Source: Sulfuriroseicoccus oceanibius | GTDB taxonomy: Bacteria > Verrucomicrobiota > Verrucomicrobiia > Verrucomicrobiales > SLCJ01 | DNA length: 64,000 bases | Assembly (NCBI RefSeq): GCF_010681825.2 | Contig: NZ_CP066776.1 | Coordinates: forward strand, 806,001-870,000 | Reading direction: 5' to 3' | Shown here: positions 1 to 64,000 of the stretch, piece by piece | Layout of the letters: every line of letters begins with the position of its first letter | How positions within the stretch are numbered: the first letter of the stretch is position 1 | The notes under the pieces: generated by a model | Told to the model about the DNA's origin: nothing | What the model saw: the letters and a program-made list of their open reading frames with translations, nothing else | Databases searched by the model: none | Translations under genes and position numbers: made by a program

Positions 1-2183
1 CGTGTGCGGCAGCCGGGATCAAGTTCGGGGTGTATCTGTCGCCGGCGGATTTGTATCAAATTGAATCCGCGACCAACTACACAACGGGCTCGGGTTACTA
101 TGGACATGGTAGCGCCACCCGGTTGTCGACCATTCCGACCAATCCGGCGACCTTTGGCAGCGATCCGACCCAGGGACGGACGCCACCCGCCGGCTTTGAG
201 TCTTATGAATACCAAGCGGACGACTATAATCGTTACTTCCTCAACCAGCTTTATGAATTGCTGACGGAGTACGGGGATATCGCTGAAGTTTGGTTTGATG
301 GAGCGACACCAAAGAACGGGCCGCAGCCACAGGCGTATAACCGCCACGATTGGTATGATCTGATTCGCAAACTCCAGCCGGGCGCAAACATTGCGGTGAA
401 GGGGCCGGATGTGCGGTGGGTTGGTAACGAACATGGTCACTCGCGCGAAACCGAGTGGAGTCCCATTCCGATCCCCCAGCATCCCGATGTTTATACATGG
501 GGGGATGCCACTGCGACCGACCTGGGGAGCCGTGCTCGGTTAACTGGTGGGAACTACCTGACCTGGTGGCCGGCGGAAGCGGATGTGCCAATTCTCAGTG
601 GATGGTTCCACACACCAAGCCGCGGTGTGAAGTCGGCGAATACACTGATTGATATCTATTACAAGTCGGTTGGACGGAACTCGAATTTGTTGCTCAACTT
701 GTCTCCAGACAAGCGCGGCCTGATCCCGGAGAACCAAATCACTCCGCTGATGGAGGCGATGACCATTGTACAACAAACCTTCTCTAATAATCTGGCCTTG
801 GACGGCACGGTGACGGCGGATTCGGAGTTGGCCGAAAGCCCGGCCAGCCGCATGATTGATGGGGACTTGGATAGTTATTGGGAGTCGGAAGCAGGCAACA
901 GCACGCCAACCGTGACGCTGACAATGCCTGAGGTGAGAACCTTCGACCGCGTTGTGTTGCAGGAAGCCATCGCCCAGCGGGGGATGCGTGTTGAAACGTT
1001 CGCAATCGATGCGTGGATCAATGGCGCCTGGGTGCAGCAGGCCACGAGTACTTGTGTCGGGCACAAACGGATTTTGCAGATCCCTGAAGTGACCACAGAC
1101 CGGGTACGCATTCGTATTACCCAGTCGCGCACAGAGCCGACTCTGGCGAATGTCGGGTTGTACCAGTCTGCCGAGCTTCTGGATTCACCTCAGATTGCCG
1201 AGCGGGACGCTGCCGGAAGAGTGGTGATCACCGCCGCGGCCGGTGACACGATTCATTACACGATCGACGGGACGACTCCGACCATGGCATCACCGACCTA
1301 CAGCGGTGCGGTGGACTTGCCACTTGGGGGCACGGTGCGGGCCATCGCGGTGAATGGAAACTCGGTGAGCTTCGAAACTATCAAGACTTTCTCGGGCTAT
1401 TCGCCGACAGGATGGACGGTGATTTCGGTTAGTAGTGAGGAGGGGGCTGAGCCTGGAAGTTATGCGATCGATGATGATCCATCGACCAACTGGCACACGG
1501 ATTACGCTGCGGCGGCTGCGCATCCGCACCACCTGACGGTGGACATGGGAAGTGTCCGCTGGATTGGTGGGTTTTCCTACCTTCCTCGGGGTACTGGAGC
1601 CAACGGAATCGCGAAGAACTATGTGTTTGAAGTGAGTACGGACAACTCGGAGTGGACGACGGTGGCTACAGGCGAGTTCTTGAATATCAAAAACAACCCA
1701 GTGCTGCAGCAGGTGCCATTCGATGCGATCGAAGCGCGTTACTTCCGCTTCACCGCGAGCGATGAAGTGAATAATGCCAACTGGACCTCTGCTGCGGAGA
1801 TTAATGTCCTGCCCGGTGGGTTTGATGGGTTCCGTCAGCAGCACGGACTCCAAACATCGGCGCCGACATCTGATTCGGATAACGACGGACAAGACTTGCT
1901 TGCCGAGTACTACTTTGGCAACAGCCCGGTGACGAAGGAGCAGATGCCGGTACCGATTGTGGCGGCTCCCGTTGCAGGCGGTGTGGCATTGGAAGTGGTA
2001 CGCGATTCGTCGGCTGTCGGGGTGACCCCGAGATTTGAGATGACCGAGACGCTGGATGGCTGGGAGCCCGTGACACCTTCGTCTGTAAGCTCGACTGAGC
2101 TCGGAGGCGGGAAGACGCGCGACGTCTACAGTTTCCCTGTATCGGGGCTGCGTCGGTTCTTCCGCGTGCTGGTGCAGCCGTAG
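1..2183 (+). CDS. Secreted alpha-L-fucosidase (GH29), 3' part; 5' end outside window
   Basis: The reading frame is open from base 3, so this is the C-terminal part of a longer gene. The first residues read GIKFGVYLSP, a typical GH29 stretch. The conserved WFDG around visible residue 98 carries the Asp that is the nucleophile in GH29 retaining fucosidases, and the barrel ends near residue 255. Then follow an F5/8 type C (discoidin-like) beta-sandwich (about 265-385), a chitobiase-like CHB_HEX_C domain with YTIDGTTPT (about 400-455), a second F5/8C domain (about 465-600), a short Asp-rich calcium-type segment (SDNDGQD), and a C-terminal beta-domain ending RRFFRVLVQP. It should release alpha-L-fucose from glycans outside the cell; the carbohydrate-binding-like domains fit a polymeric substrate. 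Signal peptide and catalytic acid/base are not visible. Family assignment is firm; the exact substrate is unknown. Confidence 0.92.
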   Translation, partial: CAAAGIKFGVYLSPADLYQIESATNYTTGSGYYGHGSATRLSTIPTNPATFGSDPTQGRTPPAGFESYEYQADDYNRYFLNQLYELLTEYGDIAEVWFDGATPKNGPQPQAYNRHDWYDLIRKLQPGANIAVKGPDVRWVGNEHGHSRETEWSPIPIPQHPDVYTWGDATATDLGSRARLTGGNYLTWWPAEADVPILSGWFHTPSRGVKSANTLIDIYYKSVGRNSNLLLNLSPDKRGLIPENQITPLMEAMTIVQQTFSNNLALDGTVTADSELAESPASRMIDGDLDSYWESEAGNSTPTVTLTMPEVRTFDRVVLQEAIAQRGMRVETFAIDAWINGAWVQQATSTCVGHKRILQIPEVTTDRVRIRITQSRTEPTLANVGLYQSAELLDSPQIAERDAAGRVVITAAAGDTIHYTIDGTTPTMASPTYSGAVDLPLGGTVRAIAVNGNSVSFETIKTFSGYSPTGWTVISVSSEEGAEPGSYAIDDDPSTNWHTDYAAAAAHPHHLTVDMGSVRWIGGFSYLPRGTGANGIAKNYVFEVSTDNSEWTTVATGEFLNIKNNPVLQQVPFDAIEARYFRFTASDEVNNANWTSAAEINVLPGGFDGFRQQHGLQTSAPTSDSDNDGQDLLAEYYFGNSPVTKEQMPVPIVAAPVAGGVALEVVRDSSAVGVTPRFEMTETLDGWEPVTPSSVSSTELGGGKTRDVYSFPVSGLRRFFRVLVQP

Positions 2184-2212
2184 CTGAATATTTTAATTTG
2201 AGTTTCGGTTAA

Positions 2213-2344
2213 CGCCTCGGCGAGGCTGTCCATAGGAAGGGTGACACAGTGCAAGATGTGACGATCACAGCGGTGCCTGAGCCTTCCCCTGCCTTTTTGC
2301 TCGGTATGGGAGGCTTGCCGTTGGCTTTGTTTCGTCACGGATAA
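2213..2344 (+). pseudogene. Orphan PEP-CTERM sorting tail (gene remnant)
   Basis: The frame from 2213 to the TAA at 2342-2344 has no ATG, yet its end reads VTITAVPEPSPAFLLG followed by a hydrophobic stretch and RHG. That is the tripartite PEP-CTERM exosortase signal: VPEP motif, membrane segment, short basic tail. It lies directly downstream of the fucosidase stop in a different frame. The basic tail is weak (one Arg, one His). Most likely it is the last piece of a deleted or frameshifted secreted-protein gene, with the other 30 or so upstream codons carrying nothing recognisable. The rest of the 2184-2525 gap holds only a terminator. Confidence 0.6.
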
Positions 2345-2371
2345 GTTTGTTCTGTTGTTTGTTGCGTGTAG

Positions 2372-2410
2372 TCACCCCGGTCCGTTCTTTGCGGGCTGGG
2401 GTGATTTTTT
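2372..2410 (+). terminator. Rho-independent terminator
   Basis: The stem TCACCCC (2372-2378) pairs with GGGGTGA (2398-2404) and is followed at once by six T residues. It ends transcription from the fucosidase/PEP-CTERM region before the SpoIIE-type gene. Confidence 0.75.
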
Positions 2411-2525
2411 GTGCTCTGATGCAGCCTTTGGTTGGATTTGAGACGTAGGGTGGGGGAGACGTTGGGGCATGGTGAGGACTGGGAGATTTACCGGCGTCTG
2501 AGAGTTTGTTTTTTCCCTCAGAGTG

Positions 2526-4271
2526 ATGGCCATCAAGCATTTGTTTATCGGGGTGGTCGTTGGTTGGTCGGTGCTGGTGATTGCGTTGGTGGCTTTGGTG
2601 TGGGCATCGGGGGGGGCGCACAAGGATGTCGCTGTCGGGCAGCACCGGCGGTATGAATCGTTTCACCTGGCGGATGAATTGAGACAGAGCTCGGATGACC
2701 TGACGCGCTTGGTGCGGGCTTATGTAGCGACTGGCGACCCGCGCTATCGCCAGTATTTCTATGAGGTCGTGGCGATTCGTAATGGTGAGAGCCCCCGTCC
2801 GCAGCGTTATGAACGGTCGTATTGGGACCTGGTCGGGCGGGACGGTACCCGGCCCACCGAGCAGGGTGAGGCGAAGTCACTCGAGGATAGGATGCGTGAG
2901 CTGCAGTTTACCGACCACGAGTTTGAGTTGTTGCAGCAGGCGAGGGAGAAGTCGGATGCGCTCGCTACTGTGGAGGAAGACGCGATGCAGGCGGTGAATG
3001 GAGTGTTTCGTGATGAGGAGGGGAATTTCACCGTCCAAGCCGCACCGAACCAGCATTTGGCGATGCAGCTGGTCTATAATGATCGTTACCATCGAGCGAA
3101 GGCGGAGATCATGCGGACGATCAACGAGTTCATTGATCACGTCGATAAGAGGACATCGGATGAGGTGATGGCGAGCTTGGATCGCGAGCGTTTTTACCTC
3201 TATCTGTCGTGGCCTTTAGGGGGCTTGGCAGTGTTGGTGAGCCTGGCCCTTTTTGGTTTGATCGCGAAGTACGGGGTCGTGCCTTTGCGGCGGTTGCGGG
3301 CGGCTGTGGTGGAGTTTTCCGACGGGAAATACCATCGGCGTCCGCAGGGAGACCGTGCCGCGTTCTCTGAAGTCCAGGACTTGGCCAGATCGTTCGACAG
3401 TATGTCCGACGTGATCGTGCGTGATATTGACCACCGCAAGAAGGTGGGGCGTGAATTGGAAGTGGCGAAAAATTCGGCCGAAGCAGCATACCGTAAAGTG
3501 AAAGAGGACCTGGAGGCCGCGGCCAAAATCCAGCATGCGTTGCTGCCTTCGAATATGCCGGTTCTCAAGGGTTATAAGTTCGCCTTTGCGTATCAGCCCT
3601 GTGAGGAGTTGGGAGGAGATACGCTGAATGTGTTCCCGCTCGATGAGGATCGCGTTGGTGTTTACCTACTTGATGTGAGTGGGCACGGTGTGCAGGCGGC
3701 TTTGTTGGCCTCCACGCTGAGTCACGTGATGTCGCCGATGCGATCGGATGATTCGGTGTTGTGGCAACGGGATGTCGACGGAGGCTACACGTTGGCGCCT
3801 CCTCGGTTGGTAGCGCAGAGGCTGAATGTGCGGTTTCCGATCAACATGGAAACGGTCCAGTATTTTACGATCCATTACGGGGTGCTCAATGTACGGGAAG
3901 GCTCCTACAGGTTCATCTCCGCCGGGCATCCCGGGCCGCGGTTGGTCTCAGCCAGCGGGGACTGCCGGACTTTGGATGCGATGGGGCCTGGGATTGGATT
4001 GATCGAAGGTGCGAAGTTCGAGGAAGGGGAAGCCCAACTGGAGCGAGGGGACCGCGTTTTGTTCTTTTCCGACGGGGTTTTGGAGGCGGCCAATAGCGAT
4101 GGAGAGTTGTATCAAGATGCGCAGTTGCAACGCTGTGTGAAGCGGTTGCGGAAGCATGGGCTGAAGGATTGTCTTCGGGCTCTGATTGTCGATGTCGTGG
4201 CGTGGTCGGACGGTGAGCAGGAAGACGACGTCTCGGTTGTAGCGATCGAAGTGACTGGGGATTCGGGATAA
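2526..4271 (+). CDS. Membrane sensor with HAMP and SpoIIE/RsbU-type PP2C phosphatase
   Basis: Predicted Ser/Thr phosphatase that would act on anti-anti-sigma (STAS) proteins in a partner-switching pathway. N-terminal membrane helix at about residues 6-28, an alpha-helical periplasmic sensor region (about 30-225) rich in charged residues, a second membrane helix (about 228-248), a HAMP segment (about 250-305) and a coiled-coil linker into the catalytic domain (about 340-578). PP2C metal-site motifs are present: ELGGD, LLDVSGHG, SAGHPGP, FFSDGVLEA and EDDVSVV. The periplasmic part resembles the helical-bundle sensors of chemoreceptors; its ligand is unknown. ATG at 2526 is preferred over the GTG three bases earlier. 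No STAS or anti-sigma partner lies next to it. It stands alone after a terminator. Confidence 0.85.
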   Translation: MAIKHLFIGVVVGWSVLVIALVALVWASGGAHKDVAVGQHRRYESFHLADELRQSSDDLTRLVRAYVATGDPRYRQYFYEVVAIRNGESPRPQRYERSYWDLVGRDGTRPTEQGEAKSLEDRMRELQFTDHEFELLQQAREKSDALATVEEDAMQAVNGVFRDEEGNFTVQAAPNQHLAMQLVYNDRYHRAKAEIMRTINEFIDHVDKRTSDEVMASLDRERFYLYLSWPLGGLAVLVSLALFGLIAKYGVVPLRRLRAAVVEFSDGKYHRRPQGDRAAFSEVQDLARSFDSMSDVIVRDIDHRKKVGRELEVAKNSAEAAYRKVKEDLEAAAKIQHALLPSNMPVLKGYKFAFAYQPCEELGGDTLNVFPLDEDRVGVYLLDVSGHGVQAALLASTLSHVMSPMRSDDSVLWQRDVDGGYTLAPPRLVAQRLNVRFPINMETVQYFTIHYGVLNVREGSYRFISAGHPGPRLVSASGDCRTLDAMGPGIGLIEGAKFEEGEAQLERGDRVLFFSDGVLEAANSDGELYQDAQLQRCVKRLRKHGLKDCLRALIVDVVAWSDGEQEDDVSVVAIEVTGDSG

Positions 4272-4298
4272 GTGGGGCGACGCATGGCCAGCCTTGGG

Positions 4299-4793
4299 CT
4301 AGCTGGCATCAGGTCCCTGGGTTCGTCCTTCCAATGCCCTGCGGAGGAGTGTGCGGGATCGGTGAGTGAGAGGAGCCAGACTGAGCACCACGCCACCCCC
4401 GCCCTTCAGATCAATGGTCAAATGAGGGGGCGCTTCGTCGATTTGAAGCCGCTTGATTTCGGACCAATGAATGATGCGGAAGTTGGTTGCCGGTCGCCAG
4501 AATGGAAAGATCTCAATCCCGAGGGGTGTGAGTAGCAAATAGGCGTGCACGGTGAGAAACGCTGCGGCCCAGAAACCGGCGGCCGCGACGACAGCCAGAG
4601 GGATCATCCACCACCAGGCGATGGTCGGAGTCAGTCCGGTGGCTGCCGCTTGCCAGTGGTTCACCGCGGCTACGATCAAGCCGGCCATTGCCAATCCGCC
4701 TACCGCCGCAAAGCCTGCAGCCTGTCGGGACCGGGTGAAGCGAAGTTCCTTTTCAGGTTCGGTGGGGGTGATTCTGGAGGCGGGGTTGAACAT
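4299..4793 (-). CDS. Two-TM membrane protein with PH-like cytosolic domain, unknown function
   Basis: About 164 residues from ATG at 4793; the same frame extends upstream to a TTG at 4835, but without added support. Residues about 23-46 and 57-85 are hydrophobic helices separated by a short loop. The C-terminal half (TPLGIEIFPFWRPATNFRIIHWSEIKRLQI) resembles the small PH-like domains of bacterial YcxB/DUF-type membrane proteins: a beta-rich segment with a tryptophan before the SEI motif. It is convergent with the phosphatase gene (27 bp apart) and divergent from the TMEM220-like gene. No catalytic residues are evident, and the family assignment is tentative. Confidence 0.65.
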   Translation of the reverse strand: MFNPASRITPTEPEKELRFTRSRQAAGFAAVGGLAMAGLIVAAVNHWQAAATGLTPTIAWWWMIPLAVVAAAGFWAAAFLTVHAYLLLTPLGIEIFPFWRPATNFRIIHWSEIKRLQIDEAPPHLTIDLKGGGGVVLSLAPLTHRSRTLLRRALEGRTQGPDAS

Positions 4794-4919
4794 GGGAGAA
4801 GGCCAGAGGATGTGAGCGATGTCGCGACGCGTCAATCTTGGGGTTCGGTACTGTGAGGTTTGCGATGAACAGCATGAGCGGACTTGCGCCGGGCGGCCTC
4901 TTCACTAACATCAGCGCCT

Positions 4920-5303
4920 ATGAGTGAGGGGGCTAAATCGCAATCCGGTAAGCTGAAAATTCTCCATGCGGGTGCAGCACTGCTTTTTCTAACGGTGGCC
5001 TTCGTGCAGATGAACGATCCAGATCCTTTGTATTGGATTGTCGTCTACTTGCTTGTTGCCGGCGTTGCGGTCGCTCGTTTCATGGGCCGACGCATGGACT
5101 CCGCGGTGAAGGTGGTCGTCGGGATGGTGATTGCGGGGTTGCTCGTATCGGGGCCTGGAGTTGTCGGTTATTTGACGTCAGGGGACTTTAACTCGATCTA
5201 CGGACAAATGGCGATGGAGCGGCCCTACATTGAATCGGTGCGCGAGTTCCTCGGGTTGTTCGTCGCCGGGCTCTACCTTGTACTCGCAGGTGTCCGCCGA
5301 TAG
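4920..5303 (+). CDS. TMEM220-family small membrane protein
   Basis: 127 residues from ATG 4920; a start at 4884 in the same frame would add 12 unconserved residues. Four hydrophobic helices. The segment FVQMNDPDPLYWIVVYLL is the hallmark of the TMEM220 (transmembrane family 220) family, which usually reads Q-x-N-D-P-D-P at the end of the first helix. The molecular function of the family is unknown. The gene is monocistronic by context; downstream lie two RAYT-linked palindromic repeats. Confidence 0.8.
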   Translation: MSEGAKSQSGKLKILHAGAALLFLTVAFVQMNDPDPLYWIVVYLLVAGVAVARFMGRRMDSAVKVVVGMVIAGLLVSGPGVVGYLTSGDFNSIYGQMAMERPYIESVREFLGLFVAGLYLVLAGVRR

Positions 5304-5649
5304 AGCGCAGGATTTCTGCCCGAGTGCGGCTCATCGACAGATACGTTCGACCAATCATTTGATGCCAGCCATCAAATAACGCGATGCTGATTTGTTGTCG
5401 GTAAAACCGTGGTTTGCGCGCGGATCGGGGACTTCCGTTTGGCGCAGGATTACACTAAATCAGGTGTGGTGAGGGGATCGAGCCCGCTGCCTGAGGTTCC
5501 GGGCAAGCGGAGGCTGGCATCTGCGCACGGACGTGGTGGGATGCAACGCAATTTGATGCCAGGCATCAAATGTGCGGGTGCGGCGGGAACGCTTGTGGTA
5601 GCGTGGATTTGGGGCTGAGCCGCTGGTGCGCAATTGGCGCAGAATGGGG
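5304..5649. other. Intergenic region with two RAYT-linked repeat elements
   Basis: No gene is supported here; the open frame at 5409-5618 runs across both repeats and matches nothing I recognise. The region contains palindromes at 5357 and 5551, each followed after about 80 bp by a TTGGCGCAG box. The second box reaches into the stop codon of the minus-strand gene that ends at 5650. Confidence 0.7.
5357..5450 (+). repeat. RAYT-linked palindromic element, copy 1
   Basis: It starts with the imperfect palindrome TTTGATGCCAGCCATCAAA (core at 5358-5376) and ends with the box TTGGCGCAGGAT at 5439-5450. The 60 bp between are not obviously conserved with other copies. Same orientation as the other four copies in the window. 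Confidence 0.75.
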
Positions 5650-5651
5650 CT
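5551..5651 (+). repeat. RAYT-linked palindromic element, copy 2
   Basis: The perfect palindrome TTTGATGCCAGGCATCAAA (one-base loop) at 5552-5570 is followed by TTGGCGCAGAATGGGGCT at 5634-5651. The distal box runs into the complement of the stop codon of the minus-strand membrane-protein gene (5650-5652), so the element abuts or has replaced that gene's 3' end. Confidence 0.75.
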
Positions 5652-6468
5652 AGCCGAGTTTGACCAGGTCTTTGACGAACTGAGCCCAGAGGAAGAAAAG
5701 CCCGCGTGGGGAGTAGCGGAAGAAGCCTTCACCTGCGGGACGGATGATGCCGCGGTCGAGGTTGTGGTCGACTTGCTCGCTGAACTCGATCTCCAGCTGG
5801 CGCGGGAATTCGTCATCGGCCGGGGTGACGATTTGTTCCGATGTGACGAGGTTGTCGTCGAGGAACTCGATGTGGCGGTCGATGAGCTCGTTGAACGATC
5901 GGGCTTCCGCTGCGCGCAGGGTGTGCTGGTTTGGCGGCATCACCATGCTGTAGGAGAATGGATAGTTCCACGTGCGGAAGAGCCGGCCGTCCTCAGTGCG
6001 GCTGGAGAGCGAAACGAAGAGAATGGCATGACCTGCTTGTTCGTGGAGGCAGAGCGTGGCGGTGGTGTGGTCTTCGTCGCGGTGGAAGATGCGGAAGAAT
6101 TGCCGGGACTGGTCATCCTGCCAGCCGACGTTGTTCATTTGGCGGAAGCCGGCGTTGGCGATTTCCGTGGAGACTTCGTGAACCTGAGGGAACTCGGTAC
6201 GGGTCGGGGGGAAACGTGAGTCGATGGACTTGCGGGTGGGCAGTCGCAGCTTGCGGATCCGGGTGAGGATTTCCAGCCATGGGAGCAGGAACCAAACCGA
6301 GAGGGAGATGAGTCCGCCGCCCCACGAGTTGCCGGAGACGAAGAATCCGATCAGAAATGAGGCGCCGAAGAAGGCGATCATCCCGAGCTTTCTGGGGACG
6401 GGGTGGCCGAAGGTGCGAAGCCCCAGGCCGAGGACGATCACGCCGATGATGTAAAGGAAGTCACTCAC
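5650..6468 (-). CDS. Membrane-anchored protein of unknown function
   Basis: About 272 residues if translation starts at GTG 6468 (VSDFLYIIGVIVLG); the open frame extends to 6624 but would then overlap tyrS and add a non-hydrophobic, Cys-rich leader, so I prefer the GTG. Three hydrophobic segments fill the first 90 residues or so. A soluble alpha/beta region follows, with no motif I recognise; it contains LCLHEQAGHAILFVSLSSR and the run ELIDRHIEFLDDNL. Divergent from tyrS with about 138 bp between starts. Its stop codon coincides with the end of a palindromic repeat element, so the C-terminus may have been altered by insertion. Confidence 0.6.
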   Translation of the reverse strand: MSDFLYIIGVIVLGLGLRTFGHPVPRKLGMIAFFGASFLIGFFVSGNSWGGGLISLSVWFLLPWLEILTRIRKLRLPTRKSIDSRFPPTRTEFPQVHEVSTEIANAGFRQMNNVGWQDDQSRQFFRIFHRDEDHTTATLCLHEQAGHAILFVSLSSRTEDGRLFRTWNYPFSYSMVMPPNQHTLRAAEARSFNELIDRHIEFLDDNLVTSEQIVTPADDEFPRQLEIEFSEQVDHNLDRGIIRPAGEGFFRYSPRGLFFLWAQFVKDLVKLG

Positions 6469-6606
6469 GTTGATTGAGAGGGAATTGCGTGGCGGATGGT
6501 AAACAAATCCGCTGATAGGTACGATACGGGAATCCTTCTGATGTGCAATTCGGCGTTTGTCTGTTTGCGGATCGCCAATTGGTGGGCAAATTGTGCATCT
6601 CCCGTC

Positions 6607-7776
6607 ATGAACGCTGCAGAACAACTCGAACTACTCACCCGCGGAACCGCCAAGGTCATCAGTGTAGACAACCTGAAGGCCAAACTCGAGGAAGGGCGCC
6701 CATTGCGCGTCAAACTCGGAGTGGACCCGACCGCCCCGGATATTCACCTTGGTCACACGGTGGCATTTGAGAAGCTGCGTCAGTTCCAGGAGCTTGGGCA
6801 TCAGGTGGTTTTGATCATTGGTGACTTCACCGCGACGATTGGTGATCCATCCGGCCGCTCCGCGACGCGTCCGCCGCTGACGCGTGAGCAGGTGTTGGAG
6901 AACGCGAAGACCTACACTGATCAGGCGTTTAAGATTCTCGATAAGGAGTCGACCGAGGTTGTGTTCAACGGTGACTGGTTCGGCAAGATGAGCTACCACG
7001 AGGTGCTTGAGTTGAACTCGAAGGTGACGATGCAACAGATGCTGCAGCGTGAGGACTTCCGCACCCGCGTGGAAAAGGGGCAGGAAGTGCGTTTGCACGA
7101 GATGCAGTACCCGATCATGCAGGGCTGGGACTCGGTGGTGGTGCGTGCGGATGTCGAGATCGGCGGGACTGATCAGTTGTTCAACATCCTCGTGGGCCGC
7201 GATTTGCAGAAAGAGCAGGGCATGTCGCAACAGGTTGTCATGCTGGTACCAATTCTCGAAGGCTTGGACGGCGTGAAGAAGATGTCCAAGAGCTTGAACA
7301 ACTACGTCGCGGTGAACGATGCGCCTGATGACATGTTCGGCAAGTTGATGAGTGTTTCGGACGAGTTGATGTCGCGCTACTACACCTTGTTGCTTGGTGA
7401 GGACGTGCCGGAGATCCACCCGATGGACGCTAAGAAGCAGCTGGCGAAGCGGATTGTCTCGCGTTACCACAGCGATGCGGATGGCGATGCGGCTTTGGCT
7501 GCGTTTGAGGCGCGCTTTTCAAAGAAAGACGTCGATGCCTCTGATTGGCCTGAGTTCACGCCGCCGGCGGACCGCAAGGATCTGATCGCGGTGGTGGCGG
7601 CTGCCTATCAGAATGCCTACGATGCCAAGCGCTCGAACTCGGATGTGCGCCGATTGATCCAGCAGGGGTCGATTCAAATCAACGGCGAAAAGGTAACCGA
7701 TCCGAAAGCCGAGCCTGAGCTGAAGGCTGGTGACGTGATCAAGCTCGACAAGAAGCGCTCGGTGCGCGTCGGCTAA
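6607..7776 (+). CDS. tyrS: Tyrosyl-tRNA synthetase
   Basis: Class I aminoacyl-tRNA synthetase that activates tyrosine and charges tRNA-Tyr in the cytosol. The 389-residue product from ATG 6607 has the HIGH-type motif HLGH at residues 47-50, the ATP-site KMSKS at 225-229 and a C-terminal S4 RNA-binding domain (about 325-389, SDVRRLIQQGSIQINGEKV). An in-frame extension to 6496 is rejected because the family starts at NAAEQLELLTRG. Length is normal. No T-box-like leader is evident. The gene is followed by adk after 84 bp, perhaps cotranscribed. Confidence 0.96.
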   Translation: MNAAEQLELLTRGTAKVISVDNLKAKLEEGRPLRVKLGVDPTAPDIHLGHTVAFEKLRQFQELGHQVVLIIGDFTATIGDPSGRSATRPPLTREQVLENAKTYTDQAFKILDKESTEVVFNGDWFGKMSYHEVLELNSKVTMQQMLQREDFRTRVEKGQEVRLHEMQYPIMQGWDSVVVRADVEIGGTDQLFNILVGRDLQKEQGMSQQVVMLVPILEGLDGVKKMSKSLNNYVAVNDAPDDMFGKLMSVSDELMSRYYTLLLGEDVPEIHPMDAKKQLAKRIVSRYHSDADGDAALAAFEARFSKKDVDASDWPEFTPPADRKDLIAVVAAAYQNAYDAKRSNSDVRRLIQQGSIQINGEKVTDPKAEPELKAGDVIKLDKKRSVRVG

Positions 7777-7860
7777 GCTTCGGGACTGGAGCAGTTTTCG
7801 GTCGGGTGCCCCCTCCGGCCACGTAACCTATATTCAACCAACGACTATTTATTTCAGACC

Positions 7861-8493
7861 GTGACAGCTGCAGCTCATTCACATGGCAAGCATAAGAGCA
7901 TTTTGATCTTTGGCGCTCCGGGGAGCGGCAAGGGTACCCAGGGGGTGATCATTGGCCAGATCCCGCGTTTCTACCACATGGCTTGTGGTGATGTGTTTCG
8001 CCAACTCGACACCCGGACCAAGATTGGTCAGGAGTTCGTGAAGTATTCCTCTAAAGGGCAACTGGTGCCGGATTCGGTGACGGTTGAGTTGTGGCACGCC
8101 GCGCTGGAAAGCCGGGTGGACAGCCACGCTTATAAGCCGGACATCGACTTCCTGGTGCTCGACGGAATCCCACGCAATGTCGAGCAAGCGCGCATCATGG
8201 AAGCGTACATCGATGTGGTGAAGGTGTTCCACTTGTCGTGCCCTAACCGCGAGGAGCTCGCCAAGCGCCTGCGCAAACGTGCGCTGAAGGACAATCGCCT
8301 CGACGATGCCAGCGATGAGGTGATTGAAAAACGCATCCGCACGTACGAAGCGGAGACCAAGCCTGTGCTCGATTTTTACGCTGGCGACCGCGTGTGTGAG
8401 ATCGATGCGACGCGCCAGCCGGTAGAGGTTGCGCACAAGATTCTCGGCGAGATCATGCAGATGCCTGCGTGGAAAGAGTCGGTCACCGTCTAA
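7861..8493 (+). CDS. adk: Adenylate kinase
   Basis: Interconverts ATP + AMP and 2 ADP. The P-loop GAPGSGKGT lies at residues 18-26; the AMP-binding segments include FYHMACGDVFR, and the usual DGFPR reads DGIPRN here. The lid is the short type without zinc cysteines, giving 210 residues. Start is GTG 7861, with no Shine-Dalgarno sequence visible; a start a few codons further in cannot be excluded because the first 11 residues are not conserved. Ends just before a bidirectional terminator. Confidence 0.93.
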   Translation: MTAAAHSHGKHKSILIFGAPGSGKGTQGVIIGQIPRFYHMACGDVFRQLDTRTKIGQEFVKYSSKGQLVPDSVTVELWHAALESRVDSHAYKPDIDFLVLDGIPRNVEQARIMEAYIDVVKVFHLSCPNREELAKRLRKRALKDNRLDDASDEVIEKRIRTYEAETKPVLDFYAGDRVCEIDATRQPVEVAHKILGEIMQMPAWKESVTV

Positions 8494-8518
8494 CGGTTGG
8501 GCTACATTTTATACTCAA

Positions 8519-8560
8519 TGAAAAACCCACAGGTTCCGCGGAGCCTGTGGGTTTCTTTTT
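8519..8560. terminator. Bidirectional terminator between adk and the exporter operon
   Basis: AAACCCACAGG-type arm (from 8522) pairs with CCTGTGGGTTT (to 8553) around a GC-rich loop. A-tract on the left and T-tract on the right (CTTTTTG) allow it to serve the converging adk (+) and lipoprotein (-) transcripts. Confidence 0.85.
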
Positions 8561-8578
8561 GATCTGATTTCGTGGCGC

Positions 8579-9118
8579 TTATGGCTGCACGTAGATCGAG
8601 CTGGCGTTGATGATGAGGTTGTCGCCGTTGGATCCCTCGGCGACGACGCCGGTCACGGTGAGTTGGCTCAGTTCTTTGATCCCGCCGACGCCCTTGATGC
8701 CTTGCTTGAGGAGCTTGCCTTCAGCGTCGACTACCTGGATGGTTGCGACGGACTGTTTGATGGTTTCCGGGTCGTCGCAGCAGACGTCCCATGGGGTTGG
8801 GCAGCCGTCGCCTTCGATCATGTCGCAGGATGTGATTTCGTTGGGGTCGCCAAGAACCAGCATGGCTCGTCCATCAACAAATGGGTCTTTGCGGCCCATG
8901 ACCTTGCCTGAGACGGTGACTTCATCGCCGGGTTGCACGGAATCCTGCGCCTTGGCGATGGCAATGGCATCAGCGGGTGCGGTTGAGGCAATGATGGATT
9001 CGACTGTGATCGAGCTGGCAGCGTTGGCTGGCGTGGAGCTCTCGTTGGTGGCCTTTTCTCCACACGAGGTGAAGGCGAAGGTGGAGCAGAGAGCGACGAG
9101 GATGGGTGTGTATTTCAT
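8579..9118 (-). CDS. Lipoprotein with Cys motif, last gene of exporter operon
   Basis: 179 residues with a lipoprotein signal peptide and lipobox FTSC (Cys at residue 19). A low-complexity linker is followed by a beta-rich domain of OB-fold character (VTVSGKVMGRKDPFVDGRAMLVLGDP). The conserved-looking core is C-x6-GDGCPTPWDVCC, giving four clustered cysteines that could bind a metal or form disulfides. From memory, similar GDxCPTPWDYCC proteins occur in Planctomycetes and Verrucomicrobia, without known function. It starts 21 bp after the permease gene and ends at a terminator, so it is almost certainly cotranscribed with the ABC exporter and may be its outer-membrane or periplasmic accessory. 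Confidence 0.8.
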   Translation of the reverse strand: MKYTPILVALCSTFAFTSCGEKATNESSTPANAASSITVESIIASTAPADAIAIAKAQDSVQPGDEVTVSGKVMGRKDPFVDGRAMLVLGDPNEITSCDMIEGDGCPTPWDVCCDDPETIKQSVATIQVVDAEGKLLKQGIKGVGGIKELSQLTVTGVVAEGSNGDNLIINASSIYVQP

Positions 9119-9139
9119 AGGTGTTATTTTCTACTGATT

Positions 9140-10294
9140 TTAGGAGGATCTGAGTGCTTTTGGAAGCGAGGGAGAGAGGCAGCGGATTGCCGGGGGCAAG
9201 GTGCCAAGTGTGCCGAGGAGCACGCCGGTAATGAGGCCGGTCGCGATCACCGATGGTGTGAGGTTGAGGGTGAAGGTGCCAATTGAAAATGGAACGGTCA
9301 CGCCGTCGAGCAGGAAGTACGCAGCGACAAAAGCTAGCAAGGTCCCGGTCAGAGTGGCGAGCAGCGATTCCTGAACGAGCGAAACCATGAGCGCACCACG
9401 GGTGAATCCGATCGATTGGAGCGTGGCCATCTCGCGTATCCTGGAGGCAAAGGCCGCGTACAGGGTGTTGAGCCCGCCGAAGATGGCTCCTGTGGCTACC
9501 AAAGCGGCAGTAACCCAGGTCATGATTTTGATCGGTTGGTAGAAAACGCCGAGTTTGCCGTAGTAGTCGGACTCGCGGATGGCTGCCAGTTCCAGGTCGT
9601 TGCGCTGGAGGGTGAAAACCTGGACGTCATCGAATTCGGCGTCGTCGAGGCGGAGGGTGACCGACGAGAGGGTGTCGCGCTGGGTGAGGGAGGCGAGGTC
9701 GTTGCGGTCGAACCAGATTTCCGATTCAAGGACGGTGCCCGGGGCTTCGAAGATGCCGACGACGGCGACGGGCGATCGACCGAAGTAGAGAGTCTCGCCG
9801 AGGCCCGTGGCGTGAGATTCGACGCCGAGTTTGCGGTGGGCGAGCTTGCCGACCATGACCTCTCCGGGGCCGGGGAAGCGGCCGTCGATCAAGCGGACTG
9901 AGCGATGTACCAGTAGGGCCTTTTCGTTAACTCCGCGCAGCAGAGCCTGGCTTTCGTGATCGGTGGCGGTACGGATCGGCGCCATGTAGGTGATTTCTCC
10001 TGAGGCGGCGGTGACTCCGAGTTGTTCTTCGAGCCCGGCGACCGAGGTGGCGGCGCTGGATTCCGCCTCGAGATGAACCTCGGAACGTTCGACGGATTCC
10101 TCGGAGCCTTTGCTGAGCAGGATTACGTTTTTTGGAGATCCTGATGCGGATAACACCGAGTCCATTCCCTGAGTGAGGGCAACGGCCGCGACCAGCAGTA
10201 GAACGACGATTGCCGATCCTCCAACCGTTTGCGCCAAGCGCGTGGGGTCGCGGAACAAGTTTCGCAGTGCGTAGGTAAAGGGGAGAAGAGTCAT
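9140..10294 (-). CDS. FtsX/MacB-type ABC transporter permease (1)
   Basis: 384 residues from ATG 10294; an upstream in-frame start at 10327 would overlap the previous gene. Topology is typical of the FtsX superfamily: one N-terminal helix (about residues 24-43), a large periplasmic MacB_PCD-like domain (about 45-260), then three C-terminal helices (about 268-295, 318-340, 350-372), with the TLQSIGFTRG coupling loop after the second helix. Works with the neighbouring permease and ATPase as a heterodimeric mechanotransmission-type exporter rather than a classic channel. Substrate unknown. Confidence 0.88.
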   Translation of the reverse strand: MTLLPFTYALRNLFRDPTRLAQTVGGSAIVVLLLVAAVALTQGMDSVLSASGSPKNVILLSKGSEESVERSEVHLEAESSAATSVAGLEEQLGVTAASGEITYMAPIRTATDHESQALLRGVNEKALLVHRSVRLIDGRFPGPGEVMVGKLAHRKLGVESHATGLGETLYFGRSPVAVVGIFEAPGTVLESEIWFDRNDLASLTQRDTLSSVTLRLDDAEFDDVQVFTLQRNDLELAAIRESDYYGKLGVFYQPIKIMTWVTAALVATGAIFGGLNTLYAAFASRIREMATLQSIGFTRGALMVSLVQESLLATLTGTLLAFVAAYFLLDGVTVPFSIGTFTLNLTPSVIATGLITGVLLGTLGTLPPAIRCLSPSLPKALRSS

Positions 10295-10316
10295 GGGGTG
10301 AATGGGAAAGTGAGGG

Positions 10317-11456
10317 TCATGCCGCATTGAGTGAGTGCGTCAGTGGCTGCGACGTGGCTTTCCATGCCGGGTAGAGCGAGGCGAGTAGTCCCAGAGCCAG
10401 CGAGACGAGTAGGCCGGTGGCCATCACGCCAGCTGTGGGCGAGATCGCAAGAGTCAGCCCCTCGTTGCCCAGCGTGAAGGACTTGAAATGGAAGAATCCG
10501 GTGGCCGATGTGATGCCGAGCACTCCTCCGATGAGTCCGAGCAGCAGCCCTTCGCTGATGACGATGAGCGCGATGGCCGCGCGGGAGTAGCCGATGGTCT
10601 GAAGGATGGCAGTCTCTTTGACCCGTCCCCGGACGATGAGCAGCACTGAGTTGGCGACGAGCCCGAGGACCGCACAGACGGCACCGAGACCGAGCCATCG
10701 GGTGAAGCCGATCAGTTCGATCATTTCCTTTGCTGTCTCGGCGAAGAATGCCTTTTCGGGACGGGTGTGGGTTGGCTGCTGGTCGGACTTGAAGGTTTCG
10801 TCGATCTTGGCCGCCACGGAGTCGAGCTGGTCGGCAGAGTTTACGCGTACGTTGAACTGAGTGACCACTCCGAGCCCGACGCGGGAGGCTTGCTGTAGGA
10901 ACGGTAAGTGGACGTAGGCGACGTTGTTGTCTTGTGGCGAATCGGAGCGGATGATGCCGGCGACGTGAACGTTGACTCCGACTGCTTCGAACTTACTTCC
11001 CGGCGTGAGTCCGCGGCGCTGGGCGAAATGCTCGCCAACCAGTGCGGCGTCGCTGCGCTTGGTGAACTCCTCGTAGGATCCGGACACCACGACGATGCCT
11101 GGGTTGTATGATTTGAGGGTTGCTGGAGGTACTCCGCGGAAGGTGATGACGTCGAGGGACGCGCCACAGTTGTTTACTGCGATCTGGATTGGGATCACGC
11201 TGCGGACGCCTTCGATTTGTTCGATCGTGGTCTGGTAATGCTCTGGCAGGCGCGAGGTCGACGGGCAGAACCGGTTTTCGCGGTAAACGACGAGGGTGGT
11301 GTCGTCTGCGTTGCTCCGGGTCGCGACTTCGAGCGACTGTTGCATGGTTTGCACCGAGGCATAGAGAAACATGCCGGCCGCGACGCCGAGGATCGTTAGC
11401 GTGGAGCGCAGACGATGGCGGGTCAGGTTTTTGAATGCGAGCGATAGCAGCTTCAT
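10317..11456 (-). CDS. FtsX/MacB-type ABC transporter permease (2)
   Basis: 379 residues. N-terminal helix at about 18-36, periplasmic domain to about 245 (including GVRSVIPIQIAVNNCGASLDVITFRGV), then three helices. LQTIGYSRAAIALIVISEG is the conserved coupling segment that contacts the ATPase. It pairs with the next permease, from which it differs clearly in sequence, and follows the ATPase gene after 12 bp. The order adaptor-ATPase-permease-permease is that of LolCDE/MacAB-like exporters. Confidence 0.88.
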   Translation of the reverse strand: MKLLSLAFKNLTRHRLRSTLTILGVAAGMFLYASVQTMQQSLEVATRSNADDTTLVVYRENRFCPSTSRLPEHYQTTIEQIEGVRSVIPIQIAVNNCGASLDVITFRGVPPATLKSYNPGIVVVSGSYEEFTKRSDAALVGEHFAQRRGLTPGSKFEAVGVNVHVAGIIRSDSPQDNNVAYVHLPFLQQASRVGLGVVTQFNVRVNSADQLDSVAAKIDETFKSDQQPTHTRPEKAFFAETAKEMIELIGFTRWLGLGAVCAVLGLVANSVLLIVRGRVKETAILQTIGYSRAAIALIVISEGLLLGLIGGVLGITSATGFFHFKSFTLGNEGLTLAISPTAGVMATGLLVSLALGLLASLYPAWKATSQPLTHSLNAA

Positions 11457-11468
11457 AGCGATCTGGGG

Positions 11469-12164
11469 TTAGTGAGCTTGAGCCTCGGCAGCCTCGATCA
11501 GTTGACCTTTTTCCAGGTGGAGCGTGCGGTGGGCTGCTGCGGCGGCCTTGGGATCGTGGGTGACCATGACGATGGTCTTGCCGTGGTCGTTGGCGAGAGA
11601 ATCGAGGAGCGAAAGGATGGAGTCCGCGGCTTCCCGGTCGAGGTCGCCTGTGGGTTCGTCCGCTACGAGGAGTCCGGGGTCGTGGACGATGGCGCGGGCG
11701 ATGGCGACGCGTTGTTCCTGGCCGCCTGAGAGTTCGGATGGGCGGTGGTGTGCGCGGTCGGCCAAGTCTACGAGTTCGAGCGCGGCTTCGATTTTTTCCT
11801 TCCGCTGAGCTTTGGTGAAATTGCCGAGCAGTAGCGGGAGCTCGACGTTCTCGTAGGCGGAAAGGATGGGCACCAGGTGGTAGAGCTGGAAAATGTAGCC
11901 GACGTGGGTGGCTCGCCAGCGGGTGAGCTCGGCGCGGGACAAATTGGCGATGTCCCTGCCGTCGATGACCAGTTCACCCCGGCTGGGGGAGTCGATGCCG
12001 GCGATCAGGTTGAGCAGAGTGGTTTTGCCAGACCCTGATGGGCCCATCAGAGCGAGAAATTCGCCGCGTGGTACGTCGAGCGAGAGGTTCTCCAGTGGAG
12101 TGATGTGGCTCTTTCCTTTGGTGTAGGATTTGGTCAGGGAGTGAATGGAAATGAAGGGATCCAT
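11469..12164 (-). CDS. ABC transporter ATP-binding protein (LolD/MacB type)
   Basis: 231 residues. Walker [10 protein letters not shown] at residues 41-49, Q-loop IFQLYHLVP, signature LSGGQE at 145-150 (followed by QRVAIARA), Walker B LLVADE at 165-170 with the D-loop GDLD, and H-switch MVTHD. The [20 protein letters not shown] region is characteristic of ATPases that power FtsX-superfamily permeases. It is cytosolic and would drive the two adjacent permeases. Confidence 0.94.
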
Positions 12165-12183
12165 GGCGAGAAGGTGTTGGAGA

Positions 12184-13587
12184 TTAACGAAGTGAGGCGC
12201 TTTTGACGCGGCTGCCGGGCTCGAGGTCGTCGTGAGGCGGGAGGATTATTTGTTCTCCCGAGCGGATGCCCTTGATCACGCGGCGGTGACCGTCGCGGGT
12301 GTCGTTGCCGAGGGTGAGTGGGCGTAGTTCGGCGGTGCGCTCGGGCGAGACAACCCAGACCGACGACTCGTTGACCAGTGCCTGTTCTGGAACGTAGAGG
12401 GCTAGACGGGTGGAGGTGTTGTTGTCGAGCGGGGCGCTGGCGGTGCCTCCGGTGAAGAACTTGCCGCGCACCAAGGTCTCGGGGCGGATGCGTGGGTCGG
12501 GGGAGTCGATGGCGACTTTGGCTTGTAGCGTATTGCGCTGAAGGTCGGCTTCTCCGGCGATGCTGGTTACGGTGCCGGTGAGGAGTTGGTCGGGAAGTAG
12601 CTCGCAGGTGAGCTCCACTGGCTGGCCGATGCGTAATCCTGCGGCTTCGTTGAGCGGCACGTCGATCCTGGCTTGGAGTTTGGTGGGATCGTAAAGCTCG
12701 ACCACCACCGCGGAGAGAGGGTCGTCCGCGGCGAGGAGCCGCTTTTTGCCGGGCGTCGCGTGACGTCGTAGCACGATGCCGTCCATGGGGGCTTTGATCT
12801 GCGTGCGGTCGAGCGCCAGTTGGGCCCGGGCTCGAGCCGTCTCAAGCTCGGTCAAGGTTGAGTCCATCATTTTGCGCTCGGCATTGAGTTGCGCGACCTT
12901 TGCCCGCAACCGCGGAATCTCGGCGCTGACTTCCGCCAGCTGCGCTTCCTGCCGCTTCACGACCAACTCGGCTTGGAAGATGCTCTGCTCGGAAACCGCA
13001 CCGCTACGTACGGTGCGCAGGCGCTTCAGGTTGTCCTGGGCTTCGGCCAAGAGAGTTTCGTTGGCCTCCTTGTTCTTCTGTGCTGCGTTGAGTTCCGCAT
13101 TCAGGATGTCCAGTCCGATGCAGTGGGCTTCGATGCGAGCCTTTTGGCTTTCAATTTGCTGAGTCGCCTGGGTCAGATCGAGCTTGGCATCGTCGGAGAT
13201 CAAGGTGGCTAGCACTTGCCCCTCTTTGACGGCATCCCCGTCTAGAACGAAGACCTCATCGATTACTCCGTTTACCAGAACTGGGACGTAGGTGACATAC
13301 GGGTCGGGTTCCACCCATCCTGAGGCTTGGAATAGGAGCTGTTTGTTGATGGACCCTGAGGTGTTGGCAGCGTTCGCTGCATCTTGTTGCCCGAGGCGTA
13401 CGGTCACGACGGGAGCGGTGGTGACTTCTGTCGCCGGTAGTAATCGAGAGCCGAAGAGCAGGGCGATGATGGACAGGAAGCCAAGCAGCAGTCCGCCGGG
13501 GAGCAGCCAGGCCCACGAGCGGGTGCGGCGGGGCGGGGCGCTGCTTTTGCCGGGATCTGCGGATTGGGTTAGTTTTTCTAGAGACAT
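12184..13587 (-). CDS. HlyD/MacA-like periplasmic adaptor of the exporter
   Basis: 467 residues from ATG 13587; the longer frame to 13707 adds a leader without signal-like features. Single membrane anchor (about residues 27-50), lipoyl/barrel half-motif (SGWVEPDPYVTYVPVLVNGVIDEVFV), long coiled-coil hairpin (about 120-270) with heptad-rich IESQKARIEAHCIGLDILNA and AQLAEVSAEIPRLRAKVAQL segments, the second lipoyl half (LALDRTQIKAPMDGIVLRR), and a beta-barrel/membrane-proximal region to the end. It should link the inner-membrane exporter to an outer-membrane channel, none of which is encoded here. Located 19 bp upstream of the ATPase gene. Confidence 0.88.
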   Translation of the reverse strand: MSLEKLTQSADPGKSSAPPRRTRSWAWLLPGGLLLGFLSIIALLFGSRLLPATEVTTAPVVTVRLGQQDAANAANTSGSINKQLLFQASGWVEPDPYVTYVPVLVNGVIDEVFVLDGDAVKEGQVLATLISDDAKLDLTQATQQIESQKARIEAHCIGLDILNAELNAAQKNKEANETLLAEAQDNLKRLRTVRSGAVSEQSIFQAELVVKRQEAQLAEVSAEIPRLRAKVAQLNAERKMMDSTLTELETARARAQLALDRTQIKAPMDGIVLRRHATPGKKRLLAADDPLSAVVVELYDPTKLQARIDVPLNEAAGLRIGQPVELTCELLPDQLLTGTVTSIAGEADLQRNTLQAKVAIDSPDPRIRPETLVRGKFFTGGTASAPLDNNTSTRLALYVPEQALVNESSVWVVSPERTAELRPLTLGNDTRDGHRRVIKGIRSGEQIILPPHDDLEPGSRVKSASLR

Positions 13588-13795
13588 AGAGGGCACAGTG
13601 AAGCCTGAGGGCCGAAGGTCATGAGAGGACGTAGGAGTACTCAGACGGTATGAGTGAAGCGATGCGAAATGCCTGAAGGGCGTAATTCGTTGGCCCGATG
13701 GGGCCAATGCGGAGGGCTGATGGCGCGGCGCAATAGGGCCGGCGCAGGCACTGAAAACCAGCCTGTGAAGAGGCTGGGGGTGGTAGCTCTGACGG

Positions 13796-14239
13796 CTACA
13801 TCAGCAACGCGGAGTGTCTCAAGAAAATCGGGGCGCGGTAAATCCGAGGAGGCGGTGACGGACCGTATGCTGGTCGGTTCACGAGGTGCGCGAGTGCAGG
13901 CACCAAGTGGATCACATTCCAATCGGAGAGCTCAAGCGGTGCGGCCAATGTCAGCCCCTCCGAGGCAGGTGCGATGAAGTCGCTGACGTCGATCGCAAGT
14001 TCATCCGTGCAGTGGTCACAGGGAGCGGGGCGCTCGTCTGCGGCTGTGTTGATCCCGCAGGAAGAATCTTGGCAGCAAGCATGGGCCGCGACTTCTTCTG
14101 CACACTCGCAGTCTCCCAAAAAGAAGGTTTCCACGCAGCTGCAGTAGCCCAGCACCGATCCCTTCATCACGACGAAGAATGTCATGATGATCACAAAGAT
14201 CGAAACTGTGAGTTGGCGGACCATGTGCTCATCATCCAT
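13796..14239 (-). CDS. Small secreted or anchored Cys-rich protein
   Basis: 147 residues (142 if the internal ATG at 14224 is used). An N-terminal hydrophobic segment (about 8-31) is a signal peptide or anchor. Nine cysteines are concentrated at residues 33, 35, 44, 46, 55, 56, 61, 74 and 77, in a CxC, CxC, CC, CxxC pattern, with nearby His and acidic residues. The rest is Pro-rich and basic. The spacing suggests a metal-binding or disulfide-knotted periplasmic protein. It lies 208 bp upstream of the adaptor gene on the same strand, so it probably heads the exporter operon. I infer a role as periplasmic metal carrier or sensor for the exporter, from position and cysteines only. Confidence 0.6.
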   Translation of the reverse strand: MDDEHMVRQLTVSIFVIIMTFFVVMKGSVLGYCSCVETFFLGDCECAEEVAAHACCQDSSCGINTAADERPAPCDHCTDELAIDVSDFIAPASEGLTLAAPLELSDWNVIHLVPALAHLVNRPAYGPSPPPRIYRAPIFLRHSALLM

Positions 14240-14296
14240 CGCACACCGCGTCGATCATTGTCAAGGTTGGCAGCAACTCACCGATCTCCCGATACA

Positions 14297-14451
14297 TTTT
14301 GATGCCAGCCATCAAATGTGGCCGCGCATCACCTAGCGACGTAATAGTTGGTATGAAAACGACAGCGAAGTCCGGTGGGATGGGCGATGATTTGCGTAGG
14401 GCGTTGGTTGGTGTTGAGGCGAAGACCGCGGCGAAAGTTGGCGCAGGATGG
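14297..14451 (+). repeat. RAYT-linked palindromic element, copy 3 (at the transposase gene)
   Basis: TTTGATGCCAGCCATCAAA at 14298-14316 followed by TTGGCGCAGGATGG at 14438-14451, directly upstream of the RAYT coding region. This is the longest palindrome-to-box distance of the five copies (about 155 bp). It ties the dispersed elements to the transposase. Confidence 0.8.
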
Positions 14452-14490
14452 TGGGATTTGCGCGAGGGGGCGGATGGAAAAGTGGTGAGT

Positions 14491-15507
14491 ATGCAGCGCA
14501 AACGGAAGCGGATTCTCGGGGAGAAGGGGCGTGATGCTTGTTACCATGTGATGAGTCGCACCGTGGGCGGGGATGTGTTCTTCGATGATGTGGAAAAGGA
14601 GGCTCTGAGAAAGCTGATCTGGAAGATGGCGCGCTTTTCGATGGTGAAGGTGGTGACGTACGCGGTGATGGGAAACCATTTCCACGTGTTGGCCGTGGTG
14701 CCGGACGCGGAGAAGACGTTGGAGAAGTTCAGGCAACCTGGCGGAGAAAAATTGCTGCTGAAGCATATCTCGTGTTTGTACTCGCTCGATGCGGTGCAGA
14801 TCCTGGAGAGCCAGCTGCAGACGCTGCGCAAGCGGGGAGAGGAGAGGGCGAGACAAGAGATTATCGAGCGGTTGCTGGCGCGGATGTGCGATGTGTCACG
14901 CTTTGTGAATGAGGTGAAGGTCAGGTTTACCCGTTGGTACAATCGTCGGCATGATCGCAAAGGCACGCTGTGGATGGAGCGATTCAAGAGTGTGTTGATT
15001 GGCAGCGATGCGGCGATGCGTAGTGTGGCGCTGTATATTGACCTGAACCCAGTGAGGGCCGGGCTTGTAGACGATCCGGTGAACTATCGCTGGTGTGGAT
15101 GGGCGGAAGCTGAAGCTGGTGGGAGTCGCCGGGCGCGCCGAGGGATCTGCAAGGCGGTGCACTGTGCAGTGGACAGTTGGGAGCGAGGTGACGGGACGGC
15201 GCGCAAGCTCTACCGGGATGCGCTGGATTGTGTGATGGAGCGCGAAGGGAAGTCTCGTTTCGTAGAGGATGAGGCACGCAAGCCTGGTGTGATGAGGTAC
15301 TTATTGCGACGAACTCGGTACTTCAGCGATAGCTTGGTGATTGGGACGAAGGGGTTCGTGGAGAATGCGCTGCGTCGTCATTCCGGGAGCTTTTCAGAAA
15401 GGCGGCGGACGTTGGCGAGTCCGATGCGGGCGCCTGACGGTGGTGGCAGGTTGCGAGATGACGGGCACTTCACGTTGAAGAACCTGATAAAGGAGGCGTG
15501 GGGCTAA
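14491..15507 (+). mobile_element. REP-associated tyrosine transposase (RAYT, IS200-like Y1 superfamily)
   Basis: 338 residues from ATG 14491; the frame is open back to 14299, but the first 64 codons overlap the palindromic element and lack family similarity, so I prefer 14491 (ATG 14353 is the alternative). Family signatures are clear: RDACYHVMSRTVGG at the N-terminus, the HUH metal site as HFH at residues 63-65 (GNHFHVLAVVP), and RFTRWYNRRHDRKGTLW with RFKSVLI and LYIDLNPVRAGLV. A Tyr in or near RWYN is the probable nucleophile. RAYTs bind and cut REP-type palindromes as single strands. The protein looks intact, and the matching palindromes lie around it, so it may be active or recently active. 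Confidence 0.9.
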
Positions 15508-15532
15508 GCGGGCCAGCGAATTGGGTCAGGGC

Positions 15533-15576
15533 AAAAAAACGCCGTTAGTCAGAACAACCCCAGTCTAACTAACGGC
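15533..15576 (-). terminator. Terminator-like hairpin, minus strand
   Basis: GCCGTTAG (15541-15548) pairs with CTAACGGC (15569-15576). The run of seven A residues just before (15533-15539) becomes the T-tract on the minus strand. It may back up the tRNA terminator, or mark the distal end of the RAYT locus. Confidence 0.55.
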
Positions 15577-15756
15577 TAACGGAGCTTGGCGCCGCAACAT
15601 AAGCGCGAGGGCGTCCGCTATGTGATAAACGGTGTCGTTAGGAGTTTGATTAGATAAAAATGGAAAAGGTTTCATTTTTATCTGATCGAGGCTTTCTGGC
15701 CGATCCTTGAGAGTCGGGCTGAGCCTGGTGCTTCCGTATTTCAAAAGGCGGGAGAA

Positions 15757-15791
15757 TAAAAAAAGGCCGCTCTGTTATGAGCGGCCTTTTT
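15757..15791. terminator. Bidirectional terminator next to tRNA-Gly
   Basis: AAAAGGCCGCTC (15761-15772) pairs with GAGCGGCCTTTT (15779-15790) around a six-base loop, with A-run and T-run at the two sides. Ends the tRNA-Gly transcript on the minus strand. Confidence 0.85.
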
Positions 15792-15801
15792 GTTTTGAAA
15801 G

Positions 15802-15876
15802 TGGAGCGGGTGAACGGATTCGAACCGTCGACATCGACCTTGGCAAGGTCGCGCTCTACCACTGAGCTACACCCGC
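15802..15876 (-). tRNA. tRNA-Gly (anticodon GCC)
   Basis: Minus strand reads GCGGGTGTAGCTCAGTGGTA from 15876, with D-arm GCTC/GAGC, anticodon loop CTTGCCAAG (GCC, reads GGC/GGU), T-loop GGTTCGAATCC, acceptor CACCCGC closing with GCGGGTG, discriminator T and an encoded CCA ending at 15802. All arms pair. Confidence 0.96.
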
Positions 15877-15985
15877 ACGCTTTGTGCGATTTTTTGTGAG
15901 GCGTTCGGCGCTTGCTGCGCGTCCCGTTCACGGCGATATAGGTAGCCGGATTCGGAAGGCGTGCAACAAATAATTTGAGGAAATG

Positions 15986-16014
15986 TTGAGGAAAACGTGG
16001 GGCGCGTGTAAATA
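15986..16014 (+). promoter_or_regulatory. Possible sigma-70-type promoter for trpC
   Basis: TTGAGG (15986-15991) and TAAATA (16009-16014) are spaced 17 bp apart and end 12 bp before the trpC start. The -10 match is poor and the resulting leader would be almost absent, so this is weak. Confidence 0.25.
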
Positions 16015-16026
16015 GGCGGCGAAATC

Positions 16027-16830
16027 ATGGACAAATTACGCGAAATTATCGACCACAAACGGAGCGAGATTGAGGGCACAGTTGCCCGTGCCGACAAGCT
16101 GCGTGCAGCGGCTCTTGCTCGCAATGACTTCCGCTCTCTCTACGATGCGCTTTCGGGTCACGGTCAGGGACTTGGAATGATCGCCGAGGTTAAGAAGGCA
16201 TCGCCTTCAGCGGGAGATATTGCGTTGGACATTGACCCCGTTGCACAGGCAGTGAAGTACGCCGAAGCGGGGGCCAGTGCGGTGTCGGTGCTGACCGATG
16301 AAAAATATTTCAAAGGGAATCTGCAATTTATGACGCAGGTTGCCGATGCCGTGGATATTCCGGTTCTGCGGAAGGACTTCATCATCCATGAGGCGCAGAT
16401 TTTCGAGGCGGTGGTGGCGGGGGCTGATGCGATTTTGCTCATCGTCGCGGCGCTGACCCAGGATGAGTTGGTGCACTTGCTTGATGTCGCCCACACCTAC
16501 CAGCTTGATGTGTTGGTGGAGGTGCACAATGAGGAAGAGTTGGAGCGGGCGTTGGAGACGGATGCTCGTATCATTGGGGTGAACAACCGCGACCTGAAGA
16601 CTTTCACGGTGAGTCTTGAGACGACCAAGCGCTTGTCCGAGCTTATGGATTCGAGCGTCTTGTTAGTGAGCGAGAGTGGAATCAAGACCCGCAAGGATTG
16701 TGAAGATGTTCACAGTTGGGGCGCTGATGCCGTGTTGGTGGGTGAAACCTTGATGCGTGCCGATGACGTGGAAGCGACTGTGGCGGATTTGATGCTGGCG
16801 GACCGCGTCAATCCCTCAGCGGCCGAGTAA
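16027..16830 (+). CDS. trpC: Indole-3-glycerol phosphate synthase
   Basis: Tryptophan pathway enzyme closing the indole ring of CdRP to indole-3-glycerol phosphate. The 267-residue TIM barrel has the expected motifs: IAEVKKASPSAG (catalytic Lys, phosphate site), AVSVLTDEKYFKG, VLRKDFIIHEAQI (catalytic Lys of LRKDF), GADAILLIVAAL, LVEVHNEEEL, IGVNNRDLKTF and VSESGIKTR. Length is typical. No other trp gene is adjacent; purU follows after 20 bp and may share the transcript. Confidence 0.95.
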   Translation: MDKLREIIDHKRSEIEGTVARADKLRAAALARNDFRSLYDALSGHGQGLGMIAEVKKASPSAGDIALDIDPVAQAVKYAEAGASAVSVLTDEKYFKGNLQFMTQVADAVDIPVLRKDFIIHEAQIFEAVVAGADAILLIVAALTQDELVHLLDVAHTYQLDVLVEVHNEEELERALETDARIIGVNNRDLKTFTVSLETTKRLSELMDSSVLLVSESGIKTRKDCEDVHSWGADAVLVGETLMRADDVEATVADLMLADRVNPSAAE

Positions 16831-16850
16831 TCATCGCTGATCTCGATCAA

Positions 16851-17708
16851 ATGACTGCTGACACTACTCCGACGGTTCGCGTGTTGCGTGTCCAGTGTGC
16901 TGACGCCACGGGAATCATTCACCGCGTGACCGGAGTGTTGGCTGCGCAGGGGTTGAACGTGATCGAGCAGGAAGAGTTCGTTGATGCTCCGACCGGGCGC
17001 TTCTTTTTGCGTACTGCATTTACGGGGGCAGCGGACGATGTTGCGGTTGCTAAGGCTGTCGCCGATGTGGTCGACGATGCGTCGACTACGGTTCATGTGC
17101 GGCCGCGGCAGAAACGCCGCATTGCGATACTCGTTACCAAAGAGGCACATTGCGTTGGCGATCTGTTGGTGCGTGATTTCAGTGGTGAGCTCAATGCTGA
17201 GATTGCCTGTGTCGTGGGGAACCACGAGACGCTTCGGCCGTTGGTTGAGCGGTTTGGGCATCCGTTCGTGCATGTTCCCAGCGATGGGTTGAGCCATGCC
17301 GAGCATGATGCTGCCGTGCTGGATGCGTTGGATGGCTATCAGGTGGAGTTTCTTGTGTTCGCTAAGTACATGCGGATTGTCGGGCAGGGCTTCATTGATC
17401 ACTACAAGCATCGTATCATTAACATTCACCACTCGTTCTTGCCGGCGTTTATCGGGGCGAAGCCCTACCATCAGGCGTACAAGCGGGGAGTGAAGATCAT
17501 TGGGGCCACCGCGCATTTTGTGACGGGGGATTTGGATGCCGGGCCGATCATCGCGCAGGATGTGGTGTCGGTGCGGCACAGTCACGGTCTGGGGGATATG
17601 ATCCAGTCCGGGCGAAATGTGGAGAAGATTGTGTTGGCGCGTGCGCTGCGGTTGGTTTTTGACGATCGGGTATTCGTGCACGGCAACCGGACGGTGATTT
17701 TTGATTAA
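16851..17708 (+). CDS. purU: Formyltetrahydrofolate deformylase
   Basis: Hydrolyses 10-formyl-THF to THF and formate, supplying formate for purine synthesis and balancing C1 pools. 285 residues: an N-terminal ACT domain (about 8-88; VLRVQCADATGIIHRVTGVL) and a formyltransferase-fold domain (about 98-285) with NIHHSFLPAF, GAKPYHQAYKRGVKIIGATAHFV and DLDAGPII, where the catalytic Asn/His/Asp of this fold are placed. The HHSFLPAF variant separates PurU from GART and Fmt. Palindromic repeat copies 4 and 5 follow the stop codon. Confidence 0.94.
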   Translation: MTADTTPTVRVLRVQCADATGIIHRVTGVLAAQGLNVIEQEEFVDAPTGRFFLRTAFTGAADDVAVAKAVADVVDDASTTVHVRPRQKRRIAILVTKEAHCVGDLLVRDFSGELNAEIACVVGNHETLRPLVERFGHPFVHVPSDGLSHAEHDAAVLDALDGYQVEFLVFAKYMRIVGQGFIDHYKHRIINIHHSFLPAFIGAKPYHQAYKRGVKIIGATAHFVTGDLDAGPIIAQDVVSVRHSHGLGDMIQSGRNVEKIVLARALRLVFDDRVFVHGNRTVIFD

Positions 17709-17751
17709 CGCACCCGCTCCCTCGATGGGGTAGGTCGCTGTTCGGCAACGT

Positions 17752-17845
17752 ATTTGATGCCAGGCATCAAAGTGGCTTGTGGGCGGCGGATGCTGAAAAA
17801 TGGAGGGCTGCGCGTTTATTGGGCGCGTGCGAGGTGGCGCAGGAT
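17752..17845 (+). repeat. RAYT-linked palindromic element, copy 4
   Basis: TTTGATGCCAGGCATCAAA at 17753-17771 (perfect arms, one-base loop) and box TGGCGCAGGAT at 17835-17845. The 94-bp length equals copy 1. Confidence 0.72.
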
Positions 17846-17907
17846 GAGGGGTGTTGCGGGTTGATCAGGCAGGTGGTCGAGATCGCCGAGGCATCTGGGA
17901 CTGGTCA

Positions 17908-18009
17908 ATTTGATGCCAGGCATCAAATGCGATGATGAGGCGCTGTCTCCCTTAGGAGCGGGGATTGGTGAGTGTTTGGTGCACTCTCAGTTGGCGCAGG
18001 ATGGGGCTA
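17908..18009 (+). repeat. RAYT-linked palindromic element, copy 5
   Basis: TTTGATGCCAGGCATCAAA at 17909-17927 and TTGGCGCAGGATGGGGCTA at 17991-18009. The extended distal box matches copy 2 (TTGGCGCAGAATGGGGCTA). Confidence 0.75.
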
Positions 18010-18094
18010 ACGGGGAGGTGGGGGAGCGGAAGCTGCCGGGAATCTATGGGTGTGCTTTGGGTTGCGCTTGATTGGCGGGCGGCGATGGTTGGGT

Positions 18095-19426
18095 GTGTCC
18101 GAGGCCAAGAAAATTTTATCGCTCGCTGGGCCGCTCGTGATTGGGCAGGTCGGGCAGATGCTGCTTGGCGTGGCAGACACGTTGATGGTGGCCAAGCTCG
18201 GCGTGGTGGAGTTGGCTGCGTTGACGTTTGCGACGTTGATTTTCCACGTGCCGTTTGTGTTTGGGATCGGAATGCTGACCTGTGTTGCGGTGCGGACCTC
18301 GGTGGCTCGGGGTGCCGGTGACCGGGCCAAGGGGAGGGCGGTGTGTCGCAATGGCTTGTACCTTGGCGCGGCGACGGGGATTTTGTTGTTTTTGCTCGTT
18401 GGCTTGGGTTTGGTGCCGTTTCTCGGGTGGTTCGGGCAGCCTGAAGCCGTCGTGACGCGCACGCCTAGTTACTATTTGTTAATTATGGCGTCGGCGGTTC
18501 CGGCGCTGATGAGTATCGCGCTGAAGAACCATGGCGACGCGATGGACCGACCCTGGCCGTCGTTCTGGATTTCGTTTGCGGCGATCGTGCTGAACATCGG
18601 GCTCAACTGGGTGTTGATCTATGGCAATCTGGGAGCACCTGCTCTGGGGCTTGAAGGGGCGGGCATCGCGACATTGATCGCCCGCATTTTGATGTTTGTG
18701 GCGATGGTGGTTTGGTTGACGCGATCCAAGGTGTTGCACGACTGGGTGCCGCGTCGGTGGTTGAGGGTTCCGGATTTTGGTGAAATCCGGCAGCAGTTGA
18801 AGCTTGGTGTGCCGGCGTCGTTGCAGACGGTGGCCGAGGTTGGAGCGTTTTCAGCTTCCGGGTTGTTGATTGGCAAGTTTGGTGCAATCGCGTTGGCTGC
18901 GCATCAAGTGGCGATCACGTGTGTGGCGACGGCGTTCATGGTTCCGCTGGGGTTGTCGATGGCGCTGACGGTGCGGATAGGCGAGGCTTACGGGGCGGAA
19001 GATGGTCCGAGAATGCGCCGGATTGTGCGTGCGGGGTGGGGGATGTCGGTAGGCTTCGCGTTGTTCAGTGCGGTGGTCTTCTTGTGCTTTGGCGAGCCGC
19101 TGGCTGCGATGTTCCTAGAGGAACCTGATGTAATTGTGCTGGCGGCGGCGTTGCTCGGGGTTGCCGGGCTTTTCCAAGTGGTAGACGGCCTGCAAGTGGC
19201 GTCGCTGGCGATGTTGCGGGGAATTGAAGACGTGCGGGTGCCGGCGCTTTACGGGTTCGCTGGGTACTGGCTGGCGGCGATCCCATTGGCGTACGTGCTG
19301 GCATTCCACACATCGCTCGGGGCGGTTGGCGTGTGGTGGGGGCTGGCTGCCGGGCTGACGATTGCCGCGGTGGTCCTTGGTGGGCGGCTGTGGAAGAAGG
19401 TCGGGAGGTATTGCGATACCATTTAA
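18095..19426 (+). CDS. MATE-family multidrug/cation efflux protein
   Basis: Na+ or H+ antiporter of the NorM-like MATE family, 12 predicted helices. I prefer GTG 18095 (VSEAKKILSLAGPLVIGQVGQMLLG, the usual family start, 443 residues); the frame is open from GTG-type starts back to 18050. Family hallmarks: GPLVIGQ in helix 1, GVADTLMVAKLGVVELAA, GLNWVLIYG and the second-half LKLGVPASLQTVAEVGAF. The last codons (Asp-Thr-Ile-stop) come from the terminal repeat of MITE copy A, so the insertion has set the C-terminus. A repeat element also lies just upstream. Confidence 0.9.
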   Translation: MSEAKKILSLAGPLVIGQVGQMLLGVADTLMVAKLGVVELAALTFATLIFHVPFVFGIGMLTCVAVRTSVARGAGDRAKGRAVCRNGLYLGAATGILLFLLVGLGLVPFLGWFGQPEAVVTRTPSYYLLIMASAVPALMSIALKNHGDAMDRPWPSFWISFAAIVLNIGLNWVLIYGNLGAPALGLEGAGIATLIARILMFVAMVVWLTRSKVLHDWVPRRWLRVPDFGEIRQQLKLGVPASLQTVAEVGAFSASGLLIGKFGAIALAAHQVAITCVATAFMVPLGLSMALTVRIGEAYGAEDGPRMRRIVRAGWGMSVGFALFSAVVFLCFGEPLAAMFLEEPDVIVLAAALLGVAGLFQVVDGLQVASLAMLRGIEDVRVPALYGFAGYWLAAIPLAYVLAFHTSLGAVGVWWGLAAGLTIAAVVLGGRLWKKVGRYCDTI

Positions 19427-19617
19427 ACGGTCATCTTGGAGTAACCGATGGGAATTGAATGAGTGGGTCAGGGATGAAGGAAGTGATCTTGGCGGGGGCA
19501 TTTTGAGTGATGCCGCGTTTATCACCGCTCAAGTTGCCCACTAGCATCGCGGTTTGCGCCTTGCCTTATTCGAAAAAGCTCTCCGCCATTCCGCCAAATT
19601 GACCGTTTGATTGGTAT
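19416..19617. repeat. MITE-like element, copy A (202 bp)
   Basis: Left end ATACCATTTAAACGGTCA and right end TGACCGTTTGATTGGTAT are inverted repeats; over 29 bp I count about 23 matches. The inside has no coding capacity. It shares its length and internal sequence (GCATCGCGGTTTGCGCCTTG, CTCTCCGCCATTCCGCCA) with copy C. The left end overlaps the last codons and stop of the MATE gene. Confidence 0.85.
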
Positions 19618-19831
19618 GACTTGAGAGGGGCAGTCGTGTCGGGCGCGGCCATCGGGATTGCTTTGGGCTTCGGCCGCGTCATTGGCTCGGCCGGGTAAAT
19701 CACTCCCTTTTACCTGGGGTGGCGCTCGCCTGATGCTCGCTGACCCCAGGCTGTTATGAGGCTCGCCTTCAGCGAGGGGTTGGCGGCGCTTGGGCTTGAG
19801 TTAGCGCTATCTATATCATTTCGTTAGTCCG
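19427..19831. other. Intergenic region: MITE copy A plus hairpin element
   Basis: After the MITE (to 19617) about 90 bp hold nothing I recognise, then a hairpin element at 19713-19776 precedes the stop of the minus-strand nuclease-like gene. Confidence 0.55.
19713..19776. repeat. Double-hairpin intergenic element
   Basis: CCTGGGGT (19713-19720) pairs with ACCCCAGG (19743-19750), enclosing GCTCGCCTGATGCTCGC. A second small hairpin CTCGCCTTCAGCGAG follows at 19762-19776. No T-tract follows, so it does not look like a simple terminator. Only one copy is seen in the window. From its GCTCGCC half-sites I suspect a dispersed repeat. Confidence 0.45.
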
Positions 19832-20560
19832 CTAATCTTGGGCTTCGCGTTGTTTGGCGGCTTGTTGGGCGAGGCGGCTGATTTTCCAAATGCCGAGAAG
19901 TTCTTGTTGGGCGGCGCTTCGTTCGTCAGTGAGGAATTCCAGATACTTGCGTTGGTTGCGGCCGAACGGAGTGTGCGATGCCTTGCCGGTGATGGCTGCG
20001 AGCCCTTCGCGAACGAGCATTGCGGAGAGGTAACGACGTTTGTTGGCGGCTTGGTCGTCGACTTGAACGAAGGCGAAGCGCCGGTTGTTGGGGTCGCCGG
20101 TGGGTTGGAATCGGGTGATGATGCGGAAGTTGTTTTCCTGCAGGGTCTTCAGGGTGAAGTCGCGTGCCGCATTGCTCATGGCGAGCATTTCGTCCATCGG
20201 GGGCGAGCCAAAGTAATCGTGGAGCGCTGTGATTTTCGTGCGTGTGCGGTCGGTGAGTTCGCCTGGTGGGCATTCCACGAAATAGAGTGCCAAATGATAG
20301 ATCTTGCCGTCTTCCTTGACTGTGATGTGATCTCCTTTCCACGTCTCCAGGGATTCGAGCGAGCAGTTTGCCTTTTCGATCACGGTGTATTGCGAGTCGA
20401 TTCTCTCGTTGGGATCGGGCTCGGCGGTTTCTGTGGGTGTTGGGCGTTCGCCGGCGTCGAGATAGGCGGGGCGACGTTCGACGATAGTGGATATGATGTA
20501 GCCGATGCTGGCGAGGACAGCCAGAGTGAGCACGATGTTGAGGGCGAGTCGCTGGTTCAT
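19832..20560 (-). CDS. Membrane-anchored thermonuclease-like (SNase fold) protein
   Basis: 242 residues from ATG 20560 (MNQRLALNIVLTLAVLASIGYIIST, signal anchor). The longer frame to 20779 only translates the 8-bp tandem repeat and is rejected. The C-terminal 150 residues resemble the staphylococcal nuclease fold: RIITRFQPTGDPNNRRFAFVQVDD, RRYLSAMLVREGLAAITG and KYLEFLTDERSAAQQELLGIW. The canonical Arg/Glu/Arg active-site pattern is not clear, so it may be a non-catalytic or divergent member. It would face the periplasm. Its promoter region contains the tandem repeat. Confidence 0.7.
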   Translation of the reverse strand: MNQRLALNIVLTLAVLASIGYIISTIVERRPAYLDAGERPTPTETAEPDPNERIDSQYTVIEKANCSLESLETWKGDHITVKEDGKIYHLALYFVECPPGELTDRTRTKITALHDYFGSPPMDEMLAMSNAARDFTLKTLQENNFRIITRFQPTGDPNNRRFAFVQVDDQAANKRRYLSAMLVREGLAAITGKASHTPFGRNQRKYLEFLTDERSAAQQELLGIWKISRLAQQAAKQREAQD

Positions 20561-20608
20561 GGTAGCAGGAGGATGGTGGCCAAGGTGCCAGATGTGGGCG
20601 GGGGATGG

Positions 20609-20704
20609 GAAGTCTGGAAGTCTGGAAGTCTGGAAGTCTGGAAGTCTGGAAGTCTGGAAGTCTGGAAGTCTGGAAGTCTGGAAGTCTGGAAGTCTGGAAG
20701 TCTG
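20609..20704. repeat. Tandem repeat, 12 perfect copies of GAAGTCTG
   Basis: Twelve uninterrupted 8-bp units, then a degenerate unit. It sits between divergent genes: 48 bp upstream of the nuclease-like start (20560, minus) and 64 bp upstream of the methyltransferase start (20769, plus). On the plus strand it is open in the methyltransferase frame (reading GSLEVWKS), but there is no reason to think it is translated. Confidence 0.95.
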
Positions 20705-20768
20705 GAAGCTGGGGGGAAGTGAGGAATTCGGGAGATTTGGACTGCGGTGGATCTTGGGGCGGGGTAGG

Positions 20769-21365
20769 ATGGGCGCCACAATGGATTGGGATGCACGATA
20801 TCGGGATGGCAGTATGCCGTGGGATCAGAATGCGCCACACCCGTGTTTGGCGGGGATGCGGCGTCGGGCGAGGTGGCGTGGGCGGGTATTGGTGCCGGGG
20901 TGTGGGCGTGGCCACGATTTGGTGTCGCTTGCCGAAGCGTTGCCGGGTGGCGAGGTGACGGGGATCGACATTGCGCCGGCGGCTGTCGAGCGGGTGGTGG
21001 ATTTGCCGGTGAATGCGTCGGCTCGCGTGGGGGACTTGTTCGATTTGGGTGACGACTGGGCGGGCGCGGTTGATTTGGTGTGGGAGCACACGTGCTTTTG
21101 TGCGATCGACCCATCGTTAAGGGCTGGCTATCGAGATGCCATGGCCCGCTTGATCAAGCCGGGAGGGAAGTTGGTTGGCGTCTTCTTTCTGACGATGGTG
21201 GAGGGTCCGGGCGGCGGGCCGCCTCACAACACGGAGATCCACGAGTTGGTGTCTTTGTTTTCGCCGGAGCACGGGTTCCGTGTGCGGAGGTTGGGGCTGT
21301 TGGAGGCTACGTTTCCACAACGGGTTGGCGAGGAGTGGCTGGCGGTGATCGAACGGTTGGGGTGA
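20769..21365 (+). CDS. Thiopurine S-methyltransferase-like SAM-dependent methyltransferase
   Basis: 198 residues from ATG 20769 (ATG 20781 also possible). The TPMT family pattern is clear: WDARYRDGSMPWDQNAPHPCL at the N-terminus, SAM-binding VLVPGCGRGHDLVSLA, acidic loop VTGIDIAPAAVERV, DLVWEHTCFCAIDPSLR, and LIKPGGKLVGVFF followed by GPPHNTEIHELVSLF. Bacterial members methylate small chalcogen (S, Se, Te) compounds; the true substrate here is unknown. The frame continues upstream through the tandem repeat, without conserved sequence. Confidence 0.86.
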   Translation: MGATMDWDARYRDGSMPWDQNAPHPCLAGMRRRARWRGRVLVPGCGRGHDLVSLAEALPGGEVTGIDIAPAAVERVVDLPVNASARVGDLFDLGDDWAGAVDLVWEHTCFCAIDPSLRAGYRDAMARLIKPGGKLVGVFFLTMVEGPGGGPPHNTEIHELVSLFSPEHGFRVRRLGLLEATFPQRVGEEWLAVIERLG

Positions 21366-21494
21366 GATTTTCCGATCTCTGGTGCCAATCCATGGTGGCG
21401 CTGAGACGGAGTGAGAGGCGAGCCTGGGACTTTTTTTCGATTCGGGAACTCTCAACTTTCGGGGGGCGGGGGCATCGGGTATGGTGGCCGCCCT

Positions 21495-24400
21495 ATGGCC
21501 GAATCCGGAGCAGACGAGACAACGCAGACCACGACAAAACCAGCAAACCGCGACGGCGATTTTGTCCATTTGCACCTGCATACGGAGTATTCGACGCTGG
21601 ATGGAGCGGTGCGGATTGGAGATCTGGTCGAGCGTGCGGCCAAGCTGGGGATGCCTGCGGTGGCGATGACCGACCACGGAAACTTGTTTGGCGCGGTGAA
21701 CTTTTTCCTCAAAGCGAAGAAGGCGGGGATCAAGCCGATCTTTGGCTGTGAGATGTATCTGGCGCCGGGCAGTATGCACGACAAGAAGCGCTTGCCGGGG
21801 CAGAAGATCGCGTCGCATTTGACGCTGTTGGTGGAGAACGAGACGGGGTATCAGAACCTGACCAAGTTGGTCTCGATGGCGCATTTGGATGGCTTTTACT
21901 ACAAGCCGCGGATCGACAAAGACGCGCTGCGTAAGTATTCCGAGGGCCTGATCTGTCTCAGTGGCTGCATTGTGGGTGAGATCAACCAGCACATCCAGGA
22001 CGACCAGCTGGATCTGGCGCGCCAGAGCATCCGCGATTTCATCGACATCTTCGGCAAGGAGAACTTCTTCCTTGAGATGCACAACCACGGGATGGAGGCG
22101 CAGATCAAGTGCAATGCCCAGTTGGTTGAGTTCGCCAAGGAGTTTGGGCTTCGCACAGTGGCGGCGAACGACGTGCATTTCCTGGATCGCTCCGACCATG
22201 AGGCGCACGATGTGATGATTTGCATCGGCACCGGGGCGCGGGTGATTGATGAGAACCGGATGCACTACTCCGAGGAGGTGTATTTCAAGACGGGGGCCGA
22301 GATGCGCGAGTTGTTTGCCGACCATCCGGAGGCCTGCGATGTGACCCTGGAGATTGCCGAGCGTTGCAACTACGAGATGCACTTGGACTCGGCGAGTATT
22401 GCCAAGTATCCGGTGGTGGAGTCGCCGGATGGAGGTGACCGCAACCAGTACTTCCGCAAGCTGTGTCACGAGGGATTGGTGTGGCGTTATGGCGAGGAGC
22501 GTGCGACGACCGACCAGGAGTTGATCGAGCGATTGGACTACGAGATCGGCGTGATGGAGAAGATGGGCTTCGTGTCGTACTTCCTTATTGTGCGTGACTT
22601 CATGGACTGGTCGCGGCGTCAGGATATTCCGTTGGGACCTGGCCGTGGATCCGCGGCGGGCTCGTTGGTGGCTTATGCGCTGGGGATTACCGATCTTTGT
22701 CCGATCCGCTTCGGGTTGATTTTCGAACGATTCCTGAACCCGGAACGTAACAGTCCGCCCGACGTCGATATCGACTTCTGTCAGACGCGGCGTCCGGAGG
22801 TGATCCAGTATGTGCGTGAGAAGTACGGTGAGCGTGCGGTTTCCCACATCATCACCTTCGGTACCATGGGTGCCAAGAGTGTGATCCGCGACGTGGGACG
22901 TGTGATGGGGTGGTCGTTTGGTGAATCGGACCAGGTGGCGAAGATGATCCCTGCCGAGTTGGGGATGACGCTTTCCAAGGCGCGCGAGACTAATGCCGAG
23001 TTGGCAGCGTTGATTGAGAACGATGGGCGGGTGCAGGAGTTGTGGCGTCACGCGACCTTCCTTGAAGGTTTGACCCGCGGTACCGGTATCCACGCGGCGG
23101 GTGTGGTGATCTGTGACACCGACATCGACAACTTCGTGGCGCTGACCCGTGGTAACGAGGGGGAAGTGGTGACCCAGGCGGACATGGGCGCGATCACTGA
23201 GATCGGCTTGCTCAAGATGGACTTCCTCGGGCTGAAGACACTCACGGTGATTCAGGACGCGGTGAACTGGGTGCGTCGTCACACGCCGGACTTCGATATT
23301 AACGCGCAGCCGTTCGATGATAAGAAGACCTACGAGTTGCTGCAGCGGGGTGAGACCAAGGCTGTGTTCCAGTTGGAATCCGGTGGTATGGCTGCGACCT
23401 GTGTGAACCTGGGGGTGGACCGAATCGAGGACATTATCGCATTGTTGGCCCTGTACCGACCGGGGCCGATGGACCTGATTCCGAGCTTCATCGATCGTAA
23501 GAAAGGGATCGAGAAAGTGGAGTACATGCACCCGCTGCTCGAGGAGGTGAGTGAGGAAACCTTCGGTATTTTGATCTATCAGGAGCAGGTGCAGAAGGCG
23601 GCCAACCTGTTGGCGGGATACTCGCTGGGTGAGGCTGACTTGTTGCGTCGTGCGATGGGTAAGAAGAAGCTCTCCGAGATGGTGGCCCAGCGGAAAAAGT
23701 TCGTCGAGGGCGCGGCCCGGGTGAACAACATTCCGGCAAAGCAGGCCAACGATATCTTCGACTTGTTGGAGAAGTTCGCGGGTTACGGTTTCAACAAATC
23801 GCACTCCGCTGCGTATGGCTTGATCAGTTACCGCACCGCGTTCCTGAAGGCGAACTATCCGGTGGAGTTCATGTCGGGCGTGATGTCCAACGAGATCAAC
23901 AACACCGAGAAGATCTCGTTCTTCGTCGCCGAGTGCATGGCGATGAACATTCAGATTCTGCCGCCTGATATCAACAAGTCGCTTTCCAAGTTTGCTCCGG
24001 AAAACACGACCGGTGGTCCGATCGAGGATGCGGATGCGATTCGTTACGGGTTGTCGGCGATCAAGAACGTGGGTGAGGGTGCCGTGGCGTTGATGATCCA
24101 AGAGCGCGACAAGAACGGTGAGTTCAAGTCGATGGAGGATTTTGCATCGCGCGTGGATGCCAAAGCGGTGAACCGGAAGCTGCTTGAGAGCTTGGTGCGT
24201 GCGGGTGCGTTCGATTGGACGGGCGAGCCGCGGTGGAAGCTGTTTGGCAAGATTTCGACGGTGTTGGCTGGGGCTTCGGCGGTGCACAAAGACCGTGCGA
24301 GCGGTCAGGTGTCGTTGTTTGACGCGTTGGAGCTGTCGTCTGCGGCGGCGCCACCGAAGCCGGCGGATGATGATCAGAACACAGAACCGGAGTGGACGCG

Positions 24401-25085
24401 CAAAGAGATGCTCGACTTTGAGCGTGAGTTGCTCGGGTTCTACGTCAGTGGTCACCCGCTGGACGATTACCGCGGGCATTTCTCGTCTGGAGACCATTCC
24501 TTGCTTGGTGATATCGACCATTTGGTCATGAGCGACGTGTATCGCGGCCCGTGGAAAGACCGGCCGAAGGGGCACAAGGATGAGAAGCATCCGTACTCGT
24601 TTGTGGCGTTCATCCAGGGGGTGATGACGAGGTTCTCAAAGAACAACAACAAGCCGTTCGCCATCTTGACCGTGGAGGATTACTCCGGATCTCAAGAGGT
24701 GGGGGTGTTTGGTAAGACCTACGACAGGTGCTCCGAGTTGTTGGTGGCTGGGGGTGTGATCAAGATCGACGCGTTGGTGTTGCCTGACGAGCGCTCTGGC
24801 GGGCGCAAGTTGAGTGTGGAGAAGGTATCGGCGGTGAGTCCGCGCGAGCATTCCTACGAGCTCGATGGCGTGGTGACGCTGGTGGTGGACTGCCGCAAGC
24901 CGTTGGCGAAGGAGTTGGCCGACGTGAAGGACGTGGTGAGCGAGTATCCTGGGCGGGTGCCGTTGCATTTGCTTTTCCTGCAGAAAGACGGAAGTCAGAT
25001 CCGAGCGGAAGCGGATGAGAAGTTCGCGGTGGAGCCATCCAGTGGGTTCAAGGTGGCGGCTTCGCGTTGGTTGCCACGGAGGTAG
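21495..25085 (+). CDS. dnaE: DNA polymerase III subunit alpha
   Basis: Replicative polymerase catalytic subunit, 1196 residues from ATG 21495 (the upstream extension to 21411 is not conserved). N-terminal PHP domain (FVHLHLHTEYSTLDGAVRI, TDHGNLFGAV), palm domain with GPGRGSAAGSLVAYALGI and the catalytic PPDVDIDFCQTRR, fingers with GIHAAGVVICD and LLALYRPGPMDLIP, a beta-binding/HhH region (YGFNKSHSAAYGLISYRTAFLKANYP), then an OB-fold (FVAFIQGVMTRFSKNNNKPFAILTVEDYSG) and a C-terminal region. Length and order match DnaE1, not the error-prone DnaE2. MITE copy B begins two bases after the stop codon. Confidence 0.97.
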   Translation: MAESGADETTQTTTKPANRDGDFVHLHLHTEYSTLDGAVRIGDLVERAAKLGMPAVAMTDHGNLFGAVNFFLKAKKAGIKPIFGCEMYLAPGSMHDKKRLPGQKIASHLTLLVENETGYQNLTKLVSMAHLDGFYYKPRIDKDALRKYSEGLICLSGCIVGEINQHIQDDQLDLARQSIRDFIDIFGKENFFLEMHNHGMEAQIKCNAQLVEFAKEFGLRTVAANDVHFLDRSDHEAHDVMICIGTGARVIDENRMHYSEEVYFKTGAEMRELFADHPEACDVTLEIAERCNYEMHLDSASIAKYPVVESPDGGDRNQYFRKLCHEGLVWRYGEERATTDQELIERLDYEIGVMEKMGFVSYFLIVRDFMDWSRRQDIPLGPGRGSAAGSLVAYALGITDLCPIRFGLIFERFLNPERNSPPDVDIDFCQTRRPEVIQYVREKYGERAVSHIITFGTMGAKSVIRDVGRVMGWSFGESDQVAKMIPAELGMTLSKARETNAELAALIENDGRVQELWRHATFLEGLTRGTGIHAAGVVICDTDIDNFVALTRGNEGEVVTQADMGAITEIGLLKMDFLGLKTLTVIQDAVNWVRRHTPDFDINAQPFDDKKTYELLQRGETKAVFQLESGGMAATCVNLGVDRIEDIIALLALYRPGPMDLIPSFIDRKKGIEKVEYMHPLLEEVSEETFGILIYQEQVQKAANLLAGYSLGEADLLRRAMGKKKLSEMVAQRKKFVEGAARVNNIPAKQANDIFDLLEKFAGYGFNKSHSAAYGLISYRTAFLKANYPVEFMSGVMSNEINNTEKISFFVAECMAMNIQILPPDINKSLSKFAPENTTGGPIEDADAIRYGLSAIKNVGEGAVALMIQERDKNGEFKSMEDFASRVDAKAVNRKLLESLVRAGAFDWTGEPRWKLFGKISTVLAGASAVHKDRASGQVSLFDALELSSAAAPPKPADDDQNTEPEWTRKEMLDFERELLGFYVSGHPLDDYRGHFSSGDHSLLGDIDHLVMSDVYRGPWKDRPKGHKDEKHPYSFVAFIQGVMTRFSKNNNKPFAILTVEDYSGSQEVGVFGKTYDRCSELLVAGGVIKIDALVLPDERSGGRKLSVEKVSAVSPREHSYELDGVVTLVVDCRKPLAKELADVKDVVSEYPGRVPLHLLFLQKDGSQIRAEADEKFAVEPSSGFKVAASRWLPRR

Positions 25086-25087
25086 TC

Positions 25088-25189
25088 ATACCATTTTTGC
25101 ACACAGCTCAGGTAGCCCGCTAGCATCGCGCCTTGCTTCACTCGAAAAATCTCTCCGCCATTCCGCCAATTTGACCGTTCAAATGGTAT
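25088..25189. repeat. MITE-like element, copy B (internally deleted, 102 bp)
   Basis: Retains the first bases of the left end (ATACCATTT) joined directly to the internal GCTCAGGTAGCCCGCTAGCA segment, and a full right end (TGACCGTTCAAATGGTAT). About 100 bp of the 202-bp form are missing. Confidence 0.8.
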
Positions 25190-25310
25190 GGCTGTTGGGG
25201 GCACCGTGCTGCGATCGGGTGGGTTGTGCTGGAGGTCCCATGGGTTTGCCATGGGGGGGCGCTTGGCGGGCGTTGACTGAGGTGGGGCAGGCAGTGTATG
25301 ATGCTGCGTC

Positions 25311-25850
25311 ATGGAGTCAGCGGAGAAGCTCGATCAGGTGGAAGTGGGGGAAGCCTCTCTTGATGAGGTGCGGGGCGAGGTGGTGGAGGTTTTTTCGGAT
25401 ATTGCGCGGTTGTTGGGATTGCCGAAATCGGTGGGTGGAATTTACGGGTATTTGTTCACGTCGCGGGCACCGAGGAGTCTGGATGATGTGGTGACTGAAC
25501 TGAAGGTGAGCAAGGGGTCGGGGAGTCAGGGGTTGGCGGTGTTGCGGCAGTTGGGCGCGGTGCGGTCGGTGACGCTGGAGGGGAGTCGGCGTGATTATTT
25601 TATAGCGGAGACTGAGTTGAAATCGTTGGTGGCTGGGTTCATTCGTTCGGAGTTGGCGCCGCAGGTTGAGCAGGGGTTGGAGAAGTCGGTGATGCTGCAG
25701 GACAATGTGCGGAGGATGCGCGAATTTACGGCTGGGCGCGGTGAGGATTTTGAGGAGGCTCAGTTCATGCAGGAGCGGCTGGACAAGCTCGGGCAGTGGC
25801 ATCGGCGGGCGAAGTGGGTCCTCCCTTTCATTGCGCGATTTTTGGGCTAG
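25311..25850 (+). CDS. GbsR/MarR-like winged-helix transcriptional regulator
   Basis: 179 residues. The central region IARLLGLPKSVGGIYGYLFTSRAPRSLDDVVTELKVSKGSGSQGLAVLRQLGAVRSVTLEGSRRDYFIAE is a GbsR-type winged helix: HTH formed by the LDDVVTELKVSKGSGSQGLAVL stretch, wing at the GSRRDYF turn. C-terminal helices (about 110-179) would dimerise. GbsR relatives control osmolyte or membrane transport genes, but no such gene is adjacent. A NusG paralogue follows 32 bp downstream, so the two may be an operon. Flanked on both sides by MITE copies. Confidence 0.8.
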   Translation: MESAEKLDQVEVGEASLDEVRGEVVEVFSDIARLLGLPKSVGGIYGYLFTSRAPRSLDDVVTELKVSKGSGSQGLAVLRQLGAVRSVTLEGSRRDYFIAETELKSLVAGFIRSELAPQVEQGLEKSVMLQDNVRRMREFTAGRGEDFEEAQFMQERLDKLGQWHRRAKWVLPFIARFLG

Positions 25851-25882
25851 GGTGCCGACGAATTCCCCCCCCCAACTTCGTC

Positions 25883-26425
25883 ATGTCAAAATCATCCGAG
25901 CAAGAGATCGAGTACGGCTGGATCTGCGCCCGTACGCAGAAAAAGAGTGAACACATCGCAGCGGCTACGCTGTCGCAGATGGAGGATGTTGAGGCGTTTT
26001 GCCCGCGGTTGAAGTTCAAGCGCAAGACGAAGCGCGGCGTGGTCTGGTTCACTGAGGCGATGTTCCCGTGCTACATTTTTGTAAGGTGCCCGTTGGGGGG
26101 CTCGTTCAGCGCGGTGCGGTATGCGCGTGGTGTGGTTGGGTTGGTTGAGTTTGCCGGCGAGGTGCCGACGATCCCTGACCATCAGATCGAAGCGTTGCGG
26201 CAATTGGTGGGCGACGACGATGTGCGGGTGATCGAGAAGGCGGTTGAGCCTGGTCAAGAGGTCGAGGTGACCGAGGGGCCGTTGAAGGGCTTGGTGGCCG
26301 TGGTGACCCAGGTGCTGCCAGCGACGGACCGTGTGCGTCTGTTGCTTGAGTTTCTCGGGCAATCGCGTGAGATCGAGGTGCCGATCGATAGTGTGATCCC
26401 GCCGAAGCGCCCGAAGGGTGAGTGA
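25883..26425 (+). CDS. NusG-family antitermination paralogue (RfaH/UpxY-like)
   Basis: 180 residues from ATG 25883. The N-terminal NGN domain is recognisable: YGWICARTQKKSEHIAAATL, VEAFCPRLKFKRKTKRGVVWFTEAMFPCYIFVR and AVRYARGVVGLVEFAGEVPTIPDHQIEALRQLV. A KOW-like segment follows (VEVTEGPLKGLVAVVTQVLPATDRVRLLLEFLG). Housekeeping nusG usually sits beside secE and rplK, which are absent, so this is a specialised paralogue of the kind that lets polymerase read through long polysaccharide operons. The large exopolysaccharide cluster 4 kb downstream is an attractive but unproven target. Confidence 0.85.
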   Translation: MSKSSEQEIEYGWICARTQKKSEHIAAATLSQMEDVEAFCPRLKFKRKTKRGVVWFTEAMFPCYIFVRCPLGGSFSAVRYARGVVGLVEFAGEVPTIPDHQIEALRQLVGDDDVRVIEKAVEPGQEVEVTEGPLKGLVAVVTQVLPATDRVRLLLEFLGQSREIEVPIDSVIPPKRPKGE

Positions 26426-26487
26426 TTCTAAGTAGGCTACCGAATTGCCGCGATGCTTGCGGGCTGTCTGAGCCGTGAGCCCGCCGC

Positions 26488-26578
26488 CTGTAAACCGTCC
26501 CTACGGGACGCATCATCCTTGCGCTTATGTCCGGAGGTTGGAACCTCCGGCTATGCGGTAACCTGTCGCTTCGCGACG
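26488..26578. repeat. Triple-hairpin repeat, copy 1
   Basis: Three consecutive hairpins: CGTCCCTACGGGACG, CCGGAGGTTGGAACCTCCGG and GTCGCTTCGCGAC, separated by short A/T-richer spacers. A second copy with the same order and spacing lies at 63888. Confidence 0.85.
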
Positions 26579-26649
26579 CTCTCGATCAATCGGAGTTAGT
26601 TCTTGCTGGTTGAGCTTGTAGGAAGGTGCGGTCCCGGTCGGTTGAAGTA

Positions 26650-26851
26650 ATACCATTTCAACGGTCACCTTGGCGGAACCGATGAGGATTGGATCAGTGG
26701 GAGATGAAGTGAAGACAGCGATCTTGGCGGATCTTATTGAGTGGTGCGGCGTTGCTCATAGCTCAGGTAGCCCGCTAGCATCGCGGTTCGCGCCTTGCCT
26801 CTCTCGGAAAAGCTCTCCGCCATTCCGCCAGATTGACCGTTCAAATGGGAT
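26650..26851. repeat. MITE-like element, copy C (202 bp)
   Basis: Left end ATACCATTTCAACGGTCA, right end TGACCGTTCAAATGGGAT; about 24 of 29 terminal bases are inverted-repeat matches. The length is identical to copy A. No coding capacity. A clear target-site duplication is not visible. Confidence 0.85.
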
Positions 26852-26998
26852 AAGGCGACTGTTCAAATGGAGTGAGATGCGCTTGAGGGGGGGGGCAGAA
26901 AGAATTGAAGATCGCATGTGTCCCCGCGTGCGTGCGCGTTCGTATCGGGAGATTGCACCCCTGTTTTTTTGGGGCGTGGTCTTTTGTGAGTGTGCGCT

Positions 26999-27910
26999 AT
27001 GAAACGATTGCTTCGATCCGTGATGTTGGCTGTCTGGTTAGGCGGGAGTTTGTGTGGTGTCGGGTTGGCAGATGAGGAGGTTTCCGAGGCCGACAAGGTG
27101 GTAGCGGATTTGGCGGAGGCGTATCGCAAGGCGTATGCGGCGCGGGATGCGGATGCGTTGGCTGCGATGTATGCGGAGGATTGCCGGTACACGTGGGGCG
27201 GGAGAGAGCCGATCATCGGACGCGATGCGGTGAAAGAGCGGGTGGTTGAGTTTTTCACCGGGGCGAAGTCGGCGCAGATGGAGATTGTGACGACGGATGC
27301 GCGGATGCTGACGCCTGAGGTGATTGTGGAAAAGGGCGTGGTGTCTGTAACCGTGGACGGGGAGGAGAAGCCGGAGGTGGCGAAGTACTCGGCGACTTAT
27401 GTGAAGCGGGGGGACAAATGGTTGATAGCGGATTTGAATGAGTCGGCGGTTCAGGTGCCGGAGGACCCTGCTGCGGAGGCGTTGTTGGAGTTGGACTGGT
27501 TGATCGGGGATTGGAAGTATGGGGAGCCAGGGCGTGGGGCGAAGATGGCCGTGCAGTGGGCTTTGGGCGGGAAATTCATTTACCGGTCATATGAGATTGA
27601 GCGGCCGGAGCGCGAGTTGATGCGTGGGGCGGAGATGATCGGGTACGATCCGGCAAAGGGAGTTTTGAGGTCGTGGGTGTTTGATAGCGAAGGGGGGATT
27701 GGAACCGCGACGTGGCAGCGCGAGGGGGATAAGTGGCTGGTTTCGGTGAAGAGCATTTTGCCGGATGGTACGCAGTCTAGTGAACACCAGATTTATACTG
27801 TGAATGGCGATGTCTCGTTCTTCTTTGAGGGGATGAACCGGATGGTGGATGGCGAGGCGTTGCCGAATACCGAGCGGGTGGAAATTATGAAGGTGAAGCC
27901 TGCGCCATAA
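26999..27910 (+). CDS. Secreted SnoaL/DUF4440-like protein with C-terminal lipocalin-like domain
   Basis: 303 residues from ATG 26999. Signal peptide (RLLRSVMLAVWLGGSLCGVGLADE, cleavage likely after GLA). Residues about 30-150 resemble the SnoaL/SgcJ ketosteroid-isomerase-like cone fold: ADLAEAYRKAYAARDADALAAMYAEDCRYTWGGREPIIGRDAVKERV, and the end YVKRGDKWLIADLNES. Residues about 165-300 (LDWLIGDWKY...YRSYEIE...GYDPAKGVLRSWVFDSEGGIGTATW) look like a DUF1579-type beta-barrel. Similar two-domain proteins are annotated in Planctomycetes as SgcJ/EcaC family. Enzymatic activity is unknown. It is followed 34 bp later by the proline-rich surface protein, so they form a likely pair. Confidence 0.75.
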   Translation: MKRLLRSVMLAVWLGGSLCGVGLADEEVSEADKVVADLAEAYRKAYAARDADALAAMYAEDCRYTWGGREPIIGRDAVKERVVEFFTGAKSAQMEIVTTDARMLTPEVIVEKGVVSVTVDGEEKPEVAKYSATYVKRGDKWLIADLNESAVQVPEDPAAEALLELDWLIGDWKYGEPGRGAKMAVQWALGGKFIYRSYEIERPERELMRGAEMIGYDPAKGVLRSWVFDSEGGIGTATWQREGDKWLVSVKSILPDGTQSSEHQIYTVNGDVSFFFEGMNRMVDGEALPNTERVEIMKVKPAP

Positions 27911-27944
27911 GTCGGGCGGAAGAATCCAACGAAAGGGGAGAGGT

Positions 27945-29786
27945 ATGAAGATTTTGTTCAAACTGGTGCCGACCGTGGCCATTGCGCTGGTGATGGCGCT
28001 GACCTTCGAGCCGTTGATGGCGAGGGGGATCAACCGTGAAGGCGGGCGGGGAGGAGGGCAGTCGGTGAAGCGGCCACAGGCGAGACCTGCGCCCAAACCA
28101 GCAACGCGGCCTGCAACAAGGCCAGCAACAAGGCCAGCATCGCCGCCGAAAGGGCGGCCGGCGAACGCACACACGAGGCCCAGCCCCAAGCCCAGCAAGC
28201 CGCGTCCGGTGAAGCCACCGAATGGTGGACGGGTGCCGGCGAAACCTCAGCAGAGGCCGCAGACAAAGCCGAGCCAGAGGCCGGGGCATTTGCCGTCGAA
28301 TTCGACCCGCCCGACGAAGCCGAAACCTCGTCCACCGATGACGAAACCGGCGCCTAAGCCACCTGTGACGAAGCCTGCTCCGAAGCCCGGGAAGCCGGCC
28401 AACCGTCCAGGGAGGCCGAACAAGCCGGAGAACCGTCCGGGGAATGGGGTGGCGTTACCGCCTGCTCAGCGTCCGACTGTGCCGCAGCGTCCGGGGAGGC
28501 CGGATAAGCCAGCCAACCGACCAGAGAAGCCTGGGAAGCCGCGGCCGCCGATGACCAAACCTGCGCCCAAGCCGCCGGGAGTGGGGGACAGGCCGGGGCG
28601 CCCTGTTAAACCTGGCAAGCCTGGGGATAGACCCGGCAAACCGGGAGGGCGTCCGGACAAGCCGGGGATTGGAGATCGTCCTGACCGTCCGGGGAATTGG
28701 CCGGTGAAGCCTGGCGATCGTCCAGGGCGACCCGGGGATCGTCCAGGCATTGGGGATCGACCCACCAAGCCTGTGATTCCGCCGCCTCCTGGGCGGCCGT
28801 CGCGTCCGCAGCGTCCGCAGTGGGATGAACGCTGGAATGGGCGTGACCAGAAGTTTACGACGGTGAACAAGAATTGGTATGTCGACAACCGGACGACGAT
28901 CAATCGGTTTGAGGTGAACCGAGCGAATGAGTGGAAGTCAGTGCGTTACCACTGGCAGGGGCGTGATTGGCGGAAACATTGGGGCGGTCCGGAATACCGT
29001 CGTTGGCGACATGACGTGTGGGGGTATCGAGGCAACCGCTGCCGTCAGATCTGGCAGCGCACGGCGCACTTCCATTATCACAACCACTTCTTCAACCGTC
29101 ACTGGTGGGGGACCTGTTGGTGGCACCGGCGTCCGGTGGTGTATCATCACTATTCGCCGTGGTGGTGGTGGCGTCCGCTGACGTGGGGATCCGTTGGGTA
29201 TTTCTGGGGGTCGTCAATTCAGAGTCAGCCGGTGATCTATGATCCGGGGACGACGGTGGTTTACCAGGGCGACACGATCTACATCAACGGCAACGCTGCT
29301 GGGAACGCGGATGATTACCGTCGGGAGACGATTGCTTTGGCGAACCCAGAACTGGATGAGATTCCGGTGCCAACGCCGCCGGAAGAGGTGAGTGAAGCGG
29401 ACGTGAAGCCGGACCAGCCGCAGGGCGATTGGTTGCCGGTTGGGGTTTGGGCGCTGACGCAGCAGGAGCAGGGGGATGCGACGATGTTCTTCCAGATGTC
29501 GATCGACAAAGAGGGCATTGTTGCCGGGGCTTACAAGAATGTAATGACTGGCGACGAGCAGCCGATTGTGGGTCGTTTGGACTTTGAGTCACAGCGGATC
29601 GCGTGGCACGTGGGCGAGGTGACGACGACGGTGTATGAGACCGGGTTGTCGCAGTTGGAGAATGACGTGGCGAGTGTGTTTGTGCACTTTGGCGAAACGC
29701 AGACCCAGACGTGGTTGATGGTGCGGATGCCGTCGCCGGAGATGCCGCCGGGAACGGTGAAGTTGCCGGACGTGCCGAAGGAGTAG
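27945..29786 (+). CDS. Secreted proline-rich repeat protein (mu-protocadherin-like annotation type)
   Basis: 613 residues with a signal peptide (LFKLVPTVAIALVMALTFEPLMARG) and a strong Shine-Dalgarno sequence (AGGGGAGAGG) before ATG 27945. Residues about 35-290 are low-complexity Pro/Lys/Arg/Gly repeats (KPGKPGDRPGKPGGRPDKPG and variants), extended and strongly basic. Residues about 290-430 are rich in Trp, His, Arg and Tyr (DWRKHWGGPEYRRWRHDVWG, HYHNHFFNRHWWG). A soluble beta-rich domain (about 470-613) follows. Such proteins are common in Planctomycetes/Verrucomicrobia and often misnamed mu-protocadherin. A cell-surface or envelope-binding role is inferred from composition. Confidence 0.75.
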   Translation: MKILFKLVPTVAIALVMALTFEPLMARGINREGGRGGGQSVKRPQARPAPKPATRPATRPATRPASPPKGRPANAHTRPSPKPSKPRPVKPPNGGRVPAKPQQRPQTKPSQRPGHLPSNSTRPTKPKPRPPMTKPAPKPPVTKPAPKPGKPANRPGRPNKPENRPGNGVALPPAQRPTVPQRPGRPDKPANRPEKPGKPRPPMTKPAPKPPGVGDRPGRPVKPGKPGDRPGKPGGRPDKPGIGDRPDRPGNWPVKPGDRPGRPGDRPGIGDRPTKPVIPPPPGRPSRPQRPQWDERWNGRDQKFTTVNKNWYVDNRTTINRFEVNRANEWKSVRYHWQGRDWRKHWGGPEYRRWRHDVWGYRGNRCRQIWQRTAHFHYHNHFFNRHWWGTCWWHRRPVVYHHYSPWWWWRPLTWGSVGYFWGSSIQSQPVIYDPGTTVVYQGDTIYINGNAAGNADDYRRETIALANPELDEIPVPTPPEEVSEADVKPDQPQGDWLPVGVWALTQQEQGDATMFFQMSIDKEGIVAGAYKNVMTGDEQPIVGRLDFESQRIAWHVGEVTTTVYETGLSQLENDVASVFVHFGETQTQTWLMVRMPSPEMPPGTVKLPDVPKE

Positions 29787-29812
29787 TGGCATCCAGGGGG
29801 TGCTGTTCAGAA

Positions 29813-29844
29813 GGGCTTCGCAGGGAATGCGAAGCCCTCTTTTT
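29813..29844 (+). terminator. Rho-independent terminator after the proline-rich gene
   Basis: GGGCTTCGC (29813-29821) pairs with GCGAAGCCC (29829-29837), followed by CTCTTTTTG. Confidence 0.85.
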
Positions 29845-29903
29845 GTGGGCGCGGCGAGTTGGATTGGTTGAGCATTTTCCCAAATGCGGGAAAGGGGTGT
29901 CCT

Positions 29904-29929
29904 GTTTGTTCAAAAATTATTGAACAAAC
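29904..29929. promoter_or_regulatory. Hyphenated palindrome, possible operator
   Basis: GTTTGTTCAA (29904-29913) and TTGAACAAAC (29920-29929) are perfect inverted repeats around AAATTA. The lack of GC content in the stem and absence of a T-tract argue against a terminator. It contains TGTTC and GAACA halves, but spaced 12 bp rather than the 4 of the LexA-like boxes. Confidence 0.4.
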
Positions 29930-30232
29930 TCGTCCGACCGCATAGGAATCTGCGTGCCACAGGAGACGGGAGCGCTTTGAGCGCTGGTCGAGCCGTGGCG
30001 GTCCGGCGGATGGGTTGGATGCGAAAAGATGAGATGGCTGTGTGCACGAGGCGCGCGATGATGGGGCTTGCCGCTGGCATGTGACCAATGGCGGAGCCTG
30101 CGGTGATGGTGGCGCGAAGTGGATGTGTCGGTGGTTTGTGGAAACAGGTAAGCTTGCGGATGACGCTGGATTTCGGTCTGGTGGTTGATAGCCGGTTTCC
30201 GTGATCAGAGAGAAAAGAATCAGGAAGAATTG

Positions 30233-30613
30233 ATGCCGAACGTTCTGAGATCGAGTGAGTTTTTGATGCCGATGGTGATCTGCCTGCTGGCTTCTGGCTT
30301 GGTGTTGTGGTTTTACCGCACGCGCAACCCGGTGAAGAAGTTCCGTCCGGCATGGGGTGAGTTGGTTTTTTGGGGGCTGATGTTGGCGGCGATCTCGACG
30401 GTGGTGAGCTTTTTTGTGTTCAAGACCATTACCGAAGGGCAGCAGGGGATTGAGAGTTTGAAAAAGCAGGCCGAGGGCTTTGTGCCGGGTGGCCGGGGTG
30501 GGGCTGACGAAGCCGGTTCTGGGGCGGCTGCTGATTCTGTATTCGAGCAATCGCTCAGTGACTCAAGTGAGCGGCGTCAGAGCCGTCCTGCGCCGCCGCC
30601 GTCTGGAGACTGA
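30233..30613 (+). CDS. Small two-helix membrane protein, unknown function
   Basis: 126 residues from ATG 30233, which is preceded by an AGGAAG Shine-Dalgarno-like sequence. Two hydrophobic helices (about residues 10-27 and 42-66), a short basic loop between them ([17 protein letters not shown]) and a hydrophilic C-terminal tail rich in Gly, Ala, Ser and Pro. No family is recognised. It ends 91 bp before kdsA and may be the first gene of that transcript. Confidence 0.6.
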
Positions 30614-30704
30614 TGGGTTTGGGGGAATCTGGCGGCGTGGGTTCGACCTGCGGAGTGGGCGATCGTGTGCGATAGATGAGAGAACCAAGAAAATCGTTTT
30701 TGAG

Positions 30705-31499
30705 ATGAAGTTGTATGATCCTGACAAGTTGTTGTTGATTGCCGGTCCGTGCAGTCTGGAGTCGTGGGACGTGTGTGAGACCGTGGCGACCGAGTTGAAG
30801 AAGCTGCAGGCTGAGTTGCCTGAGCTGAACATTATTTTCAAAGGGTCGTTTGATAAGGCGAACCGCACGTCGCTTGGCAGTGATCGTGGTCCTGGCATGG
30901 ACGAGGGGTTGGAATTGCTGGCGCGGGTGAAGCGTGAGTTTGGCTTCCCGTTGCTGACTGATTTCCATCTGCCTGAGCAGGCCGCGCCCGTGGGCGAGGT
31001 GGTGGATGTGTTGCAGGTGCCGGCGTTCTTGTGTCGTCAGACCGACTTGTTGGTGGCTGCCGCGGCTACCGGCAAAGTGGTGAATGTGAAGAAGGGGCAG
31101 TTTTTGTCGCCGCAGGAGATGGAGTTTGTGGTGACCAAGCTCGAGGGTGCGGGTGCTGCTGAGATTTGGCAGACCGACCGCGGGACGCTTTTTGGCTATC
31201 AGAACCTGGTGGTGGACATGCGTTCGTTCCCGATCATGGGGGGCTTCGGGCATCCAACGATTATTGATGCCACCCACAGTGTGCAGTTGCCTGGAGCGGC
31301 TGGTGGCAAGAGTGGCGGCCAGCGTGAGTTTGTGCCGGTGTTGGCGCGTGCGGCACTGGCGGCTGGTGCTTCTGGTGTGTTCATGGAGACGCATCCGAAT
31401 CCGGATGAGGCGATCTCTGATGCAGCATCTCAAGTGCCGCTTGGCGAATTGCGCTCAGTCCTTGAGCCGCTGCTTGCAGTTTGGCGTGCTGTGCGTTGA
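30705..31499 (+). CDS. kdsA: 3-deoxy-8-phosphooctulonate (Kdo-8-P) synthase
   Basis: Condenses arabinose-5-phosphate and phosphoenolpyruvate to Kdo-8-P, the committed Kdo step. 264 residues from ATG 30705. Motifs: [106 protein letters not shown] and [13 protein letters not shown]. Asn in KANR versus Cys in the usual metal position is not resolved by eye. Together with kdsD it forms the Kdo-precursor head of the polysaccharide cluster; kdsB, kdsC and waaA are not in the window. Confidence 0.95.
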
Positions 31500-31512
31500 T
31501 CTGTGATCGCCG

Positions 31513-31541
31513 GAAAGTCCGACGAGAGAGGTCGGGCTTTC
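31513..31541 (+). terminator. Terminator-like hairpin between kdsA and kdsD
   Basis: GAAAGTCCGAC (31513-31523) pairs with GTCGGGCTTTC (31531-31541) with one G-T wobble. Only TTT at distance follows, so it may be an attenuator or RNA-stability hairpin rather than a terminator. Confidence 0.4.
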
Positions 31542-31580
31542 TGCGCATTTCTCTGATCTTCAGAATCCCCCACTCCTTTT

Positions 31581-32549
31581 ATGAGCGAGCGACTTCCTGA
31601 TCCGTCTGTCGAGGCGGCCCGTGTGTTTGATGCGGAAATTGCGGCCCTGCACTCGGTGCGTGATTCGGTTTTGCCGACATTCAATAGGGCGGTCGAGCTG
31701 ATATTGGAAGCATCTGGCAAGGTGGTGGTGACCGGGCTTGGAAAGTCTGGTCTGATCGGGCGCAAGATTGCGGCGACCATGGCGTCGACCGGGCGTACTG
31801 CCACGTTCATCAATGCGGCGGACGCCTTGCATGGTGATCTGGGCATGGTGGCCCGTGGCGATGTGGTGCTGATGTTGAGCAACAGCGCGGCGACTAATGA
31901 ATTGGTGTTGATGATGCCAACCTTGCGCCGCTTGGGGGTGAAGGTGATTGGGATTTTCGGTGAGACTGAGACGGAACTGGCGCGATCTGTGGACGTGGTG
32001 TTGCACGCGCGGATTTCGGCTGAGGGGTGTCCATTGGAGTTGGCTCCGATGAGCAGCAGCACGGCGGCGTTGGTCGTTGGTGATGCGTTGGCCGCGGCGT
32101 TGATGAAGGATGTTGGTTTTTCCGAGTCGGACTTTGCGTTGTACCATCCGGCGGGGTCGTTGGGGCGTCGGTTGTTGCTGACTGCGGAGGATGTGATGCA
32201 TCGTGGCGAGTCGTTTTCGGTGGTGACTCCGGAGACAAGCTTCCGCGAATTGGTTTCCGAGATGACCAGGACCAATCTCGGAGCGGTTTGTGTGGAGAAT
32301 GGCGATGGCACATTGGCGGGAGTGATTACCGATGGTGATGTGCGGCGGACGATCATGCGCGAGGATCCATTCCAGTTGGTGGCGCGTGACATCATGACCG
32401 AAAACCCGGTGACGATCCGGCCGCAGGCCAAGTTGGCCGAGGTGTTGGCTGAGATGGAGATGCCGAAGCGCCGGATTTACGTGATTCCAGTGGTGGATGA
32501 CGAGCAGCGCATTGCAGGACTGGTGAGAATGCACGATATCGTGCGCTAA
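31581..32549 (+). CDS. kdsD: D-arabinose-5-phosphate isomerase
   Basis: Converts ribulose-5-phosphate to arabinose-5-phosphate, the substrate of KdsA. 322 residues: an SIS domain (about 30-185) with GKVVVTGLGKSGLIGRKIAATMASTG and FINAADALHGDLGMVARGDVVLMLSNS, then two CBS domains (about 205-320; EDVMHRGESFSVVTPETSF, VTDGDVRR-like VITDGDVRRTIM, DIMTENPVTIRPQAKLAEVLAEME). This is the KdsD/KpsF/GutQ layout. Immediately downstream of kdsA, upstream of the aminotransferase. Confidence 0.94.
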   Translation: MSERLPDPSVEAARVFDAEIAALHSVRDSVLPTFNRAVELILEASGKVVVTGLGKSGLIGRKIAATMASTGRTATFINAADALHGDLGMVARGDVVLMLSNSAATNELVLMMPTLRRLGVKVIGIFGETETELARSVDVVLHARISAEGCPLELAPMSSSTAALVVGDALAAALMKDVGFSESDFALYHPAGSLGRRLLLTAEDVMHRGESFSVVTPETSFRELVSEMTRTNLGAVCVENGDGTLAGVITDGDVRRTIMREDPFQLVARDIMTENPVTIRPQAKLAEVLAEMEMPKRRIYVIPVVDDEQRIAGLVRMHDIVR

Positions 32550-32596
32550 GGGTTTGCCGTAAGGCGGGCTGTAAAATTTACGACAACGAAAGATCC

Positions 32597-33694
32597 ATGG
32601 AGTTTATCGATTTGAAGAGTCAGCAAGCGCTGATCCGCGAAGATATTGAGAAGCGAATCGCGGCAGTGCTTGATCACGGGCGCTATGTGTTGGGGCCTGA
32701 GGTGGAAGAACTCGAGGAGAAGTTGGCGGATTACGTGGGGGTGAAACATTGCCTCACCGTCTCCAGCGGAACCGACTCTCTGTTGATTGCGTTGATGGCA
32801 TTGGGGATCGGGCCCGGGGATGAGGTGATCACGGTTCCTTATACGTGGATCTCAACGGCGGAAATGATTGCGCTGATTGGCGCCAAGCCGGTGTTCGTCG
32901 ACATCGACGAGAAGACCTGGAACATGGACCCGGAGAAGCTTGAGGCGGCGATTACCGACAAGACCAAGGCGATTATGCCGGTCGGGATTTATGGCCAGAC
33001 CGCAGACATGGCTGCGATCAACGCGATTGCTGCGAAGCATGGCAATCTGCCGGTGATTGAGGATGCAGCTCAGTGTTTTGGTGCGACGCACCACGGCGTG
33101 AAGTCGTGCGCGTTGTCGACTATTGGCAGTACGTCGTTTTTCCCATCGAAGCCGCTTGGATGTTATGGTGATGGCGGTGCGTTGTTTACCAACGATGACG
33201 AGATCGCGCAGATGATGAAGCAGATCCGCGTGCATGGTCAGGCGCAGAAGCATCAGCATCCGGTGCTCGGTTTGAATGGTCGCTTTGATACGATTCAGGC
33301 TGCGGTGGTTTTGGCGAAGATGTCGTTGTTCGACAACGAAATCGTCCGACGTAACCAGGTGGCTGCTGCGTATGGCGAATCGATTGCCGCGAGTGAGTTG
33401 GTTCAGCGTGGCTTGCAGTTGCCCCATGTTGCCGAGGGCAACACATCGGTTTGGGCGCAGTACACCATGTTGTCGCCAGACCGCGATGCGTTGCATGAGA
33501 AGCTCAAGGAGGCGAACATTCCGGCCGTGAGCTACTACGCGGTACCGCTTCATTTACAGCCTGTGTTTGCGTATCTCGGGCATCAGCAGGGAGATTTTCC
33601 TGTGGCTGAGCGGGTGGCATCCGAGGGCATCAGCCTGCCGATGAACCCATACCTCAGCGATGATGAGATCGCGCAGGTGGTGGGGTGCTTTTAG
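32597..33694 (+). CDS. DegT/DnrJ/EryC1/StrS sugar-nucleotide aminotransferase
   Basis: PLP-dependent aminotransferase, 365 residues. [21 protein letters not shown] start, [53 protein letters not shown], and the Schiff-base Lys185 in [18 protein letters not shown]. The sequence resembles WbpE-type enzymes that transfer an amino group to a 3-keto UDP-GlcNAc uronate, but without a neighbouring WbpA/WbpB the substrate is uncertain. It implies an amino sugar in the cluster product. Confidence 0.9.
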
Positions 33695-33768
33695 GTCTGG
33701 ATGAACGGCGTTCTTTCTCCAGATGAGAGGTTGACCCTCTTGGGTTTCTCTCCTTTTGTCCTGACACC

Positions 33769-34704
33769 ATGAGAATTCTTGTTACAGGAGGCGCAGGCTT
33801 CCTCGGATCCCATTTGTGCGAACGCCTGCTTGGCGAAGGGCACGAAGTCATCTGCCTGGATAATTTCCACACCGGGCGCAAGGTGAACGTCGCGCATTTG
33901 ATGTCGAACCCACGGTTCGAGGTCATGCGGCACGACGTGATTGATCCGTTCAAGGTTGAAGTGGATCAGATTTACAACCTGGCTTGTCCGGCTTCGCCGG
34001 TGCACTACCAGCACAATGCGATCAAGACGATCAAGACCAACGTCATGGGGGCGATCAACTGTCTTGGCTTGGCGAAACGGGTGGGGGCACGGATTTTTCA
34101 GGCCTCAACCTCCGAGGTCTATGGTGATCCGGACGTGCATCCGCAGCCGGAGAGCTACCGCGGCAATGTGAACCCGATCGGGATCCGTGCTTGTTACGAT
34201 GAGGGCAAGCGTTGTGCCGAGACGTTGTTTTTCGATTACCACCGCAGCAACGGTGTCGATATCCGGGTGGTGCGTATTTTCAATACATACGGCCCGCGAA
34301 TGTTGGCCGATGATGGTCGTGTGGTTTCCAACTTCGTGGTGCAGGCGTTGCGCGGCGAGGACATCACGGTGTACGGCGACGGCACCCAGACGCGCAGCTT
34401 CTGCTACGTGGACGACCTGATCGAAGGCTTTGTCCGCCTGATGAACAAAGAGGGCATCACCGGGCCGGTGAACATTGGCAACCCTGGTGAGTTCACCATG
34501 ATTGAGTTGGCTGAGAAGGTATTGGCTCAGGTTGGTGGATCGTCGAAGCTTGTGTTCAAGCCGCTGCCACAGGATGACCCATTGCAGCGTCAGCCGGATA
34601 TCAGCTTGGCGAAAAGCGAACTTGGATGGGAGCCGAAGGTTGACCTCGATCAGGGCTTGGAGCGCACGATTGCCTATTTCCGCGGCCAACTGGGTGTTGG
34701 TTAG
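33769..34704 (+). CDS. UDP-glucuronate decarboxylase (UDP-xylose synthase)
   Basis: Extended SDR enzyme, 311 residues, close to [14 protein letters not shown] at the N-terminus (NAD site), [23 protein letters not shown], catalytic Tyr143 and Lys147 in the diagnostic [23 protein letters not shown] and [12 protein letters not shown]. It oxidises, decarboxylates and reduces UDP-GlcA to UDP-xylose. It sits next to UDP-glucose dehydrogenase, which makes its substrate. Cytosolic. Confidence 0.93.
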
Positions 34705-34838
34705 CATCTGGTTTGAACAGCCGACCGCTGACGCGGTGCCGGATTGATCGCATCCGCACTTGATTCATCTCATTCTCTCTCCGAGAGTTCCAGCTTCCCG
34801 AGCTGGCAAACCTTTCTTAATTATTCCCTAGAAATCTT

Positions 34839-36233
34839 ATGACCACCCCAACAGACGTGAAGCGAATCTGCTGCATTGGAGCAGGATATGTCGGCGGACC
34901 GACCATGGCGATGATTGCCGCCAAGTGCCCGGATATTCGTGTCGACGTGTGCGATATCAACCAGCCACGTATCGATGCTTGGAATTCCGACGAGCTGCCA
35001 GTGTATGAGCCAGGTTTGGACGAAGTTGTGGCAGGAGCCCGTGGCAAGAACCTCTTCTTCACCACCGCGGTGGAAGAGTCGATCGCCGCAGCGGATTTGA
35101 TTTTCGTTTCCGTGGGAACACCGACCAAGTCGTATGGTATCGGCGCAGGTCGTGCAGCTGACCTTTGCTACATCGAGAGCGCAGCCCGCATGATCGCGGA
35201 GAACGCGAATGGTCCGAAGATCATCGTGGAAAAGAGCACGATCCCAGTGCGTACTGCCGAGGCGATCCGCACGATCCTGGCGGCCAACTCGGAGAACGGT
35301 CAGTTCCAGGTCTTGTCGAACCCAGAGTTCCTTGCGGAAGGAACCGCCGTCGAGGACCTCGAAGCTCCGGACCGTATTTTGATCGGTGGCGAGCGCACAC
35401 CGGAAGGCGACGCAGCAGTTGAGTCGCTGGTTCGCGTTTACGCAAACTGGGTGCCGCGTGAGCGCATTCTTACCACCAACCTGTGGTCGTCCGAGCTTTC
35501 GAAGCTGGTTGCCAACGCATTCCTGGCTCAGCGTATTTCGTCGATCAACGCGATCTCGGCGCTGTGCGAAGAGACTGGCGCAGATGTGGACGAAGTGGCC
35601 CGCGCGATCGGATCCGACTCGCGCATTGGACCAAAGTTCCTCAAGGCATCGGTCGGTTTCGGCGGATCGTGCTTCCAGAAGGACATTCTGAACCTGGTCT
35701 ACCTCTGCGACCACTTCGGTCTGCCAGAAGTCGCCAAGTACTGGAACAGCGTGGTCACCATGAACGACTGGCAGAAGGAGCGCTTCTCCACCCGCATCGT
35801 GAAGACACTCTTCAACACCGTGCGTGGCAAGCGCATCGGCGTGCTCGGCTTCGCGTTCAAGAAGGACACCAACGACACCCGCGAGTCGGCTGCGATTTAC
35901 GTCTGCCGCGACTTGTTGCTCGAGGGCGCGAACATTGCACTCTACGATCCGAAGGTGCCGGTTTCGACCATCCGAGCCGATTTGAACTACGTCGGTATCA
36001 GCGACGAGGTGATCGACAAGCAGTTGACCATTTGTGACAGCGCGGTGGAAGCCACCAAGGCAGCTCACGGTGTGGCGGTGCTTACCGAGTGGGACGAGTT
36101 CAAGACGCTCGATTTCGACACCATTTACGACAACATGTTCAAGCCGGCCTTCGTGTTCGATGGCCGCAACATCCTGCCGCATGACGAGCTTCGGGCCAAA
36201 GGCTTCGAGGTCTACGCCATCGGCAAGGGCTAA
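34839..36233 (+). CDS. ugd: UDP-glucose 6-dehydrogenase
   Basis: Four-electron oxidation of UDP-glucose to UDP-glucuronate. 464 residues, closer to the animal/plant UGDH type than to the short bacterial Ugd: [22 protein letters not shown] at the N-terminus, [48 protein letters not shown], the catalytic Cys278 in [10 protein letters not shown], and [17 protein letters not shown] in the C-terminal domain. Feeds UXS just upstream. Followed by a terminator, so 30.2-36.2 kb may be one transcription unit. Confidence 0.95.
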
Positions 36234-36239
36234 AGCTCT

Positions 36240-36272
36240 GAGCCACCTCGCTGATGCGGGGTGGCTTTTTTA
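36240..36272 (+). terminator. Rho-independent terminator after ugd
   Basis: AGCCACCTC (36241-36249) pairs with GGGGTGGCT (36258-36266), including a T-G wobble, followed by six T. It lies inside the polysaccharide cluster, so downstream genes need their own promoter or antitermination. The rest of the gap to 36446 contains only a small hairpin, TGCCCG/CGGGCA at 36392-36409. Confidence 0.8.
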
Positions 36273-36446
36273 TTTTCAGCGGCATTCACCTGATGCAGAT
36301 AGGTGAGAGGTTGTGTTTTTCCGACCTGGCTGCGACTCGTTCTTCTGAGCGCGCTCCATTGCGACTTCAGCCGGTAACGCCGAGCGCTGCGTGCCCGCAA
36401 TTACGGGCATTGTTCTCGGAGGAGGGCTGTTCCTGATCGATCATCC

Positions 36447-37196
36447 ATGAAGCGGATTTCTGTGATTGGCTTGCCAGTTGCCTGCACGACGTATGCGGGG
36501 GCGGTAGCCTGGGTGAAAGCGGCCGCACTCAAGGCAGACCGCGCCTACGCGGTGGAGGCTGCGAACACACATGTGGCGGCACTCGCCCGGAATGATGGTG
36601 GGTTCGGTGATGTGATGGCGCAATTTGACCTCATCTGCCCGGACGGGATGCCTTTGGTGTGGGCGCTGAACCGGCAGTTGCCCGATGGAGAGAAGCTGAA
36701 AGACCGAGTCTACGGTCCTACGTTGATGCTCGAAGTGATGCGGGCGACGCAGGGTGATCCGCGGTTCCGCCACTTTTTGTTTGGCGGAAAGCAGAGCACA
36801 CTCGACCAGCTGGAAACCCGATTCGGTGAGCAGTTTCCGGACACGACCATCGCCGGGAGTTATTCGCCGCCATTTGGCGAATGGCCGGACGACGAGTTGG
36901 AGCGGGTTTGTGGAATGATCCGCGAATCCCGGGCGAACCTGGTGTGGGTGGGGCTTGGCTGTCCGAAGCAGGAGCGTTGGATTGCTTCAAACAAAGAGCA
37001 ACTTCCTCCTGCGGTCTATTTTGGGATCGGTGCTGCGTTTGCTTTCCATGCCGGCGAAGTGAAGCAGGCTCCGGCGTTGGTTCAAAGGCTAGGCCTTGAG
37101 TGGTTGTTCCGGCTTTGTGCCGAGCCCCGCCGGCTTTTCCAGCGCTACTTCAAATACAACTCACTTTTTATCTACTACCTCCTGGGTGGAAAATAG
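36447..37196 (+). CDS. WecG/TagA/CpsF-family glycosyltransferase (1)
   Basis: GT26 family, 249 residues. Pattern: EAANTHVAALARND, LICPDGMPLVWALNRQLPDG (substrate/acid-base Asp), RVYGPTLMLEVM, FLFGGKQSTLDQLE, LVWVGLGCPKQERWI and GAAFAFHAGEVKQAPALVQRLGLEWLFRLCAEPRRL. The C-terminal basic tail with FKYNSLFIYYLL would bind the membrane. Family members add ManNAc, ManNAcA or glucose-type residues to a lipid-linked sugar as an early step. A paralogue lies 1 kb downstream. Confidence 0.9.
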   Translation: MKRISVIGLPVACTTYAGAVAWVKAAALKADRAYAVEAANTHVAALARNDGGFGDVMAQFDLICPDGMPLVWALNRQLPDGEKLKDRVYGPTLMLEVMRATQGDPRFRHFLFGGKQSTLDQLETRFGEQFPDTTIAGSYSPPFGEWPDDELERVCGMIRESRANLVWVGLGCPKQERWIASNKEQLPPAVYFGIGAAFAFHAGEVKQAPALVQRLGLEWLFRLCAEPRRLFQRYFKYNSLFIYYLLGGK

Positions 37197-37214
37197 ATTG
37201 CGTACAAAATCCTC

Positions 37215-38216
37215 ATGATGACAAAAGCAAAGAGAATCCTTGTAGCAGGCGGGGGCGGCTTTATCGGCGGTCACCTGGCAAAGTCATTAATCGATGCCGG
37301 ACACGATGTGGTCGTGGCGGATATCAAGCCGCAAAGTCAGTGGTATCAGCTGCACGATACGGCTGAGAATTATTCGCTCAATCTGGAGGACAAGATTGCC
37401 TGCTTCAAAGTAGCGGAAGGGTGCGACCTTGTTTATAACCTGGCGTGCAACATGGGCGGCATGGGCTTTATCGCGCACAACCGAGCGCTTTGCATGGAGT
37501 CCGTGCTGATCAACACCCATCTGCTGATGGCGGCGAAAGAACATGGCGTCGGGCGCTTCTTCTATGCTTCGTCAGCGTGCGTATACCCTGATTATCGCCA
37601 AGAGGATGCGGATGTGGTGGCGTTGCGCGAGCAGGATGCGTATCCGGCGATGCCGGAGGATGGCTATGGTTGGGAGAAGCTCTTTTCCGAACGGATGTGC
37701 AAAGTATACGAAGAAGACTTCGGGCTGAGCACCCGGGTGTTCCGCTTCCACAATGTGTATGGTCCGAATGGAACCTGGGACGGCGGTCGTGAGAAGGCAC
37801 CGGCTGCGGTTTGTCGCAAGGTGATCGAGGCAATTGACCGAGGCGATCACGAAATCGAGATCTGGGGGGACGGTGAACAGAGCCGTTCGTTTATGTACAT
37901 TGATGACTGTTTGACCGGTCTCGGAAAGCTGATGGCATCGGACTATAATGATCCGCTCAACCTCGGTCGCAGCGAGTTGGTAACCATTAATCAGCTGGTC
38001 TCGATTGTAGAAGAGATCGCCGGAGTGGAGTTGAAGCGAAAGTACAAACTCGATGCTCCACAGGGCGTGCGTGGGCGCAACTCTGATAACACGCGAATCA
38101 ACGATGTGCTCGGCTGGGAGCCTGGTATCGATTTGAAGACTGGTATGGCAAAGACCTACGAGTGGATCAACGAACAATACCAACGCCGTAAAGCAGGAGA
38201 ACTGGTGGTGCAGTAA
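37215..38216 (+). CDS. GDP-mannose 3,5-epimerase-like SDR enzyme
   Basis: 333 residues with the near-diagnostic GME motifs: AGGGGFIGGHLAKSL, YNLACNMGGMGFIAHNRA, FYASSACVYP (Cys122 is the expected epimerisation acid/base), Tyr151 and Lys155 in DGYGWEKLFSERM, and FHNVYGPNGTWDGGREKAPAAVCRKVIEA. In plants this enzyme converts GDP-mannose to GDP-L-galactose and GDP-L-gulose; bacterial homologues occur in polysaccharide loci. Suggests L-galactose or L-gulose in the polymer. It lies between two WecG/TagA transferases. Confidence 0.88.
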   Translation: MMTKAKRILVAGGGGFIGGHLAKSLIDAGHDVVVADIKPQSQWYQLHDTAENYSLNLEDKIACFKVAEGCDLVYNLACNMGGMGFIAHNRALCMESVLINTHLLMAAKEHGVGRFFYASSACVYPDYRQEDADVVALREQDAYPAMPEDGYGWEKLFSERMCKVYEEDFGLSTRVFRFHNVYGPNGTWDGGREKAPAAVCRKVIEAIDRGDHEIEIWGDGEQSRSFMYIDDCLTGLGKLMASDYNDPLNLGRSELVTINQLVSIVEEIAGVELKRKYKLDAPQGVRGRNSDNTRINDVLGWEPGIDLKTGMAKTYEWINEQYQRRKAGELVVQ

Positions 38217-38249
38217 GAATGCTCATTCCGGAGTGGTTCTTGGAGAGTA

Positions 38250-39017
38250 ATGGAACGTTCTGAGGTACTAGGGGTCGGGATCAGCCCGATGACATTCCAG
38301 CAGGCGGTCGACCGTGCATTTGATGCGGTGGCGCGGCCGGGTTTTGCGGGCTATGTGACCGTGACGGGAGTGCATGGGGTGATGGAGTCTCAGGATGATC
38401 CTGAGTTGCTGCGGATCCACAATGACGCCTACATGGTCACTCCGGACGGGATGCCGATGGTGTGGATGGCATGGGCCAATGGCTATCCAGCGACTGAGCG
38501 GGTCTATGGTCCCGATTTGATGCTTGCGGTGATGAACCGCAGCGTCAGTGAGAGATCGAAGCATTTTCTCTTCGGCGGATCTGATGGAGTGGTGGATCAG
38601 CTCGCTGATTGCCTGCGGCGTGATGTTGGCGACGTCCGCGTCGTCGGCAAAGTGACCCCTCCGTTTCGTCTGCTAACCGATGAAGAAGAGCAGCAGTTGG
38701 TGGCGGATCTGCAGCGTGAGCAGCCGCATTTCCTGTGGGTCGGACTGAGTACCCCCAAGCAGGAGCGCTTCATGGCGAGCTTTTTGGCAAAGTACCCTGA
38801 TCTCACCGCCAGGTGGGACCATGGGTTGTTGCTATTTGGAGTCGGGGCGGCCTTTGACTTCCACGCGGGATTGGTCAAACAAGCGCCATCGTGGATGCAG
38901 GAATGTGGTCTCGAGTGGTTCTTCCGTCTGTGTGTCGAACCTCGGAGGTTGTGGAAACGTTATATGAAGAACAATCCGCGGTTTGTTTGGAAGGTTTTGC
39001 GGAGAAAGCTGGGCTGA
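38250..39017 (+). CDS. WecG/TagA/CpsF-family glycosyltransferase (2)
   Basis: 255 residues, paralogous to the gene at 36447: VTVTGVHGVMESQDDPELLRIHNDAYMVTPDGMPMVWMAWANGY, RVYGPDLMLAVM, HFLFGGSDGVVDQLADCL, FLWVGLSTPKQERFM and GAAFDFHAGLVKQAPSWMQECGLEWFFRLCVEPRRLWKRYMKNN. Both carry the acceptor-site Asp (TPDGMP) and the C-terminal membrane-binding helix. Two different GT26 enzymes in one cluster suggest two distinct early transfers or two lipid-linked acceptors. Confidence 0.9.
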   Translation: MERSEVLGVGISPMTFQQAVDRAFDAVARPGFAGYVTVTGVHGVMESQDDPELLRIHNDAYMVTPDGMPMVWMAWANGYPATERVYGPDLMLAVMNRSVSERSKHFLFGGSDGVVDQLADCLRRDVGDVRVVGKVTPPFRLLTDEEEQQLVADLQREQPHFLWVGLSTPKQERFMASFLAKYPDLTARWDHGLLLFGVGAAFDFHAGLVKQAPSWMQECGLEWFFRLCVEPRRLWKRYMKNNPRFVWKVLRRKLG

Positions 39018-39061
39018 TTGATTAGATCAGCCTGCGCTCGTTGTCGGGGAGAGGCTCTCGT

Positions 39062-40594
39062 ATGTCCTTGAGGAAACAGGTTTCAAAAAACTTTGCGATG
39101 AACGTTGTAGCGATTGTCTGCAACGTATTCGTGGGGTTGTGGCTTGCTCCGTTTTTGATTCGGAGCATGGGGGTAGCGGCGTATGGGCTGGTGCCGCTGG
39201 CGATGGTATTTAGCGAGTATGTGAGTATCGTCGCGCAATCGTTCAACGCATCGGTGAACCGAAACCTGACGGTTTCGTTCAGGCAGGGGAGAGTTCGTGA
39301 GGCGGTTGGTATTTTCAATAGTTCATTCGCCGTACTTGTTGCGCTGGGCGTTGTGCAGGTTATTGGCGCGGTATTTCTCGCGGTGCACTTGGAGTCGTTT
39401 GTGTCGGTTCCTGATGGGTTGGCGTCCGATGCGTGCTGGCTGTTTGTTTTCACAGCGATAGGATTTACGGTTTCGCTGATAAGTTCAGTTTTCTCGGTTT
39501 CGATGTATTCGTCGAATCGGCTGGATTTGATGCGTATGGCGGATGTCCTGCGGATCTTGACCCGGGTTGGATTGATCGTTGGGCTGTTTTCTTTTGGAGG
39601 TGCTTCTCTTGCTGCGGTCGGAGTGGCGAATCTTGTGGCGAGTGTTGTGGTCCTCGGATTCAATTTGTTCCATTGGAAGCGCCTTACCCCTGAGCTGGTG
39701 GTCGATTTTGGTGCTGTAAACCGTCCGGCAATCAAGTTGCTTTGGGGGATGGGGGGCTGGATGTTGGTCAATCAAGTGGGGTTCCTGTTGTTGGCGCGAG
39801 TGGATTTGTGGGCGGTGAACAAATATCTGGGGCCAGATGAGGGGGGGCGGTATGCGTTGGTGTTGCAGTGGGTTCTTTTGGTCAGAGTGATGGCTGCGAG
39901 TGTAACCGGGTTGTTTGGTCCGGTGATCACAATGTATTATGCCAACAACGACCTTACGAAGATCCGCGATGCGGTTTTCGGAGGAGGTCGCGCCTTGTGT
40001 TTGGCCTTGGCGGTTCCGCTGGGAATGATGTGTGGGTTCTCCGCAGATTTATTAGCGGCGTGGGTTGGTGATGAGTTCCGGGACACCGGGGGGCTCCTAG
40101 CTCTTCAATTGGCTCCGCTCGTGTTTTCGCTTTCCACTCTGCCGTTTATGGCGGTGAAAACGGCATTCAACCGAGTGCGTGTGCCGGGAATGGTAACTTG
40201 TGCGCTGGGTCTGTTGAATGTCGGCTTGGTCGTGTGGATTGCCACCATGACGGAGTACGGAGTCATTGGGGTGGCGTGTGTTGGGGTGGTGGTGCTATTG
40301 GCGAAGAACCTGGGCTTTCAGGTGATGTATTGCTGTTCGGTGATGGACGCTGGAAGCGGCTATTACAGGTTGTTGCTTCCCGGTGGTGTGGTTTTCGCAT
40401 CGGTTTGGTTGGGGGCCTCGTTTGTTTCCTCAATGTTAGGCGGGTTGTCGCTTCTTCAGCTAATCGTGGCGGTGATGGTTGTTGGTGGGATTGGATGGTT
40501 ATTGGTCTCCAGGTTGATATTTCAAGGGGCGTACGGTGCATGGTTGCATGAGGTGATGCCGGGACGGGTGAGGCGATTGTTTTCGAAGTGTTGA
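39062..40594 (+). CDS. Wzx-like polysaccharide flippase
   Basis: 510 residues from ATG 39062, with about 12-14 hydrophobic helices throughout. MSLRKQVSKNFAMNVVAIVCNVFVGLWLAPFLIRSMGVAAYGLVPLAMVFSEYVSI is the typical N-terminal half of PST/MATE-like (MVF superfamily) oligosaccharide translocases. A second family-like segment is LLWGMGGWMLVNQVGFLLLARVDLWAVNKYLGPDEGGRYALVLQW. It would move lipid-linked repeat units to the periplasm. Three bases separate it from the sulfotransferase gene. Confidence 0.87.
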   Translation: MSLRKQVSKNFAMNVVAIVCNVFVGLWLAPFLIRSMGVAAYGLVPLAMVFSEYVSIVAQSFNASVNRNLTVSFRQGRVREAVGIFNSSFAVLVALGVVQVIGAVFLAVHLESFVSVPDGLASDACWLFVFTAIGFTVSLISSVFSVSMYSSNRLDLMRMADVLRILTRVGLIVGLFSFGGASLAAVGVANLVASVVVLGFNLFHWKRLTPELVVDFGAVNRPAIKLLWGMGGWMLVNQVGFLLLARVDLWAVNKYLGPDEGGRYALVLQWVLLVRVMAASVTGLFGPVITMYYANNDLTKIRDAVFGGGRALCLALAVPLGMMCGFSADLLAAWVGDEFRDTGGLLALQLAPLVFSLSTLPFMAVKTAFNRVRVPGMVTCALGLLNVGLVVWIATMTEYGVIGVACVGVVVLLAKNLGFQVMYCCSVMDAGSGYYRLLLPGGVVFASVWLGASFVSSMLGGLSLLQLIVAVMVVGGIGWLLVSRLIFQGAYGAWLHEVMPGRVRRLFSKC

Positions 40595-40597
40595 TCA

Positions 40598-41368
40598 ATG
40601 GCTCTTTATAAAGATCAGTTTAACGGCAGGTATGATTTTCCTGTCTATGAAGGCGCTGCACGTAAATTTGTGGTGATCGCGTCGACGGGGCGCTCAGGAA
40701 GTCACATGTTAGGTCATGTGATGCATGAGACCGGTGCCTTTGGAGCTCCCTTTGAATACTTTAACCTGGAGAACCTCTTGGAGTGGAAGCGGATCTTCGG
40801 CGCGCGAAGCACCGATGATGTCATCCATCGCTTGATGGCTAAGAGAACTTCAGAGAATGGAGTTTTTTCGATGAAGTTGCACTACTCGCATTTGCTACGC
40901 TTCGGTGGGATCGATGCCTTCATGGAGCGATTTCCCGGTGCGAGATTCATTATGCTTGAGAGGCAGGACGTCTTGAGGCAGGCGGTCTCGACGGTAATCG
41001 CCAGGCAGACGGGTGTTTGGATTGCGGGGCAGGAAGGCAGCGGGCAAAAGCCTGTTTATGACGCCGCTGCAATTGATAAGGCATTGGGCGAGATTATTTT
41101 GGATACGGCATCCTGGAGATATGATCTTAGCACTCGAGGTTTGCGGAAGGCGGAATTGCGCTTTGAAGATTTTTGCGGTGATGTTCCCGGCGGGATCCAA
41201 GGGATTGCTGACTTTTGTGAAGTCAATTTACCAACACTTCCGGAAACCCCCGTCACTACCAAGCAGTCTGGTGCGATCAATGCCGAGTGGGCCGAACGAT
41301 TTATACGTGAGAACGCAGGTGGCTCATTAATACGTCGCAGATGGGAGTTGTTAAAACGTTTGGTTTAG
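40598..41368 (+). CDS. Stf0-type sulfotransferase
   Basis: 256 residues. VIASTGRSGSHMLGHVM (residues 26-42) contains the 5'-phosphosulfate loop (TGRSGS); the 3'-phosphate region is ARFIMLERQDVLRQAVSTVIA, and WRYDLSTRGLRKAELRFEDFC matches the central part of Stf0 proteins (mycobacterial trehalose 2-sulfotransferase relatives). It would transfer sulfate from PAPS to a sugar hydroxyl, cytosolically, before export. APS/PAPS synthesis genes are not in the window. Confidence 0.85.
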   Translation: MALYKDQFNGRYDFPVYEGAARKFVVIASTGRSGSHMLGHVMHETGAFGAPFEYFNLENLLEWKRIFGARSTDDVIHRLMAKRTSENGVFSMKLHYSHLLRFGGIDAFMERFPGARFIMLERQDVLRQAVSTVIARQTGVWIAGQEGSGQKPVYDAAAIDKALGEIILDTASWRYDLSTRGLRKAELRFEDFCGDVPGGIQGIADFCEVNLPTLPETPVTTKQSGAINAEWAERFIRENAGGSLIRRRWELLKRLV

Positions 41369-41388
41369 CAAAACGGGGAGAAGCGCCC

Positions 41389-42345
41389 ATGAATCAAGTT
41401 TTGAGAGTTCGTCGAATAGTGAAGCGAAGTGTTGTTCTGCCGCTGTGGCGGTGGATTGGGCTTCCTTTTTGCGGTGTCGTCTCGAGGATTCTGCGCAGAA
41501 GCGGGTCTCAAGGGGTTCCTTTGGTTTGGTTTGACGTGGAGAACTGGGGCGATGCGCTGAACCCATGGTTGGTAGAGCGTTTGTCAGGAAGTTCGATATC
41601 CCAGGTGAAGATCCCTTGCCGGATGCACTATCTTGCGATCGGAAGCGTGATGGACCGAGTGACCCAGTATTCCGAGGTATGGGGGAGTGGCTTCATCGAA
41701 GAGGGGCAAACGCTTTTAGCACATCCTGTGGCGGTACATGCGGTGCGTGGCCCATTGACTCGTGAAGCACTGAGGAAGCAAGGGGTGGAGTGTCCTGAGG
41801 TGTATGGCGATCCGGCTTTACTAATGCCATTCTTCTATGACCCTGATGTTAGTGAATCATATGAGTATGGGATCATTCCTCATTTTGTAGATAAGGCGAA
41901 CCCGTGGGTAAAAGCGCAGAGCGAGCGCTCCGACGTGTTGGTGATTGATATCGAATCAGGGATTGAGGAGTTTGTTCGTCAGTTGAAGTCGTGTCGGAAG
42001 ATTTTGTCCAGTTCGCTGCACGGGCTGATTTGTGCGGATGCCTATGGAAAGCCCAATGTATGGTTAGGCCTGTCGGATCGGGTTATCGGAGGTGCGTTCA
42101 AATTTGACGACTATCGGTTGGCGATTGGCGCCGAGCGTCCGCGTCGGATCGACGTGAGAGCTGACGATTCCGTTGATGAGGTGGTGGCTCACGCCGAGCG
42201 GTATCCGGTGGAACTCGACTTGCTTCAGTTGATCAGAGCTTGTCCGTTTTTGAGTCCGGAATTAGCCAAAGCGGTGGCAGATGCAGGGGCGATCGAGGAG
42301 TTGCGTCCTTTGTTGGCGGTAGATGCTGGAGGTCACAATGGGTAG
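41389..42345 (+). CDS. Polysaccharide pyruvyl transferase family protein
   Basis: 318 residues from ATG 41389. Family pattern (PF04230): WFDVENWGDALNPWLVERL, IGSVMDR...EVWGSGFIEEG, VHAVRGPLTREALRKQGVE, VYGDPALLMPFFY, GIIPHFVDK and KILSSSLHGLICADAYGKPNVWL. These enzymes put a 4,6- or 3,4-ketal pyruvate on a sugar using phosphoenolpyruvate, adding a negative charge. It lies directly after the sulfotransferase and overlaps the GT2 start. Confidence 0.88.
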   Translation: MNQVLRVRRIVKRSVVLPLWRWIGLPFCGVVSRILRRSGSQGVPLVWFDVENWGDALNPWLVERLSGSSISQVKIPCRMHYLAIGSVMDRVTQYSEVWGSGFIEEGQTLLAHPVAVHAVRGPLTREALRKQGVECPEVYGDPALLMPFFYDPDVSESYEYGIIPHFVDKANPWVKAQSERSDVLVIDIESGIEEFVRQLKSCRKILSSSLHGLICADAYGKPNVWLGLSDRVIGGAFKFDDYRLAIGAERPRRIDVRADDSVDEVVAHAERYPVELDLLQLIRACPFLSPELAKAVADAGAIEELRPLLAVDAGGHNG

Positions 42346-43261
42346 CGATGCGATTGCCAGCGGGGGGGGCATTGCTCTTTGTGTTACCACCTGTCGACGA
42401 GATGAGGGGCTCGAGAGGTTGCTGGCGAGTATCTCCGATCTGGATGATTTGGAGCAGGTTCCTTTGACCGTGGTGGTTGTGGACAACGCAGGAAGTTTGG
42501 AAGCAAAGCGAATCAGCGAGTGCTGGGGAAGGAAGCACGGTATTTCGGTGCGTTACGCGCATGAGTCCCAACGAGGGATTTCGTACGCTCGGAATCGGGC
42601 GCTTCGCGAGGTTCCGGAGGATGCTGAGTTTGTGGCATTTCTGGATGATGACGAGGTGGCCACCCCGGGGTGGTTGACTGCGATGATGGAGGGCGTGAAT
42701 CGCTTTAATGCCGATGTGTGGAATGGGCCTGTGTTGTCCGAATATCCGGCGGACACGCCAGATTGGGTGATGCGAGGAAAGTTTCACGAGCGGCCGCGTC
42801 GGGCAAGCGGGACTGCCAGGGATAGGGCAAACACGGGGAATGTGATGTTTCGCAGGTCCCTTCTGGATCGCTTGGATCTGTGGTTCGACCCCGAGTTGGC
42901 TCGCTCGGGAGGGGAGGATGACGACTTCTTTGGCAGGGCTGTCGTGGCGGGGGCTAAGATTGTTTGGGTCGATGATGCGGTGGTCTACGAGCGGTTGGAG
43001 CAGGCGCGGGTATCGGCGAAGTGGATTTTACGTCGGGCATACCAGTATGGCTATGCGAGCACGGTGATACGGCGGAAGCGAGGTGGGGCAGGTAGAATGG
43101 GTGCGGCCTTGGTGAAGGCGTGTGCGAGAGTTTTCCTGACGCCTCTCACGTTTTGGGTCGGGCTTTTGAGGGTTGAATGGGGGGTGAAAGCGGTGGGCTC
43201 GGGTGCCCGAGGGCTCGGAGTTTTCGCCGCTTTACTGGGAAAAGATTACAAAGGGTACTGA
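42338..43261 (+). CDS. Glycosyltransferase family 2
   Basis: 307 residues from ATG 42338, overlapping the previous stop by 8 bp. GT-A fold: IALCVTTCRRDEGLERLLASI, VVVVDNAGSLEAK, RGISYARNRALREVPEDAEFVAFLDDDEVATPGWL (metal-binding DDD), NTGNVMFRRSLLDRLDLWFDPELARSGGEDDDFFGRAV (catalytic ED region). C-terminal amphipathic and hydrophobic stretch (FLTPLTFWVGLL). Acts on nucleotide sugars at the cytosolic face; donor unknown. Confidence 0.9.
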   Translation: MGSDAIASGGGIALCVTTCRRDEGLERLLASISDLDDLEQVPLTVVVVDNAGSLEAKRISECWGRKHGISVRYAHESQRGISYARNRALREVPEDAEFVAFLDDDEVATPGWLTAMMEGVNRFNADVWNGPVLSEYPADTPDWVMRGKFHERPRRASGTARDRANTGNVMFRRSLLDRLDLWFDPELARSGGEDDDFFGRAVVAGAKIVWVDDAVVYERLEQARVSAKWILRRAYQYGYASTVIRRKRGGAGRMGAALVKACARVFLTPLTFWVGLLRVEWGVKAVGSGARGLGVFAALLGKDYKGY

Positions 43262-43286
43262 GTGCAGCGGAGCTGTAGTTGAGAGA

Positions 43287-44459
43287 ATGAAAGTGTTGAT
43301 GGTTCATAACCTCTACCGAGTGAGGGGAGGGGAGGACGAATCGTTTGCGTGCGAGTCGAAGGGGCTAGAGGCGGCCGGGCACTCGGTAAGGCGGTTGGTG
43401 TTCGACAGTTCGAAGATGTCGTTTTTCGAACGAGCGCTGCTGCCATTGGTGCAGATTTGGTCGTTGAAAGGGTATCGTGAGGTGGCCCGGGCGGTTGAGG
43501 AGTTTCAGCCTGACGTGGTGCACTTTCAGAACACATTCCCGCTGGTATCGAGATCCGCGTATTTTGCGTGCCGCCGGGCCAAGGTTCCTGTGGTTCAGTC
43601 ATTGAGAAACTTTCGCTTCTTGTGTCCGGGAGACCGGGTCTTCTTTCCTGGGCAAGAGGTTGCGGGAGAGCGGAGCTACGGCTGTGGTAGCTTGCGCGCG
43701 AGTTACTACAAAGGTTCCGCTCTGGCGACTGGGTTCCTGAAGCTGGGCAATTGGCTGCACCGGAAGATGGGAACGGTTGAGATGGATGGGGTGACGTATG
43801 TGGCTCCCTCATCTTTTGTTAGATCTCAGTTTGTCGAGGGTGGGTGGAATCCAGATCGGATTCGAGTGAAGCCCAATGTGGTGCCCCCGTCTGGAGAAGG
43901 GCGTTTGAATAGGACACGATCCGGGGCGGTTTTTGTTGGTCGACTCTCTGAGGAGAAGGGACTTCGCGAACTTCTCAATGCCTGGGAGCATGTGGACAGC
44001 GATCAGCCACTCACCATCATAGGCGATGGGCCGCTGGTCGGTGAGGTGGAGGCGGCCGCTGAGCAGGATCGGAGGATTCGGTATCTCGGACGGTTGAAGC
44101 TGGAGGATGCGTTGCAACATGTCGCTGAAGCACGGGTTTTGGTTCAGCTGTCTAATTGTTGCGAGACTTTCGGGCGATCGATCGCCGAAGCGTTTTCAGT
44201 GGGCACACCTGTGATTGCCTCTGTTGGTGGGGCATTTGAAGAATTGGTGGATCGCTCTCGGGGCGGATTGCTTCCGCCTGAGCAGGATCACATGTGTGCT
44301 CGGGCGATTTCCCGTTTGTTGGACATGCCTGAGGCGGAGTGGGACAAGTTGTCAGATGGGGCGCGGGAGTTCTATCGATTGACACTGAGCCCGGATCTGG
44401 TTACCGAGCAGTTGGTGGATGTGTACCGGCGAGCGATAAACAACAAAAATGTACGATGA
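43287..44459 (+). CDS. Glycosyltransferase family 4 (GT-B)
   Basis: 390 residues from ATG 43287. MKVLMVHNLYRVRGGEDESFACESKGLEAAGHSV is a common GT4 N-terminus. Then VVHFQNTFPLVSRSAYFACRRAKVPVVQSLRNFRFLCPGD, VAPSSFVRSQFVEGGWNPDRIRVKPNVV, GAVFVGRLSEEKGLRELLNAWEHV, TIIGDGPLVGEVEAAAE, and the donor-site ETFGRSIAEAFSVGTPVIASVGGAFEELV (EX7E). Overlaps the next gene by ATGA, indicating translational coupling. Confidence 0.92.
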   Translation: MKVLMVHNLYRVRGGEDESFACESKGLEAAGHSVRRLVFDSSKMSFFERALLPLVQIWSLKGYREVARAVEEFQPDVVHFQNTFPLVSRSAYFACRRAKVPVVQSLRNFRFLCPGDRVFFPGQEVAGERSYGCGSLRASYYKGSALATGFLKLGNWLHRKMGTVEMDGVTYVAPSSFVRSQFVEGGWNPDRIRVKPNVVPPSGEGRLNRTRSGAVFVGRLSEEKGLRELLNAWEHVDSDQPLTIIGDGPLVGEVEAAAEQDRRIRYLGRLKLEDALQHVAEARVLVQLSNCCETFGRSIAEAFSVGTPVIASVGGAFEELVDRSRGGLLPPEQDHMCARAISRLLDMPEAEWDKLSDGAREFYRLTLSPDLVTEQLVDVYRRAINNKNVR

Positions 44460-46048
44460 ATAAAGGGTTGATGCAGATACTCGTCGCAGGCGGTGCGCTG
44501 TTTGTTGCCGTGTTGTTGATGATGGGGGCGGTCGAGTCCTCTACCAGTGCGGTGGCTTACGTTGTGAAGTACTTGGGGGCGGGACTGGCTGTCCTTGCAA
44601 TGTTGAAGCCGCGTTGGGGGCTGTTCATTGTGGCGGGGGAGGCGTTCACCGTGGACTTCTTGAAAAAGGTGGCGGTTTACTACGGGAGCCCCTCGATGAT
44701 GACGATTATCGAGGTGATGGTGGTGGTGATGTTGGCGCTGGTTGGCGCGATTTTGGGGACTTTGCTGGGAGCTGTGCGCAGTAAAGAGCTTGTGATCGGC
44801 AAGCAGGGCTGGATGTTTTTGCTAGGAGGCTTGGTGATAGCCGGGCTGGCCGTTGTGTCGGATATGATGCTGGGAGAAGGTATGATGGCCGCGGTGCAAA
44901 GGGGCTTTAACCTTGGAGCTTACGTGGCTGTGGGGATGGTGATGCTGGTCTTTTTCCGTGGTAAGGATGATATCGAGAAGTTCCTCAACTGGTGCCTGAT
45001 GTTTGTGGTGGCATCGTGCCTGTTGGCGATGAAGCAGACCTTTTTCGACTTTAGCGAGATGGTCTACTTTTACATGAAGACCGGTCTGTCTCCGGTGGCC
45101 TCGCAACAGTTCTACAACGAGTTGATGATCGGGCGGGATCCGCGGGCGTTTGGCTTGGCATCGGGTGTTCAGAACTTCAATGCGGTGGCCGCGCTGGTGC
45201 CATACTGTATTTACCGATTGGTCTACAATCCTGCGGCCATGCGGATTGTGTGGGGGGCAGCCTTGGTTGTGATTGTTGGAGCGCTGTTTGTGGCTCGAAT
45301 CAAGACCGGCTTCGCCGTGGCGTTGTTGTGTCCATTGGGGATGTTGTTATTCCGGTCCCGGGCGGCGATCCTTTCGTTCTATGCGGTTGGCACGGTGTTG
45401 TTCCTTTTCCTTGTGATGAATGCCCAGCATTTAAGGGACAACATTGCGGTCTATGACAACGCGTTCCGTGGATTCTTCGGGCTCGACGCGACGTACTCGA
45501 TTCAAACCTTCGAAGCGCGTTTGCATGGTTTCATTTATCTGACCAAGCCCGAGTCTTGGAGTCTCTTCGGGCTTACGAACTTCGAGAACACAGAGTTGGG
45601 CGAAACCTCACACGATATTATTTCCAGCGTGCTGGGGCGCTTTGGTGTTGTTGGGTTGCTCGGGTTGTTGGGAGCCTGTGTCGTGGCAGCCTTTTTCCTG
45701 CATCGGGCGTATTTCCGGATTCAGACACGCACCGAGCGCGGGTTCTATCTGGCGTTGATGACGTATTTTGTGCTGGGGATTATTTCCAACGTGGTGGGGG
45801 GAAGTAACCTGCACTCTTGTCCGGTGAACCTGGTGGTGTGGAGTTTTGCCGGGGGGATGGCGGTTCTTTACCGTGACTACGGCTGGAAGAAGAATTCGCC
45901 GCCGCCGGCCATGTATGGCTACGAGGAGGAGATGGATCAGTTCTATGCCGAGTGGGCGGAGGCGGAAGGATATGTGGAATATGATGATGGGGAGGAGTCT
46001 CCAGAGGAGGCATTTCCACAACCCGTCGGCTCGTTCGGCCGGGGGTAG
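44456..46048 (+). CDS. O-antigen polymerase/ligase-like multi-pass membrane protein
   Basis: 530 residues from ATG 44456 (ATGA overlap with the GT4 stop). Around 12 hydrophobic helices; periplasmic loop with RDPRAFGLASGVQNFNAVAALVPY, and a late segment ETSHDIISSVLGRFGVVGLLGLLGACVVAAF which resembles the HNxxL...G-G region of Wzy/WaaL proteins. The cytosolic C-terminal tail is acidic (YGYEEEMDQFYAEWAEAEGYVEYDDGEESPEEAF). Probably the polymerase for the repeat unit; the second family member at 52279 may be the ligase. Assignment by topology and motif only. Confidence 0.72.
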   Translation: MNKGLMQILVAGGALFVAVLLMMGAVESSTSAVAYVVKYLGAGLAVLAMLKPRWGLFIVAGEAFTVDFLKKVAVYYGSPSMMTIIEVMVVVMLALVGAILGTLLGAVRSKELVIGKQGWMFLLGGLVIAGLAVVSDMMLGEGMMAAVQRGFNLGAYVAVGMVMLVFFRGKDDIEKFLNWCLMFVVASCLLAMKQTFFDFSEMVYFYMKTGLSPVASQQFYNELMIGRDPRAFGLASGVQNFNAVAALVPYCIYRLVYNPAAMRIVWGAALVVIVGALFVARIKTGFAVALLCPLGMLLFRSRAAILSFYAVGTVLFLFLVMNAQHLRDNIAVYDNAFRGFFGLDATYSIQTFEARLHGFIYLTKPESWSLFGLTNFENTELGETSHDIISSVLGRFGVVGLLGLLGACVVAAFFLHRAYFRIQTRTERGFYLALMTYFVLGIISNVVGGSNLHSCPVNLVVWSFAGGMAVLYRDYGWKKNSPPPAMYGYEEEMDQFYAEWAEAEGYVEYDDGEESPEEAFPQPVGSFGRG

Positions 46049-46169
46049 TTCCGGATGGACCGATCATTAGTAATAATGAGCGATCTGTGGACGAATTAGC
46101 TTGCCTGATCCGTGTGGGCTTCGCATTGGATGTGTGGCCTGTGGAATTTTGTAGGTCTGTTTTTGTGAA

Positions 46170-47198
46170 ATGATGATGACTTCTTCTGACTCGAATCGAA
46201 AAGTTGCCTGGGGTCCGGTGGCGATTGTGCTGGCCTGTTTGGTGGTGATGTTTGGCTTTCAGGGGTATGCGACGGGCTACATGTTCGAGCGCGATACGCT
46301 GGCGTCTTTGATGGCGCATGGCTATCAGGTGGATGGCGCTGAGTGGGGGTTCGGGTGGTTTGTTCTGCCTGCGATTGCGGTGTTGCTGTGGCTTACGCGT
46401 GATCGTTACAAGGACCTGGCGATCGAGCCATCGCCGAAGATAGGAGCGGCGTTGTTGGTGCTCGGGTTTTTCCTCTACTTCGGTGGGTACAAAGCGAACC
46501 AGCAGTACTTCGGCTATGCGGCGGGCCAAGTGATTGCCGCTGGGTGTATTTTCTGGTTCCTGGGCAAGCGCTGGTTTTTCCAAGCGTTTTGGCTTTGGTG
46601 TTTGCTCGGGATGCTGTGGCCTCTTCGCTTCCTGATCGAGCCGGTGAGCTTCCCGTTGCAGTTGGTGATGGTGAAGATTTCGGCCGGGGCGTTTAACTTG
46701 CTGGGCGATCCGGCGGTGGCCAACGGTACGGCCATCACGACGACCAAGATTGACCCGATCACGGGCGAGACGATCCGCCTCAATGTGGCGGCGGCGTGTA
46801 GTGGTCTGCGCTCGCTTTTCGCGCTGACAATGATCGGACTGATCTTCAGCTATGTGGTGCTGAAGAAGAACTGGCAGCGTGTTGTGTTCATGTGCATGGT
46901 GCCGGTTTTCACAATCGCGGGCAACTTTGTGCGGATGATGATGCTGTACTTCGGTGCGGCGGCGAAGGGGAGCGAATGGGCGATTGGCCAGGGAGAGAAG
47001 GATCCGTCGAAGTTCCACATTTACGCAGGTTTGGCGGTGTTTGTGGTGGCGCTGCTTTGCATGATCTCGGTGGGCGACTTGCTCAACCGTGGCGGCAAGA
47101 TGTTCAAGCGCCGCAAGACGGTGGTGCGGAGCGTGAAGCGGGGGCAATCGGCAACGACTCCGGTGCCCGCGGAAGGAAATGATGAGGCGTCGAAGTAG
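46170..47198 (+). CDS. Exosortase (exosortase/archaeosortase family)
   Basis: 342 residues, about 8-10 membrane helices. The transpeptidase-like triad of the family is in place: Cys210 in NVAAACSGLRSLFALTM, Arg255 in GNFVRMMMLYF and His283 in KFHIYAGLAVF. Exosortases recognise C-terminal PEP-CTERM-type signals and process the protein in the inner membrane, usually alongside exopolysaccharide genes, as here. EpsI follows after 35 bp. Three consecutive ATG codons at 46170 make the exact start uncertain by two residues. Confidence 0.92.
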   Translation: MMMTSSDSNRKVAWGPVAIVLACLVVMFGFQGYATGYMFERDTLASLMAHGYQVDGAEWGFGWFVLPAIAVLLWLTRDRYKDLAIEPSPKIGAALLVLGFFLYFGGYKANQQYFGYAAGQVIAAGCIFWFLGKRWFFQAFWLWCLLGMLWPLRFLIEPVSFPLQLVMVKISAGAFNLLGDPAVANGTAITTTKIDPITGETIRLNVAAACSGLRSLFALTMIGLIFSYVVLKKNWQRVVFMCMVPVFTIAGNFVRMMMLYFGAAAKGSEWAIGQGEKDPSKFHIYAGLAVFVVALLCMISVGDLLNRGGKMFKRRKTVVRSVKRGQSATTPVPAEGNDEASK

Positions 47199-47233
47199 CC
47201 CCGGGGTGTGAGATTGAACCAAAGGACGAGAGC

Positions 47234-47950
47234 ATGAAGAGTTTGAAGTTTCGATTGGCGTTTTTTGTCGGGCTTGTGGGCGTGACGTTGGGGCTTTGCC
47301 AGATGTTTCCGAACGCGGCATTGGACCCGGCGGCGGGGGTGGTGATGAAGTTGCCTGATGTGATCCCGGGCTTCACCAGTCGCGAGGTGGAGATGAGCGA
47401 CGAGGAGAAGTACTGGCTGCCTCCGGAGACCAGCAGTGTGAAGCGCGTGTACACACCGATTCATGGGGAAACCGCGGATGAGTTGGCATTCGGAGGAATC
47501 ACCGCGTCGATCATTCTCAGTGGTGGTGACCGGCGTAGTCTCCACCGTCCTGAGGTCTGCATGACCGGACAGGGGTGGACGATCGAGAAACGTGAGGTGG
47601 TCAGCTTGGAAACCGAAGGCGGTCCGCTCGACGTGATGGACCTTTATTTGAAGCGCAAGATGACCGATCCGGACGGAACGGAGTGGGTGCTTTATGCCAA
47701 CTACATCTATTGGTGGGTCGGGAAGGAAGTGTCGACGCCGCACAGCTGGCAGCGCATCCTGACAACCTCGCTGAACAACATGTTCTTCAACATCAATGAC
47801 CGCTGGGCCTATCCGAGCGTGATGGTGTATACGGCGAAGGATGCTGGCTCCGTGGGGCGTGTGGTCGCTCGTGATCGCGCGTTGAAGTACATCCAGCGAT
47901 ATGCGCCGACCTTCCAAAAGTCACTCGGTGCGAAAGGCGGCGACGAGTAA
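47234..47950 (+). CDS. EpsI-family exosortase-associated protein
   Basis: 238 residues with an N-terminal signal anchor (FRLAFFVGLVGVTLGLCQMF) and an AAGGA Shine-Dalgarno sequence. The EpsI domain signature is HRPEVCMTGQGW (His104 to Trp115), where His and Cys are conserved. ELAFGGITASIILSGGDRRSL precedes it and VLYANYIYWWVGKEVSTPHSWQRI follows. EpsI is often fused to or next to exosortase; its activity is not established. Its stop overlaps the next start (TAATG). Confidence 0.9.
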   Translation: MKSLKFRLAFFVGLVGVTLGLCQMFPNAALDPAAGVVMKLPDVIPGFTSREVEMSDEEKYWLPPETSSVKRVYTPIHGETADELAFGGITASIILSGGDRRSLHRPEVCMTGQGWTIEKREVVSLETEGGPLDVMDLYLKRKMTDPDGTEWVLYANYIYWWVGKEVSTPHSWQRILTTSLNNMFFNINDRWAYPSVMVYTAKDAGSVGRVVARDRALKYIQRYAPTFQKSLGAKGGDE

Positions 47951-48909
47951 TGGAGAGTGGCCGCCAGAGCAGTGCGCATCTGAGCATGAGTAAACAGGGG
48001 CACGGATCTGAATCGGTGGCGACTCAGCCTCTGGCGCTCGTGCGGGCGATGCGTCCGCATCACTGGGTGAAGAATGCCTTTTGCGCGGCGGCGATTGTTT
48101 TCAGCGGCAACCTGACTAAGCTCGATCTCTGGTGGGATCTGCTGGTTCTGGTTGTCGCTTTTTGTTTCGCCTCTAGTGCGGGTTATCTGATCAATGACGT
48201 GGTCAACCGTCATGAGGATCGGGAACATCCCCGCAAGCGGATGCGGCCGGTGGCGTCGGGACGGGTGAGCGTGCTAGCTGCGTGCCTGGCGGCGGCAGGG
48301 CTTGCGATGGTGGCGGTGAGCGGCGCCGGGCTTTGGTTTGCAGAGTCTGGGAGCGACGGCCAGCGTGCGGTGGCCTGTGTGGCTGGCTATCTTGGGTTGT
48401 CGTTGGTGTACTCTTTGGTTTTCCGGCGGGTGCCTGTGCTTGATGTGTTGGTGTTGGCGATTGGATTTGTACTGCGTGTGATGGCGGGGGCGTATGCGAT
48501 TGGTGTGGCTCCGAGCGGTTGGTTGATTGGGGTGACTTATGCTTTGGCTGTTCTATTGGGGCTTGGAAAACGGCGTGGTGAACTGTCTGTGCTCGAGCGT
48601 AGCGGGGGCGATTTGGGGAGCACTCGGCATGCACTGATGCGTTATGTCTCTCCATTGGAGAAGGGTGCGGTCGAGCTGGCTGCTGTGGTGGTGGCTGCGG
48701 TGTATGCGATGTACTGTGTGCACCACCCCCAGGCGCCTTGGTTCTTAATTACGGTGGCGCCTGTATTTCTTGGTCTTTGGGACTATGTGCGGCGGACTCG
48801 GCGTTCGGTAGAAGTCGAGGTTCCAGAGGCTTTGATGTTCAAGTTCGGGATGCTGCCGATTTGTTTGTTGGTTTGGGGTGCGTTGGTAATTTGGTTTTCG
48901 TTGGTATGA
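47950..48909 (+). CDS. UbiA-family polyprenyl-phosphate phosphoribosyltransferase-like protein
   Basis: 319 residues, about nine helices. ALVRAMRPHHWVKNAFCAAAIVF and YLINDVVNRHEDREHPRKRMRPVASGRVS match the first Asp-rich region of decaprenyl-phosphate phosphoribosyltransferases (mycobacterial Rv3806c type, HP-x-KR-x-RP-x-A-x-G). SLVYSLVFRRVPVLDVLVLAIGFVLRVMAGA is the second region, and LLGLGKRRGELSVLER is also typical. The NDxxD motif reads NDVVN, losing one Asp. It would attach phosphoribose from PRPP to a polyprenyl phosphate. Starts within the previous stop; ends in an ATGA overlap with the GT-C-like gene. DprE1/DprE2-type epimerase genes are not in the window. Confidence 0.82.
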   Translation: MESGRQSSAHLSMSKQGHGSESVATQPLALVRAMRPHHWVKNAFCAAAIVFSGNLTKLDLWWDLLVLVVAFCFASSAGYLINDVVNRHEDREHPRKRMRPVASGRVSVLAACLAAAGLAMVAVSGAGLWFAESGSDGQRAVACVAGYLGLSLVYSLVFRRVPVLDVLVLAIGFVLRVMAGAYAIGVAPSGWLIGVTYALAVLLGLGKRRGELSVLERSGGDLGSTRHALMRYVSPLEKGAVELAAVVVAAVYAMYCVHHPQAPWFLITVAPVFLGLWDYVRRTRRSVEVEVPEALMFKFGMLPICLLVWGALVIWFSLV

Positions 48910-50705
48910 AGCATCGGGGGAAATGGATTGCGGTTCTTTTGGTCGCGGGCTTTTTGGCGTCCGTGTTGCTGGCTCTCGGGCCGGTCATGCGTGAGAGCGA
49001 TCAGGCATCGTTGGTCGATGGTGGCTTGCAAATTGCCCGCGACGGTGACTGGCTGGGTGAGAGTTATTACAACTACTCGCGCCAATATGTGAGTTACTGG
49101 GTGGTGGCGTTGGGGCTCTTGCCGCAGCTTGACGCGGGGATCGATGCGCTGGTCGAATCCGGCAACCGGAGCGCTGCTGCGGTGTTGGCATTTGGGCTCG
49201 CTGTGATGGCATCGCGGCGCAGGCGCTGGAGTCCGGTTGAGTTGATTGTTCTCGGGCTGGCGTTGTTTTGTCCGGTGTGGTGGTTCAGCGCTCCGTTGCT
49301 GGCCTCGAATGGAATTGCGGCGGGGTTTGTGTTGTTGCTGGCGGTGGTTCTTGCCACCAGGCGCTCAGGGGGGCGATCCGCGGCGGCGGCAGTGTTGACT
49401 TTTCTGGCGGTAGGGGCGCGATCGGACGTCGCCTTGATCCTGCCGATGATCGTACTGCTGGCGGCTCCGGTAGCGCGGGTGCCGCGGTTGATGCGCGATG
49501 GCACGACGTGGGCCATGGCGGGCTCGGCTGTGCTGGCTCTCGTGGTCGGGCGCCTTATCACCGAGAGCCCGACAGGAATGCCGTCGACGTTTTTCGATGT
49601 GCGTTTGTTCGGGGCGTATGTGGTGTTTGGTCTCAACGGTCTGACCTTGGCGTGGGCGGTCTTTTTCTTGCTTGTGGTTGGTCGGGCATGGTGTGGGCGT
49701 TCGTTATGGTGGGCTGGTGTGGCTGTGGCGGTCTTGTTGCCGTGGCTTTTCTACGCTCCGTTATTGTACTCACCGCGGCACTTGGTTGTGGTGGTGGCTG
49801 GTGTTCTGACGACCTTGGTGCTGCCGCGAGGGCGCAATGTGTGGTCACAGGTGGCGCGGGTCTGGTGGGCGCGATGGGGCGTGGCGTGCGGTGTGGCCGC
49901 GAGTCTCATGTTGTCGCTAGTTGGCTTGCGGATGAACTCAATGAAGGACATCGCGCCGGTGGTCGGCGAGTCCACGTGGTATCCCACCGCGGATGGTCTA
50001 TGGCCCATGGGGGCGAATATTCCGTTCTTTGTGAGACTGGCGCAGGCCGATGAGCGGCCGCTCGATCACAACCAGTTGGTTTGGAATGCGTGGCGTCAGG
50101 TGGAGCAGGTGCCCGCCGATGGGCCGGTAGCGGTTTTCTCCTCGGGTCTGACTACGTACGGTGAGCTGCGGCTGCGTGCGTTGGGTGTCGATGCAGCTCG
50201 CGCCGATGAATTGACGGAGGGCGTCGTGTTCGACAGTCGGTCGTTTTTGCGGCGCAAAGTGGACCGCAACCAGATGACTGGGGCCACCGTGGCACCTCAT
50301 GAGAAGATCGGCGCGGACCAGCTCGCCGCGATGAGCCTTGTCGGATGTTCGTTTGGTGCCGAGGTTTACTGGTGGGGGGCGGAGAATGGCGGCGCGAGCA
50401 AAGCGCTCGAAGTGCGCCAATTGTTGGCCTCACTGACGACAAATGACAGGATGACGCTGGGGCGGGCGGGGGATGCTTGGCAGGAATTGGCCCATGCCGG
50501 CCGGTTCGAGTGGGTGGTAATGGTACCGGGATGGTACGGGCATCTGGAGGTGCACGGGGCGCGGCGGCTGCGTTGGCGAGGTGGCGACTGGTCGGTAATT
50601 CAGGCTGAGGGCGAGGCTGGGTGGATTGATGGATTACGGCACAACCTGCCCGAGGATGCCTGGGTTGCGAGATCGACAATGGTGGTTGCATTCCAGCTGC
50701 AATGA
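48906..50705 (+). CDS. GT-C-like multi-pass membrane protein, putative polyprenyl-sugar-dependent transferase
   Basis: 599 residues from ATG 48906. Helix 1 (about 7-28), then a loop with MRESDQASLVDGGLQIARDGDWLGESYYNYSRQYVSYW, similar in place and acidic content to the first periplasmic loop of ArnT/PMT-type GT-C enzymes. About nine further helices to residue 360 and a soluble periplasmic C-terminal domain (about 365-599). Direct coupling to the UbiA-like gene suggests it uses the polyprenyl-phospho-pentose made there. Substrate and family remain inferences. Confidence 0.68.
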   Translation: MKHRGKWIAVLLVAGFLASVLLALGPVMRESDQASLVDGGLQIARDGDWLGESYYNYSRQYVSYWVVALGLLPQLDAGIDALVESGNRSAAAVLAFGLAVMASRRRRWSPVELIVLGLALFCPVWWFSAPLLASNGIAAGFVLLLAVVLATRRSGGRSAAAAVLTFLAVGARSDVALILPMIVLLAAPVARVPRLMRDGTTWAMAGSAVLALVVGRLITESPTGMPSTFFDVRLFGAYVVFGLNGLTLAWAVFFLLVVGRAWCGRSLWWAGVAVAVLLPWLFYAPLLYSPRHLVVVVAGVLTTLVLPRGRNVWSQVARVWWARWGVACGVAASLMLSLVGLRMNSMKDIAPVVGESTWYPTADGLWPMGANIPFFVRLAQADERPLDHNQLVWNAWRQVEQVPADGPVAVFSSGLTTYGELRLRALGVDAARADELTEGVVFDSRSFLRRKVDRNQMTGATVAPHEKIGADQLAAMSLVGCSFGAEVYWWGAENGGASKALEVRQLLASLTTNDRMTLGRAGDAWQELAHAGRFEWVVMVPGWYGHLEVHGARRLRWRGGDWSVIQAEGEAGWIDGLRHNLPEDAWVARSTMVVAFQLQ

Positions 50706-50835
50706 TTCATTGATGAACAATGCTGCCTGCAGAGTCAGTGTGTTAGGAGAATTTTGGGCTCGACTGTGTCCCCTGAAATTCTGCTAATTCACCGGCACGA
50801 AGGCCGCACCGCCCCCAAACGCGGGTACACTTGCT

Positions 50836-52248
50836 ATGAACAAAAACGCGATATCAACTCAGGCTTTGCAGTTGATCGACGCCGCACTGGTGTTGCTGGC
50901 GGCGTTTTTGTCCGAAAAGATCTGGCAGCACTCGTGGGAGTGGCTGGATAGCTTTGAGCGGATTGTCATCGAGCGGAAGTCGTCCGACGGGTTCACCCAG
51001 TTGGGTAACAATGTGTGGGTTGTGGCGGTATTCATTCCGCTGGTGCTGGAGATGTTCGGGTTCTACAAGCAGCGTTACAAGCGCAGCTTGCGGCGCGCGG
51101 TGGTGCCGATCTTCGAGACTTTCATGGTGATCTTTTTCCTGCTGGGAGTGATCACGATGTTCTTCAAACTGGATTTGCCGCACCGTCCGACTCTGGTGAT
51201 GGTGCCGAGCATATTCACTGTGCTGGTGTTGTTGAGGGAGTGGGGATTGCAGGCTTATTACCGGCATGTGGCGACTCACGACGAGGCGAAGATCCAAGTG
51301 ATTTTGGCGGGTGCTCCGGGGGCGATCGAGGAATGGGAGGCTAGCCTCAAGAGAGCAGACCGTGACCGCATGCACGTAGTCCAACGTTTCAACCTGCGCG
51401 ATCACGACGAACTTGAGCTCGACTCTATGTTGGCGAGCCATCCTGCCGAGCGAGTGGTATTCCTGGTGCGTGACATTGCCTTCGACAAAGTGACCAAGGC
51501 TGTGGAGACCGCTGAGCTCCAAGGGGTGGAAGCTTGGATTGCGGCTGACTTCGTACGGGCCCGCATTGCCAAGCCGACCTTCGACCTTTTCAATGGGCAG
51601 TCGATGTTGGTTTTGCGCTCCACGCCTTCGTTGTCGTGGGCGCTGTTAGCAAAAGACTTCTTCGACCGGATCTCGGCGGCTGTGTTGCTGGTGATGAGTT
51701 CACCGATTTGGTTGATCGCCGCTGCAGGGATCATGATTTCCAATCCGGGGCCGGTGTTCTTCCGTCAGCGCCGAGCCGGACGCTACGGCAAGCCATTCGG
51801 GATGTGGAAATTCCGCACTATGTATCAAGACGCCGAGGCACGATTGGCCGAGGTGAAAGAGAAAGCGGGCAACGAAATGGACGGTCCGGTTTTCAAGCTG
51901 GAGAAGGATCCGCGTGTGTTCAAGTTCGGTGAGATTTTGCGACGCACGAGCATTGATGAACTGCCACAGCTCATCAATGTGCTCAAAGGCGAGATGAGCA
52001 TGGTTGGTCCGCGCCCTTTGCCTATTTACGAAGTCGCCGCGTTTGAGCGCTCGGCCCACCGGCGGAGGCTTAGCGTGAAGCCAGGCATCACGTGCACCTG
52101 GCAGGCTGGGGGGCGGAACAAAATCACCAGCTTCGAAGAGTGGGTGCAGATGGATTTGGAATATATCGACAACTGGTCGCTGTGGGAGGACTTCAAGATT
52201 GTCCTCATGACCGTGCCTGCCGTGTTGTTTGGCAAGGGGGCGAAGTGA
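50836..52248 (+). CDS. Polyprenyl glycosylphosphotransferase (WbaP/WcaJ type)
   Basis: 470 residues. Four N-terminal helices within the first 150 residues, a central Rossmann-like CoA_binding_3-type domain (about 145-255; IQVILAGAPGAIEEWEASLKR), then the Bac_transf domain (about 270-470): FFDRISAAVLLVMSSPIWLIAAAGI (reentrant helix), GPVFFRQRRAGRYGKPFGMWKFRTMYQDAE, LRRTSIDELPQLINVLKGEMSMVGPRPLP and VKPGITCTWQAGGRNK. It starts synthesis by moving a sugar-1-phosphate onto undecaprenyl phosphate. Located near the end of the cluster rather than the beginning. Confidence 0.94.
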   Translation: MNKNAISTQALQLIDAALVLLAAFLSEKIWQHSWEWLDSFERIVIERKSSDGFTQLGNNVWVVAVFIPLVLEMFGFYKQRYKRSLRRAVVPIFETFMVIFFLLGVITMFFKLDLPHRPTLVMVPSIFTVLVLLREWGLQAYYRHVATHDEAKIQVILAGAPGAIEEWEASLKRADRDRMHVVQRFNLRDHDELELDSMLASHPAERVVFLVRDIAFDKVTKAVETAELQGVEAWIAADFVRARIAKPTFDLFNGQSMLVLRSTPSLSWALLAKDFFDRISAAVLLVMSSPIWLIAAAGIMISNPGPVFFRQRRAGRYGKPFGMWKFRTMYQDAEARLAEVKEKAGNEMDGPVFKLEKDPRVFKFGEILRRTSIDELPQLINVLKGEMSMVGPRPLPIYEVAAFERSAHRRRLSVKPGITCTWQAGGRNKITSFEEWVQMDLEYIDNWSLWEDFKIVLMTVPAVLFGKGAK

Positions 52249-52278
52249 CGTCTTCTGTGTTTCGATTGAGTTAGTTGA

Positions 52279-54321
52279 ATGGATAAAAGTAGCTGGATGA
52301 GCAAAGTTCTCGATTACGCAGGCCAGGCATTGACGATGCTTGGCTTTCTTTTTGTCGCGGTGCTTGGTACGGCGGACAACGTTCCCATGGCGTTTCCCGG
52401 CGTGTCCGTGATGGGGCTTGGGGCCGTGCTGACGGTTGCCGGATGGGGTCTGCGTGAGCGCGGGAGAATCCGCTGGGGCAGCGTGCTGCTGGCATTTGCC
52501 GGGGTGGGGGTGCTTGGGTGTTTTCTGTGGAGGGCGATGATGTCGCCGGTAGCGCATTTCGCCCAGCTTGATGTGGCGTTGATTGCTGCGTTGGCGGCGG
52601 GATTGGTGGTGATAGTTTTTGGTCGCTGGCCGGTGAACCTTCGTTGGTTCGGAGCGCTTCTGTCGTTACTGACCTTGGTCAATTTGTGGATCGCCGTGGT
52701 TCAAGTGGTTGTCGAACCGGGGTACGCGCCGTGGGCCTCACTCGGCTTGGAGCGGCCGCTGGACAACCCGCAGGCATCCGGATTCTTCTTCCATCAGAAC
52801 CCATTCGGTGCGTTCTCTGCGGCAGCGGGGCTGCTACTGCTGGGAATGGCGCGCGCCAAGATCGGAACCGGCTTCGAACGTGCGGTCCACGGATTGGGCT
52901 CGCTGGCTGCTTTTGTCGGCGTTTACCTCTCATTCTCCCGTGCGGCGATGCTTGGTGCGGTGGTCGGGCTGGCTGTGATGGCGGCGGTGGTGGGTGTGAC
53001 TGCTGTGATGCGTCGCCGGATGTCCGGCCCTCGGCGGGCGGCGGTGATGGCCGGTGTGGTGCTTGCTTTGGCAGGCATCGGCTACGGTGCGATGTGGGGG
53101 GCGGAAAGGATTATCAGCCATCGTTGGGGCGATCGAACCGGGCTCGAGCAGCTGGGTAAACTGGATAGTCGCGGCGATTCCTGGCGGCTGGCGATGGATG
53201 TGTTTCAGGGCAGTCCCGTCGTGGGTGAGGGCAGCCGTGGATTCCAAGATCGGCAGTACGACTACTGGGCGGCGGACGCCTACTCGCTCGAGGCTGACTA
53301 CCACTACGCGCATAACGAGTACCTGCAGGTGTTGTCCGACTATGGGCTCGTGGGTGGCTTGTTGTTGTTGTTGGCGATGGCTGCGCTCGGGATTCGCGCA
53401 GTCGTGTTGATTGGGCGTGGGGCCAGGGCCGAGAAGGAGGCTCCGGCAATGCCTCTGGTCTGGCGCGGTGCATTTGCCGGGTTGTGTGCGCTGGCAGCGG
53501 ACGCGGTATTCAGTTTCAACCTGCACTTCGTACCAGTCGCGGCGTTGGCCGGGGTGATGCTCGGCGTGATGATGCGCAATTTGGCACCAACCTCTAGCGG
53601 CGGAGCTCGGCAGGTGGTTCGAAAACCGGATGTGATGGCTGCCGTAGCATGGGGTGGTCTGTTGGTGGTGTCGGTCGCTTCGGTGATCGCCGTGGTGAAG
53701 CCGGTGGCCGGATCGTGGTGGCGTTGGCAGTTGGCCGAGCCAATGGTGGCTGATGGTTCGCTCGGTGATCTCGATCAAGTCACACTCGCGCGTGAGCTGT
53801 ATGCGGAGTCTGGTGATTATTGGTCGTCTTTGCGAATGGGAGAGGTTGCTTGGCGGGTCGCACGTTCTGATCGGTTGGAGTGGAGCGACCGGAAAGCGTT
53901 GGCTGAAGAGGCCCTGGAGGCCTACGCCGCGGCGGCGGATGTGTGGCCTGCGGATCCATTGCCACATGGAAAGCAGGCGGAGATTCTCTTGGCGCTTGGG
54001 CGTTTCGACGAGGCTGAGGCCGTCTATCAAGTGGCGATCGAACGTAGCGGCAATCGTGACCGCTGGTTCACCTACGGCTTCGACCTCGGGTTGCTCTATT
54101 TCACCCGTGCACGGATCGCGATGGAGGACTGCGACCACCACGCCGCGACCTATTGGCTGACCCTTGCCAAAGAGACGCTCGATAGCCAGCCATGGCCGGC
54201 GGTGCCTGAGCGTCGGAAGCAATGGGATGACGCCCGAGCCGCGGTGGATGCCGATATTGCTTTGCTCAAGGGCTTGAAAGAATGGTTCCCCGAGAGCACT
54301 GACGTGCGCCCTCCAGAGTAA
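52279..54321 (+). CDS. O-antigen ligase (Wzy_C) family protein with C-terminal TPR-like region
   Basis: 680 residues. About 11 helices up to residue 475. The Wzy_C hallmark appears as VVGEGSRGFQDRQYDYWAADAYSLEADYHYAHNEYLQVLSDYGLVGGLLLLL, with the periplasmic His-Asn pair expected for catalysis. Residues about 490-680 are helical repeats of TPR character (ALEAYAAAADVWPADPLPHGKQAEILLALGRFDEAEAVYQVAIERSG). The Wzy_C plus TPR fusion is common in polymerases and ligases of exosortase-associated clusters. Last gene of the cluster, before a bidirectional terminator. Confidence 0.88.
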   Translation: MDKSSWMSKVLDYAGQALTMLGFLFVAVLGTADNVPMAFPGVSVMGLGAVLTVAGWGLRERGRIRWGSVLLAFAGVGVLGCFLWRAMMSPVAHFAQLDVALIAALAAGLVVIVFGRWPVNLRWFGALLSLLTLVNLWIAVVQVVVEPGYAPWASLGLERPLDNPQASGFFFHQNPFGAFSAAAGLLLLGMARAKIGTGFERAVHGLGSLAAFVGVYLSFSRAAMLGAVVGLAVMAAVVGVTAVMRRRMSGPRRAAVMAGVVLALAGIGYGAMWGAERIISHRWGDRTGLEQLGKLDSRGDSWRLAMDVFQGSPVVGEGSRGFQDRQYDYWAADAYSLEADYHYAHNEYLQVLSDYGLVGGLLLLLAMAALGIRAVVLIGRGARAEKEAPAMPLVWRGAFAGLCALAADAVFSFNLHFVPVAALAGVMLGVMMRNLAPTSSGGARQVVRKPDVMAAVAWGGLLVVSVASVIAVVKPVAGSWWRWQLAEPMVADGSLGDLDQVTLARELYAESGDYWSSLRMGEVAWRVARSDRLEWSDRKALAEEALEAYAAAADVWPADPLPHGKQAEILLALGRFDEAEAVYQVAIERSGNRDRWFTYGFDLGLLYFTRARIAMEDCDHHAATYWLTLAKETLDSQPWPAVPERRKQWDDARAAVDADIALLKGLKEWFPESTDVRPPE

Positions 54322-54341
54322 GGCGCAGCGCCTCGCGAATA

Positions 54342-54384
54342 CAAAAAACGCCCGGCTCACGAGATTGGTGAGCCGGGCGTTTTT
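54342..54384. terminator. Bidirectional terminator between EPS cluster and recA
   Basis: AAAAACGCCCGGCTCAC (54344-54360) pairs perfectly with GTGAGCCGGGCGTTTTT (54368-54384). Serves the converging O-antigen ligase (+) and recA (-) transcripts. Confidence 0.93.
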
Positions 54385-54402
54385 GTGGGATGAGTCGGGA
54401 GC

Positions 54403-55470
<1,068 letters not shown>

Positions 55471-55537
55471 GGTCGTGATGGTTTGAAATGGGATGTCCGT
55501 GAGTGGAGGGTCCGTGTGTTCGCTCAACGGTGTAGCG

Positions 55538-55551
55538 TGTTCGGATGAACG
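55538..55551 (-). promoter_or_regulatory. LexA-like box 1 upstream of recA
   Basis: TGTTC-GGAT-GAACG: one mismatch to the palindrome TGTTC-N4-GAACA. Its nearest edge is 67 bp upstream of the recA ATG. Confidence 0.65.
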
Positions 55552-55558
55552 GCGCAAG

Positions 55559-55572
55559 CGTTCAATTGAACA
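55559..55572 (-). promoter_or_regulatory. LexA-like box 2 upstream of recA
   Basis: CGTTC-AATT-GAACA: one mismatch to the same palindrome, with the core GTTCAATTGAAC perfectly symmetric. It is exactly 21 bp from box 1, about two helical turns, so two dimers would bind the same DNA face. Confidence 0.65.
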
Positions 55573-55593
55573 GTATTGAAGATTTTTTGAAAA

Positions 55594-57204
55594 TCAGTTC
55601 TTTGGTTTGATCTGTTTGCCATCGAGCGGGCCGTCGTAAAACTGGATTCCAGCGGCTTTCCAGCGGGCTTTGTGATGGTTGAGGCGCTTGGTGAAACTTT
55701 CGAAGTCGCGTTGGTCTGCCGGGCTCCACGCGACTTCGGACAGTGCGGGCATGCGCGGGAAAATACGGGCTTCGAGGTGGTCCATGTTCTGGATGTACTC
55801 GGTCCAGACCGTGCCCTGGACGCCGAGGATCAACGCGCGCTGGGCGTCGTTGGTGGCGACTGATTCCGGTTGGAAGCTGTAGACCTTGGTTGTCGGGGTG
55901 AACCCACCGATCGCCGGTGGCACCGAGTTGTGGTCTTCGGTTTGGTAGTAATCGAAATAGCAATGGGAGTTCGGGCACAGGACGACGGGGTGGCCGTGTT
56001 CCAGCGCGGATTTGGCGAAGTTGGCATCGCGCCAGACCATCACCGCGGCGTCCTCAGGCAGCCCGCCCTCGATGATCTCGTCCCAGCCGATGAGCGTGCG
56101 GCCTTTGCTCTTGAGGTAGGCTTCCATTTGTTTGACGAAGTAGCTTTGCAACGCGTCGCCGTCGGCGAGTCTTTGATCTTTCATCAATCCTGTGCACTTC
56201 GGGCATTCGAGCCACGCGGACTTCGGTACTTCGTCCGCACCAATGTGGATGTACTGCGACGGAAAGAGCTCGAGCACTTCGTCGAGGATGTGCTGGAGGA
56301 ACTCTGTGGTCCCCGGGTTGCCGACGCAGAACACATCCTTGCCACGCAGTCCTTCGGTGAGGATCTCATTGGTCGGGCAGGCGAACTCGGGATGCGCGAC
56401 GAGCACTGCGTACGAGTGGCCGGGCATTTCAATCTCCGGTACCACGGTGATGAAACGTTCTTTGGCGTAGGCGACGATTTCTCTGATCTGATCCTGAGTG
56501 TAATAGCCACCGTAGTCGCCTTGTTGTTGGCCCTTTGGGTTGATCTCTGTGGCTTGCCAGTTCCACGGCTCGGAGGTCTTGTCCTTGCGCCATGCGCCGA
56601 TCTCAGTGAGCTTCGGGTAACGTTTGATCTCGATGCGCCAGCCCGGTCCGTCGACCAAATGCCAGTGGAAGACATTCATTTTGTAGGCCGCCATGTGGTC
56701 GAGGAATCTTTTTACTTCGTCTACCGAGTAGAAGTGGCGTGACACGTCGAGGTGCATCCCGCGCCAGCGGAAACGCGGGGCGTCGGTGATGGTGGTGGCG
56801 GGAATGGTGGCGGCCTCGTCTGCGGAGAAGAGTTGCTTCAGCGATTGGACGCCGTAAAAAACGCCTGCCGCATCAGCGCCGGTGATGGTGATGGTGTGGT
56901 CTCGCGTTTCCAGACGGTAGCCTTCGGCGGGGAGGGTGCCGCTGGTGTCGATGGCGAGAGTGACCTTGGTGGTGGCTGGCGGTTGTTCGGCGTTCGTAGC
57001 TGGGGCGCGTTCGGTGAACCATTGCTCGAGGGATTCTGCGATCGCTTCCAGTTCCGCCGGAGTGGTGACGGTGAGCTTCGAGGTCAGGGGAAATGCGTCG
57101 CCGTGCGTGGTCATCTCCTTTGGTTGGGGGATGATCGATGCAGTGGCAGTGAGTGTGCAAGTGATCCAAAGAGCCGCGAGCGCGGGGAGAATTCGGCCAA
57201 TCAT
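55594..57204 (-). CDS. Secreted beta-N-acetylhexosaminidase (GH20)
   Basis: 536 residues with a signal peptide (ILPALAALWITCTLTATA). GH20b-type N-terminal domain (about 24-140: IIPQPKEMTTHGDAFPLTSKLTV), then the catalytic barrel starting at RFRWRGMHLDVSRHFYSVDEVKRFLDHMAAYKMNVFHWHLVDGPGWRIEIKRYPKLTEIGAWR. The catalytic Asp324-Glu325 pair is in HIGADEVPKSAW. PEIEMPGHSYAVLVAHPEF and LIGWDEIIEGGLPEDAAVMVWR are other family motifs. It removes terminal GlcNAc/GalNAc by substrate-assisted catalysis, complementing the nearby sialidase and fucosidase. Probably periplasmic or extracellular. Confidence 0.95.
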   Translation of the reverse strand: MIGRILPALAALWITCTLTATASIIPQPKEMTTHGDAFPLTSKLTVTTPAELEAIAESLEQWFTERAPATNAEQPPATTKVTLAIDTSGTLPAEGYRLETRDHTITITGADAAGVFYGVQSLKQLFSADEAATIPATTITDAPRFRWRGMHLDVSRHFYSVDEVKRFLDHMAAYKMNVFHWHLVDGPGWRIEIKRYPKLTEIGAWRKDKTSEPWNWQATEINPKGQQQGDYGGYYTQDQIREIVAYAKERFITVVPEIEMPGHSYAVLVAHPEFACPTNEILTEGLRGKDVFCVGNPGTTEFLQHILDEVLELFPSQYIHIGADEVPKSAWLECPKCTGLMKDQRLADGDALQSYFVKQMEAYLKSKGRTLIGWDEIIEGGLPEDAAVMVWRDANFAKSALEHGHPVVLCPNSHCYFDYYQTEDHNSVPPAIGGFTPTTKVYSFQPESVATNDAQRALILGVQGTVWTEYIQNMDHLEARIFPRMPALSEVAWSPADQRDFESFTKRLNHHKARWKAAGIQFYDGPLDGKQIKPKN

Positions 57205-57297
57205 GCCGCAGGCTGGCGGATTCGTCGGATTGGATCAAGTGTTTGTGCGGGGGATTGGACCGCCTCGTAGGAGCTCAGGTGGGTTGTACGGTCCGAT

Positions 57298-57316
57298 CCC
57301 ATGGCGCTGCCATGGG
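57298..57316. repeat. CCCATGG palindrome, copy 2
   Basis: CCCATGGCGCTGCCATGGG. A related copy, CCCATGGGTTTGCCATGGG, lies at 25237-25255; both are preceded by GGTGGGTTGT (25218 and 57278), so they belong to one dispersed repeat. Confidence 0.5.
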
Positions 57317-57346
57317 CTGTGTTGGAGTGCACCTCCGGTGCGGGGA

Positions 57347-57409
57347 GATGTGCGGCTGCGCCGGTTGGGTTGGATTGCCAAGGCGATGCTTGGCGTTCCA
57401 GATGGCGGG
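57347..57409. repeat. 63-bp hairpin repeat, copy 1
   Basis: Starts GATGTGCGGCTG and contains GGATTGCCAAGGCGATGCTT, forming a GCCAAGGC/GCTTGGC-type hairpin, and ends GATGGCGG. Direct repeat of 57653-57715. Confidence 0.7.
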
Positions 57410-57652
57410 CGCTGCGATGGCCTCCGCAGGTCATCGCTCCAGTGCCAGTCCAACGACTACCATTTCCCGCTGGAGCTACGGCACTCCTGCCGTAGAACGT
57501 GAGGCTCCGTTATTTGGTTAGCGCGAGAGCTGTCCTGAATCGGACTCAAGCGGCTGAAAATGGATCCGTGATCATGCACGCGCAGCTCTGGTGAGACGGC
57601 ATTTCTGCTGTCTGGGCGGTGTGGCTTTCGGTTCGGGGTTCACATGATGGAA

Positions 57653-57715
57653 GATGTGCGGCTGTGCCGGATGGGGGTGGATTGCCAAGGCGAGGCTTGG
57701 CGTTCCGGATGGCGG
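57653..57715. repeat. 63-bp hairpin repeat, copy 2
   Basis: Same orientation and about 90 percent similar to copy 1 by eye, with one single-base shift before GGATTGCCAAGGCGAGGCTT. Confidence 0.7.
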
Positions 57716-57814
57716 AGATGGATAATTGGTGTCTTTATGACACCTCTAACGCAGGGGGCGGGAGGATGGTCTTATGGGGTACAGGTCGTTGTCTGATCTT
57801 CTGAGTAGGTTCTT

Positions 57815-60800
57815 ATGAAATTCACCAAATTTGCTGATTCCCGTCGTTGCTTGTGGCGCGCATTTTCCGTCTCGCTTGGGGCGCTTGCTTTGATTGGAGG
57901 AGCTGTCGAGTCGGCGTCGGCGCAGACTACGGTGGCGATTACCAATGGAAGTTTCGAAGACGGGGTGGCCGGGAATGGTGCGCCGTCGGGGTGGGAGCTG
58001 ACACGGGGAGGAACGAATGACCTGGGCGTGGCGACTGGTGGGATAGACGGTTCGCGGATGTTGTGGATGGGGCCGGACACGGCGATTCGCCAGGATTTGG
58101 GCTACACCCTGCAGGCGGGTGAGACCTTGACTTTGCAGTACCGGAGTTCGCGCGGCGCGAACTATGGACGACGGATGCAGTTGTTGGCGAAAGATGGCTC
58201 AAGCTATCAGCTGATGGCAGAGACAACCACGCAGACGGGGAGCGGTAGCTGGCCGAATATCACGCTGGAATACACGGTGGCGGCTGGTTACGCGGGCAAG
58301 GAGTTGGCGCTGCAGATCGTGGGGGATGACACCAACGACCTGAATACGGAAGACTATAATGAGTTTGATCACTTCCGCCTGACGACATCGCGCACCGTGC
58401 TCACGCCGTATGCGTGGTATCGCGCCGATAGCGGGGTGAGTGAGGACGCGGGCGGCGCGGTTTCCAACTGGGCCAACCAAGTCGGGACCGGCGACGACTT
58501 GGGCAATGTGGTCGGGCGCCCGTCGATGGTTGCGCTGTCGCGCAGTGGTGGCGGATCCGCCGAGGTGGTGGCATTCGACGGCAGCTCCTCATTGTGGGCG
58601 CCAACGTCGAGTTGGGGGAGCGTGGATGGCAACCGAACGGTGGTCGTGCATGCGCGGGTCACAGCGGCCCGTGACGGCTTTTTGTTCGACGGTAGTACTG
58701 GTGTCGGATTAACCCGTGCCCAGGTGCGCTCGAACACGTGGCAGGCAGGGGTGGCAAGCTCAGGTGGGTTTGCCAACGCCGATACCGACACGACAGGGGT
58801 CACTCTGAACACGTGGCAGACACACATTTTCACCTACGCCGAATCGGGCGGAAGCACACAAGTCACGCATTACATCGATGGATCCGAGGTGGGAACGCAT
58901 TCGGTGGCGCGGGACGGCGCGCTGGGTGGCTTGATCATCGCGGGCAACGGCGCCGCAGCAGCCACGCTTCCGACCCAGGTGGCCGAGGTTTTGGTGTACA
59001 ACAGCGCACTGAGCGCAAGCGAACGCAGCGAGGTGACGACCGACCTGACCGCGCGTTGGGGGGATCTGATGGACCTGCCTTATGATTATCAATCGGCGGC
59101 GGTGGTGCAGACGTCGGAGGAGATTTCGATCTACGGCATCCACGGGGTGTTGGCGTTGCAGGTGAACTCGACGGGGAATGTCACGCCGTTCAACCTGACC
59201 GGGCTCACATTTGATCTGACGGGAACCACGGATCTCGGCGACATCGAGGACGTGCGATTGTACTCGAGCCCGAGCGCAGGTGCGTTTGATCCGAGCCGCG
59301 CGACCTTGGTGGAAACCCTGACCGGACCATTTGACGGGACTCTGAGCTTTTCCACTCCGGCTCCGGTGGCATCGAATAGCCATCACTTCTGGGTGGCGGT
59401 TAAGTTGAAAGGAACGTCGACTTTGGGCGATGTGCTGGACGGTCGCATCACTGGGTTTTCCATTGATGGAGCGGATGCTGGCAGCTATGTGCCGACGGGA
59501 ATTGATCCGGCGGGCGAGCTGACGGTCAATTCGCAGTTCTTCTCGACAATCGTGCGCAAAGAGGGCGACGACGGATCGCGGAGCTACCGCATTCCGGGCT
59601 TGGCGACCTCGAACGACGGCACGTTGATCGCGGTGTACGACATCCGATGGAATGGCAGCGGTGACCTTCCGGCGAACATTGACGTGGGAGTTTCCCGCTC
59701 GACGGATGGTGGCTTCACCTGGGGGCCAATGATCACGGCGATGGACTTTGATGGCAGCATTGCCGGGTCGAGTGGCAACGGAGTGGGCGATCCGTCCATT
59801 CTCGTGGACCGTGAGACGGGGCGCATTTGGTGTGCGGCGCTGCACTCGTTTGGCAACAATGGCTGGGCGGGATCCGGTCCGGGGCTCACTGCCGAGGAGA
59901 CCGGGCAATTTGTACTAAATTACTCCGACGACGACGGCCTGACCTGGAGCGAGCCGGTTTCGATCACCGAGAGTATCAAGGATCCTGCGTGGCGTTTGTA
60001 TTTCAACGGACCGGGCAAGGGGATCTGTCTGCGCGACGGGACATTGGTTTTCCCAGCCCAGTACCGCGATGAAAGCGGTACGGCGCGCTCGAACTTCATC
60101 TACTCGACCGACAATGGCGCCACTTGGAACCACGGCGCGCCGGCGGTTGCCTCAGGTAGTCCATGGACGACCGAGGCGCAGATGATCGAGTTGGACAACG
60201 GAGATTTGTTGATCACGATGCGCAACCACGCGGGCAATGGCCAGCGGGCGTGGGCGACGTACTCGTGGGATCATGAGACCGAGACCATTGCCGACGGCAC
60301 GTGGAGCGCGATCCGCTACGACCAGACCGATCCGGTGGTGATGGCGTCGATCGAACGCTACAGCTCGACGCTCGACGGAGACCCGTATTCGGGCCTGCTT
60401 TTCGCCAACCCGGACAACAGCAACCGCTCGCGCATGAGCATCCGCCTCAGTTTGGATGAAGGCCAGACCTGGGCGTACAAGCGCAAGATCGATGACCGTC
60501 CGGCGGCGTACTCGTGCATGACGATTCTGCCGGATGGCGATATCGGGATTTTCTACGAGACGGGTGATCAGTCATCGGTAGCGGAGATGCGCTTTTGCCG
60601 GTTCCCGGTCGAGTGGGTGGTGGGCGATCTGACGGTCGACACCGATGGCGATGGGATGCCGGATTTCTATGAGGACACCAATGGCCTCAACAAGAACAGC
60701 GCGGCGGATGCTACGCTCGACGCCGATAGCGACGGGGCGAACAACTTGAACGAATACCTCGCCGGAACGGATCCACAGCAGGCACCGGGCGGTGGCAATC

Positions 60801-63700
60801 TGGGCGTGGTCGTGAGTGCGGGCAGTGACTTTTCCACCATCGAACCAACGGCGACTCTGGCGGGCTCTGCCAGCGATGACGGGTTGCCGAACCCACCGGC
60901 TGCGTTCACCACAGCGTGGAGTGTAACCTATGGACCGGGGGCGGTTACGTTTGCGGATGCGAGTTCGCCGACGACCGATGTGACGTTCGCCGCTGAGGGG
61001 ACTTACGTGCTGCGTCTGACAGCAAATGACGGCGCCGTGATCACGGTGGATGAAGTGCGGGTCGACTACGCATTGACTCCGCCTGCCGGGGTGTATGCAA
61101 ACTTCCGCGCGGGAGATGGCGTGACGGCTGACGGCTCGGGCACGATTTCCAATTGGGCGGACCAGTCCGGTAATGGGCGCAATTTGGACCAGGTGGTGGG
61201 AGCTCCATCGGTGAGCGAAACTCTGGGACTGAGCGGTCAGTCGGTGGAGCTGGTTGTCATGGACGGCGACGACTCGCTGTGGGCGGGGAATGGCTTCGGT
61301 GTGATCCAAGGCAACCGTACGATCGCAGTCCGCGCGCGGTTGGGTGATGTGGCTAATGGCTACCTTTTCGATGGCAGCAGTGTCGCTGGACTGACCCGCG
61401 CCCACGTGGCGGCGGGCGATTGGCAGGTCGGCGTGCAGGTGGATGACTTTGCCGGAGCCGATCCGGTGACCACCAGCGTGGAGGCCAACGATTGGCAGGA
61501 CCATGTGTTTGTGTTCATTGAATCGGGCGGTAGCACCCATGTGACCCATTGGATCGATGGTGTCCAGGTGGGATCACATACGGTGGCGACGGATACTTCG
61601 CTCTCCGGATTGATCCTGGGCATGAGCGGCGCCGCTACCGATGGACTGAATGTGGAGTTCGCCGAAGTGCTGGTTTACGACCGTGCATTGGATGTGGGCG
61701 AACGCGATGAGTTGCAGCGCTACCTCGACCTGCGCTGGGCGGAGCTTGGCGATGCGCCGATGGATTTCACCTCTGCCTCCGTCGTGCAGACTGCGGGCGA
61801 TGTGTTCAAGTTCGGCACCTATGGGGTGGCGGCGCTGGCGGTGACCTCGTATGGCAATCAGGGCAGCTACAACCTGACCGGACTCGAGTTCGACCTCAGC
61901 GGGACCACTGACCTAGGCGACATCGCGGAGGTGCGACTTTACTCGACCGGCGGCGACCGTGAGTTTTCGTCCAGTAGCGCGACCTTGATTGCAACACTGG
62001 ACGGACCATTCAACGGACCGCTTACGTTCAATGCCAGCGCGGCCGTGACTCCAGGCATCCACCATTTCTGGGTCGCTGTGAAAATGAGCGGCGCCCCGGT
62101 GGACGGCGATGTAATCGACGCGCGCATCACTGGCTTCTCGGTGGACGGGCCGTCGGCGGGCAGCTACGTGCCAAGCGTGACCTCACCGCCTGAGTTCCTC
62201 ACCGGAACGTCTGGCTTCTTCTCCACCGTGGTGCGCAAGGGCGGCGACGATGGATCCGGTAACTTCCGCATCCCGGCGATGGTGGTTTCCAATGCGGGCA
62301 CCGTGATTGCCGGCTTCGACGTGCGCTGGGATGGCAACGATATCTCGTCGCCGGACCTGCCGGCGAATATCGATACCGCAGTGATGCGCTCGCTTGATGG
62401 AGGCTACACGTGGGAGCCTATGATCACGGTGATGGACTTCGATGCCAACGAGGCCGGATCCCAGGGCAATGGCGTGGGTGATCCTACCTTGCTCGTTGAT
62501 CGTAACACCGGCCGCATCTGGTGCGCGGCGCTGTGGTCCAAGGGGAACCGCGGGTGGTGGGGCTCGGGTCCGGGACTCACGGCCGACGAAACCGGACAGT
62601 TCATGCTCAGCTACTCGGACGACGACGGCGTGACGTGGTCGGAGCCGTTCTCGATCACCTCGCAAGTGAAGGACCCTGCGTGGAACCTGTATTTCAATGG
62701 TCCGGGCAAGGGGATTTGCACCCGCGAGGGGACGCTGGTTTTCCCTGCTCAGTACAAGGATGCCGGCGGCACGCCACGCTCGAACTTTATCTATTCGACG
62801 GATAATGGAGCGACGTGGGTTACCGCACCTGCGGCAATTGCATCGGGCAACCCATGGACGACGGAGTCGCAGATTGTCGAGTTGGACAACGGGGATCTGT
62901 TGTTGTCGATGCGCAACCATGATGGCCGCAAGCAGCGCTTGTGGGCCCGTTTCTCATGGGACCGCGGTGCCGGTGAAACGATAGCCGACGGCTCATGGAG
63001 TGCGCCTTGGTTCGAGCAAACCGATCCAACCTGCATGGCAAGTGTCGAGCGCTACCGTTCGACGCTCGACGGCCATCCGTTCTCGGCGTTGTTGTTCTCC
63101 AACCCGGACAGCACGGCGCGTGAGAAGATGAGTATCCGCCTGAGCTTGGATGAAGGGGTGACCTGGCCGTACAAGCGCAAGATCGACGATTTGTTGTCGG
63201 CCTACTCGTGTCTTGCTGTGATGCCGGATGGGGATATCGGGATCTTTTATGAGACTGGGGAGCAATCATCGATCACTCGCATGGTGTTTGCCCGCTTCCC
63301 ACTCAGCTGGCTGGTGGGCGATACGGACACCGACGGCGACCGTATCCCGGACTTCTATGAAGATGTCATGGGCCTGAACAAACAAGACGCGACCGACGCG
63401 GCAAAAGATGCTGACGGTGACGGTGTTAGCAATCTAGGTGAATTCGAGGCCCAGACCGATGCGAAGCGCAAAGACTCCGTGCTCAAGGCGGACGTCGTGC
63501 CGCAGGGCAATGGCTTCGCGCTGCGTTGGGACTCGGTCGAGTACGTCCACTACCGCGTGGAGAAGTCGGCCTCGCTCGAAGACGGAAGCTGGACTCCGGT
63601 CCCCGGTTATGAAAGTGTTCGAGCTGCCGGATCTGTGACTAACATTACTTTGCCGGAAAGTGCCGATCCACGCTGCTTCTATCGCGTGGTGACCCAGTAG
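57815..63700 (+). CDS. Giant secreted sialidase with two catalytic modules (GH33)
   Basis: 1961 residues with a signal peptide ending ESASA-QTT. Order: a beta-sandwich (about 38-190), LamG-like domain (about 195-420), BNR-associated beta-domain (about 425-570), sialidase propeller 1 (about 575-940), Asp-rich calcium-type repeats (about 943-990), PKD-like domain (about 996-1087), second LamG-like (about 1092-1312), second BNR-associated domain, sialidase 2 (about 1468-1832), Asp-rich repeats and a C-terminal beta-domain. Each propeller has the RIP motif (YRIPG, FRIPA), Asp boxes (STDGGFTW, STDNGATW, SLDEGQTW), the Arg of MSIRLSLDEG and the Tyr of AYSC before MPDGDIGIFYE-type sequence. Both look catalytically complete. 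Should cleave terminal sialic acids or related nonulosonates outside the cell. No PEP-CTERM tail. Confidence 0.93.
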   Translation: MKFTKFADSRRCLWRAFSVSLGALALIGGAVESASAQTTVAITNGSFEDGVAGNGAPSGWELTRGGTNDLGVATGGIDGSRMLWMGPDTAIRQDLGYTLQAGETLTLQYRSSRGANYGRRMQLLAKDGSSYQLMAETTTQTGSGSWPNITLEYTVAAGYAGKELALQIVGDDTNDLNTEDYNEFDHFRLTTSRTVLTPYAWYRADSGVSEDAGGAVSNWANQVGTGDDLGNVVGRPSMVALSRSGGGSAEVVAFDGSSSLWAPTSSWGSVDGNRTVVVHARVTAARDGFLFDGSTGVGLTRAQVRSNTWQAGVASSGGFANADTDTTGVTLNTWQTHIFTYAESGGSTQVTHYIDGSEVGTHSVARDGALGGLIIAGNGAAAATLPTQVAEVLVYNSALSASERSEVTTDLTARWGDLMDLPYDYQSAAVVQTSEEISIYGIHGVLALQVNSTGNVTPFNLTGLTFDLTGTTDLGDIEDVRLYSSPSAGAFDPSRATLVETLTGPFDGTLSFSTPAPVASNSHHFWVAVKLKGTSTLGDVLDGRITGFSIDGADAGSYVPTGIDPAGELTVNSQFFSTIVRKEGDDGSRSYRIPGLATSNDGTLIAVYDIRWNGSGDLPANIDVGVSRSTDGGFTWGPMITAMDFDGSIAGSSGNGVGDPSILVDRETGRIWCAALHSFGNNGWAGSGPGLTAEETGQFVLNYSDDDGLTWSEPVSITESIKDPAWRLYFNGPGKGICLRDGTLVFPAQYRDESGTARSNFIYSTDNGATWNHGAPAVASGSPWTTEAQMIELDNGDLLITMRNHAGNGQRAWATYSWDHETETIADGTWSAIRYDQTDPVVMASIERYSSTLDGDPYSGLLFANPDNSNRSRMSIRLSLDEGQTWAYKRKIDDRPAAYSCMTILPDGDIGIFYETGDQSSVAEMRFCRFPVEWVVGDLTVDTDGDGMPDFYEDTNGLNKNSAADATLDADSDGANNLNEYLAGTDPQQAPGGGNLGVVVSAGSDFSTIEPTATLAGSASDDGLPNPPAAFTTAWSVTYGPGAVTFADASSPTTDVTFAAEGTYVLRLTANDGAVITVDEVRVDYALTPPAGVYANFRAGDGVTADGSGTISNWADQSGNGRNLDQVVGAPSVSETLGLSGQSVELVVMDGDDSLWAGNGFGVIQGNRTIAVRARLGDVANGYLFDGSSVAGLTRAHVAAGDWQVGVQVDDFAGADPVTTSVEANDWQDHVFVFIESGGSTHVTHWIDGVQVGSHTVATDTSLSGLILGMSGAATDGLNVEFAEVLVYDRALDVGERDELQRYLDLRWAELGDAPMDFTSASVVQTAGDVFKFGTYGVAALAVTSYGNQGSYNLTGLEFDLSGTTDLGDIAEVRLYSTGGDREFSSSSATLIATLDGPFNGPLTFNASAAVTPGIHHFWVAVKMSGAPVDGDVIDARITGFSVDGPSAGSYVPSVTSPPEFLTGTSGFFSTVVRKGGDDGSGNFRIPAMVVSNAGTVIAGFDVRWDGNDISSPDLPANIDTAVMRSLDGGYTWEPMITVMDFDANEAGSQGNGVGDPTLLVDRNTGRIWCAALWSKGNRGWWGSGPGLTADETGQFMLSYSDDDGVTWSEPFSITSQVKDPAWNLYFNGPGKGICTREGTLVFPAQYKDAGGTPRSNFIYSTDNGATWVTAPAAIASGNPWTTESQIVELDNGDLLLSMRNHDGRKQRLWARFSWDRGAGETIADGSWSAPWFEQTDPTCMASVERYRSTLDGHPFSALLFSNPDSTAREKMSIRLSLDEGVTWPYKRKIDDLLSAYSCLAVMPDGDIGIFYETGEQSSITRMVFARFPLSWLVGDTDTDGDRIPDFYEDVMGLNKQDATDAAKDADGDGVSNLGEFEAQTDAKRKDSVLKADVVPQGNGFALRWDSVEYVHYRVEKSASLEDGSWTPVPGYESVRAAGSVTNITLPESADPRCFYRVVTQ

Positions 63701-63753
63701 AATTTTTGGTGCGCCGCAACTGACCGCATCCGACGGGAGCAATCCCGAACCCC

Positions 63754-63793
63754 ACAGAGAGCCGGTGGTATCACCGGCTCTCTGTCATTTTTT
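63754..63793 (+). terminator. Rho-independent terminator after sialidase
   Basis: ACAGAGAGCCGGTG (63754-63767) pairs with CACCGGCTCTCTGT (63772-63785), followed by CATTTTTTG. Confidence 0.92.
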
Positions 63794-63887
63794 GAGGTGG
63801 AGTTGATGGGCGTCCGCCTTTTGAACGATTGATGGGTGCAGGTGTGGGGGCCTGCAGGTGAGGTTTGCGTCGGTGATTCCATGCCCT

Positions 63888-63979
63888 CCTGTAAACCGTC
63901 CCTGCGGGACGCCTCATTCTTGGGCTCATGTCCGGAGGTTGAAACCTCCGGCTAACCGGTAAGTTGTCGCTTCGCGACG
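63888..63979. repeat. Triple-hairpin repeat, copy 2
   Basis: CGTCCCTGCGGGACG, CCGGAGGTTGAAACCTCCGG and GTCGCTTCGCGAC in the same order and spacing as copy 1 at 26488. Differences fall mostly in loops and spacers. Confidence 0.85.
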
Positions 63980-64000
63980 GGCTTATGGTAACGAGGGGTG

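Follow-up and report, generated by a model that had tools for sequence, protein, structure and literature searches.

A MITE of Sulfuriroseicoccus oceanibius belongs to a phylum-wide family of elements sharing a covarying hairpin core that may serve their propagation

For the most part, bacterial MITEs have been treated one species at a time, as dead IS derivatives with incidental hairpins. Examples such as Correia/NEMIS, ERIC, RUP and QMITE have been reviewed (PMC10969869, PMC2229807), and the repeat analysed here resembles them: they are 100-250 bp long and intergenic, have terminal inverted repeats (TIRs) and a strong predicted secondary structure, duplicate their target and lack a transposase. 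As a difference from their descriptions, the internal hairpin of the present repeat is kept by compensatory changes across genera and TIR types. Our search of the open-access literature on bacterial MITEs found no report of comparable cross-genus covariation, which weakly suggests that the family has not been described before.

Elements of the IS1031 group, within the IS5 family, characteristically duplicate a TNA target, and ISLrh, a member of this group, ends in GAACCTGT (PMC12016507); IS5 itself duplicates 4 bp, at sites including CTAG and CTAA (PMC11677980). The elements described below share TNA and CTAG duplications with this family, and those of one related genome (G020) combine TNA duplications with the GAACCTGT ends of ISLrh, but they have no transposase gene, and the lineage of our locus ends in TACCATTT. 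The REP/REPIN sequences that go with RAYT proteins are likewise dispersed intergenic hairpins, and a RAYT-like gene lies near our locus; however, HUH elements of this kind insert without target duplication, whereas here direct duplications and long TIRs are found. The TRIP1 repeats of E. coli (PMC10888264) also lie 3′ of genes and have a conserved predicted RNA fold. In the available part of their description they occupy few fixed loci (five) and no target duplication is mentioned.

The locus lies in a 64,000-nt stretch of the S. oceanibius genome (contig NZ_CP066776.1, positions 806,001 to 870,000), here called the window, in which an initial annotation had noticed three copies of a repeat within 7.5 kb. 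Their features, in window coordinates, are as follows (R1 is a covariance model introduced below, and its E-values are rough).

19416..19617, + strand: full copy 1 in the aligned orientation, with the better structural signal on the complement strand (R1 49.3 bits, E 3.5e-9)
19516..19563, + strand: predicted 48-nt core hairpin of copy 1, placed by comparison with the defined 48-nt core
25088..25189, + strand: copy 2, an internal deletion derivative (weak R1 match, E 0.039)
26648..26650, no strand: left target-site duplication TAA of copy 3, read from the sequence
26650..26851, + strand: full copy 3, with the unit TACC...GGGA at 26651-26850 (R1 63.1 bits, E 3.1e-12)
26651..26681, + strand: left TIR of copy 3, TACCATTTcAACGGTCA plus a weaker extension
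26750..26797, + strand: predicted 48-nt core hairpin of copy 3, CGTTGCTC...GCGCCTTG with the apical loop CCCG, compared with the 48-nt core
26820..26850, - strand: right TIR of copy 3
26851..26853, no strand: right target-site duplication TAA of copy 3, read from the sequence

Copies 1 and 3 are both 202 bp long, as first reported, and can be aligned end to end. The element, of about 200 bp, has no coding capacity and no transposase inside, and its copies lie between ordinary genes or overlap gene ends. Copy 1 overlaps the 3′ end of a MATE-family gene (18050-19426), and copy 2 is located immediately 3′ of the TAG stop codon of a DNA polymerase III alpha gene (21411-25085). Copy 2 had been taken for a deletion copy that keeps both termini; it is an internal deletion derivative with the right ~70 bp intact, but only ~9 bp of its left end (ATACCATTT) are left. 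The imperfect TIRs, initially put at about 29 bp, consist of ~18 near-perfect bp with a weaker extension to ~30 bp, and the outermost A/T that had been counted in is part of the duplicated target, the mobile unit being TACC...GGTA. The flanks of copy 1 read CGA and TGA, its target duplication having eroded. The three copies form a local cluster, as the genome average is ~1 copy per 85 kb and copies are dispersed over the chromosome.

A genome-wide search, which the initial annotation had proposed, gave numbers far beyond chance. BLAST with copy 3 found 41 matches in the complete 3,496,488-bp genome, 27 of them near full length at 79-100% identity, and the end motif at no more than 2 mismatches matched 66 times, as compared with 0 times for a reversed-pattern control. 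Alignment of 27 copies with their flanks revealed sharp unit ends, TACCATTT...AAATGGTA: the sequence is conserved inside, and divergence is random just beyond the TWA at the junctions. A variable purine-rich stretch lies in the left part of the element, and conservation is strong over the right ~120 bp. Identical 3-bp flanks were found in 16/27 copies, and the flanking triplets were TTA on both sides in 10 cases, TAA on both sides in 5 and mixed in 0 (Fisher P = 3e-4). The sharp ends, the TIRs, the lack of coding capacity, the dispersal of copies in both orientations and the matching 3-bp flanks that vary among copies point to DDE-type transposition. The repeat, at first called MITE-like, is a MITE: it is mobile but non-autonomous, and its insertion creates 3-bp duplications of a TWA target.

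The same flanks bear on single-strand transposition of the HUH/RAYT (IS200/IS605-like) type, in which the product of the RAYT-like gene at 14299-15507 would recognise the hairpin ends. This Y1_Tnp protein is encoded 4 kb away, and hairpins and single-strand asymmetry would suit HUH enzymes; however, direct 3-bp flank matches and long TIRs would be unexpected, and a different palindrome, TTTGATGCCAGGCATCAAA, adjoins the RAYT-like gene and looks like the substrate of that protein. We regard such transposition as very improbable.

Neither the window, in agreement with the initial annotation, nor the complete genome yielded a transposase bounded by such ends. The search for an IS with the same ends, which that annotation had also proposed, detected no autonomous element (at no more than 2 mismatches) in the complete genome, where no convergent end pair surrounds a transposase and no protein matches PF01609 or PF13359, the two transposase families searched. 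One candidate autonomous pair (2000651/2003563) was rejected, as it encloses ordinary genes. Among the PF01609 loci of six relatives, none has these ends. We therefore refrain from assigning the element to the IS5 family; its autonomous partner seems to have been lost or to belong to a transposase family other than these two. The readable target duplications match the IS5-family type, being either TNA (3 bp) or CTAG-type (4 bp). Together with the terminal sequence of one relative lineage, that of G020, the duplication type suggests a transposase of IS5-family type. For the window-lineage end TACCATTT, no match to a known IS1031 end was found.

Plain BLAST with the element missed the whole family, giving no convincing relative among the other genomes searched. 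When 84,980 species and a set of viral contigs were scanned for exact 18-mers, only single matches without a partner end appeared, which we attribute to chance, and plasmids and phages gave no match to the element. The Rfam 15 search likewise gave no family match, only spurious matches outside the element. Relatives surfaced only when we searched by end pattern, and then by structure model. The end-pattern search of 387 genomes of the order led to a genus (g39) with many copies bearing the same ends, among them 56 end matches in genome G163 and 27 in genome G329. The g39 elements are ~205 bp long and have TWA duplications, with identical flanks in 27/36, and the interior of one G329 element aligned to the window family with a score of 204 (shuffled mean 103, sd 16).

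The covariance model R1 was built from g39 elements alone, the copies of the window species not being used. It recovered these copies, including both full copies in the window, with E-values, rough as they are for R1 and R3, down to 6e-17. Members were found by R1 in 24/113 genomes of the order, the same genus and family being represented among them, and by R3, a covariance model of the core region, in 35/388 genomes of the phylum, representing 25/199 genera and usually having several copies each. At 60 loci from R1-positive genomes, the terminal repeats vary among lineages, and the duplications, where readable, are TNA (TTA, TAA, TGA, TCA) or CTAG/YTAR: TGA/TGA and TCA/TCA in G092, TTA, TAA and TGA in G020, and CTAG/CTAG in G109, G007, G050 and G019. 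Young copies that hardly differ from one another occur in G163, G020 and G092. As delineated by these models, the element family spreads through a bacterial phylum, sharing a predicted hairpin core while TIRs and target type differ.

One fold is common to 16 g39 elements, in which a stem formed by the terminal repeats and an inner stem are accompanied by a short hairpin, CAGCnnAGCTG, and by a long one whose end reads CATAGC-YC-GCTATG. In the alignment of these elements (A3), standard pairs occupy 91.6% of pair cells, as compared with 26-44% in slid controls, and two-sided changes affect 22/57 pairs, with 82 two-sided cells versus 31 +/- 4 after shuffling. A 48-nt core, CGTTGCTCGTCRGTYR-stem-CYCG-stem-..CCYTCCTCGCGCCTTG, is gap-free in 50 elements and has a conserved CYCG apical loop. 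Its 2x2 internal loops are TC/TC in 34/46 and 40/46 sequences, which corresponds to tandem GA/GA on the complement strand. In 45 sequences aligned by sequence alone (A4), compensatory changes occur at 31/31 modelled pairs, and the covariation score is 0.669 versus 0.191 for shuffled and at most 0.187 for slid controls. In the window family itself, the middle part of the 48-nt core has diverged, and some consensus pairs are broken.

Similar arms could also be found in ordinary MITEs, their palindromic interior being a by-product. Template switching or gene conversion would then keep the arms alike, and the fold would not be under selection. Co-changes at both ends of the element, seen in two copies (L024 and L026), would fit such arm-to-arm copying, as would the inconsistent strand preference: G329 and G318 favour the complement strand (12/12), G163 favours the opposite strand, and the window family favours neither. 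We dropped strand bias as a proof of RNA, as the lineages disagree. The copies within a genome, in which no constraint is seen, also speak for a by-product. However, arm copying would erase mismatches, yet the TC/TC internal loops and the CYCG loop are conserved. Moreover, the core is gap-free in 50 of the elements examined, and wobble pairs lean to one strand, favouring that with tandem GA by 24 versus 8 when one invariant T-G is left out. We therefore consider a mere by-product unlikely.

A conserved structured RNA with covariation had been named in the initial annotation as the finding that would speak against a mobile element. Covariation is very strong across relatives, but mobility stands: since target duplications coexist with it and the copies within a genome show no constraint on structure, covariation does not refute mobility. 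The element is both a MITE and a carrier of a conserved covarying structure.

What maintains this structure can be approached through the age of mutations. Singletons, i.e. young mutations, fall equally on stems and loops, with 0.70 and 0.69 per site in the window family and 0.32 and 0.36 in G163, which indicates that inserted copies decay freely. In the window family, singletons are also flat across segments (0.65, 0.69 and 0.64), and older shared variants amount to 1.11 per site in the variable segment versus 0.23 in the core. As young mutations spare neither stems nor loops, the constraint would act on propagating lineages and not through host use, and the hairpin seems to be kept by propagation. 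A trans-acting RNA would not protect the structure of its own source copy, which makes a cis-acting signal the likelier of the two. From these sequence patterns, we infer that the hairpin is a cis-acting propagation signal.

In the window species, the start of 13/28 copies coincides exactly with the stop codon of a gene that has at least 100 codons, as compared with 8/220 nearby intergenic TNA sites (P = 3e-9), the control being approximate in that a copy's own gene stop is absent from it and long open frames were taken as genes. In other lineages, 14/58 copies versus 35/588 control sites, under the same approximation, start at a stop codon. On one of their strands, TNA and CTAG both include a stop codon, which the target duplication restores, so that insertion there leaves the gene intact. 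This restoration probably explains the frequent exact starts at stop codons.

Frequent placement directly after stop codons would also be expected of a structured RNA useful to the host, e.g. a 3′-UTR stabiliser, a terminator or a small RNA, which spreads by transposition and works at the locus of each copy. The very strong covariation and the tandem GA motifs on one strand would suit such an RNA. Against it, young mutations are equally frequent in stems and loops, most relatives lack the element, and relative to the gene just upstream 13 copies are in sense and 14 in antisense orientation, which disfavours a strand-specific role in mRNA. A host-useful RNA appears quite improbable to us.

The reading that we prefer, and hold to be reasonably probable, is that the elements are non-autonomous DNA transposons moved in trans by an IS5-type DDE transposase, with the internal hairpin as a cis propagation signal. 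The transposase, of IS5-family type, would act in trans and come from an element that the genome no longer appears to contain; it would cut at TACCATTT...AAATGGTA and insert the unit at a TNA target, of which 3 bp are duplicated. The hairpin, with its 48-nt core, TC/TC internal loops, CYCG loop and covarying stems, would be selected in propagating lineages and not in inserted copies. Folding would involve one strand, either of single-stranded DNA or of nascent RNA, and the folded hairpin would be bound by the transposase or by a host factor. More tentatively, and with less than even confidence, we suggest that the elements may represent a class of DDE-mobilised elements that spread via a folded single strand, in which a hairpin with stacked tandem G.A motifs is the cis mobility signal across differing TIRs. 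If so, the hairpin would be a structural module recognised by different IS5-type transposases or by one host factor.

The family offers one covarying hairpin core that can be traced through a phylum while TIRs and target type change. By comparing young with old mutations, selection on propagation can be told apart from selection that the host exerts. This makes a long-standing question testable now, namely whether it is the element or the host that benefits from the stem-loops of small mobile repeats. Landing on stop codons would, additionally, be a simple reason why IS5-type targets are well tolerated in compact genomes.

A second repeat family, besides the 202-bp element, consisted of three perfect hairpins in succession (GTCGCgaaGCGAC, CCGGAGGTTtcAACCTCCGG and CGTCCCgtaGGGACG), and about 46 matches to it were found across the genome by BLAST. 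Two copies lie in the window, and further examples were present among the extracted loci (L042:574-800; L074-L103):

26484-26578, three-hairpin repeat
63885-63979, three-hairpin repeat

The left end of the 202-bp element was located about 95-108 bp upstream of several copies of this repeat. A tandem array (locus L082, G000:C1:582030-582980) had a unit of about 399 bp, in which the right half of the 202-bp element came after the three-hairpin repeat; this arrangement looks as though the short element had arisen by deletion from a longer composite.

At two loci of the relative genome G020 (L267 and L268), same-orientation pairs of family members stood on either side of 2-2.5 kb, and they are possibly composite mobile units. 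Among the elements of genomes G329 and G318, the complementary strand gave the more stable fold in all cases (12/12), with 18 G.U against 2 A.C mismatches; the trend in genome G163 was opposite.

Other repeats in the window included an 8-mer, GGAAGTCT, repeated about 12 times in tandem where an open frame ends (20584-20735) and readable on both strands, and tandem paralogous sequences (59663-60628 and 62354-63322; 72-78% DNA identity, 2.69 kb spacing). A palindrome, TTTGATGCCAGGCATCAAA, recurred next to a Y1_Tnp (RAYT-like) gene (14299-15507):

5551-5593, palindrome
14297-14339, palindrome
17752-17794, palindrome
17908-17950, palindrome

The palindrome and this gene likely constitute a REP/RAYT pair.

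Follow-up and report, generated by a model that had tools for sequence, protein, structure and literature searches.

The recA gene of Sulfuriroseicoccus oceanibius lies on the reverse strand of the window, the whole stretch of 64,000 nucleotides analysed here, and is preceded by a gene for a 536-residue protein (Table 1). In the interval between the two genes, a scan of the window sequence located TGTTCGGATGAACG at 55538–55551 (box 2, nearer to recA) and CGTTCAATTGAACA at 55559–55572 (box 1), which are 21 bp apart and together form a 35-bp imperfect inverted repeat. Each differs by one base from the motif TGTTC-N4-GAACA, box 2 matching 9 of its 10 conserved positions, and they are the sole two sites in the window within one mismatch of this motif. 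A preliminary description had reported two such boxes, 21 bp apart and each one base off, and its coordinates and single mismatches were confirmed. Aligned with its relatives, recA probably starts at the ATG at 55470–55468. A TTG start at 55557 in the open reading frame listing, which would place box 2 inside the frame, was rejected as a mechanical extension since the relatives align at the ATG. Both boxes therefore lie upstream of recA, box 2 at 68–81 nt and box 1 at 89–102 nt from the ATG. Elsewhere in the window, positions 57815–63700 hold a 1961-aa open frame whose halves are alike and which appears sialidase-like by sequence reading.

Table 1. Features of the recA locus, in window coordinates.
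Feature	Position	Strand	Remarks
LexA box 2, sense CGTTCATCCGAACA	55538..55551	-	lies in the 17 nt between the putative -35 and -10
LexA box 1, sense TGTTCAATTGAACG	55559..55572	-	1 nt upstream of the putative -35
Putative -35, TTGCGC	55552..55557	-	in alignment with TTGCTA and TTGCAA in the two family relatives
Putative -10, TACACC	55529..55534	-	inferred; 17 nt from the -35
recA, start MAKSADT	54403..55470	-	TIGR02012, 507 bits
Upstream gene, 536 aa	55594..57204	-	beta-hexosaminidase-like by sequence reading; stop 21 nt before box 1

The proposed -35 and -10 hexamers agree with the consensus at 6 of 12 bases, and 14 of the 17 bases of the spacer between them are occupied by box 2. A sigma-70 consensus scan called no promoter in the recA upstream region, the putative hexamers included. 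All three family members examined carry a TTG hexamer 1 nt past box 1 and a TA hexamer 17 nt on, an arrangement which fits a promoter. The counterparts of box 1 in the two family relatives are TGTTCAAATGAACGCTTGC (G002) and TGTTCAATCGAACGCTTGC (G001), with one box each; the relatives' boxes TGTTCAAATGAACG and TGTTCAATCGAACG are each followed by CTTGC, as is TGTTCAATTGAACG here. Box 2 was not found in either of these two relatives. In other genera, a single recA box lies farther from, or downstream of, such promoter elements as judged by eye. The simplest history would make box 1 the ancestral operator of the family and box 2 a recently gained second one.

The number of boxes in the window is not in itself evidence. 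Shuffled versions of the 64 kb window held a mean of 1.70 one-mismatch sites, with two or more in 44 of 100 shuffles, so that two sites are what shuffling gives; as the count is not significant, it is the position of the boxes, the regulon and the relatives that carry the argument. The genome (3,496,488 bp, one contig) contains 59 places within one mismatch of TGTTC-N4-GAACA, 12 of which are an integron repeat. By our own arithmetic, the approximately 47 non-repeat places in 3.50 Mb correspond to a chance expectation of about 0.0016 sites for the 123 bp that separate the recA ATG from the stop of the upstream gene. The location of the recA boxes is surprising, their number in the window unsurprising. 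The exact motif occurs at four sites in the genome and no more, all of which precede lexA, imuA-imuB-dnaE2 or an integron integrase (two). The relaxed form YGTTC-N4-GAACR is found at 14 places, six of them at the lexA, imuA and integrase promoters and at recA, and the same pattern read backwards as a control at none. The eight places outside these SOS promoters were set aside, seven being inside reading frames and one, at 611623, intergenic without a clear target. A further 17 one-mismatch stretches, read among the matches listed, lie mostly inside genes and show no clear SOS gene. Another one-mismatch place, at 525757, was rejected as a GC-rich hairpin between genes that appear chaperone-like by sequence reading.

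A single LexA match is present in the genome (TIGR00498, 167 bits), and alignment to solved LexA structures reveals conservation of an Ala-Gly pair, a Ser and a Lys, which we take to be the cleavage residues. The lexA promoter itself carries TGTTCTCTCGAACA, an exact copy of the motif 19 nt before the ATG. A deviating motif at lexA, which the preliminary description had named as evidence against its reading, was not found. The proposal in the preliminary description that the recA boxes are LexA operators gains support from this identity of motif, and the search it had suggested near imuA, imuB and dnaE2 uncovered an exact box situated 10 nt ahead of that operon's first gene. The operon encodes a 224-aa protein, an ImuB-like polymerase with IMS domains and an error-prone DnaE2 (NF004225, 1104 bits); a family search of the 224-aa first gene gave no match, and the name imuA rests on position. 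The recA boxes are very probably LexA operators, and it is highly likely that the pair constitutes a double LexA operator belonging to the SOS regulon of this member of the Verrucomicrobiales. Erill et al. reportedly described in 2016 a Verrucomicrobia SOS regulon with the LexA motif TGTTC-N4-GAACA. That regulon has the same motif and the targets lexA, recA and imuA-imuB-dnaE2 in common with the present genome, which differs from it in having two putative recA operators and, in its predicted regulon, two integron integrases. Taken alone, the recA pair would be a SOS operator of the usual kind that is present twice, and its novelty is small.

The distribution of recA boxes was surveyed at 76 recA loci, comprising 49 of 80 loci from named genomes (Verrucomicrobia-like and near) and 27 from relatives; locus L125 lacks the 5' part of recA. 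Among the 28 relatives searched, own genome counted, 27 have recA, G007 being without a match. Of the 76 loci, 23 have a box within one mismatch upstream of recA, and at two of these 23, namely here and at L020, there are two boxes. The lexA promoters of the two family relatives carry the motif exactly (G002) or with one mismatch (G001). LexA had no match in 7 of the 28 relatives. None of the 6 genomes that have recA and lack a LexA match carries a recA box, as opposed to 10 of 21 with LexA, a small sample in which the six belong to one genus; they consequently count as one event, and the contrast is phylogenetically confounded. This genus (g3: G003, G010, G014, G017, G021 and G025) shows neither a LexA match nor a LexA-type recA box. 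At the named Akkermansia loci L030 and L045, recA likewise lacks a box within one mismatch. Such a box is missing from 11 of the 21 relatives having LexA, including all five genomes of family f4 (G005, G012, G019, G023 and G027), where LexA is present and the motif occurs within one mismatch at neither lexA nor recA. The LexA of this family may use a different motif.

In the LexA-bound state envisaged for an undamaged cell, LexA dimers would sit on box 1 beside the -35 and on box 2 in the spacer between -35 and -10, thereby excluding RNA polymerase. Upon damage, RecA filaments would induce LexA self-cleavage and recA would be released. Box 1 would represent the operator common to the family, and box 2 a local gain placed where it would directly obstruct the promoter core. 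This LexA is also predicted to repress lexA, imuA-imuB-dnaE2 and the two chromosomal integron integrases, in the latter case from a box over the start codon. The sites, the genes they precede, their enrichment at integrases across the order and the LexA residues for cleavage are observed; LexA binding, the promoter elements, induction, and redundancy, not cooperativity, of the two boxes we infer.

At the double operator of E. coli lexA, the two sites are spaced 21 bp apart. This is likewise a case in which a single SOS promoter has two neighbouring LexA operators, although gene and LexA motif differ from those described here, and the accessible part of the study reports a negligible effect of the double operator and no evidence of cooperativity between dimers (PMC7440846). 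If the second site were equally dispensable at recA, box 1 would be the sole working operator and box 2 a chance or weak spacer site without effect. The absence of box 2 from both family relatives and the rarity of second boxes at recA point in this direction, against which stand the low chance expectation for the recA gap, the nearly complete match of box 2 to the conserved positions and its place in the promoter spacer, a strong position for a repressor. A single working operator is, on balance, unlikely.

The preliminary description had suggested that the two-turn spacing would allow paired dimers and perhaps tighter repression. On this reading, two LexA dimers would bind cooperatively on one helix face and sharpen the recA switch, for which a distance of 21 bp, equal to two helical turns, would be suitable. 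Genomes of the order were searched for two GTTC-N4-GAAC boxes 19–27 bp apart (start to start), and such pairs recur in 22 of 386 genomes compared with 5 for the pattern read backwards. Their spacings range from 20 to 27 bp, however, with one group at 20–22 and another at 25–27, and two-turn phasing is therefore no rule. Owing to this variable spacing and to the lack of cooperativity reported at E. coli lexA in the part of the study cited above, a tightening of repression by paired dimers is rated possible but unproven, and cooperative binding as the explanation of the recA pair is about as doubtful as a single working operator. It is very improbable that the palindromes act as RNA hairpins, whether to terminate transcription of the upstream gene or as a leader structure of recA, since, for all that the pair forms an inverted repeat, no terminator was found in 55450–55750 and the motif recurs in unrelated contexts at the starts of lexA, imuA and the integrases, as well as at recA genes elsewhere whose flanks differ. 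A double LexA operator is the preferred reading of the recA pair.

Within the genome, the paired-box pattern occurs once, at recA, and it is absent from the two other family genomes searched. Reading of the flanks of the 22 paired loci placed five at integrases, nine at a transporter gene (one by flank similarity only) and one at the recA gene described here. Another two (L173 and L176) precede a radical-SAM protein that reads as a spore-photolyase-like repair enzyme, and one (L189) a deaminase-like gene; the remaining four fall in repeats, in coding sequence or in unclear surroundings. At the transporter loci (L178–L186, from nine genomes of the order), the boxes are 20–21 bp apart beside a gene that appears MFS-like by reading and is often transcribed divergently from a second one, the product of which ends in TKTFRVPPDF or a similar sequence. 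A link of this transporter to the SOS response is possible.

The two predicted integrase targets were identified as integron integrases with 363 and 327 bits against TIGR02249, for which the cut-off is 265. Each of the two carries an exact box that encloses an in-frame ATG, TGTTCAC-ATG-AACA and TGTTCCT-ATG-AACA, and these boxes are of the TGTTC-N4-GAACA type and not of the E. coli type. Arrays of attC-like repeats lie beside the integrases, with 37 and 32 conserved core copies in the stretches examined. The genome carries two large chromosomal integrons, at 2266692–2302862 and 2974275–3002952, which share the same attC-like repeat; the integrase of the first faces its array and that of the second faces away. 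A search of the integron stretches against Rfam returned no family.

Integrases above the TIGR02249 cut-off are present in at least 140 of the 386 genomes of the order, and all 148 loci from other genomes among the matches listed were examined, three of them placed by coordinates. Near the integrase start, an exact box was found at 27 and a box within one mismatch at 56 of these 148 listed loci. Nineteen permuted palindromes of the same five letters, used as a control, reached at most 2 exact and 6 one-mismatch occurrences on the same listed loci. The upstream stop lies outside the sequence examined at 15 loci and one frame is broken, and the counts are unchanged (27 and 56) on the 132 clean loci. 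Partial sets of 80 and 107 loci gave 14 and 17 exact boxes and 30 and 34 within one mismatch, respectively. Among the matches listed, 16 of 61 integrase boxes enclose an in-frame ATG, for which our own estimate of the chance rate is 1 in 48. The E. coli motif CTGT-N8-ACAG occurs exactly at 4 of the 148 listed loci.

A previous survey of 1,103 integrase starts for 15 motifs found, in its accessible text, the E. coli type alone and concluded that LexA controls integrases only in hosts where it recognises an E. coli-type motif (Cambray et al., 2011; PMC3108266); it predates the 2016 paper on the verrucomicrobial motif. The SOS-controlled integrons of Vibrio and of mobile elements, as presented there, also have a LexA box in the zone from -100 to +50 of intI (PMC3108266). 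Their boxes all belong to the E. coli type, in contrast to the ones described here, which follow an unrelated verrucomicrobial motif and often lie around the start codon. Two reviews treat integrons in Verrucomicrobiota as well as LexA and SOS control in general (2021 and 2022; PMC8618304, PMC8946536), and the portions of their text covered here make no connection between verrucomicrobial integrons and LexA. A literature search, with most subscription papers outside its coverage, returned no report of the verrucomicrobial LexA motif at integrases.

The candidate LexA boxes found at integrases across the order argue against the restriction to E. coli-type motifs proposed in 2011. SOS control of integrases has probably arisen separately in Verrucomicrobiota, as a convergent trait with an unrelated LexA motif that is often built around the start codon (TGTTCNN-ATG-AACA). 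For a specialist, the surprising part is this link to the integrases, and the regulon matters more than the recA pair. If the link holds, damage-triggered gene shuffling would not be restricted to LexA of the E. coli type, contrary to the conclusion of 2011. The damage control of cassette shuffling is directly testable in cultured Verrucomicrobiales. The proportion of boxed integrase loci, 56 of 148 among the matches listed, suggests that strong selection repeatedly places cassette shuffling under damage control. Collectively, the sites suggest that gene capture in this phylum would be triggered by DNA damage, as is the case in Vibrio, via a different recognition sequence.
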